Below, in pieces: positions 1 to 64,000 of a stretch of DNA of 64,000 nt. The position numbers and the translations under genes are program-made. The stretch's first letter is position 1. Each line of letters begins with the position of its first letter. Under the pieces are notes generated by a model. It saw only the letters and a program-made list of their open reading frames with translations, ran no database searches and was not told where the DNA came from. Origin of the DNA: Hymenobacter taeanensis (GTDB lineage: Bacteria > Bacteroidota > Bacteroidia > Cytophagales > Hymenobacteraceae); the NCBI RefSeq assembly GCF_013137895.1, contig NZ_CP053538.1, positions 3,503,001-3,567,000 of the forward strand, in the 5' to 3' direction.

Positions 1-1993
1 AGCTACCCGGGAAGGTGGTGTTGCGGCCGTTGTGCCGGAGCACAATCCAGTACCGGAGCAGGCCGGGGTAGAGCAGTTCAGCGGGCACCGTGGCCTCAGC
101 CGTAGTCTGCGTAAGGCGGCGCATGGGTAGCTGGCGGGTCTGGCCATAAAAGTGCTGCGCAATAAGCAGTACCGAGTCGGTGGGGCTGGCTCCTGCAATA
201 GTAGCTTGGATGGTGGCCGGGCGGCCGGCGGCCACCTGCACCTGCGGCGTATGCACTACCTGAGCAGGCTGACCCGAGGAGGCAGGGGCAACGAACTCAC
301 CCAGCTTAATGGCGCCCAAGGGAGTTTGCGCGGTATAGGCACTGGTAGCTTTGCCCTTGGCCGCTACCAGATACACGCCCGGCGCTAAGCCAATGGTGGC
401 GTTACTGGCCACACCCTGGAAGCTGTTGCCTGAGTTTATTGCTCGCACAGAGTAGTTGGTGCCTAGGCCAGGTAAGGTGAGGCGCATGGGCTGGGTATTC
501 CAATCAATGCGGGTAACGGGCTGGCGGAGAGAAGTAGTGGCAAACGGGTCGCGCACGGCGGTGGCGTCCGGCATCACCTCCAGCCGCCAGATACCCGTAG
601 CTACTCGGTCAAGAAAGTAAGCGCCAGTGCCCTCATAGCTAGCTACCGGCGAGGAGCCAGTACCTGCTACGTGGCGCAATGCTGCGGGCTTGGTGGGCCT
701 GGTAGCGGTGGTTCCGGTGTAATAGAACTCAGTAGGCGAGTTCAATTCGCTCAGGCCATTGCGGTAGCTCACCCTAAACCCATTGAAGGCAGTATCGGCG
801 GGGTAAGCGGGAAACTGCTGCCCCCGCTTCACCTGGCGGAACACCTTGCCGGCAATCAGGAGGCTCAGGGCCTTAGCGGGCGTGTAGGCCAGGTTGAGGT
901 AGTGGGTCTGGTACTCGGTGTTGGCGTAGGCCAGGGCCAGCGGATCGTAGGCAAACTGAGTGGCCCACTGGAAACCCGCCGCCCTAAAACTGCGGGCCAT
1001 CGTAAGGTACATCACCGGATTGAGGATGTCGCCCGATTCAAACTCATACACCAGGCGAGGCTTACCACTAAAGCGCGGGTCCTGCTGGTACGGAATCGGG
1101 TACTGATCTACAAACGGCAGCGGATTACCGCGCAGCGTGTGCCCATTCACTAGGCCCGAGGGATACCATTGAAACGTAAACCCATCAACGGGGCTGTTAA
1201 GGATGGCATTCGATACGGCCGGGCTTTCGGCTATGTTATAGAAGATGGGCTTGCGGTATCCTGTAGCTCGCATGGCTTTCACCATACGCTCTATAAATAA
1301 GCTTACCTCTGCCTCTGGCTGGCGGTAGTGGGGCTCATTGCAGACTTCATAGGCAATGATGTCTGGGTCCTCACGGTTAAGCTGCCCCGTATAGGTGTTG
1401 CGGTGGTTCAGGAACTGCGCCAGATAGTTCTCCTGGGCTTTAATAGCGCGGGGAGTATTGTAAGCTTTGCCTTTCGGGTAAATAGAGGAGAAGCCCGTCA
1501 TGGCAGTATCAGCCTCCGGGTAGCCATTGCCCCAATAGGCAATAGGCGTAAGCACAATTTTAATGTGGCGCTGCTTCAGCCGCTGAATCAAGTAATCGAG
1601 CAGGCGTAAGTGCTCATTCTCCAGCAGGTTGCCTAGCGTATCGGTAATTTCCACATCCCAGACGTGTACCCGAAACGCATTCACACCCAGGCGCGACAGA
1701 TGGTATACATCCTGGTCAATGGCCTGCTCTAGCTTAACGCCCAGCTTCCGGTGAGCCCGATATGAGTAAGCGAAAGGTGCGGTGTAGTTTACGCCAAACA
1801 ACGCTACTTCCTGGCGGCTGCCTTCCCACCGGAGTACCCCGGCGGGGTCAACGTATACATTGGCCGTGGCGGGCAGTACCTCCTGCGCCTGTACCTGGCC
1901 TACCGTAAAAAGCAACAGGCCTAGCACCAGCGGTAGCAACGCTTTCAGTAAGCCCCGCGAGATGGCAATAGAAGAAAGGAAAGTCTGAAACAT
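1..1993 (-). CDS. Secreted GH5-like glycoside hydrolase (3' end beyond window)
   Basis: An open frame runs from the ATG at 1993 to the window edge without a stop, giving about 664 residues of a longer protein. A hydrophobic signal segment (residues 13-36, ending VQAQ) is followed by a (beta/alpha)8-type domain. Residues YEVCNEPHY hold the N-E-P signature of clan GH-A, so E220 is the likely acid/base; VYEFESGD near 315-322 carries the likely nucleophile E317. After about residue 430 comes beta-rich sequence of the kind that accompanies secreted cellulase-like proteins in Bacteroidota. It probably cleaves a beta-linked polysaccharide outside the cell or in the periplasm; the substrate cannot be read from sequence. 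The C-terminus, where a sorting domain might lie, is not visible. It could also be assigned to another clan A family. Nearest upstream feature on the same strand is rnpB. Confidence 0.75.
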   Translation of the reverse strand, partial: MFQTFLSSIAISRGLLKALLPLVLGLLLFTVGQVQAQEVLPATANVYVDPAGVLRWEGSRQEVALFGVNYTAPFAYSYRAHRKLGVKLEQAIDQDVYHLSRLGVNAFRVHVWDVEITDTLGNLLENEHLRLLDYLIQRLKQRHIKIVLTPIAYWGNGYPEADTAMTGFSSIYPKGKAYNTPRAIKAQENYLAQFLNHRNTYTGQLNREDPDIIAYEVCNEPHYRQPEAEVSLFIERMVKAMRATGYRKPIFYNIAESPAVSNAILNSPVDGFTFQWYPSGLVNGHTLRGNPLPFVDQYPIPYQQDPRFSGKPRLVYEFESGDILNPVMYLTMARSFRAAGFQWATQFAYDPLALAYANTEYQTHYLNLAYTPAKALSLLIAGKVFRQVKRGQQFPAYPADTAFNGFRVSYRNGLSELNSPTEFYYTGTTATRPTKPAALRHVAGTGSSPVASYEGTGAYFLDRVATGIWRLEVMPDATAVRDPFATTSLRQPVTRIDWNTQPMRLTLPGLGTNYSVRAINSGNSFQGVASNATIGLAPGVYLVAAKGKATSAYTAQTPLGAIKLGEFVAPASSGQPAQVVHTPQVQVAAGRPATIQATIAGASPTDSVLLIAQHFYGQTRQLPMRRLTQTTAEATVPAELLYPGLLRYWIVLRHNGRNTTFPGS

Positions 1994-2100
1994 ATACGAG
2001 TTGAAGGGCAGGGGCACAAAAGGAACGAAATGCGAAGTAACGCAGGGATACAACAAAACCGGCTGCTCTAGCCGGAGCCAGAACAGCCGGTGCTGCTGAG

Positions 2101-2553
2101 TGATGAGTCTGTAAGCCGGGTTTTGTCCGCCCCTGCAAGCAGAAGCGGCCTCACCATTTATCTAGGCCAGTCCTCGCGGAAAGGCTCCATCAACCTACCC
2201 GCTGACGCCGGACGAGCCGCCCGGTGCCGGCCCCGAGGGACCCGCGTGCCAGCTTATTTGGTCTTTCAACCCCTGAGGTTTACCCAGCCGGCATGGTTGC
2301 CCAGCCGCTGGTGCGCTCTTACCGCACCTTTTCACCCTTACCAAATGTGAAATTGAGAGTTTGTGAAGTTGTGAAAGCCTTACGGTTCACAATTTCACTT
2401 TTCACAACTTCACCGCTTGGCGGTAATTTTCTGTGGCACTGGCTGTCCTGAGTTACTTTACGCTTCTCAGTCCTTCCCGTTAGGAAGCAGGGTGCTCTGC
2501 GTTGCCCGGACTTTCCTCGTCGCTTTGCGGCGCCGCGGTGAGGCGACTCATCA
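2101..2553 (-). ncRNA. rnpB: RNase P RNA, bacterial type A
   Basis: On the minus strand the 5' part contains GAGGAAAGTCCGGGC, the conserved core motif of bacterial RNase P RNA, and the 3' part ends with a segment complementary to it. Terminal helix P1 is visible: TGATGAGTC at the 5' end (2545-2553) pairs with GACTCATCA at the 3' end (2101-2109). The RNA is the ribozyme that removes 5' leaders from pre-tRNAs together with RnpA. An AU-rich hairpin at 2347-2413 interrupts an otherwise GC-rich molecule and is probably an extended peripheral helix such as P12. Ends are placed by the P1 pairing and may be off by a few bases. Confidence 0.92.
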
Positions 2554-2994
2554 CGCAGACAAAGGTACGTATTGAGGGACGGTTAAAGCACTTTTAGTTG
2601 TCACCATCAGTAATATTTGTTTTAAGAGTTAACTCTGAGATAGTTGTACTATGTAAATATTGTCATTTTAAATAGTCTTGATCTAATCTTAATAAATTGA
2701 TTAACCATATAATTTATTCTATTAACAAAATTTTATTGAATAGCCCGTAAACATGTGTTTAAATGCAATGAAAGTGTGTTTTTGATGAATTATTGATGGT
2801 AATAGTGAGGTTAAATTATAATGTTTTGCAATGGTTATGGCTGATTGTTTGGCGCAATTTATACTTTGCGTCAGTCGATGTAGCTGCCATAACCCTTCGC
2901 TAGTACCCACAGTTACTAGCACTTTTCCTTCCCCAGTTGAAGAAGGTTACTACAGCAAGTTGATACTTTCTTTCCACCCTTTTACCTCAGTAGA
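2554..2994. other. AT-rich intergenic region
   Basis: About 440 bases between rnpB and the subtilase gene are much more AT-rich than the surroundings, especially 2600-2830. They must hold the promoters of both divergent genes, but I could not place a convincing -33/-7 pair. No coding sequence is supported here. Confidence 0.6.
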
Positions 2995-4221
2995 ATGCAG
3001 AAGAAACAACGCAATGCCCGCCTCGCTTGGCTCTTAAGTGCCACCGCAATTGCTGCCAGCGCTACCTTCACTGCCTGCTCGGAAGATGCTGTTCAGCCTT
3101 CCTCAGCCGGCGTAGCACAAAGCAGCAGCGATGCGAAAAGCGACGCTGACGTTATTCCTGGTCAGTACATTGTAGTACTGAAAGACGGTGCGGTTGAATT
3201 GAGTGGGAGTGAGCCTTACACCGAGAAAGTAAAGAAAGTTAAAGCAGTGGGACAGGGTATCCTGAAAGCCCGTGGCGCTAGCGCCGATGCGTTAGGCTTT
3301 GCCTACGGCCATGCCCTCAAAGGCTTCTCGGCTCGGCTGAGTGCTGCTGAGGCCAAATCTTTGCGCGAAGATGCCCGAGTGGCCTACGTAGAAGCTGACA
3401 AAGTTATTTCCCTGGGTAAGCCTTCTTCCGGCGGTGGTACTACCCAGCCCGCCCAGGTTACGCCCTACGGTATTGCGCGGGTAGGCACCGGCGACGGCAC
3501 TGGCAAAACTGCCTGGATCATTGATACCGGCATCGACCTCGACCACCCCGATCTGAACGTAGACGTTGCCCGCAGCAAGTCGTTCCTGACCAGCGGCGCC
3601 AACTATGCTTCTCCTGACGATGGCAACGGCCACGGCACGCACGTATCGGGCACCATTGCGGCTAAAAACAACACCATTGGTGTAGTAGGTGTAGCTGCTA
3701 ATGCTTCAGTAGTGGCAGTGCGGGTGCTTGACTCACGTGGTAGTGGCTCTAACTCCGGCGTTATTGCGGGTGTTGACTACGTAGGCGCCAACGGCAAAGC
3801 CGGTGATGTGGCCAACATGAGCCTCGGTGGCGGCGTTTCGCAGGCGCTGGATGATGCTGTTCTGCGGGCTTCCGCGGGTGGTGTACTCTTCGCGCTGGCC
3901 GCCGGCAACGAAACGGATAATGCCAACAATCACTCACCAGCTCGGGTGAATGGTGCCAACATCTTCACCATTTCGGCCATGAACAACACCGATACCTGGG
4001 CGTCGTTCTCCAACTACGGCAACCCACCGGTTGATTACTGCATGCCCGGCGTAAACATCCAGTCGACGTGGCTGAACGGTGGCTACAACACTATAAGCGG
4101 TACTTCTATGGCTACGCCGCACATGGCTGGCGTTCTGCTAATGAAAGGCAAGAACTTCACCACCAGCGGTACCGTGAAAAACGACCCAGACGGTAACCCC
4201 GATACTATCGCTCACCTGTAA
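2995..4221 (+). CDS. S8 family serine peptidase (subtilase) with propeptide
   Basis: A 408-residue secreted subtilisin-like endopeptidase. The N-terminus has a signal segment ending in TFTAC, so Cys28 may be lipidated. Residues about 50-140 form an inhibitor I9 type propeptide (IPGQYIVVLKDG...). The catalytic triad is complete: D177 in IIDTGID, H213 in NGHGTHVSGT, S371 in GTSMATPHMAG; the oxyanion Asn lies in AAGNE near 304. The layout resembles proteinase K/aqualysin-type enzymes, but no C-terminal sorting domain follows, and the protein ends soon after the catalytic Ser helix. Stands alone between rnpB and a convergent small lipoprotein gene, and ends at a strong terminator. Likely a degradative extracytoplasmic protease. 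Confidence 0.93.
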   Translation: MQKKQRNARLAWLLSATAIAASATFTACSEDAVQPSSAGVAQSSSDAKSDADVIPGQYIVVLKDGAVELSGSEPYTEKVKKVKAVGQGILKARGASADALGFAYGHALKGFSARLSAAEAKSLREDARVAYVEADKVISLGKPSSGGGTTQPAQVTPYGIARVGTGDGTGKTAWIIDTGIDLDHPDLNVDVARSKSFLTSGANYASPDDGNGHGTHVSGTIAAKNNTIGVVGVAANASVVAVRVLDSRGSGSNSGVIAGVDYVGANGKAGDVANMSLGGGVSQALDDAVLRASAGGVLFALAAGNETDNANNHSPARVNGANIFTISAMNNTDTWASFSNYGNPPVDYCMPGVNIQSTWLNGGYNTISGTSMATPHMAGVLLMKGKNFTTSGTVKNDPDGNPDTIAHL

Positions 4222-4241
4222 TTCTGGAGGAGTGATTATAT

Positions 4242-4275
4242 AAAAAGGCCAGCCTGTAATGGGCTGGCCTTTTTT
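4242..4275. terminator. Bidirectional intrinsic terminator
   Basis: Stem GGCCAGCC/GGCTGGCC (4247-4254 with 4262-4269) with a 7-base loop, flanked by A5 on the left and T6 on the right, so it can stop transcription of both the subtilase and the convergent lipoprotein gene. Confidence 0.85.
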
Positions 4276-4308
4276 ATTGTATGCAATGTCAAACTTCAAG
4301 TAGCGACT

Positions 4309-4761
4309 TCATTCCAGTGGATAACCCTTCTTCCTAATTATAGAAAAAATTTCTTCCGTTTGATATGGCATCACTTCAGTGCCTTTATAAGCTATACAAG
4401 TCGCGTTTCGATATAAGATGAGAGAGTCATCGGTGATTTTGTGAACAGCATATTTTCTAAGATCTCCATCCAGAAGTATGGAGTCATTTCGTAGCTGCCA
4501 AGTTTGTTCTACTCCGTAATCGCGGCCACTACGACTTGCAGGATGAATGCTACCGTCTCTATAGAATTTGTATAAGTCATAAGTGTCCTGCTTCAATATC
4601 CATCTCTCAAATCTTATAGGGTTAACATCCTTAATCCTATAGCATCCTTTTATACTGAACACTTCCCAGTATTCTTTAGGTGCATTTTTTAGCATGAGGT
4701 TCTTACTCTTGCAAGAAACTATAAGGGAAGTTGATAACAGCACCAAGGTTAAAGCCTTCAT
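4309..4761 (-). CDS. Small lipoprotein of unknown function
   Basis: 150 residues from the ATG at 4761; a longer frame to 4806 exists, but the start at 4761 gives a clean lipoprotein signal peptide (MKALTLVLLSTSLIVSC, Cys17) and sits 25 bases after the stop of the upstream gene. The mature part is polar, with YWEVFSIKGCYRI and repeated short beta-like stretches, and I recognise no family. The gene is clearly more AT-rich than its neighbours, which suggests recent acquisition. Probably cotranscribed with the M1 peptidase upstream on the same strand. Confidence 0.65.
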   Translation of the reverse strand: MKALTLVLLSTSLIVSCKSKNLMLKNAPKEYWEVFSIKGCYRIKDVNPIRFERWILKQDTYDLYKFYRDGSIHPASRSGRDYGVEQTWQLRNDSILLDGDLRKYAVHKITDDSLILYRNATCIAYKGTEVMPYQTEEIFSIIRKKGYPLE

Positions 4762-4786
4762 ATACTGATGTAAATGATTTAAGCTG

Positions 4787-6652
4787 TTACTTCCCGTCCC
4801 ACACATTATCCTTCGGGTAGCTGTCGGGCACGAGGGTAGCGCCTAGTTTCACTTGTTTCACCGCTTTAGTAGTGACGACGGGTACTGTAACGGTTTTGGT
4901 GCCCGATTCCCAGACGGCGATAGTGCGGTGCAGCTTCTCCGTGGAGTTGTCGGCGTAAGTGATGGTGAGGTCAACGGGTACGGGCTTTGTGCCTTTCGAT
5001 TCTACTACAACATCATAGCCAGCACCGGTTTTCGTGACTTGCTGAATGGCGAGGTCAGGGTAACCTGAGTCGAAGAACCAGCGCTGCCAAAACCAGTTGA
5101 GGTTGCGGCCCGCCCCAGCGTTCATGGAATTGAAGAAGTCATAGGGCATGGGGTGCTTGCCGTTCCAGTTCCGGATGTAGGTGTGCAGCGCCTTCGTGAA
5201 CAACTCATCACCCAGCATATCCTTCACGTAGAGGTAGCCTAGGCCAGGTTTGGGGTAAGAGTTGAGGTAGAAAGCCGTACCGGTCTGTTGAGTGCTGAGC
5301 GTGACAATCGGCACATCGTCTTCGGTGGCTGCGCCGCGGGCATAGGGAGCAATGCCATAGTCGTCGTCCAGCTTGGGGTCAATGATGCCCGAGATTATCC
5401 ACTCGCCAATGGTAGCCCAGCCTTCATCCATCCAGCCGTACTTGGTTTCATTGATGCCCATGTAGAATGGAAACATCGTGTGGAATATCTCGTGGTCGGT
5501 GAGGGTGATGGCATCCTGGCGGCTTTCCGTGGGGTTGTCGTTCACCATCATCGGGTACTCCATCTGGTCGAGGCCATCAAAGATGGTTTCGTGGGAGTAG
5601 GGGAAGGGCCACTTCGGGAAGGTATAGGACATGGCCTCCACCGTTTTGCGCGCAAACTGAATTACCTCCTCGTAATCCTTGTGCTTGGGGTTATAAACCG
5701 CATCAACACGGGTGCGGCGCTTGGTAGCGGGGTCAACCACTAAGCTGCTCGACTGCCACACGTAGTGGTCGGTGGTAGCAAACACGAAATCCGTTACGTT
5801 CTTGGCCTCAAAGTGCCAGGTGTTTTGAGCGTTGGCGGCCGTAATATCGCGGCGCTGCAGGTCATCTTCGGTAATGATGTTGGTGATGCCATCTTTCTTC
5901 TCAGCATCCTGGAGGCGCTTGGCATACTTTTTTGCAAGGACCTTATCGGTGTTGGTCAGGTCGCCGGTGGCCCACACCACAAAGTTTTTGGGCACGGTGA
6001 TGTCGGCGGAGAAGTTGGCGAAGTCGTTGTAAAACTCCTGGGAGCCGAGGTAAGGGTTGCGGTTCCAGCCATCAATATCGTCATACACCGCAATGCGCGG
6101 GAAGAAGTAGGCCACAAAATCCGCATTAGGTTCTACCTCTCCGGTCCGGGTGTGGGAGCCCTTATTGAGGATATAGGAATACGTGGCAGAAATCTGAGCG
6201 GTCTGCTTAGGCCCAATAGCGCGGCTAACTGGCACTGGCATGTTGGTAGCATCAGCACGCAGCTTGCTCACGTCTATGGTTTGGCCATTTATCGTCAGCT
6301 TTTCAATTTGTATGCCTTCGCTTACATCTTCCGGCTTGATGGAAGAAGCCCGGGCTGCTCCTTTTTGATAGAGGTTAGGATAGAGCTTGAACCAGATCTG
6401 CCGCAACGAGTCGGGGCTTTGGTTGTTATAGGCAATAGTGGCAGTACCGGCCACGCGCCGGGTACTGGGGTCGAAGGAAACGGTGAGCTTGTAGTCGGCG
6501 GAGTTCTGCCAATACTTGGGGCCCGGTAGGCCACTCTCAGAGCGGGTGCCTTTGGCGTACGTGGCCTGCAGATTGCGCGGCACTGGCAGCGGCTGCTGTG
6601 CCAGTGCAGATAGAGAAAGGAGAGAAGCGGCGAGTAGCGCGGGAAGTTTCAT
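4787..6652 (-). CDS. M1 family metallopeptidase, secreted
   Basis: 621 residues with a signal peptide (MKLPALLAASLLSLSALAQ). The zinc site is explicit: HEIFH at 387-391 and E410 exactly 18 residues after the second His (GWMDEGW), the HEXXH-X18-E pattern of M1 gluzincins. The N-terminal 280 residues form the beta-sandwich that precedes the catalytic domain in this family, and the C-terminal 120 residues look like an Ig-like domain. The exopeptidase marker GAMEN is replaced by DQMEYPM near 362-368, as in the Bacteroidota M1 branch related to cold-active aminopeptidases. It likely trims peptides in the periplasm. A second, more typical M1 enzyme lies at 46512-48983. Confidence 0.92.
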   Translation of the reverse strand: MKLPALLAASLLSLSALAQQPLPVPRNLQATYAKGTRSESGLPGPKYWQNSADYKLTVSFDPSTRRVAGTATIAYNNQSPDSLRQIWFKLYPNLYQKGAARASSIKPEDVSEGIQIEKLTINGQTIDVSKLRADATNMPVPVSRAIGPKQTAQISATYSYILNKGSHTRTGEVEPNADFVAYFFPRIAVYDDIDGWNRNPYLGSQEFYNDFANFSADITVPKNFVVWATGDLTNTDKVLAKKYAKRLQDAEKKDGITNIITEDDLQRRDITAANAQNTWHFEAKNVTDFVFATTDHYVWQSSSLVVDPATKRRTRVDAVYNPKHKDYEEVIQFARKTVEAMSYTFPKWPFPYSHETIFDGLDQMEYPMMVNDNPTESRQDAITLTDHEIFHTMFPFYMGINETKYGWMDEGWATIGEWIISGIIDPKLDDDYGIAPYARGAATEDDVPIVTLSTQQTGTAFYLNSYPKPGLGYLYVKDMLGDELFTKALHTYIRNWNGKHPMPYDFFNSMNAGAGRNLNWFWQRWFFDSGYPDLAIQQVTKTGAGYDVVVESKGTKPVPVDLTITYADNSTEKLHRTIAVWESGTKTVTVPVVTTKAVKQVKLGATLVPDSYPKDNVWDGK

Positions 6653-6757
6653 GCGGCGGAGGTGGTTTCAGCCGCAAAGTAACCAGATGGGTGTTGACGG
6701 TTGCGTTTCGTTGATGCTTAACCACTAAACAGCTAACTGGCCTACCCATAAAAAGCA

Positions 6758-6856
6758 CGTCATCCTGAGCGGAGCGAAGGATCTTATCTGAGGTGTCCTG
6801 GCCGCTCTAGGCCAGTTATTCCAAATATGAGATACTTCGCTCCGTTCAGGATGACG
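6758..6856. repeat. Intergenic inverted repeat (REP/MITE-like)
   Basis: Two 25-base arms, CGTCATCCTGAGC... (6758-6782) and its near reverse complement (6832-6856), match at 23 of 25 positions and enclose about 49 bases. The unit with GAGCGGAGCGAAGGATCT has the look of a dispersed family. A related half-unit, GAGCGAAGTATCT, occurs in the intergenic region near 21249. Confidence 0.75.
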
Positions 6857-6882
6857 GGATGTGCTGGGGTAGTGGGCCGCTG

Positions 6883-7989
6883 CTACTTCAGCCGCACCAG
6901 CGTAGCTCCGTAGCCAAACTTCTCCTTCTTCGAATCCTCAAAGAACTTGATGTCGCGGTTGCGGCTTAGGAGCTTGTGCAACTCCTTGCGCAGGGTGCCA
7001 TTGCCGGAGCCGTGAATAAACACAATTTCGTGCATGTTGGTAGCCAGGGCACGGCTCAGCGTATCCTCAAACGCCTCTAGTTGGAGTTTGAGAATGGCGG
7101 TATTGCTGAGGCCATCGGCACCTTCCGGCATAAGAGCTCCCAGGTGCAGATCTACCTCATGCGGCGGAGCTACAATGGCTTTGGCTGGCTCAGGGGCGGG
7201 GGCTACGGCTGCGGGCTTGGCAGGGGCGTTGCCTGAGAGCTGGGCCTTGAGCGTTTCGGCCAGTTTCTCAGGAGCAATAGCTATTGGTGCGGCGGGCTTT
7301 TCATCCAGTTGAAACAGGTAGGCCTCTCGCTGCAGCACCGGTACGTTGGGCTGGCGGCTGGTGTAGAAGCTGGCGGCTTTGAACTGGATACGCTTGGTGA
7401 TAAGCTCAAATGCCGTAGTGCCGTTCGTCTGGAACGGTAGCAGCTGCACCACCGGCGCGGCCCAGTTGTCGAAATCCTTCAAATGCCAGTGGCCTAGCGG
7501 CTTGCTTACTGATTTTGCGGCCAGTTTGTCTGAAGTTAACCCCCGGTACTGACCATTGCGTTCCTCCCCGAAAGTGAAGAGCACATCCCGCTCAGTGTGG
7601 TTGATGAGTTGCAGCGCTAGTAGCTCCGGCGACTGGTGCGTGAGGGCCAGATACACCCCCTTTTGCACCGCCGTAGCCGTGTTTTTGGCGCCGGGCAGAG
7701 CTGCTGGCCCTTCTGATTTCTTGGGTGCCGCGGGGGCCGGGGCGGCGCCAGCGGCCTGAGCGGCTCGCGCGGCTCCGCTAGAAGCCGCTTTTTTCTCGGC
7801 CGCCACCGACGCCGCACTTTGCCCGAATGCTTTGGTTTCTTCGGCGGCAACTACCACCACTTCCCGGCGCAAAACCGGAATGGTGAAGTCGTTATCAATG
7901 GCTACTTCTACCAAGTCGTTATCAAGCAGGCGGGTAATGATGCCTTCTTCGCGGCCGGTGAGTAAACGTACTCTATCTCCTACGTTCAT
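6883..7989 (-). CDS. DUF2027 domain protein with C-terminal Smr domain
   Basis: 368 residues, cytoplasmic. The N-terminus (MNVGDRVRLLTGREEGIITR) is the start typical of DUF2027 proteins of Bacteroidota. An Ala/Pro-rich linker near 50-100 is followed by a beta-rich middle, a second Ala/Pro-rich linker near 245-275, and a C-terminal Smr (MutS2-type) domain from about 278: VDLHLGAL and the HGSGNGTLRKEL motif of the nuclease/RNA-binding fold. Function in the cell is not established; Smr domains cut or bind nucleic acids, in recent work stalled-ribosome mRNA. It is a single gene between a repeat element and a DUF2279 gene. Confidence 0.88.
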   Translation of the reverse strand: MNVGDRVRLLTGREEGIITRLLDNDLVEVAIDNDFTIPVLRREVVVVAAEETKAFGQSAASVAAEKKAASSGAARAAQAAGAAPAPAAPKKSEGPAALPGAKNTATAVQKGVYLALTHQSPELLALQLINHTERDVLFTFGEERNGQYRGLTSDKLAAKSVSKPLGHWHLKDFDNWAAPVVQLLPFQTNGTTAFELITKRIQFKAASFYTSRQPNVPVLQREAYLFQLDEKPAAPIAIAPEKLAETLKAQLSGNAPAKPAAVAPAPEPAKAIVAPPHEVDLHLGALMPEGADGLSNTAILKLQLEAFEDTLSRALATNMHEIVFIHGSGNGTLRKELHKLLSRNRDIKFFEDSKKEKFGYGATLVRLK

Positions 7990-8124
7990 AAATCAATGAT
8001 TTTCGCTGAGCAATCGTGATTACGCTGATTTTTTCAGCCTGTCCACCCTATAACGTGGAACGGGTAAAATTCGGCAATGAAAAGGTGAAATCCTGTGCTG
8101 GGCCACTACGCAGTGTTAACTGAG

Positions 8125-9108
8125 TTAGTAGTACAGACCATGCGCCACAAAGCCCCGGCGCGTGTTCCACTCCAGGGCGGGTGCGGGCAGGTGAAAGATG
8201 CTGGCTACGTAAAACACCCGGCGCAGCAATTTGCTGTTAGTGGGTATATGGCGCAGGTCTACGTCGAGGCTGAGGTAGAACTGGCGGTAGGGAGTGAGGC
8301 CTAGCGCGGCGTTGGCGTCGCGGTCATTGTATACCATCTGCTGGGCCCCGTAGCCAATGGCAGGCTGCAGCCACCGCGGCCAGCGGCTGGTAGCTGGCAG
8401 CCAGGCTCCCACATCGGCGCAAAGCCAGTACGTTTGCCCATTGTAGTCTTTGAGGTATTGCTCGCCGAGGCTGCTGCCAAGTACGTTAGGCCGAATCTTG
8501 GCGTAACGGGTGGTATGAAACGAGTACTTGGGCATGAGGCGCACCTCGTTCCAGGCCAGCTGTTGCCCAATGAGGCCCACTGAGCCCAGGAAGTTAGCCG
8601 CCAGATCAGTGGCGGAAGCGCCGTACTCCGGGTCGCGGCCATCAAGCAGCTCAATGGGGCTCTGCAATAAAAAGCCCACAAAGCCCCCATACCAAATGGC
8701 TTTCCGGTCGGGTACACCGGCCCAGCGCAGCATATCCACCGCGCCGCGGCTCTCGTGGAAGGCTCCCCAAAAGTGGCCGGCTTTGTCGAGCTGCTTCCAC
8801 TCCGGCAGATCGTTAAACCAATGAAACTTCGTTCGCTCACCCGTATACCAGCCCTGGCCCAGCAGATACAGCGTACCAGAATATGATAACACAAGGCCGC
8901 CCGCCAACACTGGCAGACGCTTGGTCAGCCGAATCGTACTTGAATCGGAGAAAGTAGGAGTAAGCGCGGCAGTAGTATCCAGGGGTAAGGTTGCGGGCCG
9001 CAGTGGGAGTTGGGCAGCTGCATTACCTGACGCGGCTAGCTGCAGTACTACCAGCCACCGCCAGCCCAAGCGTTTGGCAGACTGGAAATACGCAGAGAAG
9101 TACAACAT
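8125..9108 (-). CDS. DUF2279 family protein
   Basis: 327 residues with an N-terminal hydrophobic segment ending AAAQ (residues 18-33). The central region holds WKQLDKAGHFWGAFHESR, with the D-K-x-G-H core of DUF2279 (YfiM-like) proteins, followed by a hydrophobic helix near FVGFLLQSPIELLDGRDPEYGAS. The C-terminal third is rich in alternating aromatic residues, as in outer-membrane or periplasmic surface proteins. No biochemical role is known. It is divergent from the amylase gene, separated by about 195 bases. Confidence 0.8.
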   Translation of the reverse strand: MLYFSAYFQSAKRLGWRWLVVLQLAASGNAAAQLPLRPATLPLDTTAALTPTFSDSSTIRLTKRLPVLAGGLVLSYSGTLYLLGQGWYTGERTKFHWFNDLPEWKQLDKAGHFWGAFHESRGAVDMLRWAGVPDRKAIWYGGFVGFLLQSPIELLDGRDPEYGASATDLAANFLGSVGLIGQQLAWNEVRLMPKYSFHTTRYAKIRPNVLGSSLGEQYLKDYNGQTYWLCADVGAWLPATSRWPRWLQPAIGYGAQQMVYNDRDANAALGLTPYRQFYLSLDVDLRHIPTNSKLLRRVFYVASIFHLPAPALEWNTRRGFVAHGLYY

Positions 9109-9170
9109 GGGTGGTGGCGTGGGCTTGGCTAAGAAAGTAGCTCAAAGCTACAAGAAAAGGGCCAGGGGGC

Positions 9171-9202
9171 TTGGTCAATGGGAGGAATGTGCAGTATCTT
9201 TA
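9171..9202 (+). promoter_or_regulatory. Possible promoter of the amylase gene
   Basis: TTG at 9171-9173, 21 bases, then TATCTTTA at 9195-9202, close to the Bacteroidota consensus TTTG-N19-21-TAnnTTTG. It would give a 5' UTR of about 95 bases. Confidence 0.35.
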
Positions 9203-9303
9203 ATGCCCCCTTGCACTATGTGACTCCTCACTCATCCGGTAAGAAGTTAATAGGGCATCAGTCGCTGTTCGTATTTCTAAAATTCCCAACTCAACTTTTT
9301 TCT

Positions 9304-12210
9304 ATGAGAGCACTTCGACTTTTCCTGAGTCTGGTGGCTTTTCTAGCTGCAATGCCCGTTTTGCACGCTCAGATAGTTACCACTCAGCCCACCATCTTTA
9401 AAGATACCGATGCGGTAACGCTGATCTACGACGCTAACCAGGGCAATAAGGCATTAGCCGGTTACACCGGCAATGTTTACATCTGGACGGGTGTTATCAC
9501 CAACCAAAGCACTTCCAACACCGATTGGAAGCACGTGAAGGGCACGAGTTTCAGTGCACCTATCCCCGAGGAGAAAATGACTCCCCTGGGCAATAACAAG
9601 TACAGTATCACCTTCACGCCCCGCACGTACTACCCCGGTCTCACCAGCTCAGAAACCATCCTGAAGCTGGCCATGGTGTTCCGCGGAGATGGGGGCAAAC
9701 CCGAAGGCAAAGGCGACGGCAACTCCGATATTCTGGTTGATGTAGCCCAGAACACCTTTGACCTGCGTTTCACGAATCCCGCTGGTGTTGGCCCGTTCCT
9801 GTTTGCCCTCAACACGCCAACTCCCGTGAGCGGCACCACCGCCGTGGCTGCTGACTTGGCGTTGTTCCTCAATGGTACCAAAGTAGCTGAGCAGGCCAAT
9901 GCCACCAGTATTACGGCCAACGTAACCCTTACCCAGGCTGGTAACAACACGCTGCGCCTTACGGCTACAAAAGGTGCCACCACTGAGGCCACCGAAGTAG
10001 TGGTACAGTCGCGCTCCGCCGTAACGCTGGCTGCTTTGCCCGCTGGCGCCAAGAAAGATGGCGTAACCTATCTGAACGGCGGCACCTCGGCTATCATCAG
10101 CCTGACTGCCCCTAACAAGCAGTTTGTGCACGTTATCGGGGAGTTTAACAACTGGACGGCCAACGACGCTTCGTATATGAAGCGCACCCCCAATGCTTCC
10201 GGCATGGCCGATAACAGCGTGGATGGCCGCTGGTGGGTGCAGATTGATGGCCTCACCCCCGGACAGGAATATGCCTATCAGTTTCTGATTGATGGTGGCC
10301 TACGCGTAGCTGACCCTTTCTCGGAAAAGATCCTGACTCCCACCGACGATGCGTATATCAATGCCTCCGGCTACACGGTGTATCCGGGCCTGAAGGCGTA
10401 CCCCGCTGCTGGTGCCAACGGCAACGTATCGGTACTGCAGAGCAATGCCCCCGGCTACACGTTCCAGGCTACCAATTTCCAGCGCCCCAAGCGCGAGGAT
10501 ATGGTAGTGTATGAGCTGCTACCCCGCGACTTTATTGCCCGCCACGACTACAAGACCCTGATCGATACCCTGGCCTACATGCAGCGCCTGGGCGTAAACG
10601 TGATTGAGCTGATGCCGGTGAACGAGTTCGAAGGCAACGAAAGCTGGGGTTACAACGTGTCGTTCTACTTCGCTCCCGACAAGTATTACGGCCCCAAAAA
10701 TGAGTTGAAGCGCTTCATTGACGAGTGCCACAAGCGCGGTATTGCGGTAGTTTTGGACATGGTGCTCAACCAGTCGTTTGGCCAAAGCCCCATGGTGCAG
10801 ATGTACTTCAACAACGGCAAACCTTCCAACAACCCCTGGTTTAACGCCGATGCCACGCACCCCTTCAACGTAGGCTACGACTTCAACCATGAAAGCGCCT
10901 TTACTCGCTATTTCAGCAAGCGTGTAATGGAGTTCTGGATCAAGGAGTACAACATCGACGGCTACCGCTTCGACCTCAGCAAAGGCTTTACGCAGAAGGT
11001 AACTACCGATGCTGGCGCATGGTCACAGTATGATCAGTCGCGCGTGAACATCTGGAAAGATTACCACGATTTCCTGGTAAGTGTAGACCCCAACGTATAT
11101 CCTATTCTGGAGCATTTGGGTAGCAACGACGAGGAAAAGGTGTTGTCTGACATGGGCCTGATGTTGTGGGGCGTAATGACGCATAACTACAACGAAGCCA
11201 CCATGGGCTACATCAATGACTCTAACTTTAGCTATGGTTACTATGGCAGTACTGCCCAGGGTGGCCGCGGCTGGAGCCAGCCAAACCTGGTAACCTATAT
11301 GGAAAGCCACGACGAGGAGCGCCTGATGTACAAGAATCTCACGTTCGGTAATTCCTCCGGCTCTTACAGCGTGAAAAACCTGCCCACGGCTTTAGCTCGT
11401 CAGGAAATGGCCGCTGCGTTCTTCTTCCCCGTGCCCGGCCCGAAAATGATCTGGCAATTCGGTGAGCTTGGATATGACAAGTCGATCTTCTCCTGCCCCG
11501 ATGGCACTATTCCGCAGCCTTACGCCAACAATGGCGACTGCAAGTTGGCCAACAAGCCAGCTCTGTGGAACTACTACCAAGACCCCAACCGCCGTCACCT
11601 CTATGATGTGTACCGGAGCCTGATTGCCCTGAAAGTACAAGAGCCGGTGTTTGAAAACCCAGCGAGCTTCACGCAAAACCTGAGCGGTGCCGTAAAAACT
11701 ATGCAGATTACGGACCCCCGCCTGAACGTTACCATTGTGGGTAACTTCGATGTGCAGAGTGCTACCGTAGTTCCCAACTTCCAGTCGGCGGGCACGTGGT
11801 ATAACTACCTGACCGGTGAAGCTCTGGTGGTAACCAACCCTGCTGCTCCGCTCACGTTGGCTCCCGGTCAGTATGCCGTCTATACTTCCCGCAAAATCTC
11901 GGTGCCCAAGGGCACGGTACTGGCCAGCAAGAGCCAGCGTGATGCCGCCGCTCTGCAACTGGTGGCTCTGCCAAACCCTGCGGGTAGCACGGCCACGTTG
12001 CGCTATGAGCTAGGCCAGTCGGCGCCCGTTAGCGTTACGGTTACCAACCTGCTTGGTGCCACCGTACACGCAGTAAACGTTTCTGGTCGCCAGGCTGCTG
12101 GTGCACATGAGCTTCAGCTGCCCGTGCAAAACCTTGCTAATGGGGTGTACATCGTGCGCCTCACCACGGGTGCGCAGCAGCAGAGCGTACGTTTGCTGGT
12201 GCAGCACTAA
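9304..12210 (+). CDS. Secreted GH13 alpha-amylase with T9SS sorting domain
   Basis: 968 residues from the ATG at 9304, chosen because it begins a clean signal peptide (MRALRLFLSLVAFLAAMPVLHAQ); an in-frame extension to 9178 has no such feature. The first 400 residues hold beta-sandwich modules, including a CBM48/E-set-like one with FVHVIGEFNNWTANDASYM. The GH13 barrel follows: DMVLNQ near 485, nucleophile D557 in GYRFDLSKG, acid/base E603 in ILEHLG, D670 in YMESHDEER. The last ~75 residues (LPNPAGSTATLRYELG... to ...SVRLLVQH) form a type A sorting domain for the type IX secretion system, so the enzyme is exported and probably anchored outside. It should cut alpha-1,4 glucans, feeding the SusCDE system at 14.8-20.6 kb. 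Confidence 0.93.
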   Translation: MRALRLFLSLVAFLAAMPVLHAQIVTTQPTIFKDTDAVTLIYDANQGNKALAGYTGNVYIWTGVITNQSTSNTDWKHVKGTSFSAPIPEEKMTPLGNNKYSITFTPRTYYPGLTSSETILKLAMVFRGDGGKPEGKGDGNSDILVDVAQNTFDLRFTNPAGVGPFLFALNTPTPVSGTTAVAADLALFLNGTKVAEQANATSITANVTLTQAGNNTLRLTATKGATTEATEVVVQSRSAVTLAALPAGAKKDGVTYLNGGTSAIISLTAPNKQFVHVIGEFNNWTANDASYMKRTPNASGMADNSVDGRWWVQIDGLTPGQEYAYQFLIDGGLRVADPFSEKILTPTDDAYINASGYTVYPGLKAYPAAGANGNVSVLQSNAPGYTFQATNFQRPKREDMVVYELLPRDFIARHDYKTLIDTLAYMQRLGVNVIELMPVNEFEGNESWGYNVSFYFAPDKYYGPKNELKRFIDECHKRGIAVVLDMVLNQSFGQSPMVQMYFNNGKPSNNPWFNADATHPFNVGYDFNHESAFTRYFSKRVMEFWIKEYNIDGYRFDLSKGFTQKVTTDAGAWSQYDQSRVNIWKDYHDFLVSVDPNVYPILEHLGSNDEEKVLSDMGLMLWGVMTHNYNEATMGYINDSNFSYGYYGSTAQGGRGWSQPNLVTYMESHDEERLMYKNLTFGNSSGSYSVKNLPTALARQEMAAAFFFPVPGPKMIWQFGELGYDKSIFSCPDGTIPQPYANNGDCKLANKPALWNYYQDPNRRHLYDVYRSLIALKVQEPVFENPASFTQNLSGAVKTMQITDPRLNVTIVGNFDVQSATVVPNFQSAGTWYNYLTGEALVVTNPAAPLTLAPGQYAVYTSRKISVPKGTVLASKSQRDAAALQLVALPNPAGSTATLRYELGQSAPVSVTVTNLLGATVHAVNVSGRQAAGAHELQLPVQNLANGVYIVRLTTGAQQQSVRLLVQH

Positions 12211-12239
12211 GCTGATCAACGCACTGGCCTAGGCCACTA

Positions 12240-12275
12240 AAAAAGCCCGCTCTCCATGGAGAGCGGGCTTTTTTG
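12240..12275. terminator. Bidirectional terminator, perfect palindrome
   Basis: A 36-base perfect palindrome centred on CCATGG, with GCCCGCTCTCCA and its complement flanked by A6 and T6. It serves the convergent amylase and kinase genes. Confidence 0.88.
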
Positions 12276-12291
12276 CTATTAGAAGTGTTCT

Positions 12292-13143
12292 CTATTTGAT
12301 TAGAGCTTCTTCATGAAAGGTTACCAGATCATCAATAGGGGAGCGGATGATTTTACCCACTTCCATACCGTTGTCGCGGGCTACCTGCGAGAGGGCATCC
12401 CGGAAGTTGTAGCCTACTGAGCCAATGCAGTTAAAGGTATAGTCCTGATAGCGGGGGTAGTGGCGCACAATGTTCGCGAAGAACGTTTCAAACCCCTGCA
12501 GCACAATCTCGCGGCAGTAGCTGATGTTGTTGTGGTCGTAGGTGAACTTGGCGAAGCTGGCCAGGAACCGATTAGGCAAGGGCTGGTTGTAAAGGCGGTC
12601 CAGAATATCCTCACGGGTAAGGTTAAACTCCTCCCGGAAAATCTCCTGTAAGCCATCGGGCAGCAGGCCGCGCAGGTAGTCGCGCAGCAGGCGCTTACCA
12701 ATGAAGGAGCCGCTGCCTTCATCGCCCAGGAAGTAGCCCAACGAATCTACGTTGTAGGTGATTTTGTTGCCGTCGTAGAGGCAGGAGTTGGTGCCCGTAC
12801 CTAAAATAGCAGCAAAGCCCGGCTTGCGGCCCAAAAGTGCCCGTGCCGAGGCCAGTAGGTCGTGGTCGACGATTACCTTGGCCTGCGGGAAAATCTGCCG
12901 CATGGCTTTGGCAATGATTTCAGCCTTTTTCTCCGACGATACGCCGGCGCCATAATAGAAAACCTCGCTTACCTTCTGGCGGGGCAGCGTTTCGGGCAGG
13001 TTCTTATCCAGCGAGGCAACTACGGCCGCCGTGCTTATAAAATCGGGGTTGTACCCCTCGGTGTTAAAATACACGCGGTTACCAGTTTCATCAAGCTGGC
13101 ACCAGCTGCTCTTCGTAGAGCCACCGTCGGCAATAAGAATCAT
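12292..13143 (-). CDS. N-acetylglucosamine kinase-like BadF/BadG family ATPase
   Basis: 283 residues from the ATG at 13143, which begins directly at the phosphate-1 motif (MILIADGGSTKSSW); a 9-residue upstream extension is possible but adds nothing. The ASKHA fold is visible: DGGSTKS, then GTGTNSCLYDG (phosphate 2 region) near 108-118, GDEGSGSFIGKRLL near 133-146, and a C-terminal adenosine motif around GSVGYNFRDAL. Related Bacteroidota proteins phosphorylate GlcNAc or other amino sugars. Its place inside an alpha-glucan locus suggests sugar phosphorylation after uptake, but the substrate is not shown by sequence. Lies convergent to the amylase gene and divergent from the CBM9-like gene. Confidence 0.82.
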   Translation of the reverse strand: MILIADGGSTKSSWCQLDETGNRVYFNTEGYNPDFISTAAVVASLDKNLPETLPRQKVSEVFYYGAGVSSEKKAEIIAKAMRQIFPQAKVIVDHDLLASARALLGRKPGFAAILGTGTNSCLYDGNKITYNVDSLGYFLGDEGSGSFIGKRLLRDYLRGLLPDGLQEIFREEFNLTREDILDRLYNQPLPNRFLASFAKFTYDHNNISYCREIVLQGFETFFANIVRHYPRYQDYTFNCIGSVGYNFRDALSQVARDNGMEVGKIIRSPIDDLVTFHEEALIK

Positions 13144-13460
13144 ATCAATCAGAAAGGTGAGAAAAACCATTTAGCCGCATATTCCAGCGGGCCGGAATCA
13201 AAGTACGAGTATAAAGGACGAAACACGGAAAAGATTTCGGCAGTTAAAAATGCTGAATTGACGAACATAAGTCCTCTACTGCTATTTGCTTAAGTAGCAC
13301 GTACCGTGCCCTCCTCCCGATATAGTATAAATGTAGCACTAGGCCTACATCTAAATTCCAGCTCAGGAAGTATAAGTCTACAATACCGTTGACTGCGCTT
13401 TGTCTTACCGGAATACCGGCTTGTTTTCCTTCTATTATCCCACCACGCACTCTTTCCCAC

Positions 13461-14678
13461 ATGAGAAAATTCCCTACTCTGGTTCTCTCCGGCGCCCTAA
13501 CGCTGGCAGCCCTGACCTCCCACGCGCAAATAGCTGTTGATGGGGTGCTGAGCGCCTCTGAAATCAGTGCCACTAATTACCAGCTTGTAAGCCGCTACAC
13601 CGGGCCTCATGGGTTTGGCGATGCAGGCCTGCTAAGCCTGTATGCTACCGCCGATGCCAACAAAATCTACTTCTTTTTGGCCGGTACCCTGGAAAGCACT
13701 TCCAGCGGCATCAATAACTCTTTTCAGCTGTTTATTGACCGGCCCGGTATTGATGGTGCCAGCACTACGGCAGCCCTGCCCGTAGGTGGAAGTGCCGCTA
13801 CTTCCTTTCAGAAGATGAACGCCAAGCTTGACTTGCCCGCCGATCTGGGGTTGGCAATCAAAGGCAACGGTACGGCTGGGCAGCTCATTCCGCAAGCTAT
13901 TATTTATACTTCCGCCACGAATGCCACGGATAAAAACCTTGGCTCAGCTACCCTCAATGCCACTACCGGCACTGCCCTAACTATTGGTGCGGCCGATGCT
14001 TCCGGCGCTTTCGCCCCATTAGCTGGAGCGCGCATGGCTTATCGGAATTCTTCGGATGGTAAGCTATCATCCAATCCGGGCAACGCAACGGGCGCGGCGG
14101 GCTCCTACGGTTGGGAGATTGAATTAGATCGGACTGCGATGGGTATTTCGGCTGTGGGGGGCACACTTCGCGTTTTTGCGGTGCAAAACAACGTCGATGG
14201 CGGCTACATATCGAGCGATTTTTTGCCGCAGAACACTGGGCCTATTCCTGCTAACTCCGGGTACCCACAAAACGGGGCAGGCGCCCCCAACTTGGGCGGA
14301 CCTAATAACACCCCACCCAATGCCGTAGACTTTTCCAACATACCCGGTACGCAAGCGGCCTCAGTAATAGTTGGTGCAACCGGCGTAACCGTGCTAGGCA
14401 CTAAAAGAGCCGCCGAGCAGTCAGTAGCTATGAGCGCGTACCCCAATCCGGCTTCTGATGATATGAGCGTTAGCTACGCCGTAACTACCCAAAACCAAGC
14501 GGTAAACATCACCTTGGTAGACCTGATGGGGCGACACGTGCAAACCATCCTCGACACGCAAAAATCCATCGGGCAGTACCGGGCTGAAATAAAGCGTGGG
14601 AATCTCGCGGCAGGTACGTATACGGTGCGGGTACAGGTTGGGGATAATGTAGCTGCCCGCCAAATAAGCTTTAAGTAA
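13461..14678 (+). CDS. Secreted protein with CBM9-like region and T9SS sorting domain
   Basis: 405 residues from ATG 13461, the first codon of a clean signal peptide (MRKFPTLVLSGALTLAALTSHAQ). Residues about 24-270 (IAVDGVLSASE..., LYATADANKIYFFLAG, FQLFIDRP, YGWEIELDRTAMG) have the pattern of carbohydrate-binding CBM9/DOMON-like beta-sandwiches; the assignment is by motif feel, not search. A Gly/Asn/Pro-rich stretch follows, then a type A sorting domain at the C-terminus (AYPNPASDDMSVSYAV... to ...AARQISFK). No catalytic motif is visible. Lying between the amylase and the SusE-D-C genes, it may bind glucan at the cell surface. Confidence 0.75.
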   Translation: MRKFPTLVLSGALTLAALTSHAQIAVDGVLSASEISATNYQLVSRYTGPHGFGDAGLLSLYATADANKIYFFLAGTLESTSSGINNSFQLFIDRPGIDGASTTAALPVGGSAATSFQKMNAKLDLPADLGLAIKGNGTAGQLIPQAIIYTSATNATDKNLGSATLNATTGTALTIGAADASGAFAPLAGARMAYRNSSDGKLSSNPGNATGAAGSYGWEIELDRTAMGISAVGGTLRVFAVQNNVDGGYISSDFLPQNTGPIPANSGYPQNGAGAPNLGGPNNTPPNAVDFSNIPGTQAASVIVGATGVTVLGTKRAAEQSVAMSAYPNPASDDMSVSYAVTTQNQAVNITLVDLMGRHVQTILDTQKSIGQYRAEIKRGNLAAGTYTVRVQVGDNVAARQISFK

Positions 14679-14695
14679 TCTCTCTCTGGCATGTT

Positions 14696-14754
14696 ACCCC
14701 CAGTAAAACAACAAGGGCCGCTTAGTAAGCGGCCCTTGTTGTTTTACTGGGGGT
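14696..14754. terminator. Very long bidirectional terminator hairpin
   Basis: 29 consecutive base pairs around a single central base (14725), from 14696 to 14754: GGGCCGCTTA and its complement at the core, flanked by AACAACAA/TTGTTGTT and further pairs. It stops the convergent CBM9-like and SusE genes. An ordinary terminator needs far less. Confidence 0.85.
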
Positions 14755-14758
14755 GTTG

Positions 14759-15802
14759 CTATTTCTCGATTGAATAGCTGTAGTTACCAGCGCCCTGGCT
14801 CAAGTCAAGCGTAACAGTGTAGGTGCCGGCAGCGGCAACCTTAATGTTTTCTCCACCATAATCAGGAATGTTGTCTACGGGCTTGTTGTCACCGAAGTCA
14901 ATATCCCAAGCGTTGTTAGCACGGAATTTCAACTCATCGGCCTTAAGCGGCAAGGTAACCTTCCAAACCTTTTTCACGGGGTCATAAACCATGGGGGTTT
15001 CCTTGTCCCAGCCACCAGGAGTAGCAGCACCAATTACAGCCCAGGTAGTTTTGGTTGCCATGTACTTCAGGGTGTTCAGATCAACCCGGAAACGGTAGTA
15101 GCCAGCACCGGCAATAGTGATGTCGCCACCTTTAGCCTTCAGCGTGCCAGCAGGGCCTGCTGCGTCAACGCCATAATCATTATCCCAGTTAGGAGCCGGG
15201 GTAAACTTGAAGGAGGTTGAGGCATCTGGGAAGTATACAAAGCCCTCGTAGTTCTTGTCGCTATTAACCGATGCCAGGAAGGGAGCCTTATCAGGTGCCC
15301 AGCCCTGGTGGCTGCCCGGAACGTAAATAGAAGGGTACTGAATAAATACCTTGTACGGAGTGCCGGTGAAGGTAGAAACCGCTGAAACCAGTGGGGTTGA
15401 GGCGCCACCTACGCTTGCTTTCACGCGGGAATCAATAGCGCCTGCAGTACCTGGAGACACTTTCAAACGCAACAGAATGCCGTTCAATTCGGCTACCGTC
15501 AGGTTCTGCGAAGTAGAGTTACCCGCTTCAATTTCAACCGGAGCGCTAAAATCGCCGCCCTTCTTATCGAACTGCAAGGTGTATTTTACGGCAGCCTGGA
15601 AGCCAAAATCAACGGGAGTCCAGGTGTAGGTAACTGCTTTGGCAGAAGCATTATCCTGGAGCAGTACTGCCGAATTAGTGGAGGAAGTTACGGCCAGCGA
15701 AGTGCCTGGCTGCATCACCACACGGTCTTCGTCTTTCTCGCATGAAGCAAGAAACAGAGTGGCAGCTAAGCCTAGCCCTGCAAGTTTGGTAAAGTGGTTC
15801 AT
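14759..15802 (-). CDS. SusE-like outer-membrane starch-binding lipoprotein
   Basis: 347 residues from the ATG at 15802, selected because it starts a lipoprotein signal peptide (MNHFTKLAGLGLAATLFLASC, Cys21). The N-terminal SusE domain (AVTSSTNSAVLLQDNASAKAV, WTPVDFGFQAAVKYTLQFDKKGG) is followed by two starch-binding-like modules starting near PSIYVPGSHQGW and TTWAVIGAATPGGW, each with the conserved Gly-Trp pair. SusE proteins sit on the cell surface, hold glucan chains and set the size of products passed to SusCD. It is the third gene of the minus-strand susCDE unit, 89 bases after susD. Confidence 0.88.
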   Translation of the reverse strand: MNHFTKLAGLGLAATLFLASCEKDEDRVVMQPGTSLAVTSSTNSAVLLQDNASAKAVTYTWTPVDFGFQAAVKYTLQFDKKGGDFSAPVEIEAGNSTSQNLTVAELNGILLRLKVSPGTAGAIDSRVKASVGGASTPLVSAVSTFTGTPYKVFIQYPSIYVPGSHQGWAPDKAPFLASVNSDKNYEGFVYFPDASTSFKFTPAPNWDNDYGVDAAGPAGTLKAKGGDITIAGAGYYRFRVDLNTLKYMATKTTWAVIGAATPGGWDKETPMVYDPVKKVWKVTLPLKADELKFRANNAWDIDFGDNKPVDNIPDYGGENIKVAAAGTYTVTLDLSQGAGNYSYSIEK

Positions 15803-15891
15803 GAGATGCGATGTAAGTGGGAATTGGTGTGTGAATTTTTCGGACAAACCGGGAACCTGCTTCAACAGGTTCCCGATCTTCCAAGAATTCA

Positions 15892-17571
15892 TTAGTAACC
15901 AGTGTTCTGTTTCAGGTTCTGATTCACTGACAAGTCAGAAGCTGGAATTGGGTAAAGGGTACGGAACGCCTCTACTGCCCGACCGTTAGGTACGCCGCCT
16001 TTGAAAGGCCACAGGTAGGAGCCTTCCACAAACTTGTTAAAACGGATCAGGTCCGTGCGGCGGTAAGCTTCCCAATACAACTCACGGCCCCGCTCATCCA
16101 GAATAAACTGGAGGTTGTTGGCCGCAACCTGAGCATCCGTAACAGCGCTACCAGCCTGATTATTGAAAGCCCGAGCCCGAATCTGGTTGATATAGCTCAG
16201 CGCCAGGGTACGGTCGCCGGCACCTCCACGGTACACCGCTTCAGCATAGGTAAGCATTACCTCTGCCAAGCGAATCATGGGGAAGTCAACGCCGGAGAAA
16301 TTCTGAGAACCACCTTGGGCTACTCCTGCCGAGTTTACGTTCCGGAATTTGATGACGCCAAAGCCTTCCTCGAAATTGTAGAGGTCTTTAATTTCTAGAG
16401 GACGGGCGCTGTTATCGGTTTTCTTGGTCCAGAAACGGCCACGGGTGTCGCGGGCGGTGTCAGACACTACGCCGCCGCCGGGGCTTTGGAACAGGTTGAA
16501 GAAGCTGCTCGTGGTGCGGATACCCCCCCAGCCTGTAGACTGGCCTACCCGAGCCTGCCAAGAAGAGTTGGAGCCCGTGGCGCCGTTTACCAGGAAGGTT
16601 GAGCCGCCGTAGCTCTGCGTGCTGTTCACATCAAAGGCAATAGGCCAAATGATTTCATTACGCGCCGGAGCCGTGTTGTTATCAGCCAGGAAAAGACGGC
16701 CATAAGCTGATGCTACGTTGCCAGCAGGCGTAGTAGCCAGGGTATAGCCAGCATCAATTACCTTTTTAGCTTGCGCAGCCGCGTCGGTGTAGCGGGCCGT
16801 ACCGGTGTAAACTTGCGCGTTCAGGTACAAGCGAGCGAGCATAGCCCAGGCAGCAGCTTTGTCTACGCGGGCGTACTCGTTGGCGCGGGGCTCGGCAAAG
16901 TCAGGGTCAGCAGCTAGAGCAGTCAGCTCTTTCTCAACGTACTCAAAGTACTGCTGGCGAGTGTAATACTGGGGCTTAGCAAAGCCAACGGCATCGTTTT
17001 CCGTCACGAATGGGCCGTTGCCAAATAGGTCCATGGCGTGCATGTAGGCCACTGCGCGCAGGAAACGAGCCTCGGCCCGGAAACGCTTAACCGACGTAGC
17101 ATCAGCGCCTGGCAGGCGTGAGGAAATCTTATCGTCCGATGACTCGCGAATGAATTCGTTGCAGGCTGCAATTTCAAAGAAGATGCGGCTATACAAGCCC
17201 CGGATGAGCGGGTTGCTCGAATCCCAGTTCATGTTGTGCCAGTCCCGAATACCTAGGTCATTCCACACAATAGTGGCTTCGTCGGTAGAAAGCTCCTGTG
17301 CACTCCAATACTGACGAAGATAGTCAGAGGTGCCTTCATCAATACCGCCAATATCGCCGGCACCGGCAGGGCCCTGCTGGCCCGTTAGGGCAAAGCCGCC
17401 GTACAGTTTGGCCAGCACCTGACGGTAACCGTTCAGGTCTACGTATACCTTATCAGGAGTCAGCTCGTACTTGGGGGTTTGATCTAGGTCCTTGGTGCAG
17501 GAGGTGCTGCCCGCAGCCAGTGATAAACCAGTCGCCACAACGACCAGTCCACGGATTACATGTTTATTCAT
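15892..17571 (-). CDS. susD: SusD/RagB nutrient-binding outer-membrane lipoprotein
   Basis: 559 residues, signal peptide with Cys25 (AAGSTSC). The sequence has the SusD pattern: FEIAACNEFIRES, RFRAEARFLRAVAYMHAMDLFGNGPFVTE near 165-195 (TPR-like helices), and the C-terminal IRLAEVMLTYAEAVYRGG...INQIRARA and ERGRELYWEAYRRTDLIRF. It is the surface lid of the SusCD pedal-bin importer and binds oligosaccharide for passage through SusC. It begins 11 bases after the susC stop, so the two are cotranscribed. The alpha-glucan substrate is inferred from SusE and the nearby amylase. Confidence 0.95.
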   Translation of the reverse strand: MNKHVIRGLVVVATGLSLAAGSTSCTKDLDQTPKYELTPDKVYVDLNGYRQVLAKLYGGFALTGQQGPAGAGDIGGIDEGTSDYLRQYWSAQELSTDEATIVWNDLGIRDWHNMNWDSSNPLIRGLYSRIFFEIAACNEFIRESSDDKISSRLPGADATSVKRFRAEARFLRAVAYMHAMDLFGNGPFVTENDAVGFAKPQYYTRQQYFEYVEKELTALAADPDFAEPRANEYARVDKAAAWAMLARLYLNAQVYTGTARYTDAAAQAKKVIDAGYTLATTPAGNVASAYGRLFLADNNTAPARNEIIWPIAFDVNSTQSYGGSTFLVNGATGSNSSWQARVGQSTGWGGIRTTSSFFNLFQSPGGGVVSDTARDTRGRFWTKKTDNSARPLEIKDLYNFEEGFGVIKFRNVNSAGVAQGGSQNFSGVDFPMIRLAEVMLTYAEAVYRGGAGDRTLALSYINQIRARAFNNQAGSAVTDAQVAANNLQFILDERGRELYWEAYRRTDLIRFNKFVEGSYLWPFKGGVPNGRAVEAFRTLYPIPASDLSVNQNLKQNTGY

Positions 17572-17582
17572 GGGTGGGAATA

Positions 17583-20561
17583 TTAGATGCCTAAGTTCAA
17601 ACCAAACGTGAACGTGCGGGCGCGGGGGTAAAAGTTGTTGTCGATGCCGCCAAATATCTCAGGATCAAGCCCATTGTACTTGGTGATGAGGAATGCATTC
17701 TGAACAGCAGCCGACAAACGAAGGTTTGCTTTGTCGTTGAAAAGTTTTCCTACGTTGTAACCCAAAGTGATATTCTCGCACCGCAGGAATGAGCCATTCT
17801 CCACATAGTAGTCAGAGAACAACTGCTGGGTGTTGAAACCGGTATTACGAATGTCCGTGGGCAGGTTCAGCAGATAGTTCGTAGAGCCTTGAGCGTTTGA
17901 GAAGTTGCCCAGGTTTGCCGCAATGGAGTTGTACACGTAGTTGCCTACGTTGCCGCGGAGCAGGAACGAGAGGTTGATCTTCTTGTAGGCCACATTAGAA
18001 GAGAAGCCCAGTACGGTACGGGGTGCGGGGTTCTTATAACGGTAGTTGTCGCGCTCGTTGATGATGCCATCGCCGTTCCGATCAACATATACGCCTTCAA
18101 CTGGCCGGCCATTAGAGCCATATACCTGCTGACGTACATAGAACGAGTTGGAAGGGTAGCCTACCGTATTTACCTGGATAGTGCTACCAGTACCGCCGGG
18201 GATGCCACCCGTCAGGTAGCCCTCAAAGCCTTCCTGCTGGTCGCCTAGGTCCGTGATTTTATTCACGTTGTAGGCTGCGTTGAAGTTGAAGTCCCAGTTC
18301 CAAGTTTCTGAGCGAACCGGTGCTACGTTAATGTTGAACTCAAGACCACGGTTACGCAGAGAGCCAACGTTGGCAAACAGTTGGTTGGTTAAGTTAGAGC
18401 CAGCGGGTACGTTAACCAACGAGAGCAGATCAGTAGAAGTGCGCTCGTACGCATCAATAGAACCGGAAATCCGGTTATCCAGGAAACCGTAGTCTAAACC
18501 AGCGTTCCAGGTAGTAGTGGTTTCCCACTGCAGGCCTACGTTGTAACCGGAGGGCCGATAGGTAGTAACACCGTTATACTGTGCGGCAGAGTTACCGATT
18601 ACGTAACGGGGCAGGAAGTCATAAGCACCGCCCACGTCCTGCTGGCCGGTACGGCCCCAGCCAGCACGCAGCTTCAACTCAGAGATGGTGTTGTTATTAG
18701 CCAAGAACTCCTCGCCCTTCAAGCGCCAGCCTAAGCCAACAGCTGGGAAAACACCACTGCGGTTGCCCGAGGCAAAGCGCGACGTGTTGTCGTTCCGTAC
18801 GGTAGCCGTCAGCAGGTAACGATCTTTCACGTTCAGAGTAGTTCTGCCGAAGTACGACAGGAATACCAGCTTAGAATAGTAGCCTGGCACCGTCAGTACA
18901 TCACTTGGGTTAACCAACGTGGTGCGGTCGAAGCGATAAGCCAGGAAGTTGTCACCCTTGTTAACGAAATCCTGGTAGGAGTGACCCGCCTGAATGTCAA
19001 ACTTGGTGCCGCCAAATTGCTTGCTGTAGGCCAGGTAAGCTTCCAGCAGGCGCATATCTTTCTTCTGGTTGTACTGCGTGAACCGGCCTTGGTTCAGGTA
19101 GTTGCCGAAATCAGCCAGATTGGTTACTGTGTTTCCTTCACCGCGCGACACATCCGTAGCCAGGTTCAGGTTTGCCCGCAGTCCTTCTACGCCATGAATC
19201 TTGTAGTCAAACTGAACATTGCCAATCAGGCGCTTTACCTCGCTGGTATTATTGGTGTTGTTCAGGGCAGCCACCGGGTTACCAATGGCTAGGCCTAGCG
19301 GGTTGCCATTAGCCTGCAGGAACTGGAAGTAGCCGCCGTAAGGTGCATAGCGCGACTCATCACCCCGCACTGGCTGGGTGGGGTCAAACAGCACCGCGTT
19401 GCCAATTTGGCTCTGGTCAATGAAGCGGTTGTCTACTTTCGTGCCTTTGACGTTCAGGTCAATGCGCAAATGGTCATCAAACAACACGGGGTTCAGGCTG
19501 ATGGAGCCAGAGTTACGCTTTAATTTGTTGGTGATGACAATGCCTTCCTGATTCAGGTTGCCGTAAGAAACGCGGAACGGCAGCTTGCCCACGCTGCCAA
19601 TGAGGCTAACGTTATTATCGTACGTAGTGGCAGTCCGGAAAATCTCTTCTTGCCAGTTGGTGTTGGCGGAGCCCAGCGTTGCAATCTGCGAGGCTGAGCC
19701 GTTGGCCCGAATGAGTTCGGAGAACTCTTGCGCGCCAAGCACATCGTAGATCTTGGTACGCTTGGCAATGGAGGTCTGCGACGATACGTTTACCGTTAGC
19801 TTTTCGCCCTGCAAGCCTTTCTTGGTAGTGATCAGGATTACCCCGTTTGAAGCGCGGTTACCGTAGATAGCGGTGGCCGAGGCATCTTTCAGTACCGTTA
19901 CGCTCTCAATATCATTTGGGTTGATAAGCGTAAGGGGGTTAGAAGCCCCGGAAATGCCCCCTTTATCTACCGGAACACCATCAATAACGTAAAGCGGGTC
20001 GTTGCTGGCATTAAGGGAGGAGTTACCCCGGATGCGCACATTGGCAGGCGCGCCGGGAGCACCGCCACCGGTGGTAATGCTAACACCGGCAATTTTGCCC
20101 TGCACGAGTTGCTCAGGGTTTGTTACCTGGCCTTGTACAAAGTCTTTCGACTGCACGGTTGCTACTGCACCAGTTACGTCTTGCCGGCGCTGCGTACCAT
20201 AGCCTACTACAACAGCTTCATTAAGCAGGGTAGTGTTCTCTGCCAGAGCAATTGGCGCTACGGTAGTGTTCTGCCCGGAGGTTACCGCAATCGTTTGCCG
20301 GCGGGTAGTGTAACCCACAAACGACGTAACAATTGTGTGCTGCCCGGCAGGTACTCCCTGAATGGAGAAAGTGCCATCGGAGTTGGTAGAGCCGCCAAGG
20401 GTAGTGCCTTCAATCAGAACGGTTACGCCGGGCATCCCTTCGTTTTTCTCGTCTAGGATGCGGCCGCTTACCGTGCCGACCCCCTGTGCAAAGGCGCTGC
20501 TGACGCTAACGCCAGCGCACAATAGCGGAAACCCGAGTTTCGCTAGATAAGGGTGTTTCAT
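17583..20561 (-). CDS. susC: SusC/RagA TonB-linked outer-membrane transporter
   Basis: 992 residues. A signal peptide ending AFAQ is followed by a carboxypeptidase-D regulatory-like domain (GTVSGRILDEKNEGMPGVTVLIEG, residues 28-110), a plug with VVGYGTQRRQDVTGAVATV and IRGNSSLNASNDPLYVIDGVPV, then YGNRASNGVILITTKKG, and a 22-strand-type barrel ending RTFTFGLNLGI. SusC imports oligosaccharides across the outer membrane using TonB. It is the first gene of susC-susD-susE. No anti-sigma or sensor gene lies beside it. The 5' region holds an inverted repeat (20622-20703). Confidence 0.95.
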   Translation of the reverse strand: MKHPYLAKLGFPLLCAGVSVSSAFAQGVGTVSGRILDEKNEGMPGVTVLIEGTTLGGSTNSDGTFSIQGVPAGQHTIVTSFVGYTTRRQTIAVTSGQNTTVAPIALAENTTLLNEAVVVGYGTQRRQDVTGAVATVQSKDFVQGQVTNPEQLVQGKIAGVSITTGGGAPGAPANVRIRGNSSLNASNDPLYVIDGVPVDKGGISGASNPLTLINPNDIESVTVLKDASATAIYGNRASNGVILITTKKGLQGEKLTVNVSSQTSIAKRTKIYDVLGAQEFSELIRANGSASQIATLGSANTNWQEEIFRTATTYDNNVSLIGSVGKLPFRVSYGNLNQEGIVITNKLKRNSGSISLNPVLFDDHLRIDLNVKGTKVDNRFIDQSQIGNAVLFDPTQPVRGDESRYAPYGGYFQFLQANGNPLGLAIGNPVAALNNTNNTSEVKRLIGNVQFDYKIHGVEGLRANLNLATDVSRGEGNTVTNLADFGNYLNQGRFTQYNQKKDMRLLEAYLAYSKQFGGTKFDIQAGHSYQDFVNKGDNFLAYRFDRTTLVNPSDVLTVPGYYSKLVFLSYFGRTTLNVKDRYLLTATVRNDNTSRFASGNRSGVFPAVGLGWRLKGEEFLANNNTISELKLRAGWGRTGQQDVGGAYDFLPRYVIGNSAAQYNGVTTYRPSGYNVGLQWETTTTWNAGLDYGFLDNRISGSIDAYERTSTDLLSLVNVPAGSNLTNQLFANVGSLRNRGLEFNINVAPVRSETWNWDFNFNAAYNVNKITDLGDQQEGFEGYLTGGIPGGTGSTIQVNTVGYPSNSFYVRQQVYGSNGRPVEGVYVDRNGDGIINERDNYRYKNPAPRTVLGFSSNVAYKKINLSFLLRGNVGNYVYNSIAANLGNFSNAQGSTNYLLNLPTDIRNTGFNTQQLFSDYYVENGSFLRCENITLGYNVGKLFNDKANLRLSAAVQNAFLITKYNGLDPEIFGGIDNNFYPRARTFTFGLNLGI

Positions 20562-21516
20562 TGAAAAGAGTTTAGGGGGTTGAAATGGATTTTTCCGGAC
20601 TTGCCGGAGTGGGAATTAGAAGTGACTTCAGACTTCAGGCCCAGAGGCTAGAGTGAGGCCAGCGGTAAAAAATAGAAACCGCACAGTTGAAGTTTGAAGT
20701 CACCCATCCTTTCGGAAACAACGCAAGTTAAAGCGTTGTCAAGGATAAAAACAATGAGCAAATACTTACTCCCGGAATAGCAATAATCGGGCTTAGCTAC
20801 TTGACTTGTTGCTAGTAACTAAAGACTCACTTACTACGCCAGAGGAAATGATACTGCTAAAATCAGATGATAACATATTTTACTGCCTCCTGAGGGAGTA
20901 TGAGTTTCAAAAAGTGACAATCAGTCTTCTAATAAGACAAAAAAATGGGTGTTGTAGCTAAATCAGGCTCTAATACTCTATTAGCAAATTGTGGTGCTGT
21001 ATTGAATAAGGCTTTATTGGGTTATGAGCGGTCATGTTAATCGGGTCATAGTCGTGGTTTAACATTCTATTGAAGTAACAACACCTTTGTAAGGTAATTT
21101 AAGCCTTTTTTCAGGTCAGTTTTCTTCGTTTGGCTGATACGTTTTAGCTAAAATCGGCAATAGGCTGATATCAATAGAGGCGCAACCAGAGTTGTGAAAT
21201 CTTAACTATCGGATGACTTGTTTTTTGCATATATCTTAGTCCGAGTAGAGCGAAGTATCTCTACTCCCAACTTAAACCAAATAGTAGTAACGGTTGGGTT
21301 AGGCATCAGCATTTTCCTGTTGTTTTGAAGCATTCAGAGCCTAGAAACACATAAGCACAGGCAAGATATATTCTAGGAAAAATACAGGTTGTATTTAAGC
21401 AATAAACCAGGGTAAAGTAGGTGGGCTAGGCTTGAACTCTTGATAACCTGTTGGCAGTCTACCGTCTCAGTGGGTGGAGCCCTTACCTTTACAATCACAT
21501 TTCTGCGGCTGCGCTT
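20562..21516. other. Long intergenic region between susC and the esterase gene
   Basis: About 950 bases upstream of two divergent genes. It contains the susC leader inverted repeat (listed separately) and, at about 21243-21266, a hairpin built from GAGTAGA/TCTACTC enclosing GCGAAGTATC, related to the intergenic repeat at 6758. A weak -7-like TATCCTTG on the minus strand lies at 20740-20747. No coding sequence is supported. Confidence 0.5.
20622..20703 (-). repeat. Inverted repeat in the susC 5' leader
   Basis: GTGACTTCAGACTTCA (20622-20637) is complementary to TGAAGTTTGAAGTCAC (20688-20703) at 15 of 16 positions. Between them GCGGT (20662-20666) and ACCGC can form an inner hairpin. Located 60-140 bases upstream of the susC start, it would fold in the mRNA leader if transcription starts upstream. 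Confidence 0.6.
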
Positions 21517-22926
21517 ATGAACTACCTAACTTTATTGGGCCTGTGGTTACTGCTTGCCGCGACTGCCCAGGCTCAAACAATATTGCAGTTAACCCAAGTG
21601 CCTGCGCACACGCCAGTGTCAGACACTCTATACCTGGCGGGCTCTTGTAACGCGTGGCAGCCCGCTAATAAAACCTATGCGTTTGTGCGAACTACCAATG
21701 GGCGCTATCAATGCACGCTACCCGCGACTTTGAAGGGAGACATAGAGTTTAAAATAACACGAGGTAGCTGGAACACGGTGGAAACGGATGCTCAACAGCA
21801 GGATATTGCAAATCGGCACCTGAACGTTAGCAGCGGACCTACCGTGGTGGAATTGCAAGTAGCCAACTGGAAGGATAATGGGGCAGGGGGAGCCCAGAAA
21901 CCCTGCCGAAGTACGGCCCTGAACCCTAATGTGCAGATACTGGCTGCTGACTTTTACATTCCTCAGCTCAAGCGCCAGCGCCGCGTATGGATATACTTAC
22001 CCAATGCATACGTGGCGGATTCTGCGAAGCGGTATCCAGTGCTGTATATGCACGATGGGCAGAACGTTTTTGATGCTTGCACCGGCTTCTCAGGTGAGTG
22101 GGGCGTAGACGAAACTTTAAGTCAATTGCAGCTGCAAGGGCTTGATGCCACCGGCTGCCTGGTAGTGGCTGTTGATAATGGTGGTTCAGAGCGGCTGAAT
22201 GAACTCTCGCCTTGGCGCAACCCTGAATATGGCGGTGGCCAAGGCGAGCAATACGTTGACTTTCTGGTTCAGACTCTCAAGCCCTATATAGATGCGCACT
22301 ACCGGACCCTAACCGGCCGGGAGTTTACTGGTATAGCAGGCAGCAGCATGGGAGGTTTAATTTCCACGTATGCTGCGCTGCAATACCCAGAGGTGTATAG
22401 CAAAGTGGGCGTGTTTTCTCCTGCGTTCTGGTTCGCCAAAGACTCCTTGTTTCAGTACGTAAACCAGCACCCCGCTAAGCCTGCCACCCGGTTTTACTTC
22501 GTAAGTGGCACAACGGAAAGCGAAACCATGGCCCCGTTAATGCAAAAAATGCACGCGGTGCTAGCGGAGCAGGGAGTACCAGCGCAGACCCTGGCCTACA
22601 GTACACCCGCTGATGGTAAGCACGCAGAGTGGTTTTGGAAAAGAGAGTTTGCCGCCGCCTACCAAATGCTTTATCCGGCCGATCAACCCGCTGCTTTAGC
22701 TTGTGGCGTATTCAATAGTGCGGCTCCAGATAAGCTGCGCATTGCGCTGCCCGCAGGAATACGGACTGCGAAGCTGGAGCTACTAGGTGTCGATGGTCAG
22801 CCTCGGCTTCGCAAGAAGGTGCAGGCGGGCAAGGAGGTTTCCGTAGGCCAGTTGAGAAAAGGCCAATATCTGCTGCGGATGTCAGTGGGCAAGCAGAGCA
22901 GCACCCAATTATACTTCAAAGATTAA
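21517..22926 (+). CDS. Secreted CE1-type esterase with N-terminal carbohydrate-binding module
   Basis: 469 residues from ATG 21517, the start of a good signal peptide (MNYLTLLGLWLLLAATAQAQ). Residues about 25-125 resemble a CBM20-type starch-binding module (LYLAGSCNAWQPANKTYAF, FKITRGSWNTVETDA). The catalytic alpha/beta-hydrolase domain of the Esterase D/Fes type follows: YPVLYMHDGQNVFD, and the nucleophile S277 in GSSMGG; the His is probably in DGKHAEWFW. The last ~70 residues (KLRIALPAGIRTAKLELLGVDGQ... QLYFKD) resemble a short sorting-domain-like beta module. It probably removes acyl groups from a polysaccharide. Divergent from susC. Confidence 0.82.
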   Translation: MNYLTLLGLWLLLAATAQAQTILQLTQVPAHTPVSDTLYLAGSCNAWQPANKTYAFVRTTNGRYQCTLPATLKGDIEFKITRGSWNTVETDAQQQDIANRHLNVSSGPTVVELQVANWKDNGAGGAQKPCRSTALNPNVQILAADFYIPQLKRQRRVWIYLPNAYVADSAKRYPVLYMHDGQNVFDACTGFSGEWGVDETLSQLQLQGLDATGCLVVAVDNGGSERLNELSPWRNPEYGGGQGEQYVDFLVQTLKPYIDAHYRTLTGREFTGIAGSSMGGLISTYAALQYPEVYSKVGVFSPAFWFAKDSLFQYVNQHPAKPATRFYFVSGTTESETMAPLMQKMHAVLAEQGVPAQTLAYSTPADGKHAEWFWKREFAAAYQMLYPADQPAALACGVFNSAAPDKLRIALPAGIRTAKLELLGVDGQPRLRKKVQAGKEVSVGQLRKGQYLLRMSVGKQSSTQLYFKD

Positions 22927-23003
22927 ACTTAAATTGGGGTAAAGCTCTCAAGAATTATGGAAGCTGTTTTGCGAAGTTTTCAATTAGAAAACCAAAAAAA
23001 CGC

Positions 23004-23033
23004 TTGTTCCGTAAAAAGCCCGCTGTACATTTG
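23004..23033 (+). promoter_or_regulatory. trp operon promoter
   Basis: TTG (23004-23006), 19 bases, then TACATTTG (23026-23033), a full match to the Bacteroidota -7 element TAnnTTTG at the standard spacing. Transcription should start near 23039-23041, about 20 bases before the leader peptide. Confidence 0.75.
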
Positions 23034-23060
23034 CAGCATTCAACGCTTTAACAATTGGCA

Positions 23061-23138
23061 ATGACTTCTCACATGACTCTGCAAGCTTGGTGGTGGCCCC
23101 TCGGAAATTCCGGACGGGACAGCCTGTGCGTGCGTTAG
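23061..23138 (+). CDS. trpL: trp operon leader peptide
   Basis: A 25-codon reading frame, ATG at 23061 to TAG at 23136-23138, with three consecutive TGG codons at 23088-23096 (residues 10-12, LQAWWWPLG). Trp is the rarest residue, so three in a row just upstream of trpE, with a terminator behind, is the signature of an attenuation leader peptide. A second ATG at 23073 is in frame. The peptide is a sensor of charged tRNA-Trp rather than a working protein. No strong Shine-Dalgarno sequence is seen, as is usual in this phylum. Confidence 0.88.
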   Translation: MTSHMTLQAWWWPLGNSGRDSLCVR

Positions 23139-23203
23139 AGTCAAGTGACAACCTCTTCGCAGCAAATCAACAGAAAGCCCGGCCGCCCCGCCGGGCTTTT
23201 TTT
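23098..23203 (+). promoter_or_regulatory. Transcription attenuator of the trp operon
   Basis: All four classical segments can be drawn. Protector 1:2: CCC 23098-23100 with GGG 23116-23118 and CGG 23102-23104 with CCG 23110-23112. Antiterminator 2:3: CGGACGGG (23111-23118) with CCCGGCCG (23178-23185), seven pairs and one A-G mismatch. Terminator 3:4: 23174-23183 with 23190-23199. A ribosome stalled on the Trp codons (to 23096) covers segment 1 and leaves segment 2 free to pair with 3, permitting read-through into trpE; a ribosome that reaches the stop at 23138 masks segment 2 and the terminator forms. Confidence 0.85.
23174..23203 (+). terminator. Attenuator terminator hairpin
   Basis: 10-bp stem AAAGCCCGGC/GCCGGGCTTT (23174-23183 with 23190-23199), loop of six bases, followed by a T run to 23203. 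It lies 46 bases before the trpE start. Confidence 0.92.
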
Positions 23204-23248
23204 ATTGCCCGGTACATAGCCGCTCCACAACCAGTACTTCGCTCCTGT

Positions 23249-24664
23249 ATGAAATCTTTCCGCTTAACTACCCGCCACCTTCGCGTACTTGCCGACACCG
23301 TAACTCCCGTAGGCCTGTACCTACGGCTGCGCGACCGGTACCCGAACTGCCTGCTGCTGGAAAGCTCCGATTACCACGGCCAGCAGAACGCCTTCAGCTA
23401 CCTCGTCTGCGACCCGTTAGCCCGCTTTGAAGTGCAGCGCGGCGTAGTGAAGCAAACCTTCCCCGACGACTCCGTTACCACCGAAACGCTGGCGGAGCCC
23501 CGGCAGGCCCTGGACCGGTTGCGGGAGTTTGCCAATTGCTTCGAGACGGAAGACCATGGCTTCGACTTCATCACGGGCGGCCTGTTTGGCTATCTGGGCT
23601 ATGAGGCGGTGCAGTACTTCGAGGACCTGACCCTAAACGAAGAGAAGGAAGCCGCGGGGCAGATTCCGGATATCATTTATGGCACCTACCGCTACGTTAT
23701 CGCGCTGAACCACTTCCGCAACGAGCTGTATGTGTTTGAGCACACCTTGGAGGGAGAGGCAGTAGATCAGGATGGCCTGGGCCGGTTGGTGAACCTGATC
23801 CGAAACCCCTCACTGCCGGAGTTTAGCTTCCAGACCAGCGGGCCTGAGCAGACCAACCAGACCGACGAGGAGTTTTTGAAAGTACTGGCCCAGGGGCAGC
23901 AGCACTGCCGCCGCGGCGACGTATTTCAGATTGTGCTCTCGCGCCGCTTTCAGCAGGGCTTTGTGGGGGATGAGTTTAACGTGTACCGGGCACTGCGCTC
24001 CATTAACCCTTCACCGTACCTTTTTTACTTCGACTACGGCAACTTCAAAATCTTCGGCTCTTCGCCCGAGACCCAGCTGTTGATTAAGGGTCGGAAGGCT
24101 AGCTTGTTCCCAATTGCCGGTACATTCCGCCGTACCGGCCACGATGCCGAAGACGCAGCCTTGGCCCAAAAGCTCGCCGACGACCCCAAGGAGAATGCCG
24201 AGCACACCATGCTCGTGGACTTGGCTCGAAACGATTTGGCCCGCCACGGCGATGAGGTAAAGGTGAACACCTTCCGCGAAATCCAGTTCTACTCGCACGT
24301 TATTCACTTGGTAAGTGAAGTAAATGCCACGCTGGCCCCCGAGGCAAATTCCCTGCAGGTTGTGGCCGACACTTTCCCGGCGGGTACGCTGTCGGGCGCA
24401 CCTAAGCACCGCGCCATGCAGCTCATTGATAGCTTGGAGCCCACCGGCCGCGGGTATTACGGCGGGGCCATTGGCCACCTGGGCTTCAACGGCGACTTCA
24501 ACCATGCCATCATGATTCGCTCTTTCCTTAGCACGGCGGGCCAGCTATACTTCCAGGCCGGCGCCGGCGTAGTTGCAGCCTCCGACATCAACTCTGAGCT
24601 AAACGAAGTGCACCATAAACTGGCGGCGTTGCGCAAGGCCCTGAAAGAGGCTGAGCAGGTGTAA
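23249..24664 (+). CDS. trpE: Anthranilate synthase component I
   Basis: 471 residues from ATG 23249 (MKSFRLTTRHLRVLADTVTP); an in-frame extension upstream would run through the attenuator terminator and is rejected. With TrpG it converts chorismate and glutamine to anthranilate. The chorismate-binding domain is complete: DVFQIVLSRRFQQGF, GSSPETQLLIKGRKASLFPIAGTFRR, ENAEHTMLVDLARNDLAR, FPAGTLSGAPKHRAMQLI, GYYGGAIGHLGF, AGAGVVAASDINSE. The N-terminal region contains LLESSDYHG, the Trp-binding-type LLES motif that supports feedback inhibition. First structural gene behind the attenuator. Confidence 0.97.
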   Translation: MKSFRLTTRHLRVLADTVTPVGLYLRLRDRYPNCLLLESSDYHGQQNAFSYLVCDPLARFEVQRGVVKQTFPDDSVTTETLAEPRQALDRLREFANCFETEDHGFDFITGGLFGYLGYEAVQYFEDLTLNEEKEAAGQIPDIIYGTYRYVIALNHFRNELYVFEHTLEGEAVDQDGLGRLVNLIRNPSLPEFSFQTSGPEQTNQTDEEFLKVLAQGQQHCRRGDVFQIVLSRRFQQGFVGDEFNVYRALRSINPSPYLFYFDYGNFKIFGSSPETQLLIKGRKASLFPIAGTFRRTGHDAEDAALAQKLADDPKENAEHTMLVDLARNDLARHGDEVKVNTFREIQFYSHVIHLVSEVNATLAPEANSLQVVADTFPAGTLSGAPKHRAMQLIDSLEPTGRGYYGGAIGHLGFNGDFNHAIMIRSFLSTAGQLYFQAGAGVVAASDINSELNEVHHKLAALRKALKEAEQV

Positions 24665-24766
24665 GAGAGGCTTGGGGTGTAGGGTCTTAAAGTTTGGAAA
24701 ACATGTAATCCTGGCGCCTCCGACCACCAACACCGCTTTATTAAGTATCATACGTTTTGCCTTGCG

Positions 24767-24807
24767 GAAACCTGAAGGGCTGGTGAATAGCCAAATTTCC
24801 AGGTTTC
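24767..24807 (+). repeat. Inverted repeat between trpE and trpG
   Basis: GAAACCTG (24767-24774) pairs with CAGGTTTC (24800-24807), and inside it GGCT (24778-24781) with AGCC (24789-24792). No T run follows, so it is more likely a processing or translation-affecting structure than a terminator. Confidence 0.4.
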
Positions 24808-24835
24808 TAAGCTCCCGAGTTCCTTAGATCCCAAC

Positions 24836-25408
24836 ATGAAAATTCTCGTCATTGACAACTACGACTCCTTCACCTACAACCTCGTGCAAGTGCTGCGGGA
24901 GCTGGGGTATGGAGCTGATACCACCGTCATTCGCAATGATAAGTTGACGCTAGAAGATGTAGAGGCCTACGATGCTGTGCTCTTGTCGCCGGGGCCGGGC
25001 CTGCCTTCGGAAGCGGGGCTAATGCCGGAAGTAATTCGGCGTTACGCACCCACCAAGCGCATGCTGGGCGTGTGCCTGGGCCACCAGGGCATTGCCGAGA
25101 GCTTCGGCGGCGAGTTGTACAATCTGCCCGACGTGCTGCATGGCATTGCCACCGATGCCAGCCTGACTACGAACGAAGAGGACAAGCTATTTCAGGGGCT
25201 GCCGCGGCAGTTTCGGGTAGGGCGCTACCACTCTTGGAGTGTGCAGCCGGAAAGCATGCCCGCCGAGCTGGAAGTAACTGCGCTCGATGCCAATGGGCAG
25301 GTGCTGGCTTTCCGTCACCGGCAGTACGATGTGCGCGGCGTACAATTTCACCCCGAGTCTATTCTAACGGAACACGGGCACCAAATGCTAAAAAACTGGC
25401 TGTCCTGA
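24836..25408 (+). CDS. trpG: Anthranilate synthase glutamine amidotransferase component II
   Basis: 190 residues. Class I glutamine amidotransferase with all catalytic residues: nucleophile C80 in GVCLGHQG, H172 and E174 in FHPES, and the oxyanion loop SPGPGLP. It releases ammonia from glutamine for TrpE. It starts 171 bases after trpE; the gap contains an inverted repeat at 24767-24807. TrpG is a stand-alone protein here, not fused to TrpD as in enteric bacteria. Confidence 0.96.
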   Translation: MKILVIDNYDSFTYNLVQVLRELGYGADTTVIRNDKLTLEDVEAYDAVLLSPGPGLPSEAGLMPEVIRRYAPTKRMLGVCLGHQGIAESFGGELYNLPDVLHGIATDASLTTNEEDKLFQGLPRQFRVGRYHSWSVQPESMPAELEVTALDANGQVLAFRHRQYDVRGVQFHPESILTEHGHQMLKNWLS

Positions 25409-25518
25409 TAGGCAGATAGCCACTAGGCCGCTAGGCCTGTTTAGTGTCACTTGGCATTGCCTAGTTCCTTGCTTCTCTCATTCAACTGCCTCGGTATCCC
25501 ACCGCAGAGGCTCCCCTC

Positions 25519-26511
25519 GTGAAACAGATTCTCAATCAATTATTTGACCAGCAAGCCCTAACGCACGCCGAAGCGCGCGAAGCCATGTACAGCATTGGGC
25601 AGGGGCAGGCTAACCCCTCCGAAATGGCCGCCTTCATGACGGTGTACCGCATGCGCCCCATTACGGTGCCGGAGCTGTCGGGCTTCCGCGATGCGCTGCT
25701 GGACTTGTCGCGCAACCCTGAGCTTGGGACCGATGAGGTAGTGGACATTGTGGGGACCGGCGGCGACGGCAAAGACACGCTCAACATCAGTACGCTGGCT
25801 TGCTTTGTAGTTGCTGGGGCCGGCTACAAAGTAGCCAAGCACGGCAACATTGGCGTCTCTTCGGTGTGTGGCTCCTCAGATGTGCTGGCTAAGCTGGGCG
25901 TTGATTTTGCCGTGCCGAACGATGTACTGAAGCGGCAGCTGGAGCAGGCCAACATTTGCTTTCTGCATGCCCCGTCGTTCCACCCGGCCATGCGCCATGC
26001 CGGGCCGGTGCGCCGCGAGCTGGGGGTGCGCACCTTCTTCAATATTCTGGGGCCGTTGGTGAACCCCGTGCGGCCACGCTACCAGTTGGCCGGCACTTTT
26101 AGTCTTGAGCTGCTGCGGCTGTACCACTATTTGCTCCAGCAAACCCAAACCCAATACGCGGTGGTGCATGCCTTGGATGGCTACGACGAGCTTTCCCTGA
26201 CGGGCGCCGCCAAAGTTGCCTCCGCCGCTGGCGAGCAAATTGTAACGGCCGCCGACTTTGGCCTGGCCGCTACCACCGCCGCCGAGCTGGCCGGGGGCCG
26301 CAACGTAGAAGAGTCGGCGAAGATATTCCTGGACGTGCTGGAAGGGCGGGCCACTACTCCCCAGCGAGCGGTGGTAACGGCCAACGCCGCGCTGGCTATC
26401 CAATGCGTAAAACCTGATTTCAGCTTCGCGGAAGCCTTGGCTGCAGCGCAAGAATCTCTGGACTCGGGCCGGGCCCGGGAATCGCTACGCAACTTGCTAG
26501 CCCAGGCCTGA
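25519..26511 (+). CDS. trpD: Anthranilate phosphoribosyltransferase
   Basis: 330 residues, GTG start at 25519 (MKQILNQLFDQQALTHAEAREAM). It joins anthranilate to PRPP. The PRPP site is clear: GTGGDGKDTLNIST near 81-94, KHGNIGVSSVCGSSDVL near 108-124 and FFNILGPLVNPVRP near 174-187. No closer ATG fits the family start, so GTG is retained. 110 bases downstream of trpG. Confidence 0.96.
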   Translation: MKQILNQLFDQQALTHAEAREAMYSIGQGQANPSEMAAFMTVYRMRPITVPELSGFRDALLDLSRNPELGTDEVVDIVGTGGDGKDTLNISTLACFVVAGAGYKVAKHGNIGVSSVCGSSDVLAKLGVDFAVPNDVLKRQLEQANICFLHAPSFHPAMRHAGPVRRELGVRTFFNILGPLVNPVRPRYQLAGTFSLELLRLYHYLLQQTQTQYAVVHALDGYDELSLTGAAKVASAAGEQIVTAADFGLAATTAAELAGGRNVEESAKIFLDVLEGRATTPQRAVVTANAALAIQCVKPDFSFAEALAAAQESLDSGRARESLRNLLAQA

Positions 26512-26629
26512 AATTCAGTTGTTTTTGCGAAAGCGGAAGCATTCTAGGCCAGTCTTGGTTTGCAACTATACCACGGCGCCGCAATTCTCATTTAAGCCCC
26601 GACTTTGAGCGGGCCATACGTTAGAAATC

Positions 26630-27451
26630 ATGAGTACCCCCACCATTCTGGATAAAATCATTGCTCATAAGCGCCAGGAAGTAGCAACTCGCCGCGACCT
26701 GGTGCCGGCCAAGAAGCTGGAGCAAAGCCTGTACATGAACTCTCAACCGCTGAGCTTGCGCCGGTACCTGCTACGCGACGACCTAAGCGGTATTATTGCT
26801 GAGTTCAAGCGTAAGTCGCCGAGCAAAGGCTTCATCAACGCGCACGCCCCCGTTGAGCGTACCACGCTGGGCTACATGCAGGCCGGCGCTTCGGCACTGT
26901 CGGTGCTGACGGATACGGAGTTCTTCGGCGGTAAGAATGAGGACCTGACCACGGCCCGGCGCTATAACTTCTGCCCCATTCTGCGCAAAGATTTTACCGT
27001 AGATGAGTACCAGATTCTGGAAGCCAAGAGCATTGGGGCCGATGCCATTCTGCTGATTGCGGCCGTGCTCTCAAGTGAAGAAGTGCTGCGCCTGGGTCGG
27101 TTTGCCAAAAGCCTTGGCCTGGAGGTGCTGCTGGAAATTCATAACGCCGAAGAGCTCGACAAAACGCTGCACCCCGACGCCGTAACGCTGGTGGGCGTAA
27201 ACAACCGCAACCTCCATGACTTTTCCGTGAGCCTGGATACCTCTGGGGAGTTGGCCCAGCGCATTCCTGATGAATTCGTGAAAGTAACGGAGAGTGGCCT
27301 ACAGACCGCCGCCGACATTGAGGCCCTGCGCGCCGTAGGCTACCGCGGCTTCCTGATGGGCGAAACCTTCATGCGCCATAGTCGGCCCGAAAAAGCCTGC
27401 GCTGCCTTGGTACAGCAACTGCGCGCCACAGAAGCCATTACGCTGTTATAG
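26630..27451 (+). CDS. trpC: Indole-3-glycerol phosphate synthase
   Basis: 273 residues, a single-function TIM barrel. It closes the ring of CdRP to indole-3-glycerol phosphate. Family motifs: IIAEFKRKSPSKG (catalytic Glu/Lys) near 55-67, ALSVLTDTEFFGG, PILRKDFTVDEYQI with the catalytic Lys, LVGVNNRNLHDFSV, and VTESGLQTAADI with GFLMGETFMR at the phosphate site. Separate from trpF, unlike the enteric fusion; 118 bases after trpD. Confidence 0.97.
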   Translation: MSTPTILDKIIAHKRQEVATRRDLVPAKKLEQSLYMNSQPLSLRRYLLRDDLSGIIAEFKRKSPSKGFINAHAPVERTTLGYMQAGASALSVLTDTEFFGGKNEDLTTARRYNFCPILRKDFTVDEYQILEAKSIGADAILLIAAVLSSEEVLRLGRFAKSLGLEVLLEIHNAEELDKTLHPDAVTLVGVNNRNLHDFSVSLDTSGELAQRIPDEFVKVTESGLQTAADIEALRAVGYRGFLMGETFMRHSRPEKACAALVQQLRATEAITLL

Positions 27452-27462
27452 GCCTAGCACTT

Positions 27463-28131
27463 ATGCCAACTGCTCCTACCATGTCTGCGCCCACTGGCAC
27501 TCCTTATATAAAGGTGTGCGGTATGCGCGAGCCCGCCAGTCTGGCGGCCGTGGCCGCACTCCAGCCCGATTTCCTGGGGTTCATTTTCTACTCAAAATCC
27601 AGCCGCTACGTGGGGGAGGAGCTGAGCGCTGAAACGCTGGCCGCATTGCCCACCAGCATTCGGAAAGTGGGGGTATTTGTGAATGAAAGCACCGAGGAAA
27701 TCAGGCGGCGCGTGCAGGAGCTGGGCCTGGATCTGGTGCAGCTGCACGGCCACGAAACCCCGGCTCAGTGTCAGGAACTGCGGGAGAGCGGCCTGGCAGT
27801 GGTGAAGGCTTTCTCCGTGGGAGCCGACTTCGACTTTGGCCAGCTGATGCCCTATGTAGGCCACGTCGATTACTTTCTCTTCGATACGAAAGGCGAGCAA
27901 CCCGGCGGCAACGGCACCACTTTCGACTGGAGCCTGTTGACGCGTTACCCGTTGGAGGTGCCCTACTTCCTGGCGGGTGGCCTAGGCCTCGCCCACGCCA
28001 GCGGCTTACGTAACCTACGCCTGCCGGGCCTGTTTGCACTGGACCTGAACAGCCGGTTTGAAACGGCCCCTGGGGTGAAGGACGCCACCTTGCTCCGGCA
28101 AATGTTTACTGAACTCCGGCCCGGCAGCTAA
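27463..28131 (+). CDS. trpF: Phosphoribosylanthranilate isomerase
   Basis: 222 residues from ATG 27463; the ATG at 27481 ([15 protein letters not shown]) is an equally good start. The catalytic Cys is in IKVCGMREP, and the phosphate site in FLAGGL. Other markers are [30 protein letters not shown] and FLFDTKG. It isomerises PRA to CdRP, the step before TrpC. It begins 11 bases after the trpC stop, so the two are translated closely together. Confidence 0.95.
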
Positions 28132-28165
28132 TGCCCGGCCGCATCAACAAGCAACCAACCTCATC

Positions 28166-29362
28166 ATGAGCACTACCTACCAAAAACCTACGGAGCGTGG
28201 CTATTACGGCCAATTCGGCGGGGCTTTCATTCCTGAGATGCTCTACCCGAACGTAGAAGAGCTGCGCCACAACTACCTGGACATTATGGCCGAGCCGGCG
28301 TTTCAGGAGGAGTACCAGCAATTACTGCGCGACTACGTGGGCCGGCCTACGCCACTGTTCGAGGCCAAGCGACTGTCGGAGAAGTATAACACCCGCATTT
28401 TTCTGAAGCGTGAGGACCTTTGCCATACTGGCGCCCACAAAGTAAACAACACCGTAGGCCAGATCTTGCTGGCCAAGCGGCTGGGCAAAACGCGCATCAT
28501 CGCGGAAACTGGCGCGGGTCAGCACGGCGTGGCCACGGCTACGGTGTGCGCCCTCATGGGTATGCAGTGCATTGTGTACATGGGCGAAATTGACATGGAG
28601 CGCCAGAAGCCAAACGTGTACCGCATGCGCCTGCTGGGGGCTGAGGTGCGCGCCGCCATGAGTGGCAGCCGCACCCTGAAAGATGCCACCAACGAAGCCA
28701 TCCGGGACTGGATCAGCAACCCCGTGGATACGCACTACATTATTGGCTCGGTGGTAGGCCCACACCCGTACCCCGATCTGGTAGCACGCCTGCAGGCCGT
28801 AATCAGTGAAGAGATGCGCAAGCAGCTGCTGGAGAAAACCGGCTCTGAGCTACCCCAGTACGTAGTGGCCTGCGTGGGTGGTGGCTCCAATGCCGCGGGG
28901 GCCTTCTACCATTTCCTGGAAGAGCCTTCGGTGAAGCTGGTAGCGGTAGAAGCGGCTGGGCACGGCGTTAACTCCGGCCATTCGGCGGCTACGTCGGTGC
29001 TGGGCAAACCAGGTATCATTCACGGCTCGCGCACCTTACTTATGCAGGATGAGGATGGCCAGATTACGGAGCCGTATTCGCTGTCGGCGGGCCTGGATTA
29101 CCCTGGTATTGGGCCATTACACGCTTTCTTGGCCGACTCCGGTCGGGCGCGGTTTATCAGCATTGAGGATGAGCCGGCGCTAAAAGCAGTAGCGGAGTGC
29201 AGCCGGCTGGAAGGCATCATCCCGGCCCTTGAAACGGCTCACGCCTTGGCCGCGCTAGGCCAGTTAGGGGCCGGCCCCGACGATGTAGTGGTAGTAAACC
29301 TCTCCGGCCGCGGCGACAAAGACCTGGAAACGTACATTAAGTACGCCGACGCTATTATGTGA
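28166..29362 (+). CDS. trpB: Tryptophan synthase beta chain
   Basis: 398 residues. The PLP lysine is K92 in HTGAHKVNN. Further markers: [15 protein letters not shown] at the N-terminus, [13 protein letters not shown], the phosphate cradle [10 protein letters not shown], and [11 protein letters not shown]. It condenses indole with serine to tryptophan, working as an alpha2-beta2 complex with TrpA. It has the canonical TrpB1 form. It starts 34 bases after trpF. Confidence 0.97.
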
Positions 29363-29374
29363 TTATTTCTCGCA

Positions 29375-29449
29375 GAGGACCGCAGATGTATCGCAGAGGT
29401 GCGCAGACGAACGACCTCCGTGTACCTCTGCGCAACCTCTGCGGTCCTC
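29375..29449. repeat. CGCAGAGG-type inverted repeat between trpB and trpA
   Basis: Outer arms GAGGACCGCAGA (29375-29386) and its complement (29438-29449) are a perfect 12-bp match; inner arms CGCAGAGGT (29392-29400) and ACCTCTGCG (29424-29432) match over 9 bp. CGCAGA units recur several times within it. There is no T run after it, so it need not end transcription. Confidence 0.7.
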
Positions 29450-29464
29450 AGCGGGAACCAACTC

Positions 29465-30244
29465 ATGAACCGAATTCAACAAGCATTTGAGAAGAAGCAG
29501 CGCGGTCTGCTTAATATTTACTTCACCGCCGGCTACCCCACGCTTGATGCCACGGTGCCCCTTATCAAAGCCATTTCGGCTGCTGGTGCCGACCTGATTG
29601 AAATTGGGATGCCGTTTTCTGACCCATTGGCCGATGGCCCTGTGATTCAACAGAGCAGCACCGTGGCCCTGGCCAACGGCATGAATATGCGGGTGCTGTT
29701 TCGCCAGCTGGAAGGCATTAGGGAGGAAGTGGCCGAAACGCCGATTCTGCTGATGGGTTACCTGAACCCGGTCATGCAGTTCGGGGTAGAGAACTTTTGC
29801 CGCGAAGCTGCTGCTGCGGGCGTAGATGGCATTATTCTGCCTGATTTGCCCCTCGACGATTACGTGGCCGAGTATCAGGAGACGTTCCGCCAGCATAATC
29901 TAAGGCCAGTGTTCCTCATCACGCCCCAAACAGCGCCCGAGCGTATTCGCCGGATTGATGAGCTGACAGACTCTTTCCTGTATCTGGTGTCGGGGCCCGG
30001 CACTACTGGTGGGCAAAATACTCAGGCTGAGGGCGTGCAGGAGGCCTACTTCCAGCGCATTGAGGCCATGAACCTGCGCAACCCGCGCCTCATCGGCTTC
30101 GGTATCGGCGACAAAGCTTCGTTCCAGAATGCCTGCCAGCATGCGGAGGGAGCCATCATTGGCTCGGCTCTGATACGGGCATTAGAAGGTGTGGATGATG
30201 CTCCTGGCGCCGCCACCCGGTTTATTCAGTCGGTAATTAAGTAA
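29465..30244 (+). CDS. trpA: Tryptophan synthase alpha chain
   Basis: 259 residues from ATG 29465 (MNRIQQAFEKKQRGLLNIYFTAGYP); an upstream in-frame extension runs through the inverted repeat and is rejected. The catalytic Glu lies in LIEIGMPFSDPLADGPVIQ and the catalytic Asp in DGIILPDLPLDDY; the phosphate site is near GFGIGDKASF and GSALIRAL. It splits indole-3-glycerol phosphate to indole, passed to TrpB. It lies 102 bases after trpB with the repeat between. Confidence 0.97.
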   Translation: MNRIQQAFEKKQRGLLNIYFTAGYPTLDATVPLIKAISAAGADLIEIGMPFSDPLADGPVIQQSSTVALANGMNMRVLFRQLEGIREEVAETPILLMGYLNPVMQFGVENFCREAAAAGVDGIILPDLPLDDYVAEYQETFRQHNLRPVFLITPQTAPERIRRIDELTDSFLYLVSGPGTTGGQNTQAEGVQEAYFQRIEAMNLRNPRLIGFGIGDKASFQNACQHAEGAIIGSALIRALEGVDDAPGAATRFIQSVIK

Positions 30245-30253
30245 CACTTTCTA

Positions 30254-30305
30254 CCGCAGAGCCCCCTTTGCGGCCCTCCGCGCACACCCCTGTGTTCCTC
30301 TGCGG
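30254..30305. repeat. Second CGCAGAGG-type inverted repeat
   Basis: CCGCAGAG (30254-30261) pairs with CTCTGCGG (30298-30305). It is the same family as the repeat between trpB and trpA, here between trpA and the DAHP synthase gene. Confidence 0.6.
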
Positions 30306-30321
30306 AAACCCCCTCCAGCAC

Positions 30322-31335
30322 ATGATCATTCAATTAGACCCGACCATTGCCGAAACCGCTAAAGCGGACATTCTGGCCCGCATCAAAGACCTGAAGTATA
30401 AAGCCACGGAGGTAAAAACCCAGCGGGCGCATTACTTGGTGGCTATTGGCAAAGCCGATATTGATCTGCGCGCCATCGGCCAGCTGCCTGGCATCCTGGA
30501 TATTCACCGCGTGTCCGACGACTACAAGCTGGTGTCACGGAAGTGGCGCGTGCGGCCCACTGTTCTCGACCTCGGCGACGGCGTGCGGATAGGGGAGGGT
30601 AACCTCACGCTGGCCGCCGGCCCCTGTAGCATTGAGAGCGAGCCGCAGATGGAGCTTATCATGCAGCACCTCGTGGATAACGACGTGCGCATTATGCGGG
30701 GCGGCGTGTTTAAACCGCGCTCTTCACCGTATTCCTTCCGGGGCTTGGGTATGGAAGGCTTAAAGCTGTTCCACCAAATGGCTCGGGCGCGCGGCATCAA
30801 GATTATCACGGAGGTGATGCAGGTGTCGCAGGTTGAGGAGATGCACGACTACGTAGATGTGTTTCAGGTGGGCGCCCGCAACACCCAAAACTTCAACTTG
30901 CTCGATGCCCTCGGCGGCGTAGATAAGCCCGTAATGATTAAGCGCGGCATTTCCGGTACCCTGGAGGAGCTACTGTCGTCGGCGGAATATGTATTCTCGG
31001 GTGGCAACGAGAAGCTGATTCTCTGCGAGCGAGGCATCCGCACGTTTGAAACAGCCTCGCGCAATACGCTTGATTTGAATGCGGTGCCTATCCTCAAAGA
31101 GAAGACCCACTTGCCCGTCATCGTTGACCCCTCGCACGGCATTGGTATTCGGGAGTACGTACCCTCAATGGCGCTGGCCGGCGTAATGGCCGGCGCCGAC
31201 GGCATCATCTATGAAGCCCACGAGAAGCCGGAAGAAGCAGCTTCTGATGGAGCTCAGACCTTGAATTTCCAGGAGTCGGAGCGCCTGATCCGGAATCTGC
31301 GCAAAGTGTACGCCCTGCGCCAGGAGCTGGAATAG
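30322..31335 (+). CDS. aroF: 3-deoxy-7-phosphoheptulonate (DAHP) synthase, type I beta
   Basis: 337 residues from ATG 30322 (MIIQLDPTIAETAKADILARIKDLKYK). The first ~70 residues form a ferredoxin/ACT-like domain of the kind on Thermotoga-type DAHP synthases, where it mediates feedback inhibition. The catalytic barrel has LAAGPCSIESE, RGGVFKPRSSPYSFRGLG, QVGARNTQNF, VMIKRGIS and IVDPSHGIG, covering the PEP, E4P and metal sites. It makes the first shikimate-pathway intermediate. As the last gene of the trp operon it links chorismate supply to Trp demand. No chorismate mutase domain is visible. Confidence 0.93.
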   Translation: MIIQLDPTIAETAKADILARIKDLKYKATEVKTQRAHYLVAIGKADIDLRAIGQLPGILDIHRVSDDYKLVSRKWRVRPTVLDLGDGVRIGEGNLTLAAGPCSIESEPQMELIMQHLVDNDVRIMRGGVFKPRSSPYSFRGLGMEGLKLFHQMARARGIKIITEVMQVSQVEEMHDYVDVFQVGARNTQNFNLLDALGGVDKPVMIKRGISGTLEELLSSAEYVFSGGNEKLILCERGIRTFETASRNTLDLNAVPILKEKTHLPVIVDPSHGIGIREYVPSMALAGVMAGADGIIYEAHEKPEEAASDGAQTLNFQESERLIRNLRKVYALRQELE

Positions 31336-31357
31336 GCCCCTGATGTGGCCTAAAGAG

Positions 31358-31405
31358 CCGCTTGGCACGTCACAATCGTAGATGTGGTGTGCCAAGCGGT
31401 TTTTT
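31358..31405 (+). terminator. Terminator of the trp operon
   Basis: 11-bp stem CCGCTTGGCAC (31358-31368) with GTGCCAAGCGG (31389-31399), a 20-base loop and T6 to 31405. Confidence 0.88.
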
Positions 31406-31775
31406 ATTGTCTGGCAGCGAAGGGTTTGTACTTTCCACAAATGCTATTCGCCTTTAGCGCTTACAGCCGATTGTTGCTGGCGTTTTTTGTGGACTCATTG
31501 TGAGTTGGCGTTGCGAGTTTATTGGTGCTGCCGCTACCCCCCTTTGCGCAAGGAGCCAACGCAGGCTTTTGTTCAGGCATCGAAATAACGAAGATGCATT
31601 AAGCAGGAGCAATAAACCGGGCTTTGACAAATCTATAAGGCTACATGTTAATAAGCAGGCCTAGGTCTGAAAATTGTTTCTGCGAAAGGAGGTTGGTTTC
31701 AGGCTGTAAGCCATGAAATACGTGATATTTATCTAATAAGCTGAACTATGGAAAGTTAGCATGCAAAAAAATAAG
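31406..31775. other. Intergenic region without visible gene
   Basis: Between the trp operon terminator and the hydroxylase control region. I see no supported coding sequence or RNA structure; base composition becomes more AT-rich toward the right end. Confidence 0.5.
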
Positions 31776-31793
31776 CGCTTATATATATAAGCG
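31776..31793. promoter_or_regulatory. Perfect 18-bp palindrome, likely operator
   Basis: CGCTTATATATATAAGCG is identical to its reverse complement. It covers the place where the -33 element of the downstream promoter would be (31785-31789), and no TTTG occurs there. This suggests that a dimeric regulator binds it, as activator or repressor of the hydroxylase gene. Confidence 0.65.
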
Positions 31794-31808
31794 GCTTTTA
31801 TAAATCCC

Positions 31809-31816
31809 TATATTTG
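31809..31816 (+). promoter_or_regulatory. -7 element of the hydroxylase promoter
   Basis: TATATTTG is a full match to TAnnTTTG. Transcription should start near 31821-31824, leaving a leader of about 170 bases before the coding sequence. Confidence 0.65.
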
Positions 31817-31822
31817 TACATC

Positions 31823-31982
31823 ATGTTTAACTATTCCGCGAAACAAGTCTGCCTAACCAATATTCGCCCCATGCAGGGCGAAATCGGGCTGCATTGCCGG
31901 TACGGAAGCTAAGAGCAACATGCTACTTCAACTCTGAAAACCAGTAAAGGCCCGACTCCGAAAGGAAATCGGGCCTTTTTTT
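31823..31982 (+). promoter_or_regulatory. Attenuator-like leader of the aromatic amino acid hydroxylase gene
   Basis: The predicted leader contains an intrinsic terminator (31946-31982) whose 5' arm can pair instead with an upstream copy of the 3' arm: TCGGGCT (31884-31890) with GGCCCGA (31949-31955; hence one G-U pair at the end). ATGCAG (31871-31876) with CTGCAT (31889-31894) could sequester that copy in a loop. A 29-codon frame from 31823 to 31912 holds Phe2, Tyr4 and Tyr27, but is not rich in aromatic codons, so the sensed signal is not evident. Confidence 0.55.
31946..31982 (+). terminator. Leader terminator hairpin
   Basis: AAAGGCCCGA (31946-31955) pairs with TCGGGCCTTT (31969-31978); the apex can form TCC-GAAA-GGA with a GNRA tetraloop. 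A T7 run (31976-31982) follows, 13 bases before the hydroxylase start. Confidence 0.88.
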
Positions 31983-31994
31983 ATCCCTAAAGCC

Positions 31995-32729
31995 ATGCTT
32001 CAGCAGCACTACGATCGGTACACGACGCAGGACCAGTTGGTTTGGAAAGTATTGTTTGACCGCCAAACGGCTCTTCTGCACAAGCGGGCCTGCTCGGCTT
32101 TTGCCAAGGGACTGGTGGCAGTGGGCTTTCACCGCAATGCTATTCCCAACTTTGAGGAGGTCAGTCAGCGTTTGTATAAAGCTACTGGTTGGCAGCTGGA
32201 GCCAGTGGAAGGCATGCTGAACGATGCTCAGTTCTTTGGGTTGCTGGCCCAGCGTAAGTTTCCGGCTACCGTCTGGATCCGCTCCATGGCGCAGTTCGAT
32301 TTCATTGAGGAGCCCGACCTGTTCCACGGCGTATTTGGGCACGTGCCGTTGCTGATGGATCAGGCCTTTGCCGATTTTCTGCACTTCTTGGGGCAAGTAG
32401 CCGCTCAGCACTTGCAGGATGAAGTGGCCCTCACTCGGCTTGAGCGGCTGTATGGCTTCACGGTGCAATTTGGGCTAGTGCAGGAGCGGGGTGAGGCCCG
32501 GATGTACGGGGCTGGTTTGTTGTCGTCATCAGGCGAGATTCATCATTGCATCGGCGACGTTACCCGCCGCTACCCCTTCGACTTGGCCACGGTACTCCAA
32601 ACGCCTTACAGCGAAGCGCATCTGCAGGACCAGTACTTCCTGCTCAACAGCTGGGAGCAGCTCACCGAGAGTGTAGCCGAATTGGCTGCTTTGCTGGCCT
32701 CTAACTGGCAGCTCAAGCCCGTGGAATAG
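31995..32729 (+). CDS. phhA: Aromatic amino acid hydroxylase family (phenylalanine 4-monooxygenase-like)
   Basis: 244 residues. Fold markers of the biopterin-dependent hydroxylases are present: VWIRSMAQFDFIEEPDLFHGVFGHVPLL gives iron-ligand His at 111 and 116 and the Phe-binding Arg in VWIR; MYGAGLLSSSGE follows. Two positions are odd. The usual LYWFTVEFGL supplies the third iron ligand, a Glu; here the sequence is LYGFTVQFGL with Gln158. The acidic residue normally after the first His (HD or HE) is Gly112. The protein may still hydroxylate Phe with a changed iron site, act on something else, or be weak. It stands alone behind its own palindrome, promoter and leader. Confidence 0.82.
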   Translation: MLQQHYDRYTTQDQLVWKVLFDRQTALLHKRACSAFAKGLVAVGFHRNAIPNFEEVSQRLYKATGWQLEPVEGMLNDAQFFGLLAQRKFPATVWIRSMAQFDFIEEPDLFHGVFGHVPLLMDQAFADFLHFLGQVAAQHLQDEVALTRLERLYGFTVQFGLVQERGEARMYGAGLLSSSGEIHHCIGDVTRRYPFDLATVLQTPYSEAHLQDQYFLLNSWEQLTESVAELAALLASNWQLKPVE

Positions 32730-32748
32730 CCTGAGCATCATCATTCTA

Positions 32749-32798
32749 CTATACCACAAGGGCCAACTTACTACAGTAAGTTGGCCCTTGTGGTATAG
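32749..32798. terminator. Bidirectional terminator with 24-bp stem
   Basis: CTATACCACAAGGGCC... (32749-32772) pairs without mismatch with 32775-32798 around a 2-base loop. It lies between the convergent hydroxylase and Mpo1-like genes. Confidence 0.82.
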
Positions 32799-32816
32799 AT
32801 ACAACGCGCGTTACCG

Positions 32817-33287
32817 CTAATACTGCCAGCCTAAGCGGCGATACACAAAGTGCAGAAGCCAGAGCGGCCCAATTAGCAGAAACTGCAGATCTTTGAGAAA
32901 AGAGGGCTTTTTACCTTCCACCTTATGGCCCCAGAATTGGCCAACCCAGGCCAGCACAAACACAATCAGGCACATGGCCCACAGTGGTAGCACGGCTCCG
33001 GCATCTACCAGACGCAATGCCCCCGCCATCAGCAGCCACACAAACAGCATCCCAATGGAAAGGCGCACCGATAGACGCAGATAATACACGATGGCTAGCC
33101 CCATCACCAAGGTGCCCCAGTTCAGCCAGGGGCTAATCTGTCGCAATGCATCTGGCACCGGAATCGACCAGAGTAGGCCTAGAATGGAGAACATAATCAG
33201 CGGCACACATACCCAGTGCACCAGCTTGTTGGTGGGGTTTTGATGGCTTTCTCCGTATTCAGAAAGCAGAGCGGGCAGGGTAGTCAT
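32817..33287 (-). CDS. Mpo1-like (DUF962) membrane protein
   Basis: 156 residues from ATG 33287 (MTTLPALLSEYGESHQNPTNKLVHWVCVPL); a longer start at 33338 lacks family support. The YGESHQNPTNKLVHWVCVP opening is the conserved DUF962/YGL010w signature, and at least three membrane helices follow, the third around VLPLWAMCLIVFVLAWVGQF with the family's W-x-G-Q-F/H-x-E-KKPS motif (GHKVEGKKPSFL). The yeast homologue Mpo1 is an iron-dependent alpha-dioxygenase acting on 2-hydroxy fatty acids; the bacterial role is unproven. Confidence 0.88.
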   Translation of the reverse strand: MTTLPALLSEYGESHQNPTNKLVHWVCVPLIMFSILGLLWSIPVPDALRQISPWLNWGTLVMGLAIVYYLRLSVRLSIGMLFVWLLMAGALRLVDAGAVLPLWAMCLIVFVLAWVGQFWGHKVEGKKPSFLKDLQFLLIGPLWLLHFVYRRLGWQY

Positions 33288-33356
33288 AGTGGAGGAGGTG
33301 GGGAGTGTAGAGGAGCAGGGCTTTGAGAAAAGATACATTTTTTATGCACATAAAAG

Positions 33357-33388
33357 AAAAGGAGCTGCCTAACCAGGCAGCTCCTTTT
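33357..33388 (-). terminator. Terminator after the dienelactone hydrolase gene
   Basis: Stem AAAAGGAGCTGCCT (33357-33370) with its perfect complement (33375-33388), loop AACC. On the minus strand it ends in a T-rich run. Confidence 0.8.
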
Positions 33389-33422
33389 GCTATAGCAATA
33401 CGGCTTGCGGCAGACGATAGGC

Positions 33423-34280
33423 CTAGCCTTTCAGCTTGAAGTTTTTCTTCAGATACGCCACGGCCGCGGTGTGCGCGTCGGATGCGTACTCTTTGTTGTA
33501 CTTGGGGTTTGAAGGGTTGGCAAAGGCGTGGTCGGCATCGTAGCTTTTGATGGTCACTTTCTTCTTCGCGGCGGCCATGTCCTTCTGAAACTGAGCTACC
33601 ACTTCAGGGTTAATCCACTTGTCTTGGGTAGCGAAAATGCCCAGCACGTCCGTGTTCAGGGTTTTGAGCTTAGCTACGTCTTTCTCGGGCATGCCGTAGT
33701 ACATCACGCAGCCAACAGCTTTCGGGCCAGCTATCAGGGCCGTTTGCAGGCTCCAGCCACCCCCGAAGCACCAGCCAACGCTGGCCACTTTGGCATTGGG
33801 GCCCGCATACAGCAAGGCACCTTTGATAATGTTCTGGGCACGGTCGGTTTTTACGCCCTGCATGAGCTTGCCGGCCTGGTCGGGGTCGGTGGCCACTTGG
33901 CCGTCGTAGAGGTCGAGGGCAATTACGTTTACGCCGGGCAGATCCTTGGCATATTGCGCGGCTTCCTTCTTAATGTAGTCGTTGAGGCCCCACCACTCGT
34001 GAATCACGAACAGGTACTTATCAGAGCGGACATTGCTCTTGATTTCAAAGGCCTTGCTGCTTTGCCCGTCCGGCGTTTTGAACTCGATGGTTTCACCCTC
34101 ACCGGCGTAAGTATACGGCAGGGGCGCATCGTGGCCACCTGAGAAGTCCTCGTTGGAGGCCAGCATGGCAAATGCCTCGGTGGCGTTAGTTGGCTTGGCG
34201 CAGCAACTCATGGCGCTTTGCGCCGAGGCCATGGTAACGGTGCTCAGAAGCAGCGCAAAAAGGGTCCAGATTTTTTTCAT
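33423..34280 (-). CDS. Dienelactone hydrolase family protein, secreted
   Basis: 285 residues from ATG 34280, the start of a signal peptide (MKKIWTLFALLLSTVTMASAQ). The alpha/beta-hydrolase core has the dienelactone hydrolase triad: Cys in GWCFGGG, Asp in FATQDKWINP, His in DADHAFANP, plus HEWWGLN near the oxyanion site. The physiological substrate of exported members is unknown. Follows the AarF gene on the same strand after about 115 bases. Confidence 0.9.
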   Translation of the reverse strand: MKKIWTLFALLLSTVTMASAQSAMSCCAKPTNATEAFAMLASNEDFSGGHDAPLPYTYAGEGETIEFKTPDGQSSKAFEIKSNVRSDKYLFVIHEWWGLNDYIKKEAAQYAKDLPGVNVIALDLYDGQVATDPDQAGKLMQGVKTDRAQNIIKGALLYAGPNAKVASVGWCFGGGWSLQTALIAGPKAVGCVMYYGMPEKDVAKLKTLNTDVLGIFATQDKWINPEVVAQFQKDMAAAKKKVTIKSYDADHAFANPSNPKYNKEYASDAHTAAVAYLKKNFKLKG

Positions 34281-34394
34281 GGAGGGGAAGAGAGGAGTGA
34301 AAAAAGCCAGTCCGGCCTCCCGATAGGGAAGCTGGACTGGGCAGCATAAACTCGTAAGTGGCAATTAGGTTTTCAGGGGCTACTCAGCAGTGAG

Positions 34395-35711
34395 CTAGGC
34401 CACTGCGGTGGTTGTGATAGATGCGCGCAGTTCTGTGAGCAATGCGTAAAGGCCTACGTAGGTGCGGTTGAGGTAAATAAAGTGCTCAGAGCCGCGGGGC
34501 TCACGCTGCTGCCGGAGCTCTGGCTGCTGCATAAGATCGTCGCCGAGGGCGTAGAGGCTTTGCATGTAGGCCGGGTCGCCGAAGTCGAAAGTGGCCTGGC
34601 GAAAGGGGCGACCTACCAGCTCCAAGGAGGCCTGCATAGTGCTCACGTAGAACGTGCGTTTGGCAGGCGCATCCTCTGCGCGTACCACGCCGGCCTCTTC
34701 CAGCAGCATGGTCAGCAGCGCCGCGTTTGCTAAGGTTTCTGGAGCTAGCAGGGCGGTGAAAAGCCGGTGCACATCCTCGGGAATCTCCTTCACGCAGCCG
34801 AAATCCAGCACGCCCAGGGTGCCGCCCTCATCGGCGCGCAGCAGGAAGTTGCCGGGGTGCGGGTCGGCGTGAACAGTGCGCAGGGTGTTAAGCTGGAACA
34901 TGTAGAAGTCCCAGAGGGCTTGGCCTAGCTGGTTGCGCACAGCCTGGGGCGGGTCGGTAGCCAAAAACTCTTTCAGATGCTGGCCCGGTAGCCAGTCCAT
35001 CGTCAGAATACGCAGGGAGGAGAGCTCCGGGTAGTAGTTGGGAAACTGCAAGTGCGCCAAGTCGGCACAGGCCGCAGCAATTTCCTGACCTCGGCGCAGT
35101 TCCAGGGCATAGTCGGTTTCTTCGATGAGGCGAGTTTCCACCTCCTCCAGGTAAGGGCGTACCGTGTCTTCGGAGAGGCCTAGCACGCGCAGGGCAATGG
35201 GCTTCACCAACCGGATATCGGAGCGGATGCTATCGGCCACACCCGGGTACTGCACCTTTACGGCCAGCGCCAGATTACCCTTGCGGGCAAAATGCACCTG
35301 ACCAATGCTGGCGGCTTGCCGGGCCTGCAAGTTAAACTCGTCAAATACCTCAAACGGCGACTTACCGAAGGCATCCCGAAAGGCCTTCACCACCAGCGGG
35401 CCCGACAGGGGAGGCGTCTGGTACTGGGCCTGGGCAAACTGATCGGCGTAGGCAGTGGGCAGAATGTTCTTCTCCATGGCCAGCATCTGGGCCACTTTCA
35501 GCACTGAGCCTTTCATCTCGCTGAGGGCACCATAGAGCTCAGCGGCGTTGGCGGCATGCAGGTCTTCGGAAGTAGAGTCGGCTCCTACGGCACGCTTAGC
35601 GTAGTGCTTCAGGTAGTTAGCGCCCACGTTCAGGCCGGTTTTAGCAAAACGAGCCGCCCGCGCTACTTTGGTAGTAGGCAGGGAGGAGAGAGACTTTTGG
35701 GGTTCTTCCAT
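34395..35711 (-). CDS. ABC1/UbiB (AarF) family atypical kinase
   Basis: 438 residues from ATG 35711 (MEEPQKSLSSLPTTKVARAARFAK); an ATG 18 bases upstream is also possible. The family fold shows SEMKGSVLKVAQMLAMEKNILP (KxGQ-like element, here KVAQ), ASIGQVHFA, AVKVQYPGV with the Lys of the ATP site, HADPHPGNFLLR and LDFGCVKEI with the metal-binding Asp. UbiB/COQ8 proteins support quinone biosynthesis or lipid homeostasis. It follows the TetR-type regulator gene after 66 bases, a pairing that suggests cotranscription. Confidence 0.9.
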   Translation of the reverse strand: MEEPQKSLSSLPTTKVARAARFAKTGLNVGANYLKHYAKRAVGADSTSEDLHAANAAELYGALSEMKGSVLKVAQMLAMEKNILPTAYADQFAQAQYQTPPLSGPLVVKAFRDAFGKSPFEVFDEFNLQARQAASIGQVHFARKGNLALAVKVQYPGVADSIRSDIRLVKPIALRVLGLSEDTVRPYLEEVETRLIEETDYALELRRGQEIAAACADLAHLQFPNYYPELSSLRILTMDWLPGQHLKEFLATDPPQAVRNQLGQALWDFYMFQLNTLRTVHADPHPGNFLLRADEGGTLGVLDFGCVKEIPEDVHRLFTALLAPETLANAALLTMLLEEAGVVRAEDAPAKRTFYVSTMQASLELVGRPFRQATFDFGDPAYMQSLYALGDDLMQQPELRQQREPRGSEHFIYLNRTYVGLYALLTELRASITTTAVA

Positions 35712-35777
35712 TAGATGGGGTTGCGGCAAAGTGGCCTACACCAGCGTTGGCCACTTAGGCTAATCAAGCGTAAGCGC

Positions 35778-36455
35778 CTACTTCCGGCGCACGAGGAAGC
35801 GCACGAAATCCACGGCGGAATCAAGGGTGTTGCGACCTACCAGATCAAAGCTGAGCGTAACGGCTTTCTCGACGGCAGCATCCGTGCGTTCAAAATCAAT
35901 GCTGTCGTCTTTGGCGAAGAAGCCCAGCACAAACAGGGCCTGCTGCCAAAAGGCACGCGGGTATTGGTCTTGCACCAGCGGGCGGCTAGCCACTTCTTCG
36001 GTGCGGCGGCCATCACGCAGAATCTCGCCCACAAACACCTCAAAGTCCTGGCGAAAGTCGTCGAGCACGCGAGGTGTCAGGCCCGGAAACTCCGGCATGG
36101 AGCGGTGAAGAGAGTTGAGCGCGTAGCTGCGGTTGCGCTTCAGTACTTCCAGCAGGGTGTAGTAGAAGCCCAGCAGCTTCTCGCGGGCACCGTACTGCGC
36201 CCACACGGGCTCTTTGGCCGCCGTGCTGCGGGCCTCCCGACCAAAGTCAGCCCACAGTTCCCGGTCGATGGCCGCGAAATTGGCGTAGTACCGGTAGAAC
36301 TCCTGCTCGGGCAGGCCTAGCTTTTGGGTGAGCTTGTATACTGATACCGGCGGCTTGCCCTTGCGGAGCACATAGTCGAGGTAGGCCTGCTTAATGCGGT
36401 CGGCGGGGGTAGCCGTGGTTTCAGGTTCGGCGGCGGGCGAAGGTTGCTGTTCCAT
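35778..36455 (-). CDS. TetR-type transcriptional regulator
   Basis: 225 residues. An acidic, Pro-rich tail of about 20 residues precedes a helix-turn-helix of TetR type (IKQAYLDYVLRKGKPPVSVYKLTQKLGLPEQEFYRYYANFAAIDRELW). The remaining helices form the ligand-binding half, like the C-terminal domain of TetR proteins found beside AarF kinases in Bacteroidota. It probably regulates its own transcription unit, but I see no operator that I could assign. Confidence 0.82.
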   Translation of the reverse strand: MEQQPSPAAEPETTATPADRIKQAYLDYVLRKGKPPVSVYKLTQKLGLPEQEFYRYYANFAAIDRELWADFGREARSTAAKEPVWAQYGAREKLLGFYYTLLEVLKRNRSYALNSLHRSMPEFPGLTPRVLDDFRQDFEVFVGEILRDGRRTEEVASRPLVQDQYPRAFWQQALFVLGFFAKDDSIDFERTDAAVEKAVTLSFDLVGRNTLDSAVDFVRFLVRRK

Positions 36456-36525
36456 AGTAGAAGTATAACCGGTGAAGTGGGTGGGTAGTTCGGCGGCCTA
36501 GGCGGTAAGTCAGAAAGAAAGTGGC

Positions 36526-37845
36526 CTAGCCAGCCGCCTGATACGCAGCGCGCAAGGTGTCAACGGCCCGCTGGCGGGCAAACTTGTGCTCTACAATGGG
36601 TTTGGGGTATTCACAGGTGCCAAACTCGGGCACCCACTGCCACACATAGGCAAAGGTGGGGTCGTACTGTTCTTGCTGACTTTGGGGGCTGTACACCCGG
36701 AACCAGGGCGCAGCTACCACGCCGGTGCCCGCCATCCACTGCCAGTTGCCTACGTTTTGGGCCATGTCGTAGTCGAGGAGCTTATCGGCGAAATACTTGT
36801 CGCCCCAGCGCCAGTCAATAAGCAGGTGTTTGACCAGGAAGCCCGCCGCCGCAATACGGGCGCGGTTGGGCAGGTAGCCGGTCTGGTTTAGCTCGCGCAT
36901 CCCCGCATCTACCAGCGGGTAGCCCGTGCGGCCCTCGCACCAAGCTTTGAATTCCTCTTCGTTGTTGCGGTAGGGCACATGGCGCAGGCGTGGGTCGTAG
37001 CTTTCGGTGGCGGTGTTAGGGAAGTGCCAGAGCAACATCATGAAGTAGTCGCGCCAGATTAGCTCGGCCAGCAGTTTGGGGTTCAGGTCGCGGGCCTGGC
37101 GCATGAGTTCCCGCACGCTGAGCGTACCAAAGCGCAGGTGCACCGAGCGGCGCGTGCTGCTATTCACCTGCCCCGGCGAGTTGCGGGTGAGGTGATAGTT
37201 GCGCACCACAGCCTCGGCTGGAAGCTCAGCCGCCGGCACAAACTGCTCAAACCGCTCAAACTGCATGCTTTCCAAGCCAGGCCTAGGCTCAGCATCAGGC
37301 AAGTGGCCTAGCCGCTCTGCTGTAAAGAGCTCCTTGGAAGGGTAGGGCTGCAAATCTTCATCCTGCAGCTTATCCAGCCACGCGTTGCGGTAGGAGCTGA
37401 AGGTGCGGTTCGGGCTGCCCGACTTACTCAGGATTTCCCGCTTCGCGAAGATGACCTGGTCTTTGTAAGCTTGAAAGGTAGCCCCATGGCGCTGGCATAG
37501 CTCGGCCACGGCGGTGTCGCGCTCGGCAGCGTAAGGCTCGTAGTCCTCGTTGGTATACACGGCCGCCACTTCGTAGCGCGTAAGCAACTGCTCGAAGACT
37601 TCAAGTGGGCGACCATACATGGCCAGGAAGGTGCCGCCTGCTTGCGCGGTTTCCTGGGCCAGGCGCTCTACCTGATCATAGATGAACGTGACACGCGCAT
37701 CGCGGCGACTGGGCAGCAAGTCCAGAATTTCCCGGTCGTAGATGAACAACGGCACCACTGGATAGCCGCTGCTCAGTGCTGCCGCTAGTCCGGCGTTATC
37801 GTGGAGGCGGAAGTCGCGGCGGTGCCAAAAAAGGGTGATTTTCAT
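36526..37845 (-). CDS. phrB: Deoxyribodipyrimidine photolyase / cryptochrome family
   Basis: 439 residues, cytoplasmic. The N-terminal alpha/beta antenna domain (MKITLFWHRRDFRLHDNAGLAAAL) and the C-terminal FAD domain (LIWRDYFMMLLWHFPN, YPLVDAGMRELNQTGYLPNRARIAAAGFLVKHLLIDWRWG, DYDMAQNVGNWQWMAGTG) match class I CPD photolyases. The electron-transfer Trp-rich segment is intact (HLLIDWRWG, NWQWMAG). It repairs UV-induced pyrimidine dimers with blue light. It lies between an SDR gene upstream and the TetR gene downstream, all on one strand. Confidence 0.93.
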   Translation of the reverse strand: MKITLFWHRRDFRLHDNAGLAAALSSGYPVVPLFIYDREILDLLPSRRDARVTFIYDQVERLAQETAQAGGTFLAMYGRPLEVFEQLLTRYEVAAVYTNEDYEPYAAERDTAVAELCQRHGATFQAYKDQVIFAKREILSKSGSPNRTFSSYRNAWLDKLQDEDLQPYPSKELFTAERLGHLPDAEPRPGLESMQFERFEQFVPAAELPAEAVVRNYHLTRNSPGQVNSSTRRSVHLRFGTLSVRELMRQARDLNPKLLAELIWRDYFMMLLWHFPNTATESYDPRLRHVPYRNNEEEFKAWCEGRTGYPLVDAGMRELNQTGYLPNRARIAAAGFLVKHLLIDWRWGDKYFADKLLDYDMAQNVGNWQWMAGTGVVAAPWFRVYSPQSQQEQYDPTFAYVWQWVPEFGTCEYPKPIVEHKFARQRAVDTLRAAYQAAG

Positions 37846-37903
37846 CGGTAAAGCCCACGGCAGTTGGTGAAACCAGAAGGTGAAGCTGGGCAGGAATAAA
37901 GTC

Positions 37904-38617
37904 TTACTTCAATCGGCCCATGCCCCCATCTACGGGCATTATCTGACCCGTGATGAAAGAGCTGTGGTCAGAGAGCAGGAACGAGGCCATGTAGGCCAGG
38001 TCCTGGGGCTCACCAATGCGCTGCAGCGGGTGGCGTTTGGCACCGGCCTCCACCTTTTCGGGCGTGCTGAGCAGGGGGGCGGCCAGGGGAGTGTTAGTGA
38101 GGGAAGGGGCCACCGCATTCACCCGGATACCGCTGGCGGCGTACTCAGCGGCCAGGGCCCGCGTGAGGCCTTCTACGGCGGCCTTGGCAGTGGCAATACT
38201 GGTGTGAAATGCCATACCCGTATCGGCGGCCACCGTGCTAAACAGTACCACCGAGGCGCCATTGGCCTTCTTGAGGCGCTTCATGGAAGCCTGCAGCACC
38301 TGCACGGCACCCATTACATTCAGCTCAAAGTCGCTGCGGAAGTCCTCGGCCGGAATGCGCTCGAAGGGCCGCAGCTTGATGCTGCCGGGGCAGTATACCA
38401 CGCCGTGCAACACTTCGGGCAGGCCGTCCAGCAGCTGGCCTAGCGGCTGCGTTACATCTACTCCTATAAAAGCGGTGTTGAGTTCCGCCAGCTCGGGCGA
38501 CTCGTGGCGTGAGGCGGTGTAGAGGGTAGCGCCCAGCTCGTGCAGCAGGCGGGCAGTAGCTAAGCCAATGCCGGAGGAGGCACCAACTACGAGGATGTTT
38601 TTGTCAGCAAACTTCAT
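37904..38617 (-). CDS. Short-chain dehydrogenase/reductase
   Basis: 237 residues from ATG 38617 (MKFADKNILVVGASSGIGLATARLL). The Rossmann NAD(P) motif GASSGIG is near 12-18. In place of the usual Tyr-x-x-x-Lys the sequence FHTSIATAKAAVEG has His/Thr then Lys, so the catalytic Tyr appears to be replaced (F-H-T-S-I-A-T-A-K). The C-terminus (GQIMPVDGGMGRL) is typical. Substrate unknown. SDR genes next to photolyase genes are common in Bacteroidota light or UV response clusters. Confidence 0.88.
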   Translation of the reverse strand: MKFADKNILVVGASSGIGLATARLLHELGATLYTASRHESPELAELNTAFIGVDVTQPLGQLLDGLPEVLHGVVYCPGSIKLRPFERIPAEDFRSDFELNVMGAVQVLQASMKRLKKANGASVVLFSTVAADTGMAFHTSIATAKAAVEGLTRALAAEYAASGIRVNAVAPSLTNTPLAAPLLSTPEKVEAGAKRHPLQRIGEPQDLAYMASFLLSDHSSFITGQIMPVDGGMGRLK

Positions 38618-38770
38618 GGAGCAAATCAGGTGAGAAGGAGTAGTTGCTAACTGAACCATTCAGAGAAAGTTTAGGCCCATTGGCGTTGTAGCAAATACTA
38701 TCAGCGGTTTGCCTTCTAGGTTCTGATTCATCATCTTGCCAAGTCGCACTTCTATGCCCCACCTCTATCC

Positions 38771-39837
38771 ATGGAGCCTACCCAGGAAATCCTTCTCTAC
38801 CAATCGGCCGACGGCCAAACCCAGCTGGATGTACAACTGCAAAACGAAACTATTTGGCTCAGTCAAGCACAAATGGCTGAACTATTTGGCCGTGACCAAA
38901 GTGTTATTAGCCGCCATGTGCGCAATATCTTTCAAACAGATGAACTAGCTGAGGCAGAATGCGTTCGAAACGCTGCAGCATTCCCATCTTCCTCGGCAAA
39001 ACATACTGCAAAGACTTCTATGCAAAAAATGCATAGAAGTCCGGCGCTGGATTCTTCAGAAAAGAAGGATGGTCGTCCGGCGGACTACTACAACCTCGAC
39101 GTAATTATTTCTGTCGGATATCGAGTCAACTCTAAAAAGGGCACTCAGTTCCGGCAATGGGCCACGCAAGTAATGCGACAGTACCTAGTACAGGGCTATG
39201 CGCTAAATGAGAAGCGCCTGCGTGAAGACACCCGCCAACTGACGGAGCTAAAGCGACTCTTGCGCCTGCAGGGGGAAATATTGGAAAGCCAAGAGCTGAC
39301 GCCTGACCAAACGACAGCCCTGCTGCGAGTGCTCAGCGACTATGCCCGGGCCCTTGATGTGCTGGATCAATACGACCATCAGCGCCTGCGCATCACGGGT
39401 ACTTCACCCGACACAACCTTTGAGCTAACTCACGAAGCGGCTATGCAAGCTGTGGATGGGCTGCGGCAGCAGTTTGGCGGCAGTGTGCTGTTCGGGCGAG
39501 AGAAAGACGAGTCGTTTCAAAGCTCAGTACGCACTATTTACCAGAGTTTTGACGGTGAAGAATTGTACCCAAGTGTGGAGGAGAAAACGGCCAATCTGCT
39601 CTACTTCGTAGTGAAGAATCATTCCTTCTCTGATGGTAATAAGCGCATTGCCGCCTTCCTGTTCGTGTGGTTTTGTGGTTTATAGATAAGAACAACTGCC
39701 TGTACAAACCTGATGGCTCGCGCCGACTAGCCGATAATGCGCGGGTGGCCCTTACCCTCATGATTGTTGAGAGTAAACCCACTGATAAAGACGTAATGGT
39801 AACGCTAGTAGTAAACCTAATCAACCAGGAAAACTAA
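38771..39837 (+). pseudogene. RhuM-Fic/DOC family gene, frameshifted by 8-bp tandem duplication
   Basis: The first frame (38771-39685) encodes 304 residues: a RhuM-type N-terminal part (ETIWLSQAQMAELFGRDQSVISRHVRNIF, ADYYNLDVIISVGYRVNSKKGTQFRQWA) and a Fic-type domain with HSFSDGNKRIAAFLF. It stops just after the Fic motif. TGTGGTTT occurs twice in tandem at 39666-39673 and 39674-39681. Removing one copy restores the frame FVWFIDKNNCLYKPDGSRR and a C-terminus of about 52 residues ending at TAA 39835-39837, as expected for this family. Residues about 65-105 also look unlike usual RhuM proteins and carry a 12-bp inverted repeat. Either a dying toxin-like gene or a slip-strand switch. Confidence 0.85.
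39013..39041. repeat. 12-bp inverted repeat inside the RhuM-Fic gene
   Basis: GACTTCTATGCA (39013-39024) and TGCATAGAAGTC (39030-39041) are perfect complements with a five-A loop. It lies in the segment of the protein that does not resemble other RhuM proteins. Confidence 0.7.
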
Positions 39838-39967
39838 GGGTATATGTGACACATAAAACAGATCTAATATCGCGAAAAAATAAGTTTCAGCTAAAATTCG
39901 CTAACTCTGTAGCTCCCTTTGCGTAGTTTGCATCACCTCCCTACTTCCTTAAACTCTGCTGTTTCGT

Positions 39968-42900
39968 ATGAACATCCGTAAGCTGCTAGTCGCCAACCGG
40001 GGCGAGATTGCCATTCGTGTACTTCGGGCTGCCACTGAGTTAGGCATTACTACCGTGGCCATCTACACCTACGAGGACCGCTACTCCCTTCACCGCTATA
40101 AAGCCGATGAGGCCTACCAGATCGGTCGGGATGATGACCCGCTCAAGCCGTACCTCGATATCGAAGGCATCATCCGGATGGCGAAGGAAAACGGCGTGGA
40201 TGCTATTCACCCTGGCTATGGCTTCTTGAGCGAAAATGCCACGCTGGCTCGCCGCTGCCGTGAAGAGGGTATCATCTTCGTAGGGCCACGCCCCGAGGTG
40301 ATGGAAGCCTTGGGCGACAAAGTAGCGGCCAAGCGGGTGGCAGTGCAGTGCCAGGTGCCTATCATCGAAAGCAGCGAAGCCGACCTGACCGATATCGACG
40401 TAGCCCTGACGGAGGCTCACCGCATTGGCTACCCCGTAATGCTCAAAGCGGCTTCCGGCGGCGGTGGCCGGGGCATGCGCGTAATCCGCGACGATGAGCA
40501 GCTGGAAAGGGGCTTTTTCGAGGCTCGCAACGAGGCCCTGAAGGCTTTCGGCGACGATACCGTGTTTCTGGAGAAGTTTGTGGAGCAGCCCAAGCACATT
40601 GAAGTGCAGCTAGTGGCCGACAACCATGGTGGCCTGGTGCACCTCTACGAGCGCGACTGCTCCGTGCAGCGCCGCTACCAGAAAGTGGTGGAAGTAGCTC
40701 CCTCACTCAACCTGCCCGACCACATGCGCCACCTGCTCTATGAGTATGCGTTGCGCCTGGGCCGGGCCGTGAACTACAACAACGTGGGTACCGTGGAATT
40801 CCTCGTCAACCCTGAGCAAGACCGCATTTACTTCATTGAGGTAAATCCGCGCATTCAGGTAGAGCACACGGTTACGGAGATGATTACGGGCATTGACCTG
40901 ATCAAAACCCAGATTCATATTGCCGATGGCCGCCAGCTGACTGATCCTGAGATAGGACTGGGGCCTGATGTGAAGCCCATGAAAACGGGGGTGGCCATTC
41001 AGTGTCGCATCACCACCGAGGACCCCGAGAACGACTTCAAGCCCGATTACGGGACCATTACGGCTTACCGCTCGGCGGGCGGCTTCGGTATTCGTCTTGA
41101 CCAGGGCTCCGTGTACACGGGCGTAAAAGTGTCGCCTTTCTTTGATTCCTTATTGGTGAAGGTGTCGGCTCACGCGCCCACGCTGGCGGGTGCCGCCCAA
41201 AAGATGGCCCGGACGCTGGATGAGTTTCGGGTGCGCGGGGTGCACACCAACATTCAGTTTCTGCAAAACATCATTGCCCACCCCATTTTTGCGGAGGGGG
41301 AAGCCAATGTGGACTTCATCAAAGACCACCCCGAGCTCTTTAAGTTTAAGGCCCGCCAGGACCGCGCAACCAAGGTGCTCAGCTTCCTTGGCGACGTGAT
41401 TGTGAACGGCAACCCCGACGTGAAAGGGCACGTGGACTCCAAGCGCGAGCTGCGCAAGCCCCGCCTGCCCCAATACGACCCCGGCGCCGCCTACACGCCT
41501 GGTACTAAAGACAAGCTCACTGAGCTGGGCCCCGATGAGTTTGCCAAGTGGCTGCGGGCCGATAACGCCATTCATTACACTGACACCACCCTGCGCGATG
41601 CCCACCAAAGCCTGCTGGCCACGCGCATGCGCACCTTCGATATGCTGAAGGTAGCCGAGCGCTACGCCAAGCAGCACCCTCAAACCTTCTCGCTGGAGTG
41701 CTGGGGCGGTGCCACCTTTGATGTGGCCCTGCGCTTCCTGCACGAAGATCCCTGGGACCGGTTGGCCAAGCTGCGCAAAGCGGTGCCGAATATCCTGCTC
41801 CAGATGCTCATCCGTGGGGCCAACGGCGTGGGCTACAAAGCGTACCCCGATAACCTCACCGAGCGTTTTGTGCAGCAGGCCGCCGAAACTGGTATTGATG
41901 TGTTCCGCATCTTCGACTCTCTGAACTGGATGCCGGGCATGGAATCGTGCATCAATTTTGTGCGCACCAAAACCGACCGGCTCGCGGAGGCCAGCATTTG
42001 CTACACCGGCGACATTCTCAACCCCAAGCGTAACCGCAAGTACTCCCTGGAGTACTACCTGCGCCTGGCCAAGCAAATTGAAGACGCGGGAGCTCACATC
42101 CTCTGTATTAAGGACATGGCTGGCTTGCTGAAGCCCTACGCCGCCCAGGAGCTCATTACGGCCTTGCGCGACACGGTAGCTATGCCCATTCACCTGCACA
42201 CCCACGACACCAGCAGCCTACAGGCTGCTACCTACCTGAAGGCCGTTGAGGCCGGGGTTGATGTAATTGACGTGGCGCTAGGCAGCCTCTCGGGGCTTAC
42301 CTCACAACCCAACTTCAACAGCATTGTGGAGATGCTGCGGGGCCAGCCACGCCACCGCGAGTACGACCAGTACTCCCTCAACGAATTCTCCAATTATTGG
42401 GAAACCGTGCGCGAGTACTATTACCCGTTTGAGTCGGATCTCAAGGCCGGTACCTCAGAAGTATTCCAGCACGAGATTCCTGGGGGGCAGTACTCTAACC
42501 TGCGGCCCCAGGCGGCAGCGTTAGGCCTCTTGGATAAGTTTGAAACCATCAAGACTACGTTTGCTGATGTAAACCAACTCTTCGGCGACATTGTGAAGGT
42601 AACGCCCTCCTCGAAAGTGGTGGGTGATATGGCTCTGTTCCTGGTTTCCAATAATCTAACCACCGCCGACGTGCTGGAGAAAGGCCCGAGCCTGAACTTC
42701 CCAGAGTCGGTGCGGGAGTTGTTTCGCGGCGACATAGGGCAGCCGGAAGGAGGGTGGCCTAGTGAGGTGCAGAAAGCCATTCTGAAAGATGAGCAGCCCT
42801 TCACTGACCGCCCCAACGAGCACCTGGCCCCCATTGATTTTGAGGCAGAGTGGAAGAAATTTGAGGAGAAGTTCGGTACCCGCAGCAAATTCACCGATCT

Positions 42901-43417
42901 GCTTTCCTGGCTGCTCTACCCCAAAGTATTTGAGCAGTATTGGGCGCACCTGCAGCAATATGGTGAGGTGAGTATCATTCCTACCCGCGTGTTTTACTAT
43001 GGCCTAGAGCCGGGTGAGGAAACCATCATTGATATTGCCAAGGGCAAGAGTATCATCGTAGGCCTGCAGTCTATTGGGCCGGTAAACGAGGATGGCAACC
43101 GCACCATTTTCTTTAACCTCAACGGCCAGACCCGCAACGTAGAAATCCGCGACAACAGCGTGGAAGTTGTGCGCGTGCACAATGCCAAAGTTGATAAGGC
43201 TAACCCTAAGCAGATTGGGGCGCCGCTACAGGGCATGCTCTCCCGCGTGCTGGTGAAAGATGGTGAAGAAGTAAAGCGCAATGCGCCTCTCTTCATTATT
43301 GAAGCCATGAAAATGGAAACCACCATTACCGCCAACGAAGATACCGTGGTGAAAGGCCTGCACCTGGGTGAAGGCACTCTGGTTAATTCCGATGACTTGG
43401 TCCTGACACTGGCCTAA
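39968..43417 (+). CDS. pyc: Pyruvate carboxylase
   Basis: 1149 residues, single-chain biotin enzyme converting pyruvate and bicarbonate to oxaloacetate with ATP. Order: biotin carboxylase (KLLVANRGEIAIRVLRAA at the start; AASGGGGRGMRVI at the ATP Gly-rich loop; EVNPRIQVEHTVTE), carboxyltransferase TIM barrel from about 530 (HYTDTTLRDAHQSLLATRMRT; LHTHDTSS as metal site), PYC/OADA C-terminal domain, and a biotinyl domain with the biotin Lys at 1115 in EAMKMETT. Length is normal for the family. Anaplerotic role. Stand-alone gene with a terminator at 43449. Confidence 0.97.
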   Translation: MNIRKLLVANRGEIAIRVLRAATELGITTVAIYTYEDRYSLHRYKADEAYQIGRDDDPLKPYLDIEGIIRMAKENGVDAIHPGYGFLSENATLARRCREEGIIFVGPRPEVMEALGDKVAAKRVAVQCQVPIIESSEADLTDIDVALTEAHRIGYPVMLKAASGGGGRGMRVIRDDEQLERGFFEARNEALKAFGDDTVFLEKFVEQPKHIEVQLVADNHGGLVHLYERDCSVQRRYQKVVEVAPSLNLPDHMRHLLYEYALRLGRAVNYNNVGTVEFLVNPEQDRIYFIEVNPRIQVEHTVTEMITGIDLIKTQIHIADGRQLTDPEIGLGPDVKPMKTGVAIQCRITTEDPENDFKPDYGTITAYRSAGGFGIRLDQGSVYTGVKVSPFFDSLLVKVSAHAPTLAGAAQKMARTLDEFRVRGVHTNIQFLQNIIAHPIFAEGEANVDFIKDHPELFKFKARQDRATKVLSFLGDVIVNGNPDVKGHVDSKRELRKPRLPQYDPGAAYTPGTKDKLTELGPDEFAKWLRADNAIHYTDTTLRDAHQSLLATRMRTFDMLKVAERYAKQHPQTFSLECWGGATFDVALRFLHEDPWDRLAKLRKAVPNILLQMLIRGANGVGYKAYPDNLTERFVQQAAETGIDVFRIFDSLNWMPGMESCINFVRTKTDRLAEASICYTGDILNPKRNRKYSLEYYLRLAKQIEDAGAHILCIKDMAGLLKPYAAQELITALRDTVAMPIHLHTHDTSSLQAATYLKAVEAGVDVIDVALGSLSGLTSQPNFNSIVEMLRGQPRHREYDQYSLNEFSNYWETVREYYYPFESDLKAGTSEVFQHEIPGGQYSNLRPQAAALGLLDKFETIKTTFADVNQLFGDIVKVTPSSKVVGDMALFLVSNNLTTADVLEKGPSLNFPESVRELFRGDIGQPEGGWPSEVQKAILKDEQPFTDRPNEHLAPIDFEAEWKKFEEKFGTRSKFTDLLSWLLYPKVFEQYWAHLQQYGEVSIIPTRVFYYGLEPGEETIIDIAKGKSIIVGLQSIGPVNEDGNRTIFFNLNGQTRNVEIRDNSVEVVRVHNAKVDKANPKQIGAPLQGMLSRVLVKDGEEVKRNAPLFIIEAMKMETTITANEDTVVKGLHLGEGTLVNSDDLVLTLA

Positions 43418-43448
43418 GCTCTCCGTGAAAGTGGCCTAGGCCAGTAAT

Positions 43449-43484
43449 AAGGGCGTTTCCTGTTCAAGGAAACGCCCTTTTTTA
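43449..43484. terminator. Bidirectional terminator
   Basis: AAGGGCGTTTCC (43449-43460) pairs with GGAAACGCCCTT (43468-43479), loop of seven, T6 behind. Serves pyc and the convergent META gene, whose stop codon overlaps its right flank. Confidence 0.88.
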
Positions 43485-43937
43485 TTTGCGGGCCAAGAAC
43501 ACGGCCAGCGGGGCCACAGTAGCTTCACTGTACAAGCGCAGGGTGTCGCCGCTGATGCGGTAGGAGCGGGTGCTGCCTAACACTTGCAGGAAACGGTTTT
43601 CCAGGGCCAGTTCGGGGCAGGCCATTTTGGTAGAAAGTAGAGGGCCAAACTGCAGCTTGCCTTCCATAGGGAGTTGGAACGAACCCCGAAACCGGTTACA
43701 GCCGCCCTGTCCTTCGGCCTGGGTTTCCGTGGCACTAAGCTGCACGTACATTTCCCGCTCAGGAGTAGTGGTTACCGGCTGAGCCTCCAGCCGGTAGAGT
43801 ATCCAGCGGGTGGTGTGCAGGGTAGCGGGCGGGGGCGGCGCGGGAGTAAAAGTTGTCGGAGTGAGCTTCGACTGACAGCCTGCCAGTAATAAGCTGAGAA
43901 TGAGCGAGCTGGTGCGTAACCGACGGAATAGGAGCAT
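43482..43937 (-). CDS. META domain lipoprotein
   Basis: 151 residues from ATG 43937 (MLLFRRLRTSSLILSLLLAGC, Cys21 lipidation); upstream in-frame codons to 44027 would break the signal peptide. The META/HslJ domain is recognised by WILYRLEAQPV, GGCNRFRGSFQL and LSTKMACPELALENRFLQVL. HslJ-type proteins are linked to stress or novobiocin tolerance in other bacteria; the role here is unknown. Divergent from the M28 peptidase gene, about 107 bases apart. Confidence 0.85.
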   Translation of the reverse strand: MLLFRRLRTSSLILSLLLAGCQSKLTPTTFTPAPPPPATLHTTRWILYRLEAQPVTTTPEREMYVQLSATETQAEGQGGCNRFRGSFQLPMEGKLQFGPLLSTKMACPELALENRFLQVLGSTRSYRISGDTLRLYSEATVAPLAVFLARK

Positions 43938-44044
43938 AAGGCAGACGAGTAAGGAGTAGCAAAAATGCGAAACCGTTCTAAAAAATGAAGCCGGAAGCAC
44001 TTGCTGCACTAGTTTAGAATAGGACAAAATGGCTACATTCGGCC

Positions 44045-45379
44045 ATGAAAACCTTTCTTTTTATCTCCCTTTTATTCTATTGTACGCAAATCGCGCTAGG
44101 GCAGAGAAAAACTGTTACTGTTCCCGCTCCGGGAGTGGCCCCGGCCACCGTTGAGCGGGTACTACGCGCCCTGGCCGCCGATGATATGCAGGGAAGAGCT
44201 TCTGGGAAACCCGGAGCCCAAAAAGCAGCCGATTTTCTGGTCAGTGAGTTTCAGCGCATAGGCCTAGAGCCGTTGCCGGGTTTAGCAGGCTTTGCGCAAT
44301 CGTTTCCGACGTATGAGGTGCGCACGGCCGCGGCCTTTGTGAACATAAACGGCGCCAACGTGACCCCCGATAAGGTACTGCTGGTTTCTGGTCAGCCTCA
44401 CTTAAACTGGACCGACTCTGATGAGCCAGTTCCCCGCATTGTAACGGTAGCGGCCGGAGCTAACCTGATGCGGGAAGTACGGCCCTTGTTAGACCCACGC
44501 GAGAACAGTATTGTATTTATTGACCCAAGCCAGGCCACTGCATTCAATCGGCTGGCAGGTTACGTGAAGCGGGGCAACTTACGGGTTGATAAACCAGCTG
44601 AATTCACTACCCTGATGGTACTGGGAACCCCACCGCCGGCCCCCGTTAAATTTCGGGTAGCCGCAACCACCACCATCCGGACGGTGGAACTGCGCAACGT
44701 GGTAGGTATTCTGCCCGGTAAAGATGCCAGTCTTGCAGCCGAGCAAGTAGTGTTTAGTGGCCACTACGACCACTTAGGCATAATTCCGGCGGTGCAAGGC
44801 GATTCTATTGCCAACGGAGCCGACGATGACGCCAGCGGCACTACCGCCGTGGTAGCCCTGGCTGAGTATTTTAAGAAAAAGGCCGATAATGCCCGCACCC
44901 TAATGTTTGTGGCTTTTGCCGCCGAGGAAATTGGAGGCTTTGGGGCTCGTTATTTTTCGCAGCAGCTTGACCCTAAGCAGGTAGTGGCCATGTTCAACAT
45001 TGAGATGATTGGCAAGCAAGCCAAGTTTGGTCCTAACACGGCCTTCATTACCGGCTTCGATAAATCTGACTTCGGAAAGCTGCTACAGGAAAATACCAAA
45101 GGAGCCGTCTTCCGTTTTGAAGCCGACCCGTATCCCGAGCAAAACCTGTTCTACCGGTCTGATAACGCTACGCTGGCCCGTCTGGGAGTACCGGCCCACA
45201 CCATCAGCACCGACCAAATCCCGACGGATAAGCTCTACCACAGCGTAAATGATGAGGTAGAATCACTGGATTTAGCCAATATGACGGCGGTTATATCGGC
45301 CATCGGGCGTAGCGCCGCAGGTATTATTGCCGGCAAGCAAACCCCCACCCGCATTGCCCCCGAGCAAGTAAAGCAGTAG
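44045..45379 (+). CDS. M28 family zinc aminopeptidase, secreted
   Basis: 444 residues with a signal peptide (MKTFLFISLLFYCTQIALGQ). Zinc ligands and catalytic residues of M28 are visible: His/Asp in FSGHYDHLG, Asp in NGADDDASGTTAV, Glu pair in FAAEEIGGFGA, Asp in MFNIEMIG-type position and His in LYHSVNDEV. A protease-associated-like insert lies before the catalytic core (about 100-210). It probably releases N-terminal residues from peptides in the periplasm. Single gene with its own terminator. Confidence 0.92.
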   Translation: MKTFLFISLLFYCTQIALGQRKTVTVPAPGVAPATVERVLRALAADDMQGRASGKPGAQKAADFLVSEFQRIGLEPLPGLAGFAQSFPTYEVRTAAAFVNINGANVTPDKVLLVSGQPHLNWTDSDEPVPRIVTVAAGANLMREVRPLLDPRENSIVFIDPSQATAFNRLAGYVKRGNLRVDKPAEFTTLMVLGTPPPAPVKFRVAATTTIRTVELRNVVGILPGKDASLAAEQVVFSGHYDHLGIIPAVQGDSIANGADDDASGTTAVVALAEYFKKKADNARTLMFVAFAAEEIGGFGARYFSQQLDPKQVVAMFNIEMIGKQAKFGPNTAFITGFDKSDFGKLLQENTKGAVFRFEADPYPEQNLFYRSDNATLARLGVPAHTISTDQIPTDKLYHSVNDEVESLDLANMTAVISAIGRSAAGIIAGKQTPTRIAPEQVKQ

Positions 45380-45397
45380 CCTGCACTCTGCTGCCAC

Positions 45398-45451
45398 AAC
45401 AAGGCCCTAGGCCACTCTGCACATCAGCACAGAGTAGCCTAGGGCCTTGTT
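45398..45451. terminator. Bidirectional terminator hairpin
   Basis: AACAAGGCCCTAGGC (45398-45412) is perfectly complementary to 45437-45451; an inner ACTCTG/CAGAGT helix extends it. Between the convergent M28 and outer-membrane protein genes. Confidence 0.78.
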
Positions 45452-45465
45452 ATAACTAAGTAGCT

Positions 45466-46320
45466 CTACTTGCCGAAACGGGCGCTAAGTCCGCCCCCAA
45501 TAGTAAACCCACCGGCGGCACCCGTTAGGCCGTGGCCCGCCGTAACATCAACGCGCAGGCCCGGAATAGGGCGCCAGTATACGCCAGAGGTTACGCCCGG
45601 TAGCCAGCCCTGTTGGCGCTGCCAGGTGGCATAGGTTTCCGCAAAGAAGCCTACATGGTTGGAGGCTGTAAGCGGACCATTAAGCGCCAATGTAGTCAGG
45701 TATTGACCTTGCTTGGTGCCCTCGGCCTTAAAGCCGCGCTGCCGGAACCCGAAGTTGCCTTCCAGCCCAAAGCGTTGCCCGATCTGCTGCGACACCAGCA
45801 GGCGCCCACCGGGCTCATACTGCTTCTCCCCGAAGCTGGCATTGCCGTTGCGCAGATTCATATCCAGGAGCACTACTACCTGTGAGCGGCTGTTCTGCAC
45901 CGTGGAGGCTAAAAATTTCGCACCCACGTTCAGCGGAGCAAAGCCTGCTGGGCCAGTGTAGGGCGCTGGGGCACCCTCGCCCGTAAGTGGCCTAGAGCCG
46001 CCAGGAGTGAGCAGGTAGTTCTGCGTGGCGCGTAGCTCAATGTGGTTAAAGAAGCCTACCCGTAGCGTACTTCCCCACGCAGAGCGGCCGGCGTAGCCTA
46101 CACTGCTAGTGCGGTCGTAGCTGTTGAGGCCCGTTTCAAGCTGAAACTGGCCCGGGTAGAGCATATTCGTAGTAATGGTCTGACCCGGGCGGTCCGGGCG
46201 AATCAAGCGCACAAATGGCGACTCGCCATTATCCGACCGATAGTCAGTAGTCTGGGCCAGGGTGCGGGCCGGGCCGGCGAGCAAAAGCCCGGCGGCGGTC
46301 AGCAGGATGGTCATTCTCAT
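45466..46320 (-). CDS. Outer-membrane protein, MetA/phenol-degradation transporter-like
   Basis: 284 residues with signal peptide (ending RTLAQ). The body has the pattern of PF13557-type beta-barrels: RPDRPGQTITTNMLYPGQFQLETGLN, then alternating amphipathic strands to the C-terminal GGGLSARFGK. It is probably a small outer-membrane pore. Substrate unknown; the family name derives from a phenol-degradation cluster and should not be taken as function. Confidence 0.75.
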   Translation of the reverse strand: MRMTILLTAAGLLLAGPARTLAQTTDYRSDNGESPFVRLIRPDRPGQTITTNMLYPGQFQLETGLNSYDRTSSVGYAGRSAWGSTLRVGFFNHIELRATQNYLLTPGGSRPLTGEGAPAPYTGPAGFAPLNVGAKFLASTVQNSRSQVVVLLDMNLRNGNASFGEKQYEPGGRLLVSQQIGQRFGLEGNFGFRQRGFKAEGTKQGQYLTTLALNGPLTASNHVGFFAETYATWQRQQGWLPGVTSGVYWRPIPGLRVDVTAGHGLTGAAGGFTIGGGLSARFGK

Positions 46321-46453
46321 GCCACCCCCGACACGCGACTGACCTTAAAAGTTCGATTTCAGGAGCAAGTTGAAACCTATGCACCTGAATATCGTAGGCG
46401 GGCGTTTATTGCTTCAGTAAGCCAAACGAGCTTGTAGAGACCAGTATAGCCAC

Positions 46454-46487
46454 AAAAAAAGAGACCCAGCCAAGCCAGGTCTCTTTT
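46454..46487 (-). terminator. Terminator of the M1 aminopeptidase gene
   Basis: AAAAGAGACC (46457-46466) with GGTCTCTTTT (46478-46487); on the minus strand a T7 run (46454-46460) ends the structure. Confidence 0.82.
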
Positions 46488-46511
46488 GAATTGACAAGAA
46501 ATACTAGCGGC

Positions 46512-48983
46512 CTATTGTGCCTGCTGAATAGCTTGCATGGCTTGCTGAACAATAGCTTGCTGGTCGGCGGACTTGCCTTTGCTCACCTCACTCAACAGGC
46601 CCAGCACTGGCTGATCGGCGCCGTACTTTTTGTAGTCGATGGCTAGCTTCTGGAGGCGCTCTGTGCCCTCACGCAACACGGTGGCGTCGTTTAAGCGCGT
46701 CATAACGCCCGCAATGCTTTCCATCATGTTAAACTTGCCCTGCACTCCGGCGGCGTCAAATCGGTCACGAATATAAGCCCAGTTGCTGGCATCGCCGTAC
46801 TGCGCATATACACTGGATACGGCGTTGCTGATAGCACCGTGCGTATCATCCTGCAGGGCTTTGGCGCGGGCCAGGGCCGTAGCCGGTTGTACCCCAGCTA
46901 AGCCCCTCAGCGCCGCTCCTTGCACCGCATATGACTGGCTGTTAAGCGACTGGGTGAAGAGCTTGCTGTCTTTCTTCTCCTTCAGCTGGGCCAGTGCCAG
47001 CAGAATGGCCGCCTGGTTGTTGTTGTTTTTCTCCTGGGCCAACTGGCGGCGCAGTACCGGAGCAGCGGCCTTCTGCACGGCTTTGTCATCCAGCTTCAGC
47101 CCCGACAAAGCCGTGAGGCGTAGGCCAGTATACTTGTCGTTTAAAGCAGAAACTAGCAGAGCGCGGGCCGCGGCATCCGTGGCGGGGCGGGCCGCGGCGG
47201 CAGCTACTGCCTCGCGGCGGTCAACGTAGCGAGGGGCATTCTTGTACTGATACACATAGTCCTCAAACGGCTTGTTATCCGTTTTTTGCCACAATAGCAC
47301 CTTCTCTGCATCAGCATTAACGAGGCTAGGTTTGCTGGCTACTGGGAACCGCAGCGTTTCTGTGCGCTGGTGCAGCATTACGTTATGGCGCTCAGGCTTG
47401 CCGTTCACGTACAGATCTACGGCCAGCGGCAGCTGGAATACCTGGCCGGGCTGATTTTGCTTGATGATAACAGTCTGCTCTTTGCGGGCGGCATCCCAGG
47501 CGTAATCAATGGTAACTACTGGGTGGCCTGAGTTGAAGTACCACTGGTTAAAGAACCAGTTCAGGTCCTGGCCTGAAGTAGCTTCCAGCGCAAGGCGCAA
47601 CTGGTGCGCCTCGCCGTTACCAAACTTATTGTCAGTGAGGTACTTTTTCAGGCCCGCGAAGAACACGTCGTCGCCGAGGTAGCTGCGCAGCATGTTCAGA
47701 ATCTGACCGCCCTTCTGGTAGCTCACCAGGTCAAACATGTCTTCCTTGTCGGCATAGTGGAAGCGCACGAGGTTCTTCTGGGCGTCTTGAGGGCTACGCA
47801 AGTAGTTGCGCATGTATTGATAGGCGTGGGCATCGGCGGCATCCTGACCGTATTTATGCTCCGCCCACAGCGCCTCGCTGAAGTCAGCAAACGACTCATT
47901 TACCGTGAGGTTGCTCCAGCTTTCCGCCGTTACCAGGTCACCGAACCACTGGTGAAACAGCTCGTGAGCAATTACTGATTCGCCGCTGGCATACTCGGCA
48001 TCGAGCAGCTCGCGGGCATCCTTCTGCAGGAACTCACCGTGCAGAGTAGCAGAAGTGTTTTCCATGGCCCCGCTCACGTAATCGCGCACCACAATCTGGG
48101 CATACTTATTCCAGGCGTAGTCTACTCCAAGGCGCTGGGAGAAAAACTCCAGCATCTCGGGCGTGTTGCCGAAAATCTGTTTGGCGAAGGGGGCATACTT
48201 GGGTTCTAGGTAGTAGCTCACTTCCTTGCCGCGCCAGGTGTCTTTGGCAATCTTGAAGTCGCCCACCGCCATCATAAACAGGTAGGGCGAGTGAGGGAGC
48301 TCCTGCTTCCAGGTATCGGTGCGGGTGCCGTCGTTGTTAGGCTTCTGCGAGTCGAGGCGCCCATTGCTGAGCGTAACATAGCGCGCAGGCACCGTCATGC
48401 TTATTTCGGCCGTTGTTTTCTGGTTAGGCTTATCGATGGTCGGGAACCAGGCAGAGGAGCTTTCCGTCTCGCCCTGGGTCCAGATCTGGCGGGGCTTACC
48501 CGCCACGGAGCTATCGGGATTGATAAAGTACAGGCCCTTGGCGTCGGTAATAGCCTGGCTACCCTTGGCTTTCAGCTCATCGGGCTTGGCCGTGTACTCA
48601 ATATACACGGTGTACTGCTGGCCGGGGGGGTAGAGCTTATCCAGATGCACCAGCATCTGCTCTTGGTTATAGTCGAAGCGCAGGGTCTTGGCATCGTTGC
48701 CATTTACCATCGTCACCGACTTAATATCCATTCCCTTAGCATCGAGGCGCAGGGAATCGGTGGCGTAGGCCACGGGTTGCAGCGTAACCCACTCTCTGCC
48801 ATAGAGGTAGCGCTTGGCATAGTCAAAGCGCACATCGAGCTTGGTATGCACCAGGGCATTGATTTTGCGGGCCGATTCGCGGTAGGGGAGCAGAGCAGCC
48901 GAGTCGGGGCGAGCGGCTGGGCTTTGGGCAAAGGCTGGGGCCGCACCCAGCAGGCCTAGGCCTAGCAGGAAAGCTTTGGTCAT
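46512..48983 (-). CDS. M1 family aminopeptidase N-type, secreted
   Basis: 823 residues from ATG 48983, the start of the signal peptide (MTKAFLLGLGLLGAAPAFAQ); a 16-residue extension upstream is less likely. It has the full aminopeptidase signature: GAMEN at 305-309, HELFH with Zn ligands at 340 and 344, and E363 in NESFAD. The C-terminal ~230 residues contain HEAT-like helical repeats (LLVSALNDKYTGLRLTAL..., AILLALAQLKEKK), as in many M1 enzymes. It cleaves N-terminal residues of peptides in the periplasm. Monocistronic, with terminator behind. Confidence 0.94.
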   Translation of the reverse strand: MTKAFLLGLGLLGAAPAFAQSPAARPDSAALLPYRESARKINALVHTKLDVRFDYAKRYLYGREWVTLQPVAYATDSLRLDAKGMDIKSVTMVNGNDAKTLRFDYNQEQMLVHLDKLYPPGQQYTVYIEYTAKPDELKAKGSQAITDAKGLYFINPDSSVAGKPRQIWTQGETESSSAWFPTIDKPNQKTTAEISMTVPARYVTLSNGRLDSQKPNNDGTRTDTWKQELPHSPYLFMMAVGDFKIAKDTWRGKEVSYYLEPKYAPFAKQIFGNTPEMLEFFSQRLGVDYAWNKYAQIVVRDYVSGAMENTSATLHGEFLQKDARELLDAEYASGESVIAHELFHQWFGDLVTAESWSNLTVNESFADFSEALWAEHKYGQDAADAHAYQYMRNYLRSPQDAQKNLVRFHYADKEDMFDLVSYQKGGQILNMLRSYLGDDVFFAGLKKYLTDNKFGNGEAHQLRLALEATSGQDLNWFFNQWYFNSGHPVVTIDYAWDAARKEQTVIIKQNQPGQVFQLPLAVDLYVNGKPERHNVMLHQRTETLRFPVASKPSLVNADAEKVLLWQKTDNKPFEDYVYQYKNAPRYVDRREAVAAAAARPATDAAARALLVSALNDKYTGLRLTALSGLKLDDKAVQKAAAPVLRRQLAQEKNNNNQAAILLALAQLKEKKDSKLFTQSLNSQSYAVQGAALRGLAGVQPATALARAKALQDDTHGAISNAVSSVYAQYGDASNWAYIRDRFDAAGVQGKFNMMESIAGVMTRLNDATVLREGTERLQKLAIDYKKYGADQPVLGLLSEVSKGKSADQQAIVQQAMQAIQQAQ

Positions 48984-49201
48984 GTAAGGAATAGAATAGA
49001 TTGGAGCTGCTAGTTGCAAACTTTTCAGCACAGATGCTGCGGTTTGCGCAAGAGTTTGCCTAGCAAGCGCTAGGTGCTTTCCTCACGTCGGCTTTTCTAG
49101 TTTCCCTGTTGAGTGGCCTAGCTGCTTTAGCTGGCACATAGGCGCAGATGCAAGCTACCGTGCTCATTGCTACCCAGCTGCCAAACAGGCTAAAACAGGG
49201 G

Positions 49202-50095
49202 CTACCGTTCCAATAATGCTCGGTCCCAGTGGCCTAACGTGGCGCCAGCATCGTAGGTGCTTTGCAGGAACTGGCGCAGGTGCTCGGCTGGGTCCGGCAC
49301 CCGCCGAACGGCCTCGTAGGGTAGCAGGAATTCGCCTAGCTCCGCGTTGTAGTAAGCCTCAGCAGGCTGCACCGACGCCTCCGCGAAGCCCGCAGGGGGT
49401 GGGGCAGAGTAGGCGTAGAAGGCGGCCTCCTGCCCATTGCCGCCCGGCCAGAAGCCATGACTGATAACCTCGTGCGAATAGGCCTCTACGGTAATAGAGT
49501 CGGCGCCCTCGCGGGGTGGCGCCAGGCGCCCTGAGAAACGCGTAACGGCCAGATCGAAGCTGCCCCAGAAAAAATGCACGGGGCTACACTTGCCAATGAA
49601 TTGCCCCCGGAACGATTCCAGCACCGGCGCAATCAGGGTGAGGCTGCGCCAGAACCGCTGCGCGGCGGCGGGGTCGTAGCTGGCGTGCTGCTCATCCTCG
49701 GCAAAGGGAATGGGGTGTTCGAGCTCCACCGGCACCGGCCAGATCTTCACGCTGATGCCCAACTGGCCTAGCAGCGCCATCACTTCGCGGTAGAAGGCTG
49801 CCACAGAGCGCGGCACCAGGCCTAGCCGCCGTTCGGCCCCGTCGCTGCAGCTGATGATGAGCTGGTGGTTAATGAAGTCAAAATCAATCTGAAAATTGCG
49901 CTCCGCATACGGCATGGCCGACGTGGTCAGGCCCCGGGCCGTTACGTAGAGCGGCACGTTCCACCAGTGGTTTACCAGTGGTGTTTGGGCCAGCCGGATC
50001 TTGCCCACAATCTGCGTCCACATATGCAGGGTAACCATGGTATCGGCCCATTCAGAAGCGGGCAGGGCTGGCCAGAATGTAGGTTGCTGGGACAT
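49202..50095 (-). CDS. DUF5996 family protein
   Basis: 297 residues, no signal peptide. The opening WPALPASEWADTMVTLHMWTQIVGKIRLAQTPLVNHWWNVPLYVTARGL is the conserved start of DUF5996, and VHFFWGSFDLAVTRFSGR, SHEVISHGFWPGG and AFYAYSAPPPAGF are further conserved stretches. Cytoplasmic; function unknown. Conserved His, Trp and Asp residues suggest an enzyme, but this is inference. Confidence 0.85.
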   Translation of the reverse strand: MSQQPTFWPALPASEWADTMVTLHMWTQIVGKIRLAQTPLVNHWWNVPLYVTARGLTTSAMPYAERNFQIDFDFINHQLIISCSDGAERRLGLVPRSVAAFYREVMALLGQLGISVKIWPVPVELEHPIPFAEDEQHASYDPAAAQRFWRSLTLIAPVLESFRGQFIGKCSPVHFFWGSFDLAVTRFSGRLAPPREGADSITVEAYSHEVISHGFWPGGNGQEAAFYAYSAPPPAGFAEASVQPAEAYYNAELGEFLLPYEAVRRVPDPAEHLRQFLQSTYDAGATLGHWDRALLER

Positions 50096-50213
50096 GAAAT
50101 GAGGCAGTTGCAGTTAAAGGATAATCTTGGTTAAGATACTTATAAGCATCCGCTTGCCGGGTATTGATAAGCCAGATAGCTTTCAGGTAGGCCTGTCAGC
50201 TTCGCGTTTATAA

Positions 50214-50249
50214 AGCAAAAAGCCCAGCCAGTTGGCCAGACTTTTTGCT
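50214..50249 (-). terminator. Terminator at the end of the efflux operon
   Basis: AGCAAAAAG (50214-50222) with CTTTTTGCT (50241-50249) outside and GCC/GGC pairs inside, right after the pump gene's stop codon on the minus strand. Imperfect stem. Confidence 0.6.
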
Positions 50250-50255
50250 TAGATA

Positions 50256-53200
50256 TTAGTGTACAAGCATATGCTGCTGCTCGGGGTGTAGAGCCGGATC
50301 GTCGCCGTAGTGGGTGTGCTGGGCGCGATAGGTTCGCTCGAAGATCAGGGGAAAGATAAACAGCGTCAGGATGGTGCCCGTTATCAGGCCCCCAATCACC
50401 ACAATGGCAAGTGGCTTAGAGGTTTCTGAGCCAATGCCAGTGCTCATGGCAGCAGGCATCAGACCAATGGTAGCCATCAGGGCCGTCATCACCACGGGGC
50501 GCACCCGGCTTGTCACGCCATCGGCAATGCTGCGGTCGAGGTTCATCTTCCGGAGCATGTTTTGCTTGAACACTGAAATCAGGATTACCCCATTCTGGAT
50601 GCAGATACCGAATAGCGCAATAAAGCCGATGCCAGCCGAGATGCTGAAGTTGGTGTGAGTGATGAGCAGCGCCGCAATGCCCCCGATAATGGCAAACGGC
50701 ACATTGAGCAGCACCAGGCCCGCATCCTTCAGGTTGCCAAACAATATGAACAGAATGAAGAAAATAAGAGCCAGCGAAACCGGCACTACCTGGCCCAGAC
50801 GCTGAGTAGCGCGGCGCTGGTTTTCAAAGTCGCCAGTCCATTTCATGGTATAGCCCTTGGGCAGGCTCACCACCTGGTTTACCTTTTTTTGAGCTTCCTC
50901 AATGGTGCTGCCCATATCGCGGCCCCTAATGGAGAACTTCACGGCAGAGAAGCGCTGGTTATCGTCGCGGTAGATAAGTGAGGGGCCATTTACTTCCCCA
51001 ATGGTCGCAATTTCGGAGAGCGGAATGGTTTTGCCGTTCTGGGTGGGCACCATTAGGGCCGCAATTTCCTGGGGGCTCTGGCGGAACTGCTCCTGGTAGC
51101 GCACCCGGATGGGGAACTTCCGCTCGCCCTCGTACATCTGTGAGGCCTGCTTACCGCCCACAGCCATTTCGAGTACGGCGTTGGCGTCGGCTTTGCTTAC
51201 CCCGTAGCTGGCCATGCGGCCTTCATCAAGCTCTACGTGCAGCTCAGGCTGGCCAATGTTGCGCAGCACGCCCAGGTCATCAATGCCTTTAATGTTCTTC
51301 AGAACACCGTATACCTGGCGGCCCTTTTCTTCCATCAGCTTCAAATCGGTGCCGTAAATTTTTACGGCAATAGAGCCCTTTACGCCCGAGGCAGCTTCTT
51401 CCACGTTGTCGGTGATGGGCTGCGAGAAGTTGAAGTCTACACCGGGGAAGCGGTTGAGCTGCTCCTTCATATGGGCAATCAGGGCTTCGCGCTTATCCTG
51501 GTGTTTCATCTCAGCTTCCACCTCCGGGGTGTGCTTGAGCTGCACCAGAAACTCGTTGTTGTAGAAGCCCGTGGGGTCGGTGCCATCATTGGGGCGGCCG
51601 GTTTGGCTGACCACGTCACCTACCTCAGGAAACGACAAAAACACGCGGCGCATTTCATTGCACAGCTTGTTGCTCTCTTCTAGGGAAATGCTCAGCGGCA
51701 ACTGCGCCCGCACATAGATGGAACCTTCATTCAGCTCAGGCAAAAACTCTGAGCCCAGGAAGTGGAAGCAACCCAGGCCCAGCACTACGGCCACCGCGGC
51801 TACCAGCAAGCTGGCAGTTTTGCGGGCGTAGGTGAAGGCGAAGAAACGCTGCGCGCCCCGGTTGATGCCGCGCACAAAGAAGTTATCCTTCTCTACCACG
51901 TTCTTTTTCAGCAGTAGTGAGGTGAGTACGGGCACCAGCGTGAGCGTGAAAATTAGGGCGCCCAGCAGGGCAAAGCCCAGCGTCCAGGCCAGGGGGGAGA
52001 ATACTTTGCCCTCTACTTTCTCGAAAGAGAAAATGGGCAGCAGCGCCGTAATGATGATGGCCTTGGAGAAGAAGATAGCCTTACCCATGTCGCGGCCGGT
52101 CTTCTTGATGAGGCCTAGCTTAGCCAGCTTGTTGAAGCGCTCCATGCCCGTTTTATGGGCCTTATGGTCGAGGGCAACAAACAGGCCTTCCACCATCACC
52201 ACGGCCCCATCAATGATAATACCGAAGTCAATGGCGCCCATGCTCAGCAGGTTGGCCGACATGCCCTTTAGCCGCAGGCAGATGAAAGCAAACAGCAGTG
52301 CCAGCGGAATAATAACCGACACGATAATGGTGGTGCGCCAGTCGGCCATGAACACGAACACAATAACCGTTACCAGCACAATGCCTTCCAGCAGGTTATG
52401 GATTACCGTTTCGGTGGAGAAGTCAATGAGCTGCTGCCGGTCGTAGAAGGTCTGGATCTTGACATCAGACGGCAGAATTTTCTCGTTCAGATCAGCCACC
52501 TTATCCTTCAGGCGGGCAATAACCTCTGAGGGGTTTTCGCCTTTTCGCATCACCACAATGCCTTCCAGCACGTCGTCGTGCAGGCCCCGGCCCACGCGGC
52601 CCAGCCGCGGCAGCGCCGACTCGTGCACAATAGCCACATCCTTTACCAGAATGGGTGCTCCGTTCACGTTTTTAATGACGGTGTTATTGAGGTCGGAGAT
52701 ATTGTTCAGAAGGCCAATGCCCCGCACCACATAGTTCTGCTGGCCCTGGTTTATTACGTCGCCGCCCACGTTGATGTTGGAGCGCTGAATGGCATTGTAG
52801 AGGTCCAGGGGAGTAAGGCCCAGGTCCTGTAGCTTGCTGGGGTTCACGCTGATTTCGTAGTCCTTTACCTCACCACCGAAGCTGTTAACATCGGCCACGC
52901 CGGGCACGGCTTTCAGGTTACGCTCTACTACCCAGTCTTGCAGCGTTTTCAGCTCGCGGGTAGTCTTGTTCTTGCTTTTGAGCGTGTACCGGAAGATTTC
53001 ACCGGTTGGGCCGTAAGGCGGCTGCACATCCGGGTCAGCACCCTCGGGCAGGTCGGCCTGGGAGAGCAAATTGTTGACCTGCACGCGCGCAAAGGCATCA
53101 TCCACGCCATCGTCAAAAATCACCTTCACCACCGACAGCCCAAATAGGGTTGTGGAGCGGATGCTCGTTTTCTTTTGCACCGGGTTGAGGGCAATTTCAA

Positions 53201-53414
53201 TCGGCGCCGTTACAAACTTCTCAATCTCCTCGGCTGAGCGACCAGGCCACTGCGTAATAATGGTGATTTCGGTGTTCGTTACGTCCGGGAAGGCCTCGAT
53301 AGGCGTGTTCCGGTAGCTCATAACCCCCGCAATAATGGTCAGGAGGGTCATCAGGAACACGAAGCCCCGGTTTTTGAGCGAAAAGGCAATGATGCCCTGA
53401 ATGAATTTATTCAT
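50256..53414 (-). CDS. Heavy-metal efflux RND pump, CzcA/CusA family
   Basis: 1052 residues, inner-membrane RND transporter that drives metal ions out by proton import. The HME signature DFGIIIDGAVVMVEG at 396-410 supplies D396, D402 and E409 of the proton pathway, in the CzcA (Zn/Co/Cd) form. Twelve membrane helices and two large periplasmic loops (SQPITDNVEEAASGVKG, GSIYVRAQLPLSISLEE) are recognisable. The three-Met copper pathway of CusA was not evident in the second loop, so a divalent cation is the likelier substrate. Last gene of the tolC-adaptor-pump operon, 142 bases after adaptor 1. Confidence 0.93.
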   Translation of the reverse strand: MNKFIQGIIAFSLKNRGFVFLMTLLTIIAGVMSYRNTPIEAFPDVTNTEITIITQWPGRSAEEIEKFVTAPIEIALNPVQKKTSIRSTTLFGLSVVKVIFDDGVDDAFARVQVNNLLSQADLPEGADPDVQPPYGPTGEIFRYTLKSKNKTTRELKTLQDWVVERNLKAVPGVADVNSFGGEVKDYEISVNPSKLQDLGLTPLDLYNAIQRSNINVGGDVINQGQQNYVVRGIGLLNNISDLNNTVIKNVNGAPILVKDVAIVHESALPRLGRVGRGLHDDVLEGIVVMRKGENPSEVIARLKDKVADLNEKILPSDVKIQTFYDRQQLIDFSTETVIHNLLEGIVLVTVIVFVFMADWRTTIIVSVIIPLALLFAFICLRLKGMSANLLSMGAIDFGIIIDGAVVMVEGLFVALDHKAHKTGMERFNKLAKLGLIKKTGRDMGKAIFFSKAIIITALLPIFSFEKVEGKVFSPLAWTLGFALLGALIFTLTLVPVLTSLLLKKNVVEKDNFFVRGINRGAQRFFAFTYARKTASLLVAAVAVVLGLGCFHFLGSEFLPELNEGSIYVRAQLPLSISLEESNKLCNEMRRVFLSFPEVGDVVSQTGRPNDGTDPTGFYNNEFLVQLKHTPEVEAEMKHQDKREALIAHMKEQLNRFPGVDFNFSQPITDNVEEAASGVKGSIAVKIYGTDLKLMEEKGRQVYGVLKNIKGIDDLGVLRNIGQPELHVELDEGRMASYGVSKADANAVLEMAVGGKQASQMYEGERKFPIRVRYQEQFRQSPQEIAALMVPTQNGKTIPLSEIATIGEVNGPSLIYRDDNQRFSAVKFSIRGRDMGSTIEEAQKKVNQVVSLPKGYTMKWTGDFENQRRATQRLGQVVPVSLALIFFILFILFGNLKDAGLVLLNVPFAIIGGIAALLITHTNFSISAGIGFIALFGICIQNGVILISVFKQNMLRKMNLDRSIADGVTSRVRPVVMTALMATIGLMPAAMSTGIGSETSKPLAIVVIGGLITGTILTLFIFPLIFERTYRAQHTHYGDDPALHPEQQHMLVH

Positions 53415-53556
53415 GGTTAGGGTCTTGGAATCTTAAGGACTTAGAGTCTTGGTTGTGGGGCGGGAGGTAATGCCCCGCAGTATGCAGGGTTGTTGCTCCC
53501 GTGGGCAATGGAGCCAGGCTGAGCCGGATGAACCGCGTCCAAGGCCCAAGACACCG

Positions 53557-54663
53557 TTAATCGTTCAACTCGTCGTAGACCAGCAGTTGGTTTTGGGCAA
53601 TTACCTGTTCGCCATCTTTCAGGCCAGACTGCACGTAGCTGACGTCGCCCACAGTTTTGGCAATTTGCACTTCGCGGGTTTCCACGTGGTGGCGGTCTTT
53701 GAACACCAGCACGAAGTTGCGGTCTTTATCAAACACCACGCACTTGGCAGGCACAGCCAGCATTTTATTGCTTTCAGTATTTTCCACCTTAATCTGGGCG
53801 TACATCTCGGGTTTGAGCAGATAACCAGGATTACTGAGGCGCACCCGCACTTTCATCACCTTGCTCTCCGGATCAAGCACGTTAAATACTTTATCAATGC
53901 GGCCCGTGAAGTGCTTATCAGGGTAGGAGAGGGTAGTGACATCGGCCGCGTACCCTTCCTGCACCTTGGCAATGTCCGACTCGAACACGTTGGCCATAAT
54001 CCAGACGTCGTCGAGGTTGCTGACCGTGAAAAGGTTGCCCACGTTATCAGCGTTGAACTGCATGTGGTCGGTTACATTTTTCTCGGTGATAAAGCCTGAA
54101 ATGGGGGCCCGGAGCGTATAGGTGCCATCCGCCGATACGCCGTACACGCTGAGCTGCTTGCGGCTCTTGCCCACGTTGCCCTGCGCTTTGCGCAGCTCCT
54201 GGCGGGCCAGGCTTACATCGCGCTCTGAGGCTAGGCCTGCCGCGTACTGATCTTCCAGCACCGCGAGATTTTTGCGAGCAATGTCGAAGTCGGTGCCGGC
54301 GCTGTTGCTCTGGTTTTGCAGGTCGGCAATCTCGCCGCTTTTAATCACGGCCAAGACCTGGCCTTTGGTCACGTGGTCGCCCAGCTCCACGCTAAGCTGC
54401 TCCACTACGCCACCCACCAGCGGGTACACTTTCACGGTCTTGTCGCCGTCAGAAGCAATCTGGCCGGAGAGTACCAACTCGTTGCGGACGGGAGTGGCAT
54501 GCACCGTATCAATCTTCAACTCCCGCAGCATCTGGTCCGACATCGTGAAGCCGGCCTCCGCTTTCTGGGGGGCGTCGGCGTCTTCCGTTTTAGAGCAGCT
54601 CGTCAATCCCAGGGCGAGCGGTAGGGCCAGGGTAGTGGCCAGGGTGGCAAAGCGAGGCAGCAT
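53557..54663 (-). CDS. RND periplasmic adaptor 1 (CzcB-like lipoprotein)
   Basis: 368 residues from ATG 54663, which begins a lipoprotein signal (Cys23 in LGLTSCSK). Domain order: barrel-sandwich/lipoyl half (YPLVGGVVEQLSVELGDHVTKGQVLAVI), helical hairpin with heptads (NLAVLEDQYAAGLASERDVSLARQELRKAQ), second lipoyl half (YTLRAPISGFITEKNV), beta-barrel and membrane-proximal domain. It joins the pump to TolC. 50 bases after tolC and upstream of the pump gene, so part of one operon. Confidence 0.92.
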   Translation of the reverse strand: MLPRFATLATTLALPLALGLTSCSKTEDADAPQKAEAGFTMSDQMLRELKIDTVHATPVRNELVLSGQIASDGDKTVKVYPLVGGVVEQLSVELGDHVTKGQVLAVIKSGEIADLQNQSNSAGTDFDIARKNLAVLEDQYAAGLASERDVSLARQELRKAQGNVGKSRKQLSVYGVSADGTYTLRAPISGFITEKNVTDHMQFNADNVGNLFTVSNLDDVWIMANVFESDIAKVQEGYAADVTTLSYPDKHFTGRIDKVFNVLDPESKVMKVRVRLSNPGYLLKPEMYAQIKVENTESNKMLAVPAKCVVFDKDRNFVLVFKDRHHVETREVQIAKTVGDVSYVQSGLKDGEQVIAQNQLLVYDELND

Positions 54664-54713
54664 GACAGCAGAGAAATAGGTAGGGGAGGAGGTAGGAGAA
54701 ATAGCGCGCATGG

Positions 54714-55994
54714 TTACTTGGCATTGAACACCGGGCGGCCCACGGCGTAGTTGAGTTGTTCAAAAGCCCGCACGCGGCTGGCCCGCAGGTTATTGAGCTG
54801 CACGAGGTTGTTCTTGTAGCTTTCATAGAAATCCAGGAACTCCACAATGGTGAGGTTGCGCTTGGCGTAGCTCTCATCAATGCCCTTCATGAGGCGGTCG
54901 AAGTCACCGGTTTCGCGGTCGGCGCTCTGAAAAAGCTGGTCGGTTTGGCGGGCCTGGCGCCAGGCTTCCTGCACATCGTTTTGCACAACCAACTGCTGCT
55001 GGCTGAGCTGCGCCTTACTGACCTCAATCTGGCTTTGAGCGGTCCGGATGTTGCCTTGGTTGCGGTTGAAAAGGGGCACGGCAATTCCCAGCGTTACGGC
55101 GTTGTAATTTTGGATATAGTTGCCGGCCCGATCATACACGTAGCCTACTGCCAGGTCGGGGGTAGCGAGTGCGCGTTGGTAGCGTAGGTTTAAGGTTTGC
55201 TGCTGCACAGTGGCCTGGCGCGCCATCAGGTCGGCGCGGTTCACCTGTGCAGAGTCTATGAGCTGCTCTTCGCTGCGGCCAGCTAGGCTTAGGCCTCTCA
55301 GGCGCTGCTCATCGGCGGTGACCACATAATACGTGCCGCTGGAGTCGCGCATTAAAATGCGTAAGTCGGCCTGCTCCGAGGCTATATCATTCAGCAGGGC
55401 TTGGCGCTCATTACGGAGCTGGAACAGAAAGGCTTTCAGGCGAATGACCTCCTTGAGCGCAATATTGCCTTTGTTATACTGGCCCTGGTAGAGGTTCACA
55501 GTTCGCTGAAAGCTGGCCACTTCCTTGTCATACACGCCCACGCTCTGCTGCTTGTAGTACAGATCGTAATAGGTGCTGCGGAGCTGATAGCGCAGGGTGC
55601 GCAGCAGGTCCTCAAAGTTGAACTGCTCCGCCAGTGCATTTTGCTGTGCTACGCCAGTAGCGGCCTTGCGCCGCCCCGCAATAGCAAAAAGCTGTTGTAC
55701 CTGCACAATTGAGTTGCCGGTTTTGGTAACATCCAGCACCCGATGGGTTTGCGGATTGTAGGTGTTCTGCTCAATGGCAATAGTGGGGTTGTCCCAGAGC
55801 TTTGCCTGCAGAATCTGCGCTTCGGCCGCCGATACGTTATAGCGCTGGGCCAGCAGGTTCAGGTTGTTTTGGGTAAAGCGTTGCTCGGCCTCGGGTAAGG
55901 TGAGGCGCACGGTATCGGTGCTGGAGGGAGCAGCGAGGAGGGGAGAAGAGCCTAACAGCGAAAGCACTGTCAGTATCAAAAGAAAGCGTTGCAT
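54714..55994 (-). CDS. TolC/CzcC family outer-membrane efflux channel
   Basis: 426 residues, signal peptide ending LLAAPSS. Two TolC repeats of long coiled helices (LPEAEQRFTQNNLNLLAQRYNVSAAEAQILQAKLWDNPTIAIEQNTYNP; ALATPDLAVGYVYDR...VPLFNRNQGNIRTAQSQIEVSKAQL). It forms the outer-membrane exit duct of the metal pump. First gene of the tolC-adaptor1-pump operon, behind a four-copy heptamer operator (56038-56077). Confidence 0.92.
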   Translation of the reverse strand: MQRFLLILTVLSLLGSSPLLAAPSSTDTVRLTLPEAEQRFTQNNLNLLAQRYNVSAAEAQILQAKLWDNPTIAIEQNTYNPQTHRVLDVTKTGNSIVQVQQLFAIAGRRKAATGVAQQNALAEQFNFEDLLRTLRYQLRSTYYDLYYKQQSVGVYDKEVASFQRTVNLYQGQYNKGNIALKEVIRLKAFLFQLRNERQALLNDIASEQADLRILMRDSSGTYYVVTADEQRLRGLSLAGRSEEQLIDSAQVNRADLMARQATVQQQTLNLRYQRALATPDLAVGYVYDRAGNYIQNYNAVTLGIAVPLFNRNQGNIRTAQSQIEVSKAQLSQQQLVVQNDVQEAWRQARQTDQLFQSADRETGDFDRLMKGIDESYAKRNLTIVEFLDFYESYKNNLVQLNNLRASRVRAFEQLNYAVGRPVFNAK

Positions 55995-56019
55995 ATCCTG
56001 GTTTCGATGTAGGGATATG

Positions 56020-56077
56020 CAAGTGTACTGTGGCAGTATTAGGCCCGAATTAGAGGTGAATTAGAAACAGATTAGAA
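56020..56077 (-). promoter_or_regulatory. tolC operon promoter with four-copy response-regulator box
   Basis: Heptamers on the plus strand at 56038 (ATTAGGC), 56049 (ATTAGAG), 56060 (ATTAGAA) and 56071 (ATTAGAA) repeat at exactly 11 bp; read in the gene's direction they are TTCTAAT-N4 units. A -7-like TACACTTG (minus strand, 56020-56027) ends 11 bp from the first unit. The array covers the -33 position, as for an activator that replaces -33 contacts. Confidence 0.78.
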
Positions 56078-56297
56078 AACCAAAATATTTTCAAAAGCGT
56101 CTTTTTGCGTTAATACACCGGTTTTTGCTTCTGCTATTGCAGTGTATTTGTCGCGTGCAGTCAGTTGCTGCAGCTCTCGCTGGCAGGTGGCCATAGCCCG
56201 GCAGACCCACTGGCAGGGTACGGGTATAGTGTACAGCACGCAGGGTTACTTGGGCCTTGGGCAGAAGCATGGCTCAAGCCAAGGGTAGCACCGTGCT

Positions 56298-57398
56298 CTA
56301 GTCGTTCAACTCTTTATATAAAAGCAGAGGGTTGCTGTTGATAACCCGCTCGCCGGGCGCTAGGCCACTGCTCAAAAAGCTAAGGCCCCCGCTGGCATGC
56401 TGTACTGCTACCGAGCGGGTTTCAACCTGCTGATTTTCTTGCAATACCAGGGCGTACCGCTTCCCATTGGCAAATACCAAACTAGCAGAGGGCACGGCAG
56501 GCAGCTGCTCAGCCGTGGTATGCTGTAAGCGCAGGCGGGCATACATTCCGGGCTTAAGCAGGTGGTGGGGGTTGGCAAGGCGCACTCGTACCTGCAGGGT
56601 CTTACTATCGGGGTTCAGCAGGTTAAAAACCCGGTCTACCTTGCCCGTAAATACTTGATTGGGGTAGCTTAGAGTACGTATTTCTACCGGTAGGCCAGTC
56701 TGCACTTTCTCTATGTCAGATTGAAACACATGAGCCATTACCCACACGTCGCTGAGGTCGGTGAGGGTAAACAAACTGCCCACCTGCTCCGGCGCAAACT
56801 GCATACCCTCGGTGGCATTTTTCTCCGTGATGATGCCCGCCTGAGGCGCACGCAGTATATACCGCCTATCCTCGGGGCCATACACTTCCAGTTGCCGTTG
56901 CAGGCGGGTAAGCTCACTCTGAGCCCTTTGCAGGGCTGCGCGGGCAATTGTCAGCTCCTGAGCAGAGGCTAGGCCATCATGGTGCAGACTGGTGGCGGCG
57001 GCCAATCGTTGCTGAGCCGTAGTCAAATCCACTTGGGCCTCCGTGCGCTGCTGGGCCAGCTCAGGCATGTGGGGGCTATGAATAATGGCCAGCACCTGCC
57101 CGCGCACTACCCGGTCGCCGAGGGCCACGGGCACGCGCTCAATTAGGCCTCCCACCAGTGGGAATACTTCGGTAGTGCGGTCAGCATTGGGTACCACCCG
57201 GCCCTCCAGGTGCAAATCGAACCGTAGAGGGGTCAGGCGTACGCTATCGGTATTAACCTGAGCCAGCACGGCGGCCGATAAACCAGGCGGCACTTCGGCT
57301 GGAACAAAAGTTGTGGGTTCTGCTGGTGAGCAACTGCTGAACAGGCCCAGGCTGAAGGGGAAAAACAGGAAATAGGGAAGGGGCAGAATACGGTTCAT
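56298..57398 (-). CDS. RND periplasmic adaptor 2 (paralogue of adaptor 1)
   Basis: 366 residues, lipoprotein signal with Cys23 (LFSSCSPAEP). Same domain order as adaptor 1 and closely similar throughout, e.g. FPLVGGLIERVPVALGDRVVRGQVLAII and ILRAPQAGIITEKNATEGMQF, and the same C-terminal ELND. No pump gene adjoins it; it has its own promoter with a matching four-copy box (57439-57478) and lies just upstream of tolC. It may form mixed complexes with the single pump or serve another one elsewhere. Confidence 0.9.
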   Translation of the reverse strand: MNRILPLPYFLFFPFSLGLFSSCSPAEPTTFVPAEVPPGLSAAVLAQVNTDSVRLTPLRFDLHLEGRVVPNADRTTEVFPLVGGLIERVPVALGDRVVRGQVLAIIHSPHMPELAQQRTEAQVDLTTAQQRLAAATSLHHDGLASAQELTIARAALQRAQSELTRLQRQLEVYGPEDRRYILRAPQAGIITEKNATEGMQFAPEQVGSLFTLTDLSDVWVMAHVFQSDIEKVQTGLPVEIRTLSYPNQVFTGKVDRVFNLLNPDSKTLQVRVRLANPHHLLKPGMYARLRLQHTTAEQLPAVPSASLVFANGKRYALVLQENQQVETRSVAVQHASGGLSFLSSGLAPGERVINSNPLLLYKELND

Positions 57399-57420
57399 AA
57401 GGCGTAGGAGGTGTATCCTA

Positions 57421-57478
57421 CAAGCTTACGGCCCGCATATTAGAGCCCGGTTAGAAATAAATTAGAAACTGATTAGAA
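57421..57478 (-). promoter_or_regulatory. Adaptor 2 promoter with four-copy response-regulator box
   Basis: Heptamers on the plus strand at 57439 (ATTAGAG), 57450 (GTTAGAA), 57461 (ATTAGAA) and 57472 (ATTAGAA), again an exact 11-bp period. A -7-like TAAGCTTG (minus strand, 57421-57428) ends 11 bp from the first unit, the same geometry as in the tolC promoter. Confidence 0.8.
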
Positions 57479-57525
57479 TACGCTAACACTGGTAAGTAGC
57501 TACCGGAATTTCAGTTTAACGGCAT

Positions 57526-58881
57526 TTAAAAGCGTACTTCCGCTACGGTACCCTGGCCTAGCTGCGAGGTTATGTGCAATGAACCACCGTGCAGCTCTAC
57601 AATGCGGCGGGCGAGGGGGAGGCCAACGCCGTGCCCTATAATACCACGAGCGTTGTCAGCTCGGAAAAAAGGCTGGAAAATCTGCGGGAGTTCTTTTTCT
57701 CCAATACCAATGCCCCGGTCCTGAATACGTAAGTAGCTGTGGCCGGCTCGGTAAGCAAACTCCACCTGCACGGGCTGCTCTGGCCCAGAGTATTTAAGCG
57801 CATTATCAAATAGATTAATAATGGCTCTGGTTAATAATTGGCGGTTGCCGTGTACTTCCAGAAGCTCCGACTGCTCTGGCAACTCCCCTAGCGTAATCTG
57901 CACGCGGCGGCGCTGAGCGGGCTCCACGGCTTCACGGGCTTCCCACAGCAACTCATCCAGCCGGATATTGTCGCCGGTGGCATTACCGGAGCTGGCTTGC
58001 GTTAGCTCCAACAGGTTATTTATTAACGACTTCATCTGCTGAAGCTCGTGCAGCACCGAGGCCAGACCTTCCCGATAATAGGCAGGGTCCCGGTCGCGGG
58101 TCAGCAGCACCTGCAACTCTCCAATGGTAGCCGTGAGGGGCGTGCGCAGCTCATGCGAGGCGTTGCTCACAAAAGTCCGTTGGGTTTCAAAGCCATCCTC
58201 CAGGCGCTCAAGCATCCGGTTGAAAGTGCGGGCCAGGCGCGTAAGCTCATCTTGCTCATTGCTGATGGCCTCGTTTACGCGCAGATGCAGGTCTTGGGCC
58301 GTAATGCGGTCTACCTGGTCGTTTACTGCGGCAATGGGAGCCAGGGCCCGCCCCGCAAAAACCCGCCCTGCTACGTAAATCACCACCAGGCTCAGCACAA
58401 ATATGCCGAACAGAATGGTAGCCAGATACCTTAATCGGGCAGCACCCGAGTGGTTTTCGGCCGCGGCTACAATGATGTACTGCCCTTGGTTATCATTGTA
58501 AAAAAGGCCCACTGCCTGCCGCGGCCCCAGATCAAAGTACACTTCTTTCTCAGTCAGAATACGGGCCAGAATACGCGCTGGAATTTTGATGCGCCGGTCC
58601 TCTTCAATGAAGCGAGGCCGAAGCTGAGAATCATATATCTGCAGTACTTCTCCGGTAAGAGTGCGCAGGTAGCGGTGCTGAAAGGCCCGGAAGGCATCGG
58701 CCCGTAGTTCATCTTGCTCCAGAAACACGTAGCCCGTCACCTCGGCCCGGTCACGGAGGCGCTGGTGAAACTCCTCGTGGGTATAGTCGGCCTGCAGAAT
58801 ATACACCACCGACATGGCTGCCAGTAGAATGAAAGCCACCAAACCCAAAAATAGCCACGTCAGACGGTTGCGGATGGTCAT
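57526..58881 (-). CDS. Sensor histidine kinase of the efflux locus
   Basis: 451 residues. Membrane helices at about 8-30 and 152-174 enclose a periplasmic sensor of about 120 residues; a HAMP segment (RVFAGRALAPIAAVNDQVDRI) is followed by the dimerisation/phosphorylation helix with H243 in SNASHELRTPLTA and the ATPase domain (NLFDNALKYS N box, IQDRGIGIGE, GHGVGLPLARRIV). CusS/CzcS-like order. It is cotranscribed with the response regulator gene upstream (130 bases apart) and reads toward the efflux genes, so it probably senses periplasmic metal. Confidence 0.93.
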   Translation of the reverse strand: MTIRNRLTWLFLGLVAFILLAAMSVVYILQADYTHEEFHQRLRDRAEVTGYVFLEQDELRADAFRAFQHRYLRTLTGEVLQIYDSQLRPRFIEEDRRIKIPARILARILTEKEVYFDLGPRQAVGLFYNDNQGQYIIVAAAENHSGAARLRYLATILFGIFVLSLVVIYVAGRVFAGRALAPIAAVNDQVDRITAQDLHLRVNEAISNEQDELTRLARTFNRMLERLEDGFETQRTFVSNASHELRTPLTATIGELQVLLTRDRDPAYYREGLASVLHELQQMKSLINNLLELTQASSGNATGDNIRLDELLWEAREAVEPAQRRRVQITLGELPEQSELLEVHGNRQLLTRAIINLFDNALKYSGPEQPVQVEFAYRAGHSYLRIQDRGIGIGEKELPQIFQPFFRADNARGIIGHGVGLPLARRIVELHGGSLHITSQLGQGTVAEVRF

Positions 58882-59011
58882 GCGGACAGAGGGGACTAAT
58901 AAAGTCGTGAACTTACTACAGACGTAGTCAGAGTAGTCTTGGCCGTTCTAGATGGGTGGTTGGTAGCTGGTATAGCCAACTTCACCATGGTACAATTACG
59001 GCTTCTTACTC

Positions 59012-59692
59012 CTACTCCTCCTGTACCCTAAGTACGTAGCCCATGCCCACTACCGTATGCAGCAGCTTCTGAGAGTAGCCTTTGTCTACCTTGTTGCGCA
59101 AGTAGTTCACGTACACGTCCACCACATTGGAGCCCGCATCAAATGAGTCTTCCCATACGTCGCTCGCAATTTCTGCCCGGCTCAGCACCCGCCCTGGGTG
59201 GCGCATAAAAAGCTCTAATAACCCAAATTCCCGGGCTGTAAGCTTAATCGGGTGCCCATCACGAATGACGGTCTTGGCGGCAGTGTCAAGGGTGAGGTCC
59301 TCGAAGGTGATAAGCGCGCTTTTCACCTGTTGGCCGTGGCGCCGGGTGAGGGCCCGCACTCGTGCCACCAGTTCGGGGAAGTCGAAGGGCTTCACGAGGT
59401 AGTCGTCGGCACCGCCCCCGAAGCCGTGTAGCTTATCCTGGGTGGTGCCAAGGGCCGTAAGCATGAGCACAGGGGTCTGCTGGTCGTGCTTGCGTAAGCC
59501 CTCCAGCACCTCTAGGCCACTGCGATAGGGAAGAATGACATCCAAAATGATCAACTCATAGGAGTGGGCCAGGGCCAGTTGCAAGCCAAAGCGGCCATCG
59601 TAAGCCACTTCCACCTCAAAGCCTTCTTCCTCTAAGCCGCGCTTGATAAATGCCGAAACTTTGGGTTCATCCTCAACAAGCAGGATCTTCAT
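59012..59692 (-). CDS. OmpR-family response regulator of the efflux locus
   Basis: 226 residues. Receiver domain with acidic pocket VEDE and phospho-acceptor D51 in IILDVILPYRSG, Lys in VKPFDFPEL; winged-helix DNA-binding domain from about 130 (LTAREFGLLELFMRHPGRVLSRAEIASDVWEDSFDAGSNVVDVYVNYLRNKVD) like CusR/CopR/CzcR. OmpR-type proteins bind direct repeats at 10-11 bp spacing, which fits the two heptamer arrays in front of tolC and adaptor 2. No such array lies in front of its own gene. Confidence 0.94.
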   Translation of the reverse strand: MKILLVEDEPKVSAFIKRGLEEEGFEVEVAYDGRFGLQLALAHSYELIILDVILPYRSGLEVLEGLRKHDQQTPVLMLTALGTTQDKLHGFGGGADDYLVKPFDFPELVARVRALTRRHGQQVKSALITFEDLTLDTAAKTVIRDGHPIKLTAREFGLLELFMRHPGRVLSRAEIASDVWEDSFDAGSNVVDVYVNYLRNKVDKGYSQKLLHTVVGMGYVLRVQEE

Positions 59693-59829
59693 ATGTGGGT
59701 AAAGGCAAAGATTATTTAACCCCGAGCACTAAGTTTATTTCGGGCCGAAAAAAAACGCAGGGTCACACCACCTGGCCATAGAGTGAGTGGTTACTACTTG
59801 GCAGCTTGTGTTAGTGGCTCCTAGGCCAG

Positions 59830-60168
59830 TTAGTCGTCTTCGTAATCTAGCCCCAGGCACTGGTTTAGGGCTTGCTGTAGCTCGCTGGCCGCGTGCATTT
59901 GCCCAGCCCGGCGCGCAGTAGAAAGGCCCAATCGGTAAACTTTTTCGGCTTCATCTGGCTTCTGTAAGTGCTCCAGCATCTTGCCGGCGTGGTAGTACGT
60001 ACCCACGTAGTCCGGATGCTCGGCAAGCAGCCTATTATAGTACTCCATGGCCCTTTCTGGCTCCGTTTCGCGGTATTCCGTAGCAATGGCGTAGATGGTA
60101 AACGGGTCGTTGGGGTCGTCTTCCAGGAAGGCGAGCAGTTGTTGTAAGCGGCTTGGCTTGGTTTCCAT
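59830..60168 (-). CDS. Small TPR protein
   Basis: 112 residues, soluble. Two to three tetratricopeptide-like helical pairs: DPNDPFTIYAIATEYRETEPERAMEYYNRLLAEHPDYVGTYYHAGKMLEHLQKPDEAEKVYRLGLSTARRAGQ. An acidic C-terminal tail (GLDYEDD). A protein-protein contact module; partner unknown. Divergent from etfB. Confidence 0.8.
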   Translation of the reverse strand: METKPSRLQQLLAFLEDDPNDPFTIYAIATEYRETEPERAMEYYNRLLAEHPDYVGTYYHAGKMLEHLQKPDEAEKVYRLGLSTARRAGQMHAASELQQALNQCLGLDYEDD

Positions 60169-60192
60169 CAGGTAGTATTTTCAGTATCTTCG
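60161..60192 (+). promoter_or_regulatory. Possible etfB promoter
   Basis: GTTT (60161-60164), 20 bases, TATCTTCG (60185-60192), one base off TAnnTTTG. A perfect palindrome CCCAAATTTGGG lies just downstream at 60194-60205. Confidence 0.4.
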
Positions 60193-60241
60193 CCCCAAAT
60201 TTGGGACTTTCCCCTAGTTTCTCCACCACAAGCAGCCGTAG

Positions 60242-60982
60242 ATGAAGTTTCTCGTTTGCATCAGCAACGTGCCCGACACGACCACTAAAATTGCCTTCAC
60301 GCCCGATAATAAGGAGTTCAACAAGGCCGGCGTGCAATTCGTTATTAATCCCTGGGATGAGTATGCCCTCACTCGCGCCATTGAGCTAAAGGAAGCTCAA
60401 GGCGGCGGTACTGTTACGGTGCTGAACGTAGGTGAGGCCGATACCGAACCAAATATTCGCAAAGCGTTGGCCATTGGCGCCGACGACGCTATCCGCGTGA
60501 ATGCTTTCCCTAAAGATGCTTTTTTCGTAGCGCAGCAGATTGCCAGCATCGCCAAAGATGGCGGCTATGACGTGATTCTGATGGGCAAGGAAAGCATTGA
60601 TTATAATGGCTTCCAGGTACACGGCATGGTTGGCGAGCTGCTCGGTATCCCGACGGTTGCTCCCGCCATGAAGCTCGATATGAGCGGCAACACGGCCACG
60701 CTGGAGCGTGAGATTGAAGGCGGCAAAGAAATCGTGGAAGTGAATACGCCTTTCGTGGCTTCCTGCCAGCAGCCTATGTGCGAGCCCCGCATTCCCAACA
60801 TGCGCGGCATCATGACGGCCCGCACCAAGCCCCTGAAAGTAGTAGAGCCCGTGGGCGATGCTCCTCGCACCGAAGTAGCCGCATACGCGTTGCCTCCCAA
60901 GAAGGAAGGCGTGAAGCTCATCCCCGCTGAAAATGCCGGCGAGCTGATTAAGCTCCTGCGCAACGAAGCGAAAGTAATCTAA
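60242..60982 (+). CDS. etfB: Electron transfer flavoprotein beta subunit
   Basis: 246 residues. Typical EtfB opening (MKFLVCISNVPDTTTKIAFT), WDEYALTRAIELKE, the AMP-binding region GADDAIRV and VILMGKESIDYNGFQVHGMVGELLG, and the signature VNTPFVASCQQPMCEPRIPNMRGIMTA with KPLKVV. With EtfA it carries electrons from acyl-CoA dehydrogenases to the quinone pool through ETF-QO. First gene of etfBA; 121 bases separate the two, holding a small CCACC/GGTGG hairpin. Confidence 0.96.
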   Translation: MKFLVCISNVPDTTTKIAFTPDNKEFNKAGVQFVINPWDEYALTRAIELKEAQGGGTVTVLNVGEADTEPNIRKALAIGADDAIRVNAFPKDAFFVAQQIASIAKDGGYDVILMGKESIDYNGFQVHGMVGELLGIPTVAPAMKLDMSGNTATLEREIEGGKEIVEVNTPFVASCQQPMCEPRIPNMRGIMTARTKPLKVVEPVGDAPRTEVAAYALPPKKEGVKLIPAENAGELIKLLRNEAKVI

Positions 60983-61103
60983 CTCAGAACTGAGATTCTG
61001 GAACTTAGAGCCTAGTCTGAAGTCCACCGTTCACTGGTGGCGCTCAGAGGCCATGGAAACGCTCCATCTAAGTTCTTAGCTCTGTACTCTAACCTCTCAG
61101 AAA

Positions 61104-62081
61104 ATGTCTGTACTAGTTGTTGTTGAATGTGACGGCGGTGAGGTAAAGAAATCCTCATTGGAAGTGGCCTCTTATGGTAGCCAGGTAGCACAGCTGCTCG
61201 GCACCACCGCCACGGCCATTGCCGTAGGTGAAGCCACCGAAGCCAACCTGGCCCAGTTGGGCGAGCAAGGCATCACGAAGGTGCTGTATGACGCGGAGCC
61301 CCGCCTCAAGGACTTCGTGAACGGTGCCTATACCAAGCTGATTGCTGCCGCCGCGCAGCAGGAAGACTCTAAAGTTATTGTACTGGCTAACTCCAACATT
61401 GGCGCTGCCGTAGGCTCGCGCCTGTCAGTGCGGTTGCAGGCCAGCTTGGCTACCAACGTAGTAGAGCTGCCTAAGAACGACGGCGGCCAGTTTACGGTGA
61501 AGCGCGGCGCCTTCTCGGGCAAAGCTTTTGCTGATGTGGTGCTGAGCGGCGACCGGAAGATTCTGGCCGTGAAGAAGAACTCCATTGAGGCCCTGCACGA
61601 GGCTGGCAAAACCGCCCAGGTTGAGTCGTTCTCGGCTCAGCTCACGGATGCCGACTTTGCTGATGCGCCTAAGCAGGTAGTTATGCAGGAGCAGACCGGC
61701 GGCGTACTACTGCCCGAAGCCGACAAAGTAGTGTCTGGTGGCCGTGGTATGAAAGGCCCCGAAAACTGGAACCTCATTGAGGATCTGGCAAAGGCCCTGG
61801 GGGCCGCTACGGCTTGCTCCAAACCCGTTTCAGACGTTGACTGGCGCCCTCACCACGAGCACGTAGGCCAGACCGGCATTACCGTGTCGCCGAACCTATA
61901 TATTGCCTGCGGTATCTCGGGGGCTATTCAGCACTTGGCCGGCGTAAACTCGTCGAAGGTTATCGTGGTAATCAACAAAGATCCGGAGGCCCCTTTCTTC
62001 AAAGCTGCTGATTACGGCATCGTAGGCGACGTTTTTGACGTATTGCCCAAACTAACCCAGGCCGTCAAGGAACTGGGCTAG
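61104..62081 (+). CDS. etfA: Electron transfer flavoprotein alpha subunit
   Basis: 325 residues. N-terminal alpha/beta domain (MSVLVVVECDGGEVKKSSLEVASYG), middle section with VVSGGRGMKGPENWNLIEDLAKALGAATACSKPVSDVDW, and the FAD signature VGQTGITVSPNLYIACGISGAIQHLAGV...VVINKDPEAPFFKAADYGIVGD. The Arg often present in GASRAAVDAGW-type motifs is not seen here (ATACSKPVSDVDW), as in many Bacteroidota EtfA proteins. Forms the heterodimer with EtfB. Confidence 0.95.
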   Translation: MSVLVVVECDGGEVKKSSLEVASYGSQVAQLLGTTATAIAVGEATEANLAQLGEQGITKVLYDAEPRLKDFVNGAYTKLIAAAAQQEDSKVIVLANSNIGAAVGSRLSVRLQASLATNVVELPKNDGGQFTVKRGAFSGKAFADVVLSGDRKILAVKKNSIEALHEAGKTAQVESFSAQLTDADFADAPKQVVMQEQTGGVLLPEADKVVSGGRGMKGPENWNLIEDLAKALGAATACSKPVSDVDWRPHHEHVGQTGITVSPNLYIACGISGAIQHLAGVNSSKVIVVINKDPEAPFFKAADYGIVGDVFDVLPKLTQAVKELG

Positions 62082-62204
62082 GCCACTCTGATACCTCGAA
62101 ATGGCTATTACTTCTCGAAAAACTCGCTTTTTCGTCAATTGCTTAGCACTTTCGTATAGTCAGTACGGCAAGGTCTAATACTTCAGAAATCAGTACGTTC
62201 CCTG

Positions 62205-62831
62205 GTGAAAAAAATTCAGCTCGAAATTCTGGGCCTCTCGTCCAGCCAGTCGCAGTCTGGCTCATTCGCCCTTATTTTGGGCGAGAAGACCGGCAACCGG
62301 CGCTTGCCGATTATAATCGGCATGTTTGAGGCGCAGAGTATCGCCATTCAGATAGAGAAAATCAACCCGAACCGGCCGCTCACGCATGACCTGTTCAAGT
62401 CCTTTGCTGAGCAGGTGCACGTGGTAGTGCTGGAGGTTCTGATTTCCGACCTCAAAGAAGGCGTGTTCTACTCGAAGATTGTGTGCTCCGATGGGGCTAC
62501 AACGTTTGAGTTGGATTCGCGCCCTTCCGACGCCATTGCCATCGGCCTCCGCTTTGGGGTGCCCATCTTCACGGTGGAAAGCGTGCTTAGCGAAGCCGGT
62601 ATCATCCTGTCAGACCTCGACGAAAACGCCGATGAGGACACCGACGATGAGGATGATGACGATGACGACACGCCCGGCGGTGACCCCGCCACGCCTCAAG
62701 TGGAGCAGCGTGAGCCCAGTGGGCAGGTATCCTTGGATGAGCTGACCAAAATGCTGGCTCAGGCCCTTGAAAAGGAGGACTACGAAAAAGCCGCTAAAAT
62801 CCGCGACGAGCTAAACAAACGTAACGGGTAA
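62205..62831 (+). CDS. Bifunctional nuclease (DUF151) with C-terminal UVR motif
   Basis: 208 residues with GTG start at 62205 (MKKIQLEILGLSSSQSQSGSF). The BFN/DUF151 domain covers about 1-135: ILGEKTGNRRLPIIIGMFEAQSIAIQIEK, RPLTHDLFKSF, LEVLISDLKEGVFYSKI, SRPSDAIAIGLRFGVPIFT. A strongly acidic linker of Asp/Glu runs about 145-157, and the C-terminus has an UVR (UvrB/UvrC-type) motif (LAQALEKEDYEKAAKIRDELNK). Homologues have RNase/DNase activity; this domain pair is found widely in Bacteroidota. Confidence 0.92.
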   Translation: MKKIQLEILGLSSSQSQSGSFALILGEKTGNRRLPIIIGMFEAQSIAIQIEKINPNRPLTHDLFKSFAEQVHVVVLEVLISDLKEGVFYSKIVCSDGATTFELDSRPSDAIAIGLRFGVPIFTVESVLSEAGIILSDLDENADEDTDDEDDDDDDTPGGDPATPQVEQREPSGQVSLDELTKMLAQALEKEDYEKAAKIRDELNKRNG

Positions 62832-62837
62832 GGCACT

Positions 62838-62896
62838 TGGCCTAGCAAAAGAAACGGCTTCTCTGGTTCAGGGAAGCCGTTTCTTTTGCTAGGCCA
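62838..62896. terminator. Terminator with 24-bp perfect stem
   Basis: TGGCCTAGCAAAAGAAACGG... (62838-62861) pairs fully with 62873-62896; loop of 11. Follows the nuclease gene and precedes the DinB gene. Confidence 0.8.
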
Positions 62897-62963
62897 GTAT
62901 GGCGTAGACTATGCTGCCGGCTTGTTGTTACTTTGCTGCTTACTCACCCATTTCCCTCGTTTT

Positions 62964-63515
62964 ATGGAGACACCTGCTGCTCCCGACCTGCGCTTTCCTA
63001 TTGGCTACCCCGTTTTACCAGACGAGACGTTGGATAGGGAAGCTCGCACCGCCTACATTGCCCAGATAGCCCTGCTTCCAGACCAAGTACGAGCGGCGGT
63101 AACGGGCCTTACTCCGGTCCAACTGGACACGCCTTACCGGCCCGGCGGCTGGACGGTGCGCCAGGTTATTCATCACCTGCCCGATTCTCACATGAACAGC
63201 TACGTCCGCTTCAAGCTGGCGCTAACGGAAGAGGTACCCACTATAAGCCCCTATGAGGAGCAATTGTGGGCTGAGCTGCCCGATAGCCAGGCTACGCCCG
63301 TAGCCGTATCGCTGGCGCTGCTGGAGGCCCTTCACATTCGCTGGACCTTTCTGTTGCGTAACCTCACCGACTCGCAGTGGCAGCGCACATTTTACCACCC
63401 CGGCAGCAAGCGCACATTTACCCTCGACCAGGCGCTGGTGCTGTACGCCTGGCATGGCCGACACCATTTGGCGCATATCGGGAACCTGGTATACCGGGAG
63501 GGGTGGCGCCGTTGA
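62964..63515 (+). CDS. DinB/YfiT-type putative metal-dependent hydrolase
   Basis: 183 residues from ATG 62964 (METPAAPDLRFPIGYPVLPDE); upstream codons overlap the terminator. The four-helix DinB fold of the YfiT/BstA branch: YRPGGWTVRQVIHHLPDSHMNSYVRFKLALTE (His ligands near 66-71), HIRWTFLLRNLTDSQWQRTFYHP and WHGRHHLAHIGNL (His ligands). Related proteins use a Ni/Zn triad for thiol transfer, e.g. bacillithiol S-transferase; the thiol partner here is not known. Confidence 0.88.
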   Translation: METPAAPDLRFPIGYPVLPDETLDREARTAYIAQIALLPDQVRAAVTGLTPVQLDTPYRPGGWTVRQVIHHLPDSHMNSYVRFKLALTEEVPTISPYEEQLWAELPDSQATPVAVSLALLEALHIRWTFLLRNLTDSQWQRTFYHPGSKRTFTLDQALVLYAWHGRHHLAHIGNLVYREGWRR

Positions 63516-63599
63516 TCAAAGTAATTGCCTCAGTTTTAAAGCGGAAGACGTTGTTGAATTCAATACCTGCGCTCAGCAACTATTCTACTAATACTTACT

Positions 63600-63691
63600 C
63601 ATCTAGTAATACCTACTCAGCCCAAAGGCCAAGGCCGGTTCAGGTACCTGAACCGGCCTTGGCCTTTGGGCTGAGTAGGTATTACTAGATG
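63600..63691. repeat. Perfect 92-bp palindrome between convergent genes
   Basis: Bases 63600-63645 are exactly complementary to 63646-63691 with no spacer and no mismatch; the centre is CAGGTACCTG. It includes the stop codon and last codon of the ABC ATPase gene. A near direct repeat, TAATACTTACTC (63589-63600) and TAATACCTACTC (63607-63618), lies at its left edge. It can act as a terminator in both directions but lacks a typical T run. Confidence 0.95.
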
Positions 63692-64000
63692 TTGATGGCT
63701 TCGTCGGTGGTGGCGGCAGCTAGGCCACCCTGAATTTCGTCGTCTACTTTCTTGGCGGCCCGTACGAGGCTGCTGCTGAAGATAAATTCTTTGAGTTCTG
63801 GTACCTGGGCGTTTAGAATTTCGTCCTTGTTGCCATCCCAGAGCTTCTGGCCTTTGTAGAGGAAGATAATATGGTCACCGATTTCCACTACCGAGTTCAT
63901 ATCGTGGGTTACTACTACCGTTGTAATGCCGTACTCGTGTGTGATTTCGTGAATCAGCTCGTCAATCTTGATACTCGTGAGTGGGTCGAGGCCCGAGTTA
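63685..64000 (-). CDS. ABC transporter ATP-binding protein, MlaF-like (5' end beyond window)
   Basis: The C-terminal ~104 residues of an ATPase that continues past the right edge; the frame is open to 64000. Visible motifs are the D-loop (NSGLDPLTS) and the H-loop (TTVVVTHDMNSV), followed by GDHIIFLYKGQKLWDGNKDEIL, which is typical of the lipid-transport (Mla/YrbF) ATPase group. Walker A and B lie outside the window. Its last two codons and stop are inside the 92-bp palindrome. Confidence 0.85.
   Translation of the reverse strand, partial: NSGLDPLTSIKIDELIHEITHEYGITTVVVTHDMNSVVEIGDHIIFLYKGQKLWDGNKDEILNAQVPELKEFIFSSSLVRAAKKVDDEIQGGLAAATTDEAINI

Follow-up and report, generated by a model that had tools for sequence, protein, structure and literature searches.

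The window analysed here, a stretch of 64,000 nucleotides from Hymenobacter taeanensis, carries a set of tryptophan biosynthesis genes on its plus strand: trpE (start at 23249), trpG (24836), trpD (25519), trpC (26630), trpF (27463), trpB (28166) and trpA (29399). They are followed by a gene for DAHP synthase (about 30319 – 31335, plus strand), the last gene of the controlled set (23249 – 31335). From their order and common strand, the genes from trpE to DAHP synthase would form one operon. The products of trpG, trpD, trpC, trpB and trpA and the DAHP synthase passed their curated NCBIfam cut-offs, and TrpE and TrpF were identified as best matches, yet under the curated cut-offs of their families. 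A phenylalanine 4-monooxygenase gene (31995 – 32729, plus strand) is located just 3′ of the cluster.

Upstream of trpE lies a leader peptide frame of 25 codons (23061 – 23138, plus strand), which encodes MTSHMTLQAWWWPLGNSGRDSLCVR and is kept in relatives; its codons 10 – 12 are three tandem, putatively regulatory Trp codons, TGG TGG TGG (23088 – 23096). When both strands of the window were scanned for ATG frames of 8 – 45 codons holding WWW, this leader was the sole one, listed by the scan from its second ATG at 23073. The leader region is single copy in the 4.88 Mb genome, and the leader is common to Hymenobacter loci L180 – L182 and L238, whose TrpE proteins share 81 – 84% identity with that of the window. 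A candidate promoter was read at 23004 – 23033 (plus strand), with TTG at 23004 – 23006, a 19-base spacer and TACATTTG at 23026 – 23033. The Bacteroidota promoter consensus is given as TTTG / TAnnTTTG (PMC7366714); TACATTTG and the spacing of TTG agree with it, and the promoter is of the Bacteroidota type. Of 65 Hymenobacter loci, 57 have TAnnTTTG ahead of the leader. In the window the distance from the TA of this box to the leader ATG is 35 bases, transcription is expected to start near 23038, and no evident Shine-Dalgarno sequence precedes the ATG. The first-pass annotation had described a 25-codon leader with three tandem TGG codons behind a Bacteroidota promoter, and this description held at each of these positions.

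In the minimum-energy fold, a protector hairpin formed by the inner arm of segment 1 and segment 2 is present at 23097 – 23118, as had been drawn. An outer 1:2 stem, joining 23069 – 23083 with 23131 – 23148, encloses both the Trp codons and the protector; the earlier set of structures had correctly contained protector, antiterminator and terminator, and had overlooked this stem. Segment 3, CCCGGCCG (23178 – 23185), can be either the partner of segment 2, CGGACGGG (23111 – 23118), in an antiterminator or a part of the intrinsic terminator, whose hairpin and U tract occupy 23172 – 23203, 46 bases 5′ of trpE, all on the plus strand. The terminator, previously given as 23174 – 23199, folds as a hairpin at 23172 – 23201 with its U tract at -20.7 kcal/mol (z -4.76), and none of 200 shuffles was equally good; a simple consensus terminator scan listed the hairpin on the minus strand only. 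The drawn antiterminator was borne out in part: the two segments stand where they had been placed and form 7 pairs around one A-C mismatch (CGGACGGG / CCCGGCCG), and the duplex of leader and terminator arm taken alone was no better than shuffles in this G + C-rich stretch of the window (p 0.63). The top-scoring register between leader and terminator arm also differs from the register drawn. In most Hymenobacter copies the duplex energy was not better than chance against shuffles, and the structure that RNAalifold gave for the Hymenobacter alignment consisted of the terminator and a small hairpin within segment 2, with the 1:2 structure absent.

A census of the family covered 150 genomes, 146 of which have a full-length TrpE, and about 500 bases upstream were read in all 146. 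The script required an ATG frame of 8 – 45 codons with WW, followed by a terminator 15 – 150 bases behind it. A tandem-Trp leader with a terminator was found before all 146 trpE genes, 142 by the script and four by hand, the latter being L061, which has a hairpin with a weak U tract, and L280, L298 and L301, which have a GTG start. Applied to controls from the same upstream regions, the script gave a leader with a terminator on 2 of the 146 opposite strands and in none of 292 dinucleotide shuffles. Triple-residue runs of Trp occur in 114 of the 146 family leaders versus 0 – 3 of 146 for each other residue, and all 47 distinct main-type leaders from Hymenobacter have WWW, always as TGG TGG TGG. 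Evidently the tandem TGG codons, whose conservation had been proposed as a check, are kept in relatives.

The order and class sample comprised 50 loci (L073 – L096 and L101 – L126), of which four lie at contig ends and 46 were readable. The contig-end loci L075, L077, L081 and L121 have 54, 154, 9 and 113 bases upstream, respectively; no leader was found within the short upstream stretches of L077 and L121, and the contig end of L121 carries what we take to be sequencing-adapter-like sequence. Leader and terminator were present in 36 of the 46 readable loci (34 by script, L086 by hand and L090 before trpB). The operon of L090 starts with trpB, and its attenuator stands before that gene. A tandem-Trp leader with a terminator was absent in the other 10 of 46 (L079, L088, L089, L102, L104, L108, L109, L110, L112 and L126); the leader of L089 has a single Trp codon. 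Two tRNA-Trp (CCA) genes (2927 – 2998 and 3027 – 3098, minus strand) are located directly upstream of the trpE gene of L104, which has no leader peptide, on the same strand. Many genomes of the class sample are without any full-length TrpE.

The phylum search spanned 61 genomes, and the loci read were 24 newly fetched ones rather than every match, with terminators judged by eye. A frame with close Trp codons was found in 20 of the 24 (L166 included; the Trp codons of L169 are spaced), and no Trp frame was found in L165, L174, L176 and L179. In a sample with organism names, for which the script also took W-x-W and, where ATG was lacking, GTG or TTG starts, leader and terminator were present in 78 of 80 loci; they were missing in L240 and in L244, which has 34 bases upstream only. 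The named carriers include Hymenobacter, Pontibacter, Adhaeribacter, Flavobacterium, Pedobacter, Mucilaginibacter and Sphingobacterium. The samples overlap, because several contigs are represented both by a named locus and by another locus of the census (L238 = L029, L180 = L037, L183 = L326 and L205 = L298).

To compute the effect of ribosome position, the transcript was taken to the terminator loop, a ribosome footprint was put on each codon in turn, and segment 2 was scored for its pairing with the terminator arm and loop. Averaged over 50 Hymenobacter leaders, this pairing was 0.12 in the free transcript; it was 0.41 when the A site contained the first Trp codon, 0.55 when it contained the third and 0.02 when it contained the stop codon. 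The value on the first Trp codon was above that of the free transcript in 42 leaders and below it in none. For the window's own copy the values were 0.30 on the first Trp codon, 0.73 on the second, 0.72 on the third and 0.04 at the stop codon, and in the computation the protector at 23097 – 23118 was opened when the footprint lay on the third Trp codon. For E. coli trpL the same kind of measure gave 0.00 free, 0.30 and 0.62 on the Trp codons, 0.60 on the Arg codon that follows them and 0.00 at the stop codon. The claim that the Trp codons lie where a stalled ribosome would block only the protector was supported by the computed 2:3 pairing. This measure had replaced an earlier unspecific one, which counted any upstream pairing of the terminator arm and found no effect in Hymenobacter (first Trp codon above the stop codon in 19, below in 16, n = 50). 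By the unspecific measure the first Trp codon was above the stop codon in 14 of 17 other family loci and below in 1, and above in 24 of 34 class and order loci and below in 4.

Covariation was found both between and within lineages. In 41 divergent loci, each terminator arm paired with its own leader at a mean of -13.3 kcal/mol versus -10.6 (sd 0.42) kcal/mol with the leaders of others, and 0 of 20000 permutations over the 41 representatives reached this value in the 2:3 swap test. Eighteen of the 41 ranked in the best tenth and 11 in the worse half. In most of the 43 aligned Pontibacter leaders, GTGAACAGC is retained together with GCTGTTCAC of the terminator (7 loci in which the script missed the terminator end were dropped), and examples of 2:3 pairs in other lineages are GGCGATAAGTC/GACTTATCGC and CAGTAGGC/GCCTACTG. 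The 2:3 pairing, conservation of which in relatives had been put forward as the second check, is therefore kept with differing sequences across lineages. In Pontibacter (e.g. L065 and L267), a stretch behind segment 2 (GCCATTCT or GTTCT) matches the terminator 3′ arm (AGAATGGC or AGAAC); the two seem to change together and may constitute a second alternative pairing.

Three versions of the 2:3 pair occur within Hymenobacter: in 54 of 65 loci CCCGGCC faces CGGACGGG or CGGACCGG (or a one-base edge variant), and in 8 of 65 GGCTGAGC faces GCTGCTC or TTGCTC; neither segment 2 version was found by the script in the other 3. The main-type pairs contain a mismatch or bulge and scarcely vary, so that covariation within the genus rests on the outer 1:2 stem. 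This stem covaries, with 0 of 20000 permutations for each of 29, 21 and 17 representatives and P = 0.00015 for 10 representatives.

The conservation of the leader could have another cause, namely that the peptide acts in trans besides attenuation, as has been reported for peTrpL of Sinorhizobium meliloti (PMC7298713). Besides that precedent, Hymenobacter leaders share a conserved second half of the peptide, WWWPxxNSGRDxLCVR, and 46 of 47 distinct ones have Ala9, for which four different codons are used. Most of the peptide conservation, however, looks RNA-driven and extends to synonymous sites: GGA is used in 47 of 47 leaders and CTG in all 42 with Leu22, and codon use in the second half of the leader shows what appears to be a constraint at the RNA level. 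A change of codon 19 from CGG to CCG replaces Arg by Pro and retains seven pairs, which preserves the pairing but not the peptide. Codons 2 – 7 are variable, and the peptides of other family genera are unrelated. Peptide function as the main cause of leader conservation was rejected on account of this RNA-driven constraint, and an additional role of the peptide in trans appears improbable.

Two further explanations do without a stalled ribosome at the Trp codons. The hairpin is the first strong plus-strand terminator behind the upstream hydrolase gene, which ends at 22926, and might merely terminate that gene, the short frame being incidental. It stands, however, about 250 bases past the hydrolase stop codon and follows a promoter, and leader and terminator occur together before trpE throughout the family and before trpB where trpB comes first; with a promoter between them and leader and terminator conserved together, this explanation was rejected as having next to no likelihood. 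A different RNA sensor, a T-box or a TRAP-bound leader, would have its model in Bacillota, where T-box and TRAP control trp genes. No T-box was present among 15 Rfam matches (E up to 10) in 22940 – 23260, and no TRAP protein was matched in the genome by a search which found the control Bacillus subtilis. Such control was rejected on these grounds as extremely improbable. Nor did the genome show a match to a TrpR family protein, in a search which found the controls Escherichia coli and Bacillus subtilis.

We therefore conclude, with a probability of about 0.93, that the element is a ribosome-mediated transcription attenuator of the trp operon. The conclusion is drawn because leader and terminator occur together in 146 of 146 family loci (controls 2/146 and 0/292), and because of the masking computation, the covariation, the trpB-first case and the lack of TrpR and TRAP matches. 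Weighed against it were the chance level of the duplex in the window, the null result of unspecific masking in Hymenobacter, the 11 of 41 loci in the worse half and the 10 of 46 loci without a leader. The attenuator is ordinary in kind and well supported. From its anatomy we infer the following kinetics and response to tryptophan. RNA polymerase would start near 23038, and a ribosome would initiate on the leader, for which no Shine-Dalgarno sequence is evident. If Trp-tRNA is sufficient, the ribosome would reach the stop codon, segment 2 would be held in the protector, and the terminator would form and stop transcription near 23200. When Trp-tRNA is scarce, the ribosome would wait on the Trp codons and the protector would be opened; 23111 – 23118 would then pair with 23178 – 23185 before the terminator closes, and the polymerase would continue into trpE. 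If the leader is untranslated, the 1:2 structure would form and transcription would terminate.

In genus g6, two Trp leaders in series were found upstream of trpE in 15 of 15 genomes (L052, L054, L056, L060, L318, L319, L322 – L325, L328 – L331 and L333), behind a single promoter, TAnnTTTG not recurring between them. Both leaders are followed by a terminator (10 by script, 5 by eye). From the TA of the promoter box to the first ATG the distance is exactly 12 bases; the corresponding distance is 15 in 8 of 8 loci of genus g4, taken as Adhaeribacter. The ATG of the first g6 leader lies 4 bases behind the box; transcription starting a few bases past the box would make this leader leaderless, which it probably is. 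For Bacteroidota, leaderless mRNAs have been reported to be uncommon, with 5.5% in F. psychrophilum (PMC9723704). Taken together, trp attenuation is likely to be general and old across Bacteroidota, a phylum that initiates without a Shine-Dalgarno sequence, with one genus having doubled it as a two-step tryptophan gate.

Leader-peptide control may be wider in the family, because a His-rich short frame precedes hisG in 29 of 29 family genomes read (L127 – L155, the own genome being L155), a raw count without shuffles. A hairpin, ATTCCTC...GAGGAAT, is located at the stop codon of 20 of these 29 frames. No clear U-tailed terminator was found at hisG of the own genome, and the hisG leaders perhaps use a different leader-peptide mechanism. 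Directly upstream of ilvD in the own genome, an I/L/V-rich leader with a terminator was absent; I/L/V-rich frames are located upstream of ilvD in some relatives (L352 – L354 and L357), and a long near-perfect inverted repeat with arms of about 35 bases lies between ilvD and the preceding gene in the own genome (L358).

Classical attenuators require a ribosome close behind RNA polymerase. If attenuation is general in Bacteroidota, which initiate translation without Shine-Dalgarno sequences, polymerase and leading ribosome would have to be kinetically coupled there. An attenuator before nearly every readable Bacteroidota trpE would provide a native quantitative reporter for transcription-translation coupling and, where genetic tools for an organism are scarce, an element that responds to amino acids. 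The tandem form would let multiplication by two serial attenuators be tested, and the attenuator loci point to a family absent from Rfam.

Attenuators of trp genes have been described for Proteobacteria, and comparative surveys by the Lyubetsky and Yanofsky groups may include some from Bacteroidota. A full-text literature search, with supplements and most subscription papers outside its scope, returned no description of a Bacteroidota trp attenuator among the matches listed. Like trpL of E. coli K-12, the Hymenobacter element has a short tandem-Trp leader between promoter and trpE, a protector, an antiterminator and a U-tailed terminator, and in computations of one kind the position of the ribosome had the same effect on both. 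Unlike trpL, its leader has 25 rather than 14 codons and three rather than two Trp codons, its stop codon lies 18 bases behind segment 2 whereas that of E. coli precedes segment 2, and its outer stem joins codons 4 – 9 to the stop region; it also differs in the Bacteroidota promoter, the lack of an evident Shine-Dalgarno sequence and the lack of a TrpR match. The Rfam family Trp_leader (RF00513) matched 23082 – 23204 with 19.4 bits (E 0.14), under its 41-bit gathering cut-off and outscored by three unrelated families in the same stretch, and gave 0 matches over the cut-off in 11 related loci; RNase P alone exceeded its gathering score in the window. By score, the Hymenobacter attenuator is not a member of Rfam Trp_leader. 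The trp attenuators described for Corynebacterium and Streptomyces likewise have double or triple UGG leaders, an antiterminator and a G + C-rich terminator, but belong to another phylum; a conserved gGCC-rGCy-GGCC triple is given for them (PMC1262725). Closer is the proposal for Flavobacterium psychrophilum, of the same phylum, where strong clues were reported for the same leader-peptide attenuation before amino-acid operons, with elements of pheA and hisG named; the section concerned names no trp leader, and the words 'tryptophan' and 'trpE' are absent from the text that was searched (PMC9723704). Leader-peptide-like short frames are also mentioned for B. thetaiotaomicron (PMC7366714). The kind of system is known, and it is seen here across the phylum, under the Rfam cut-off and doubled in one genus.
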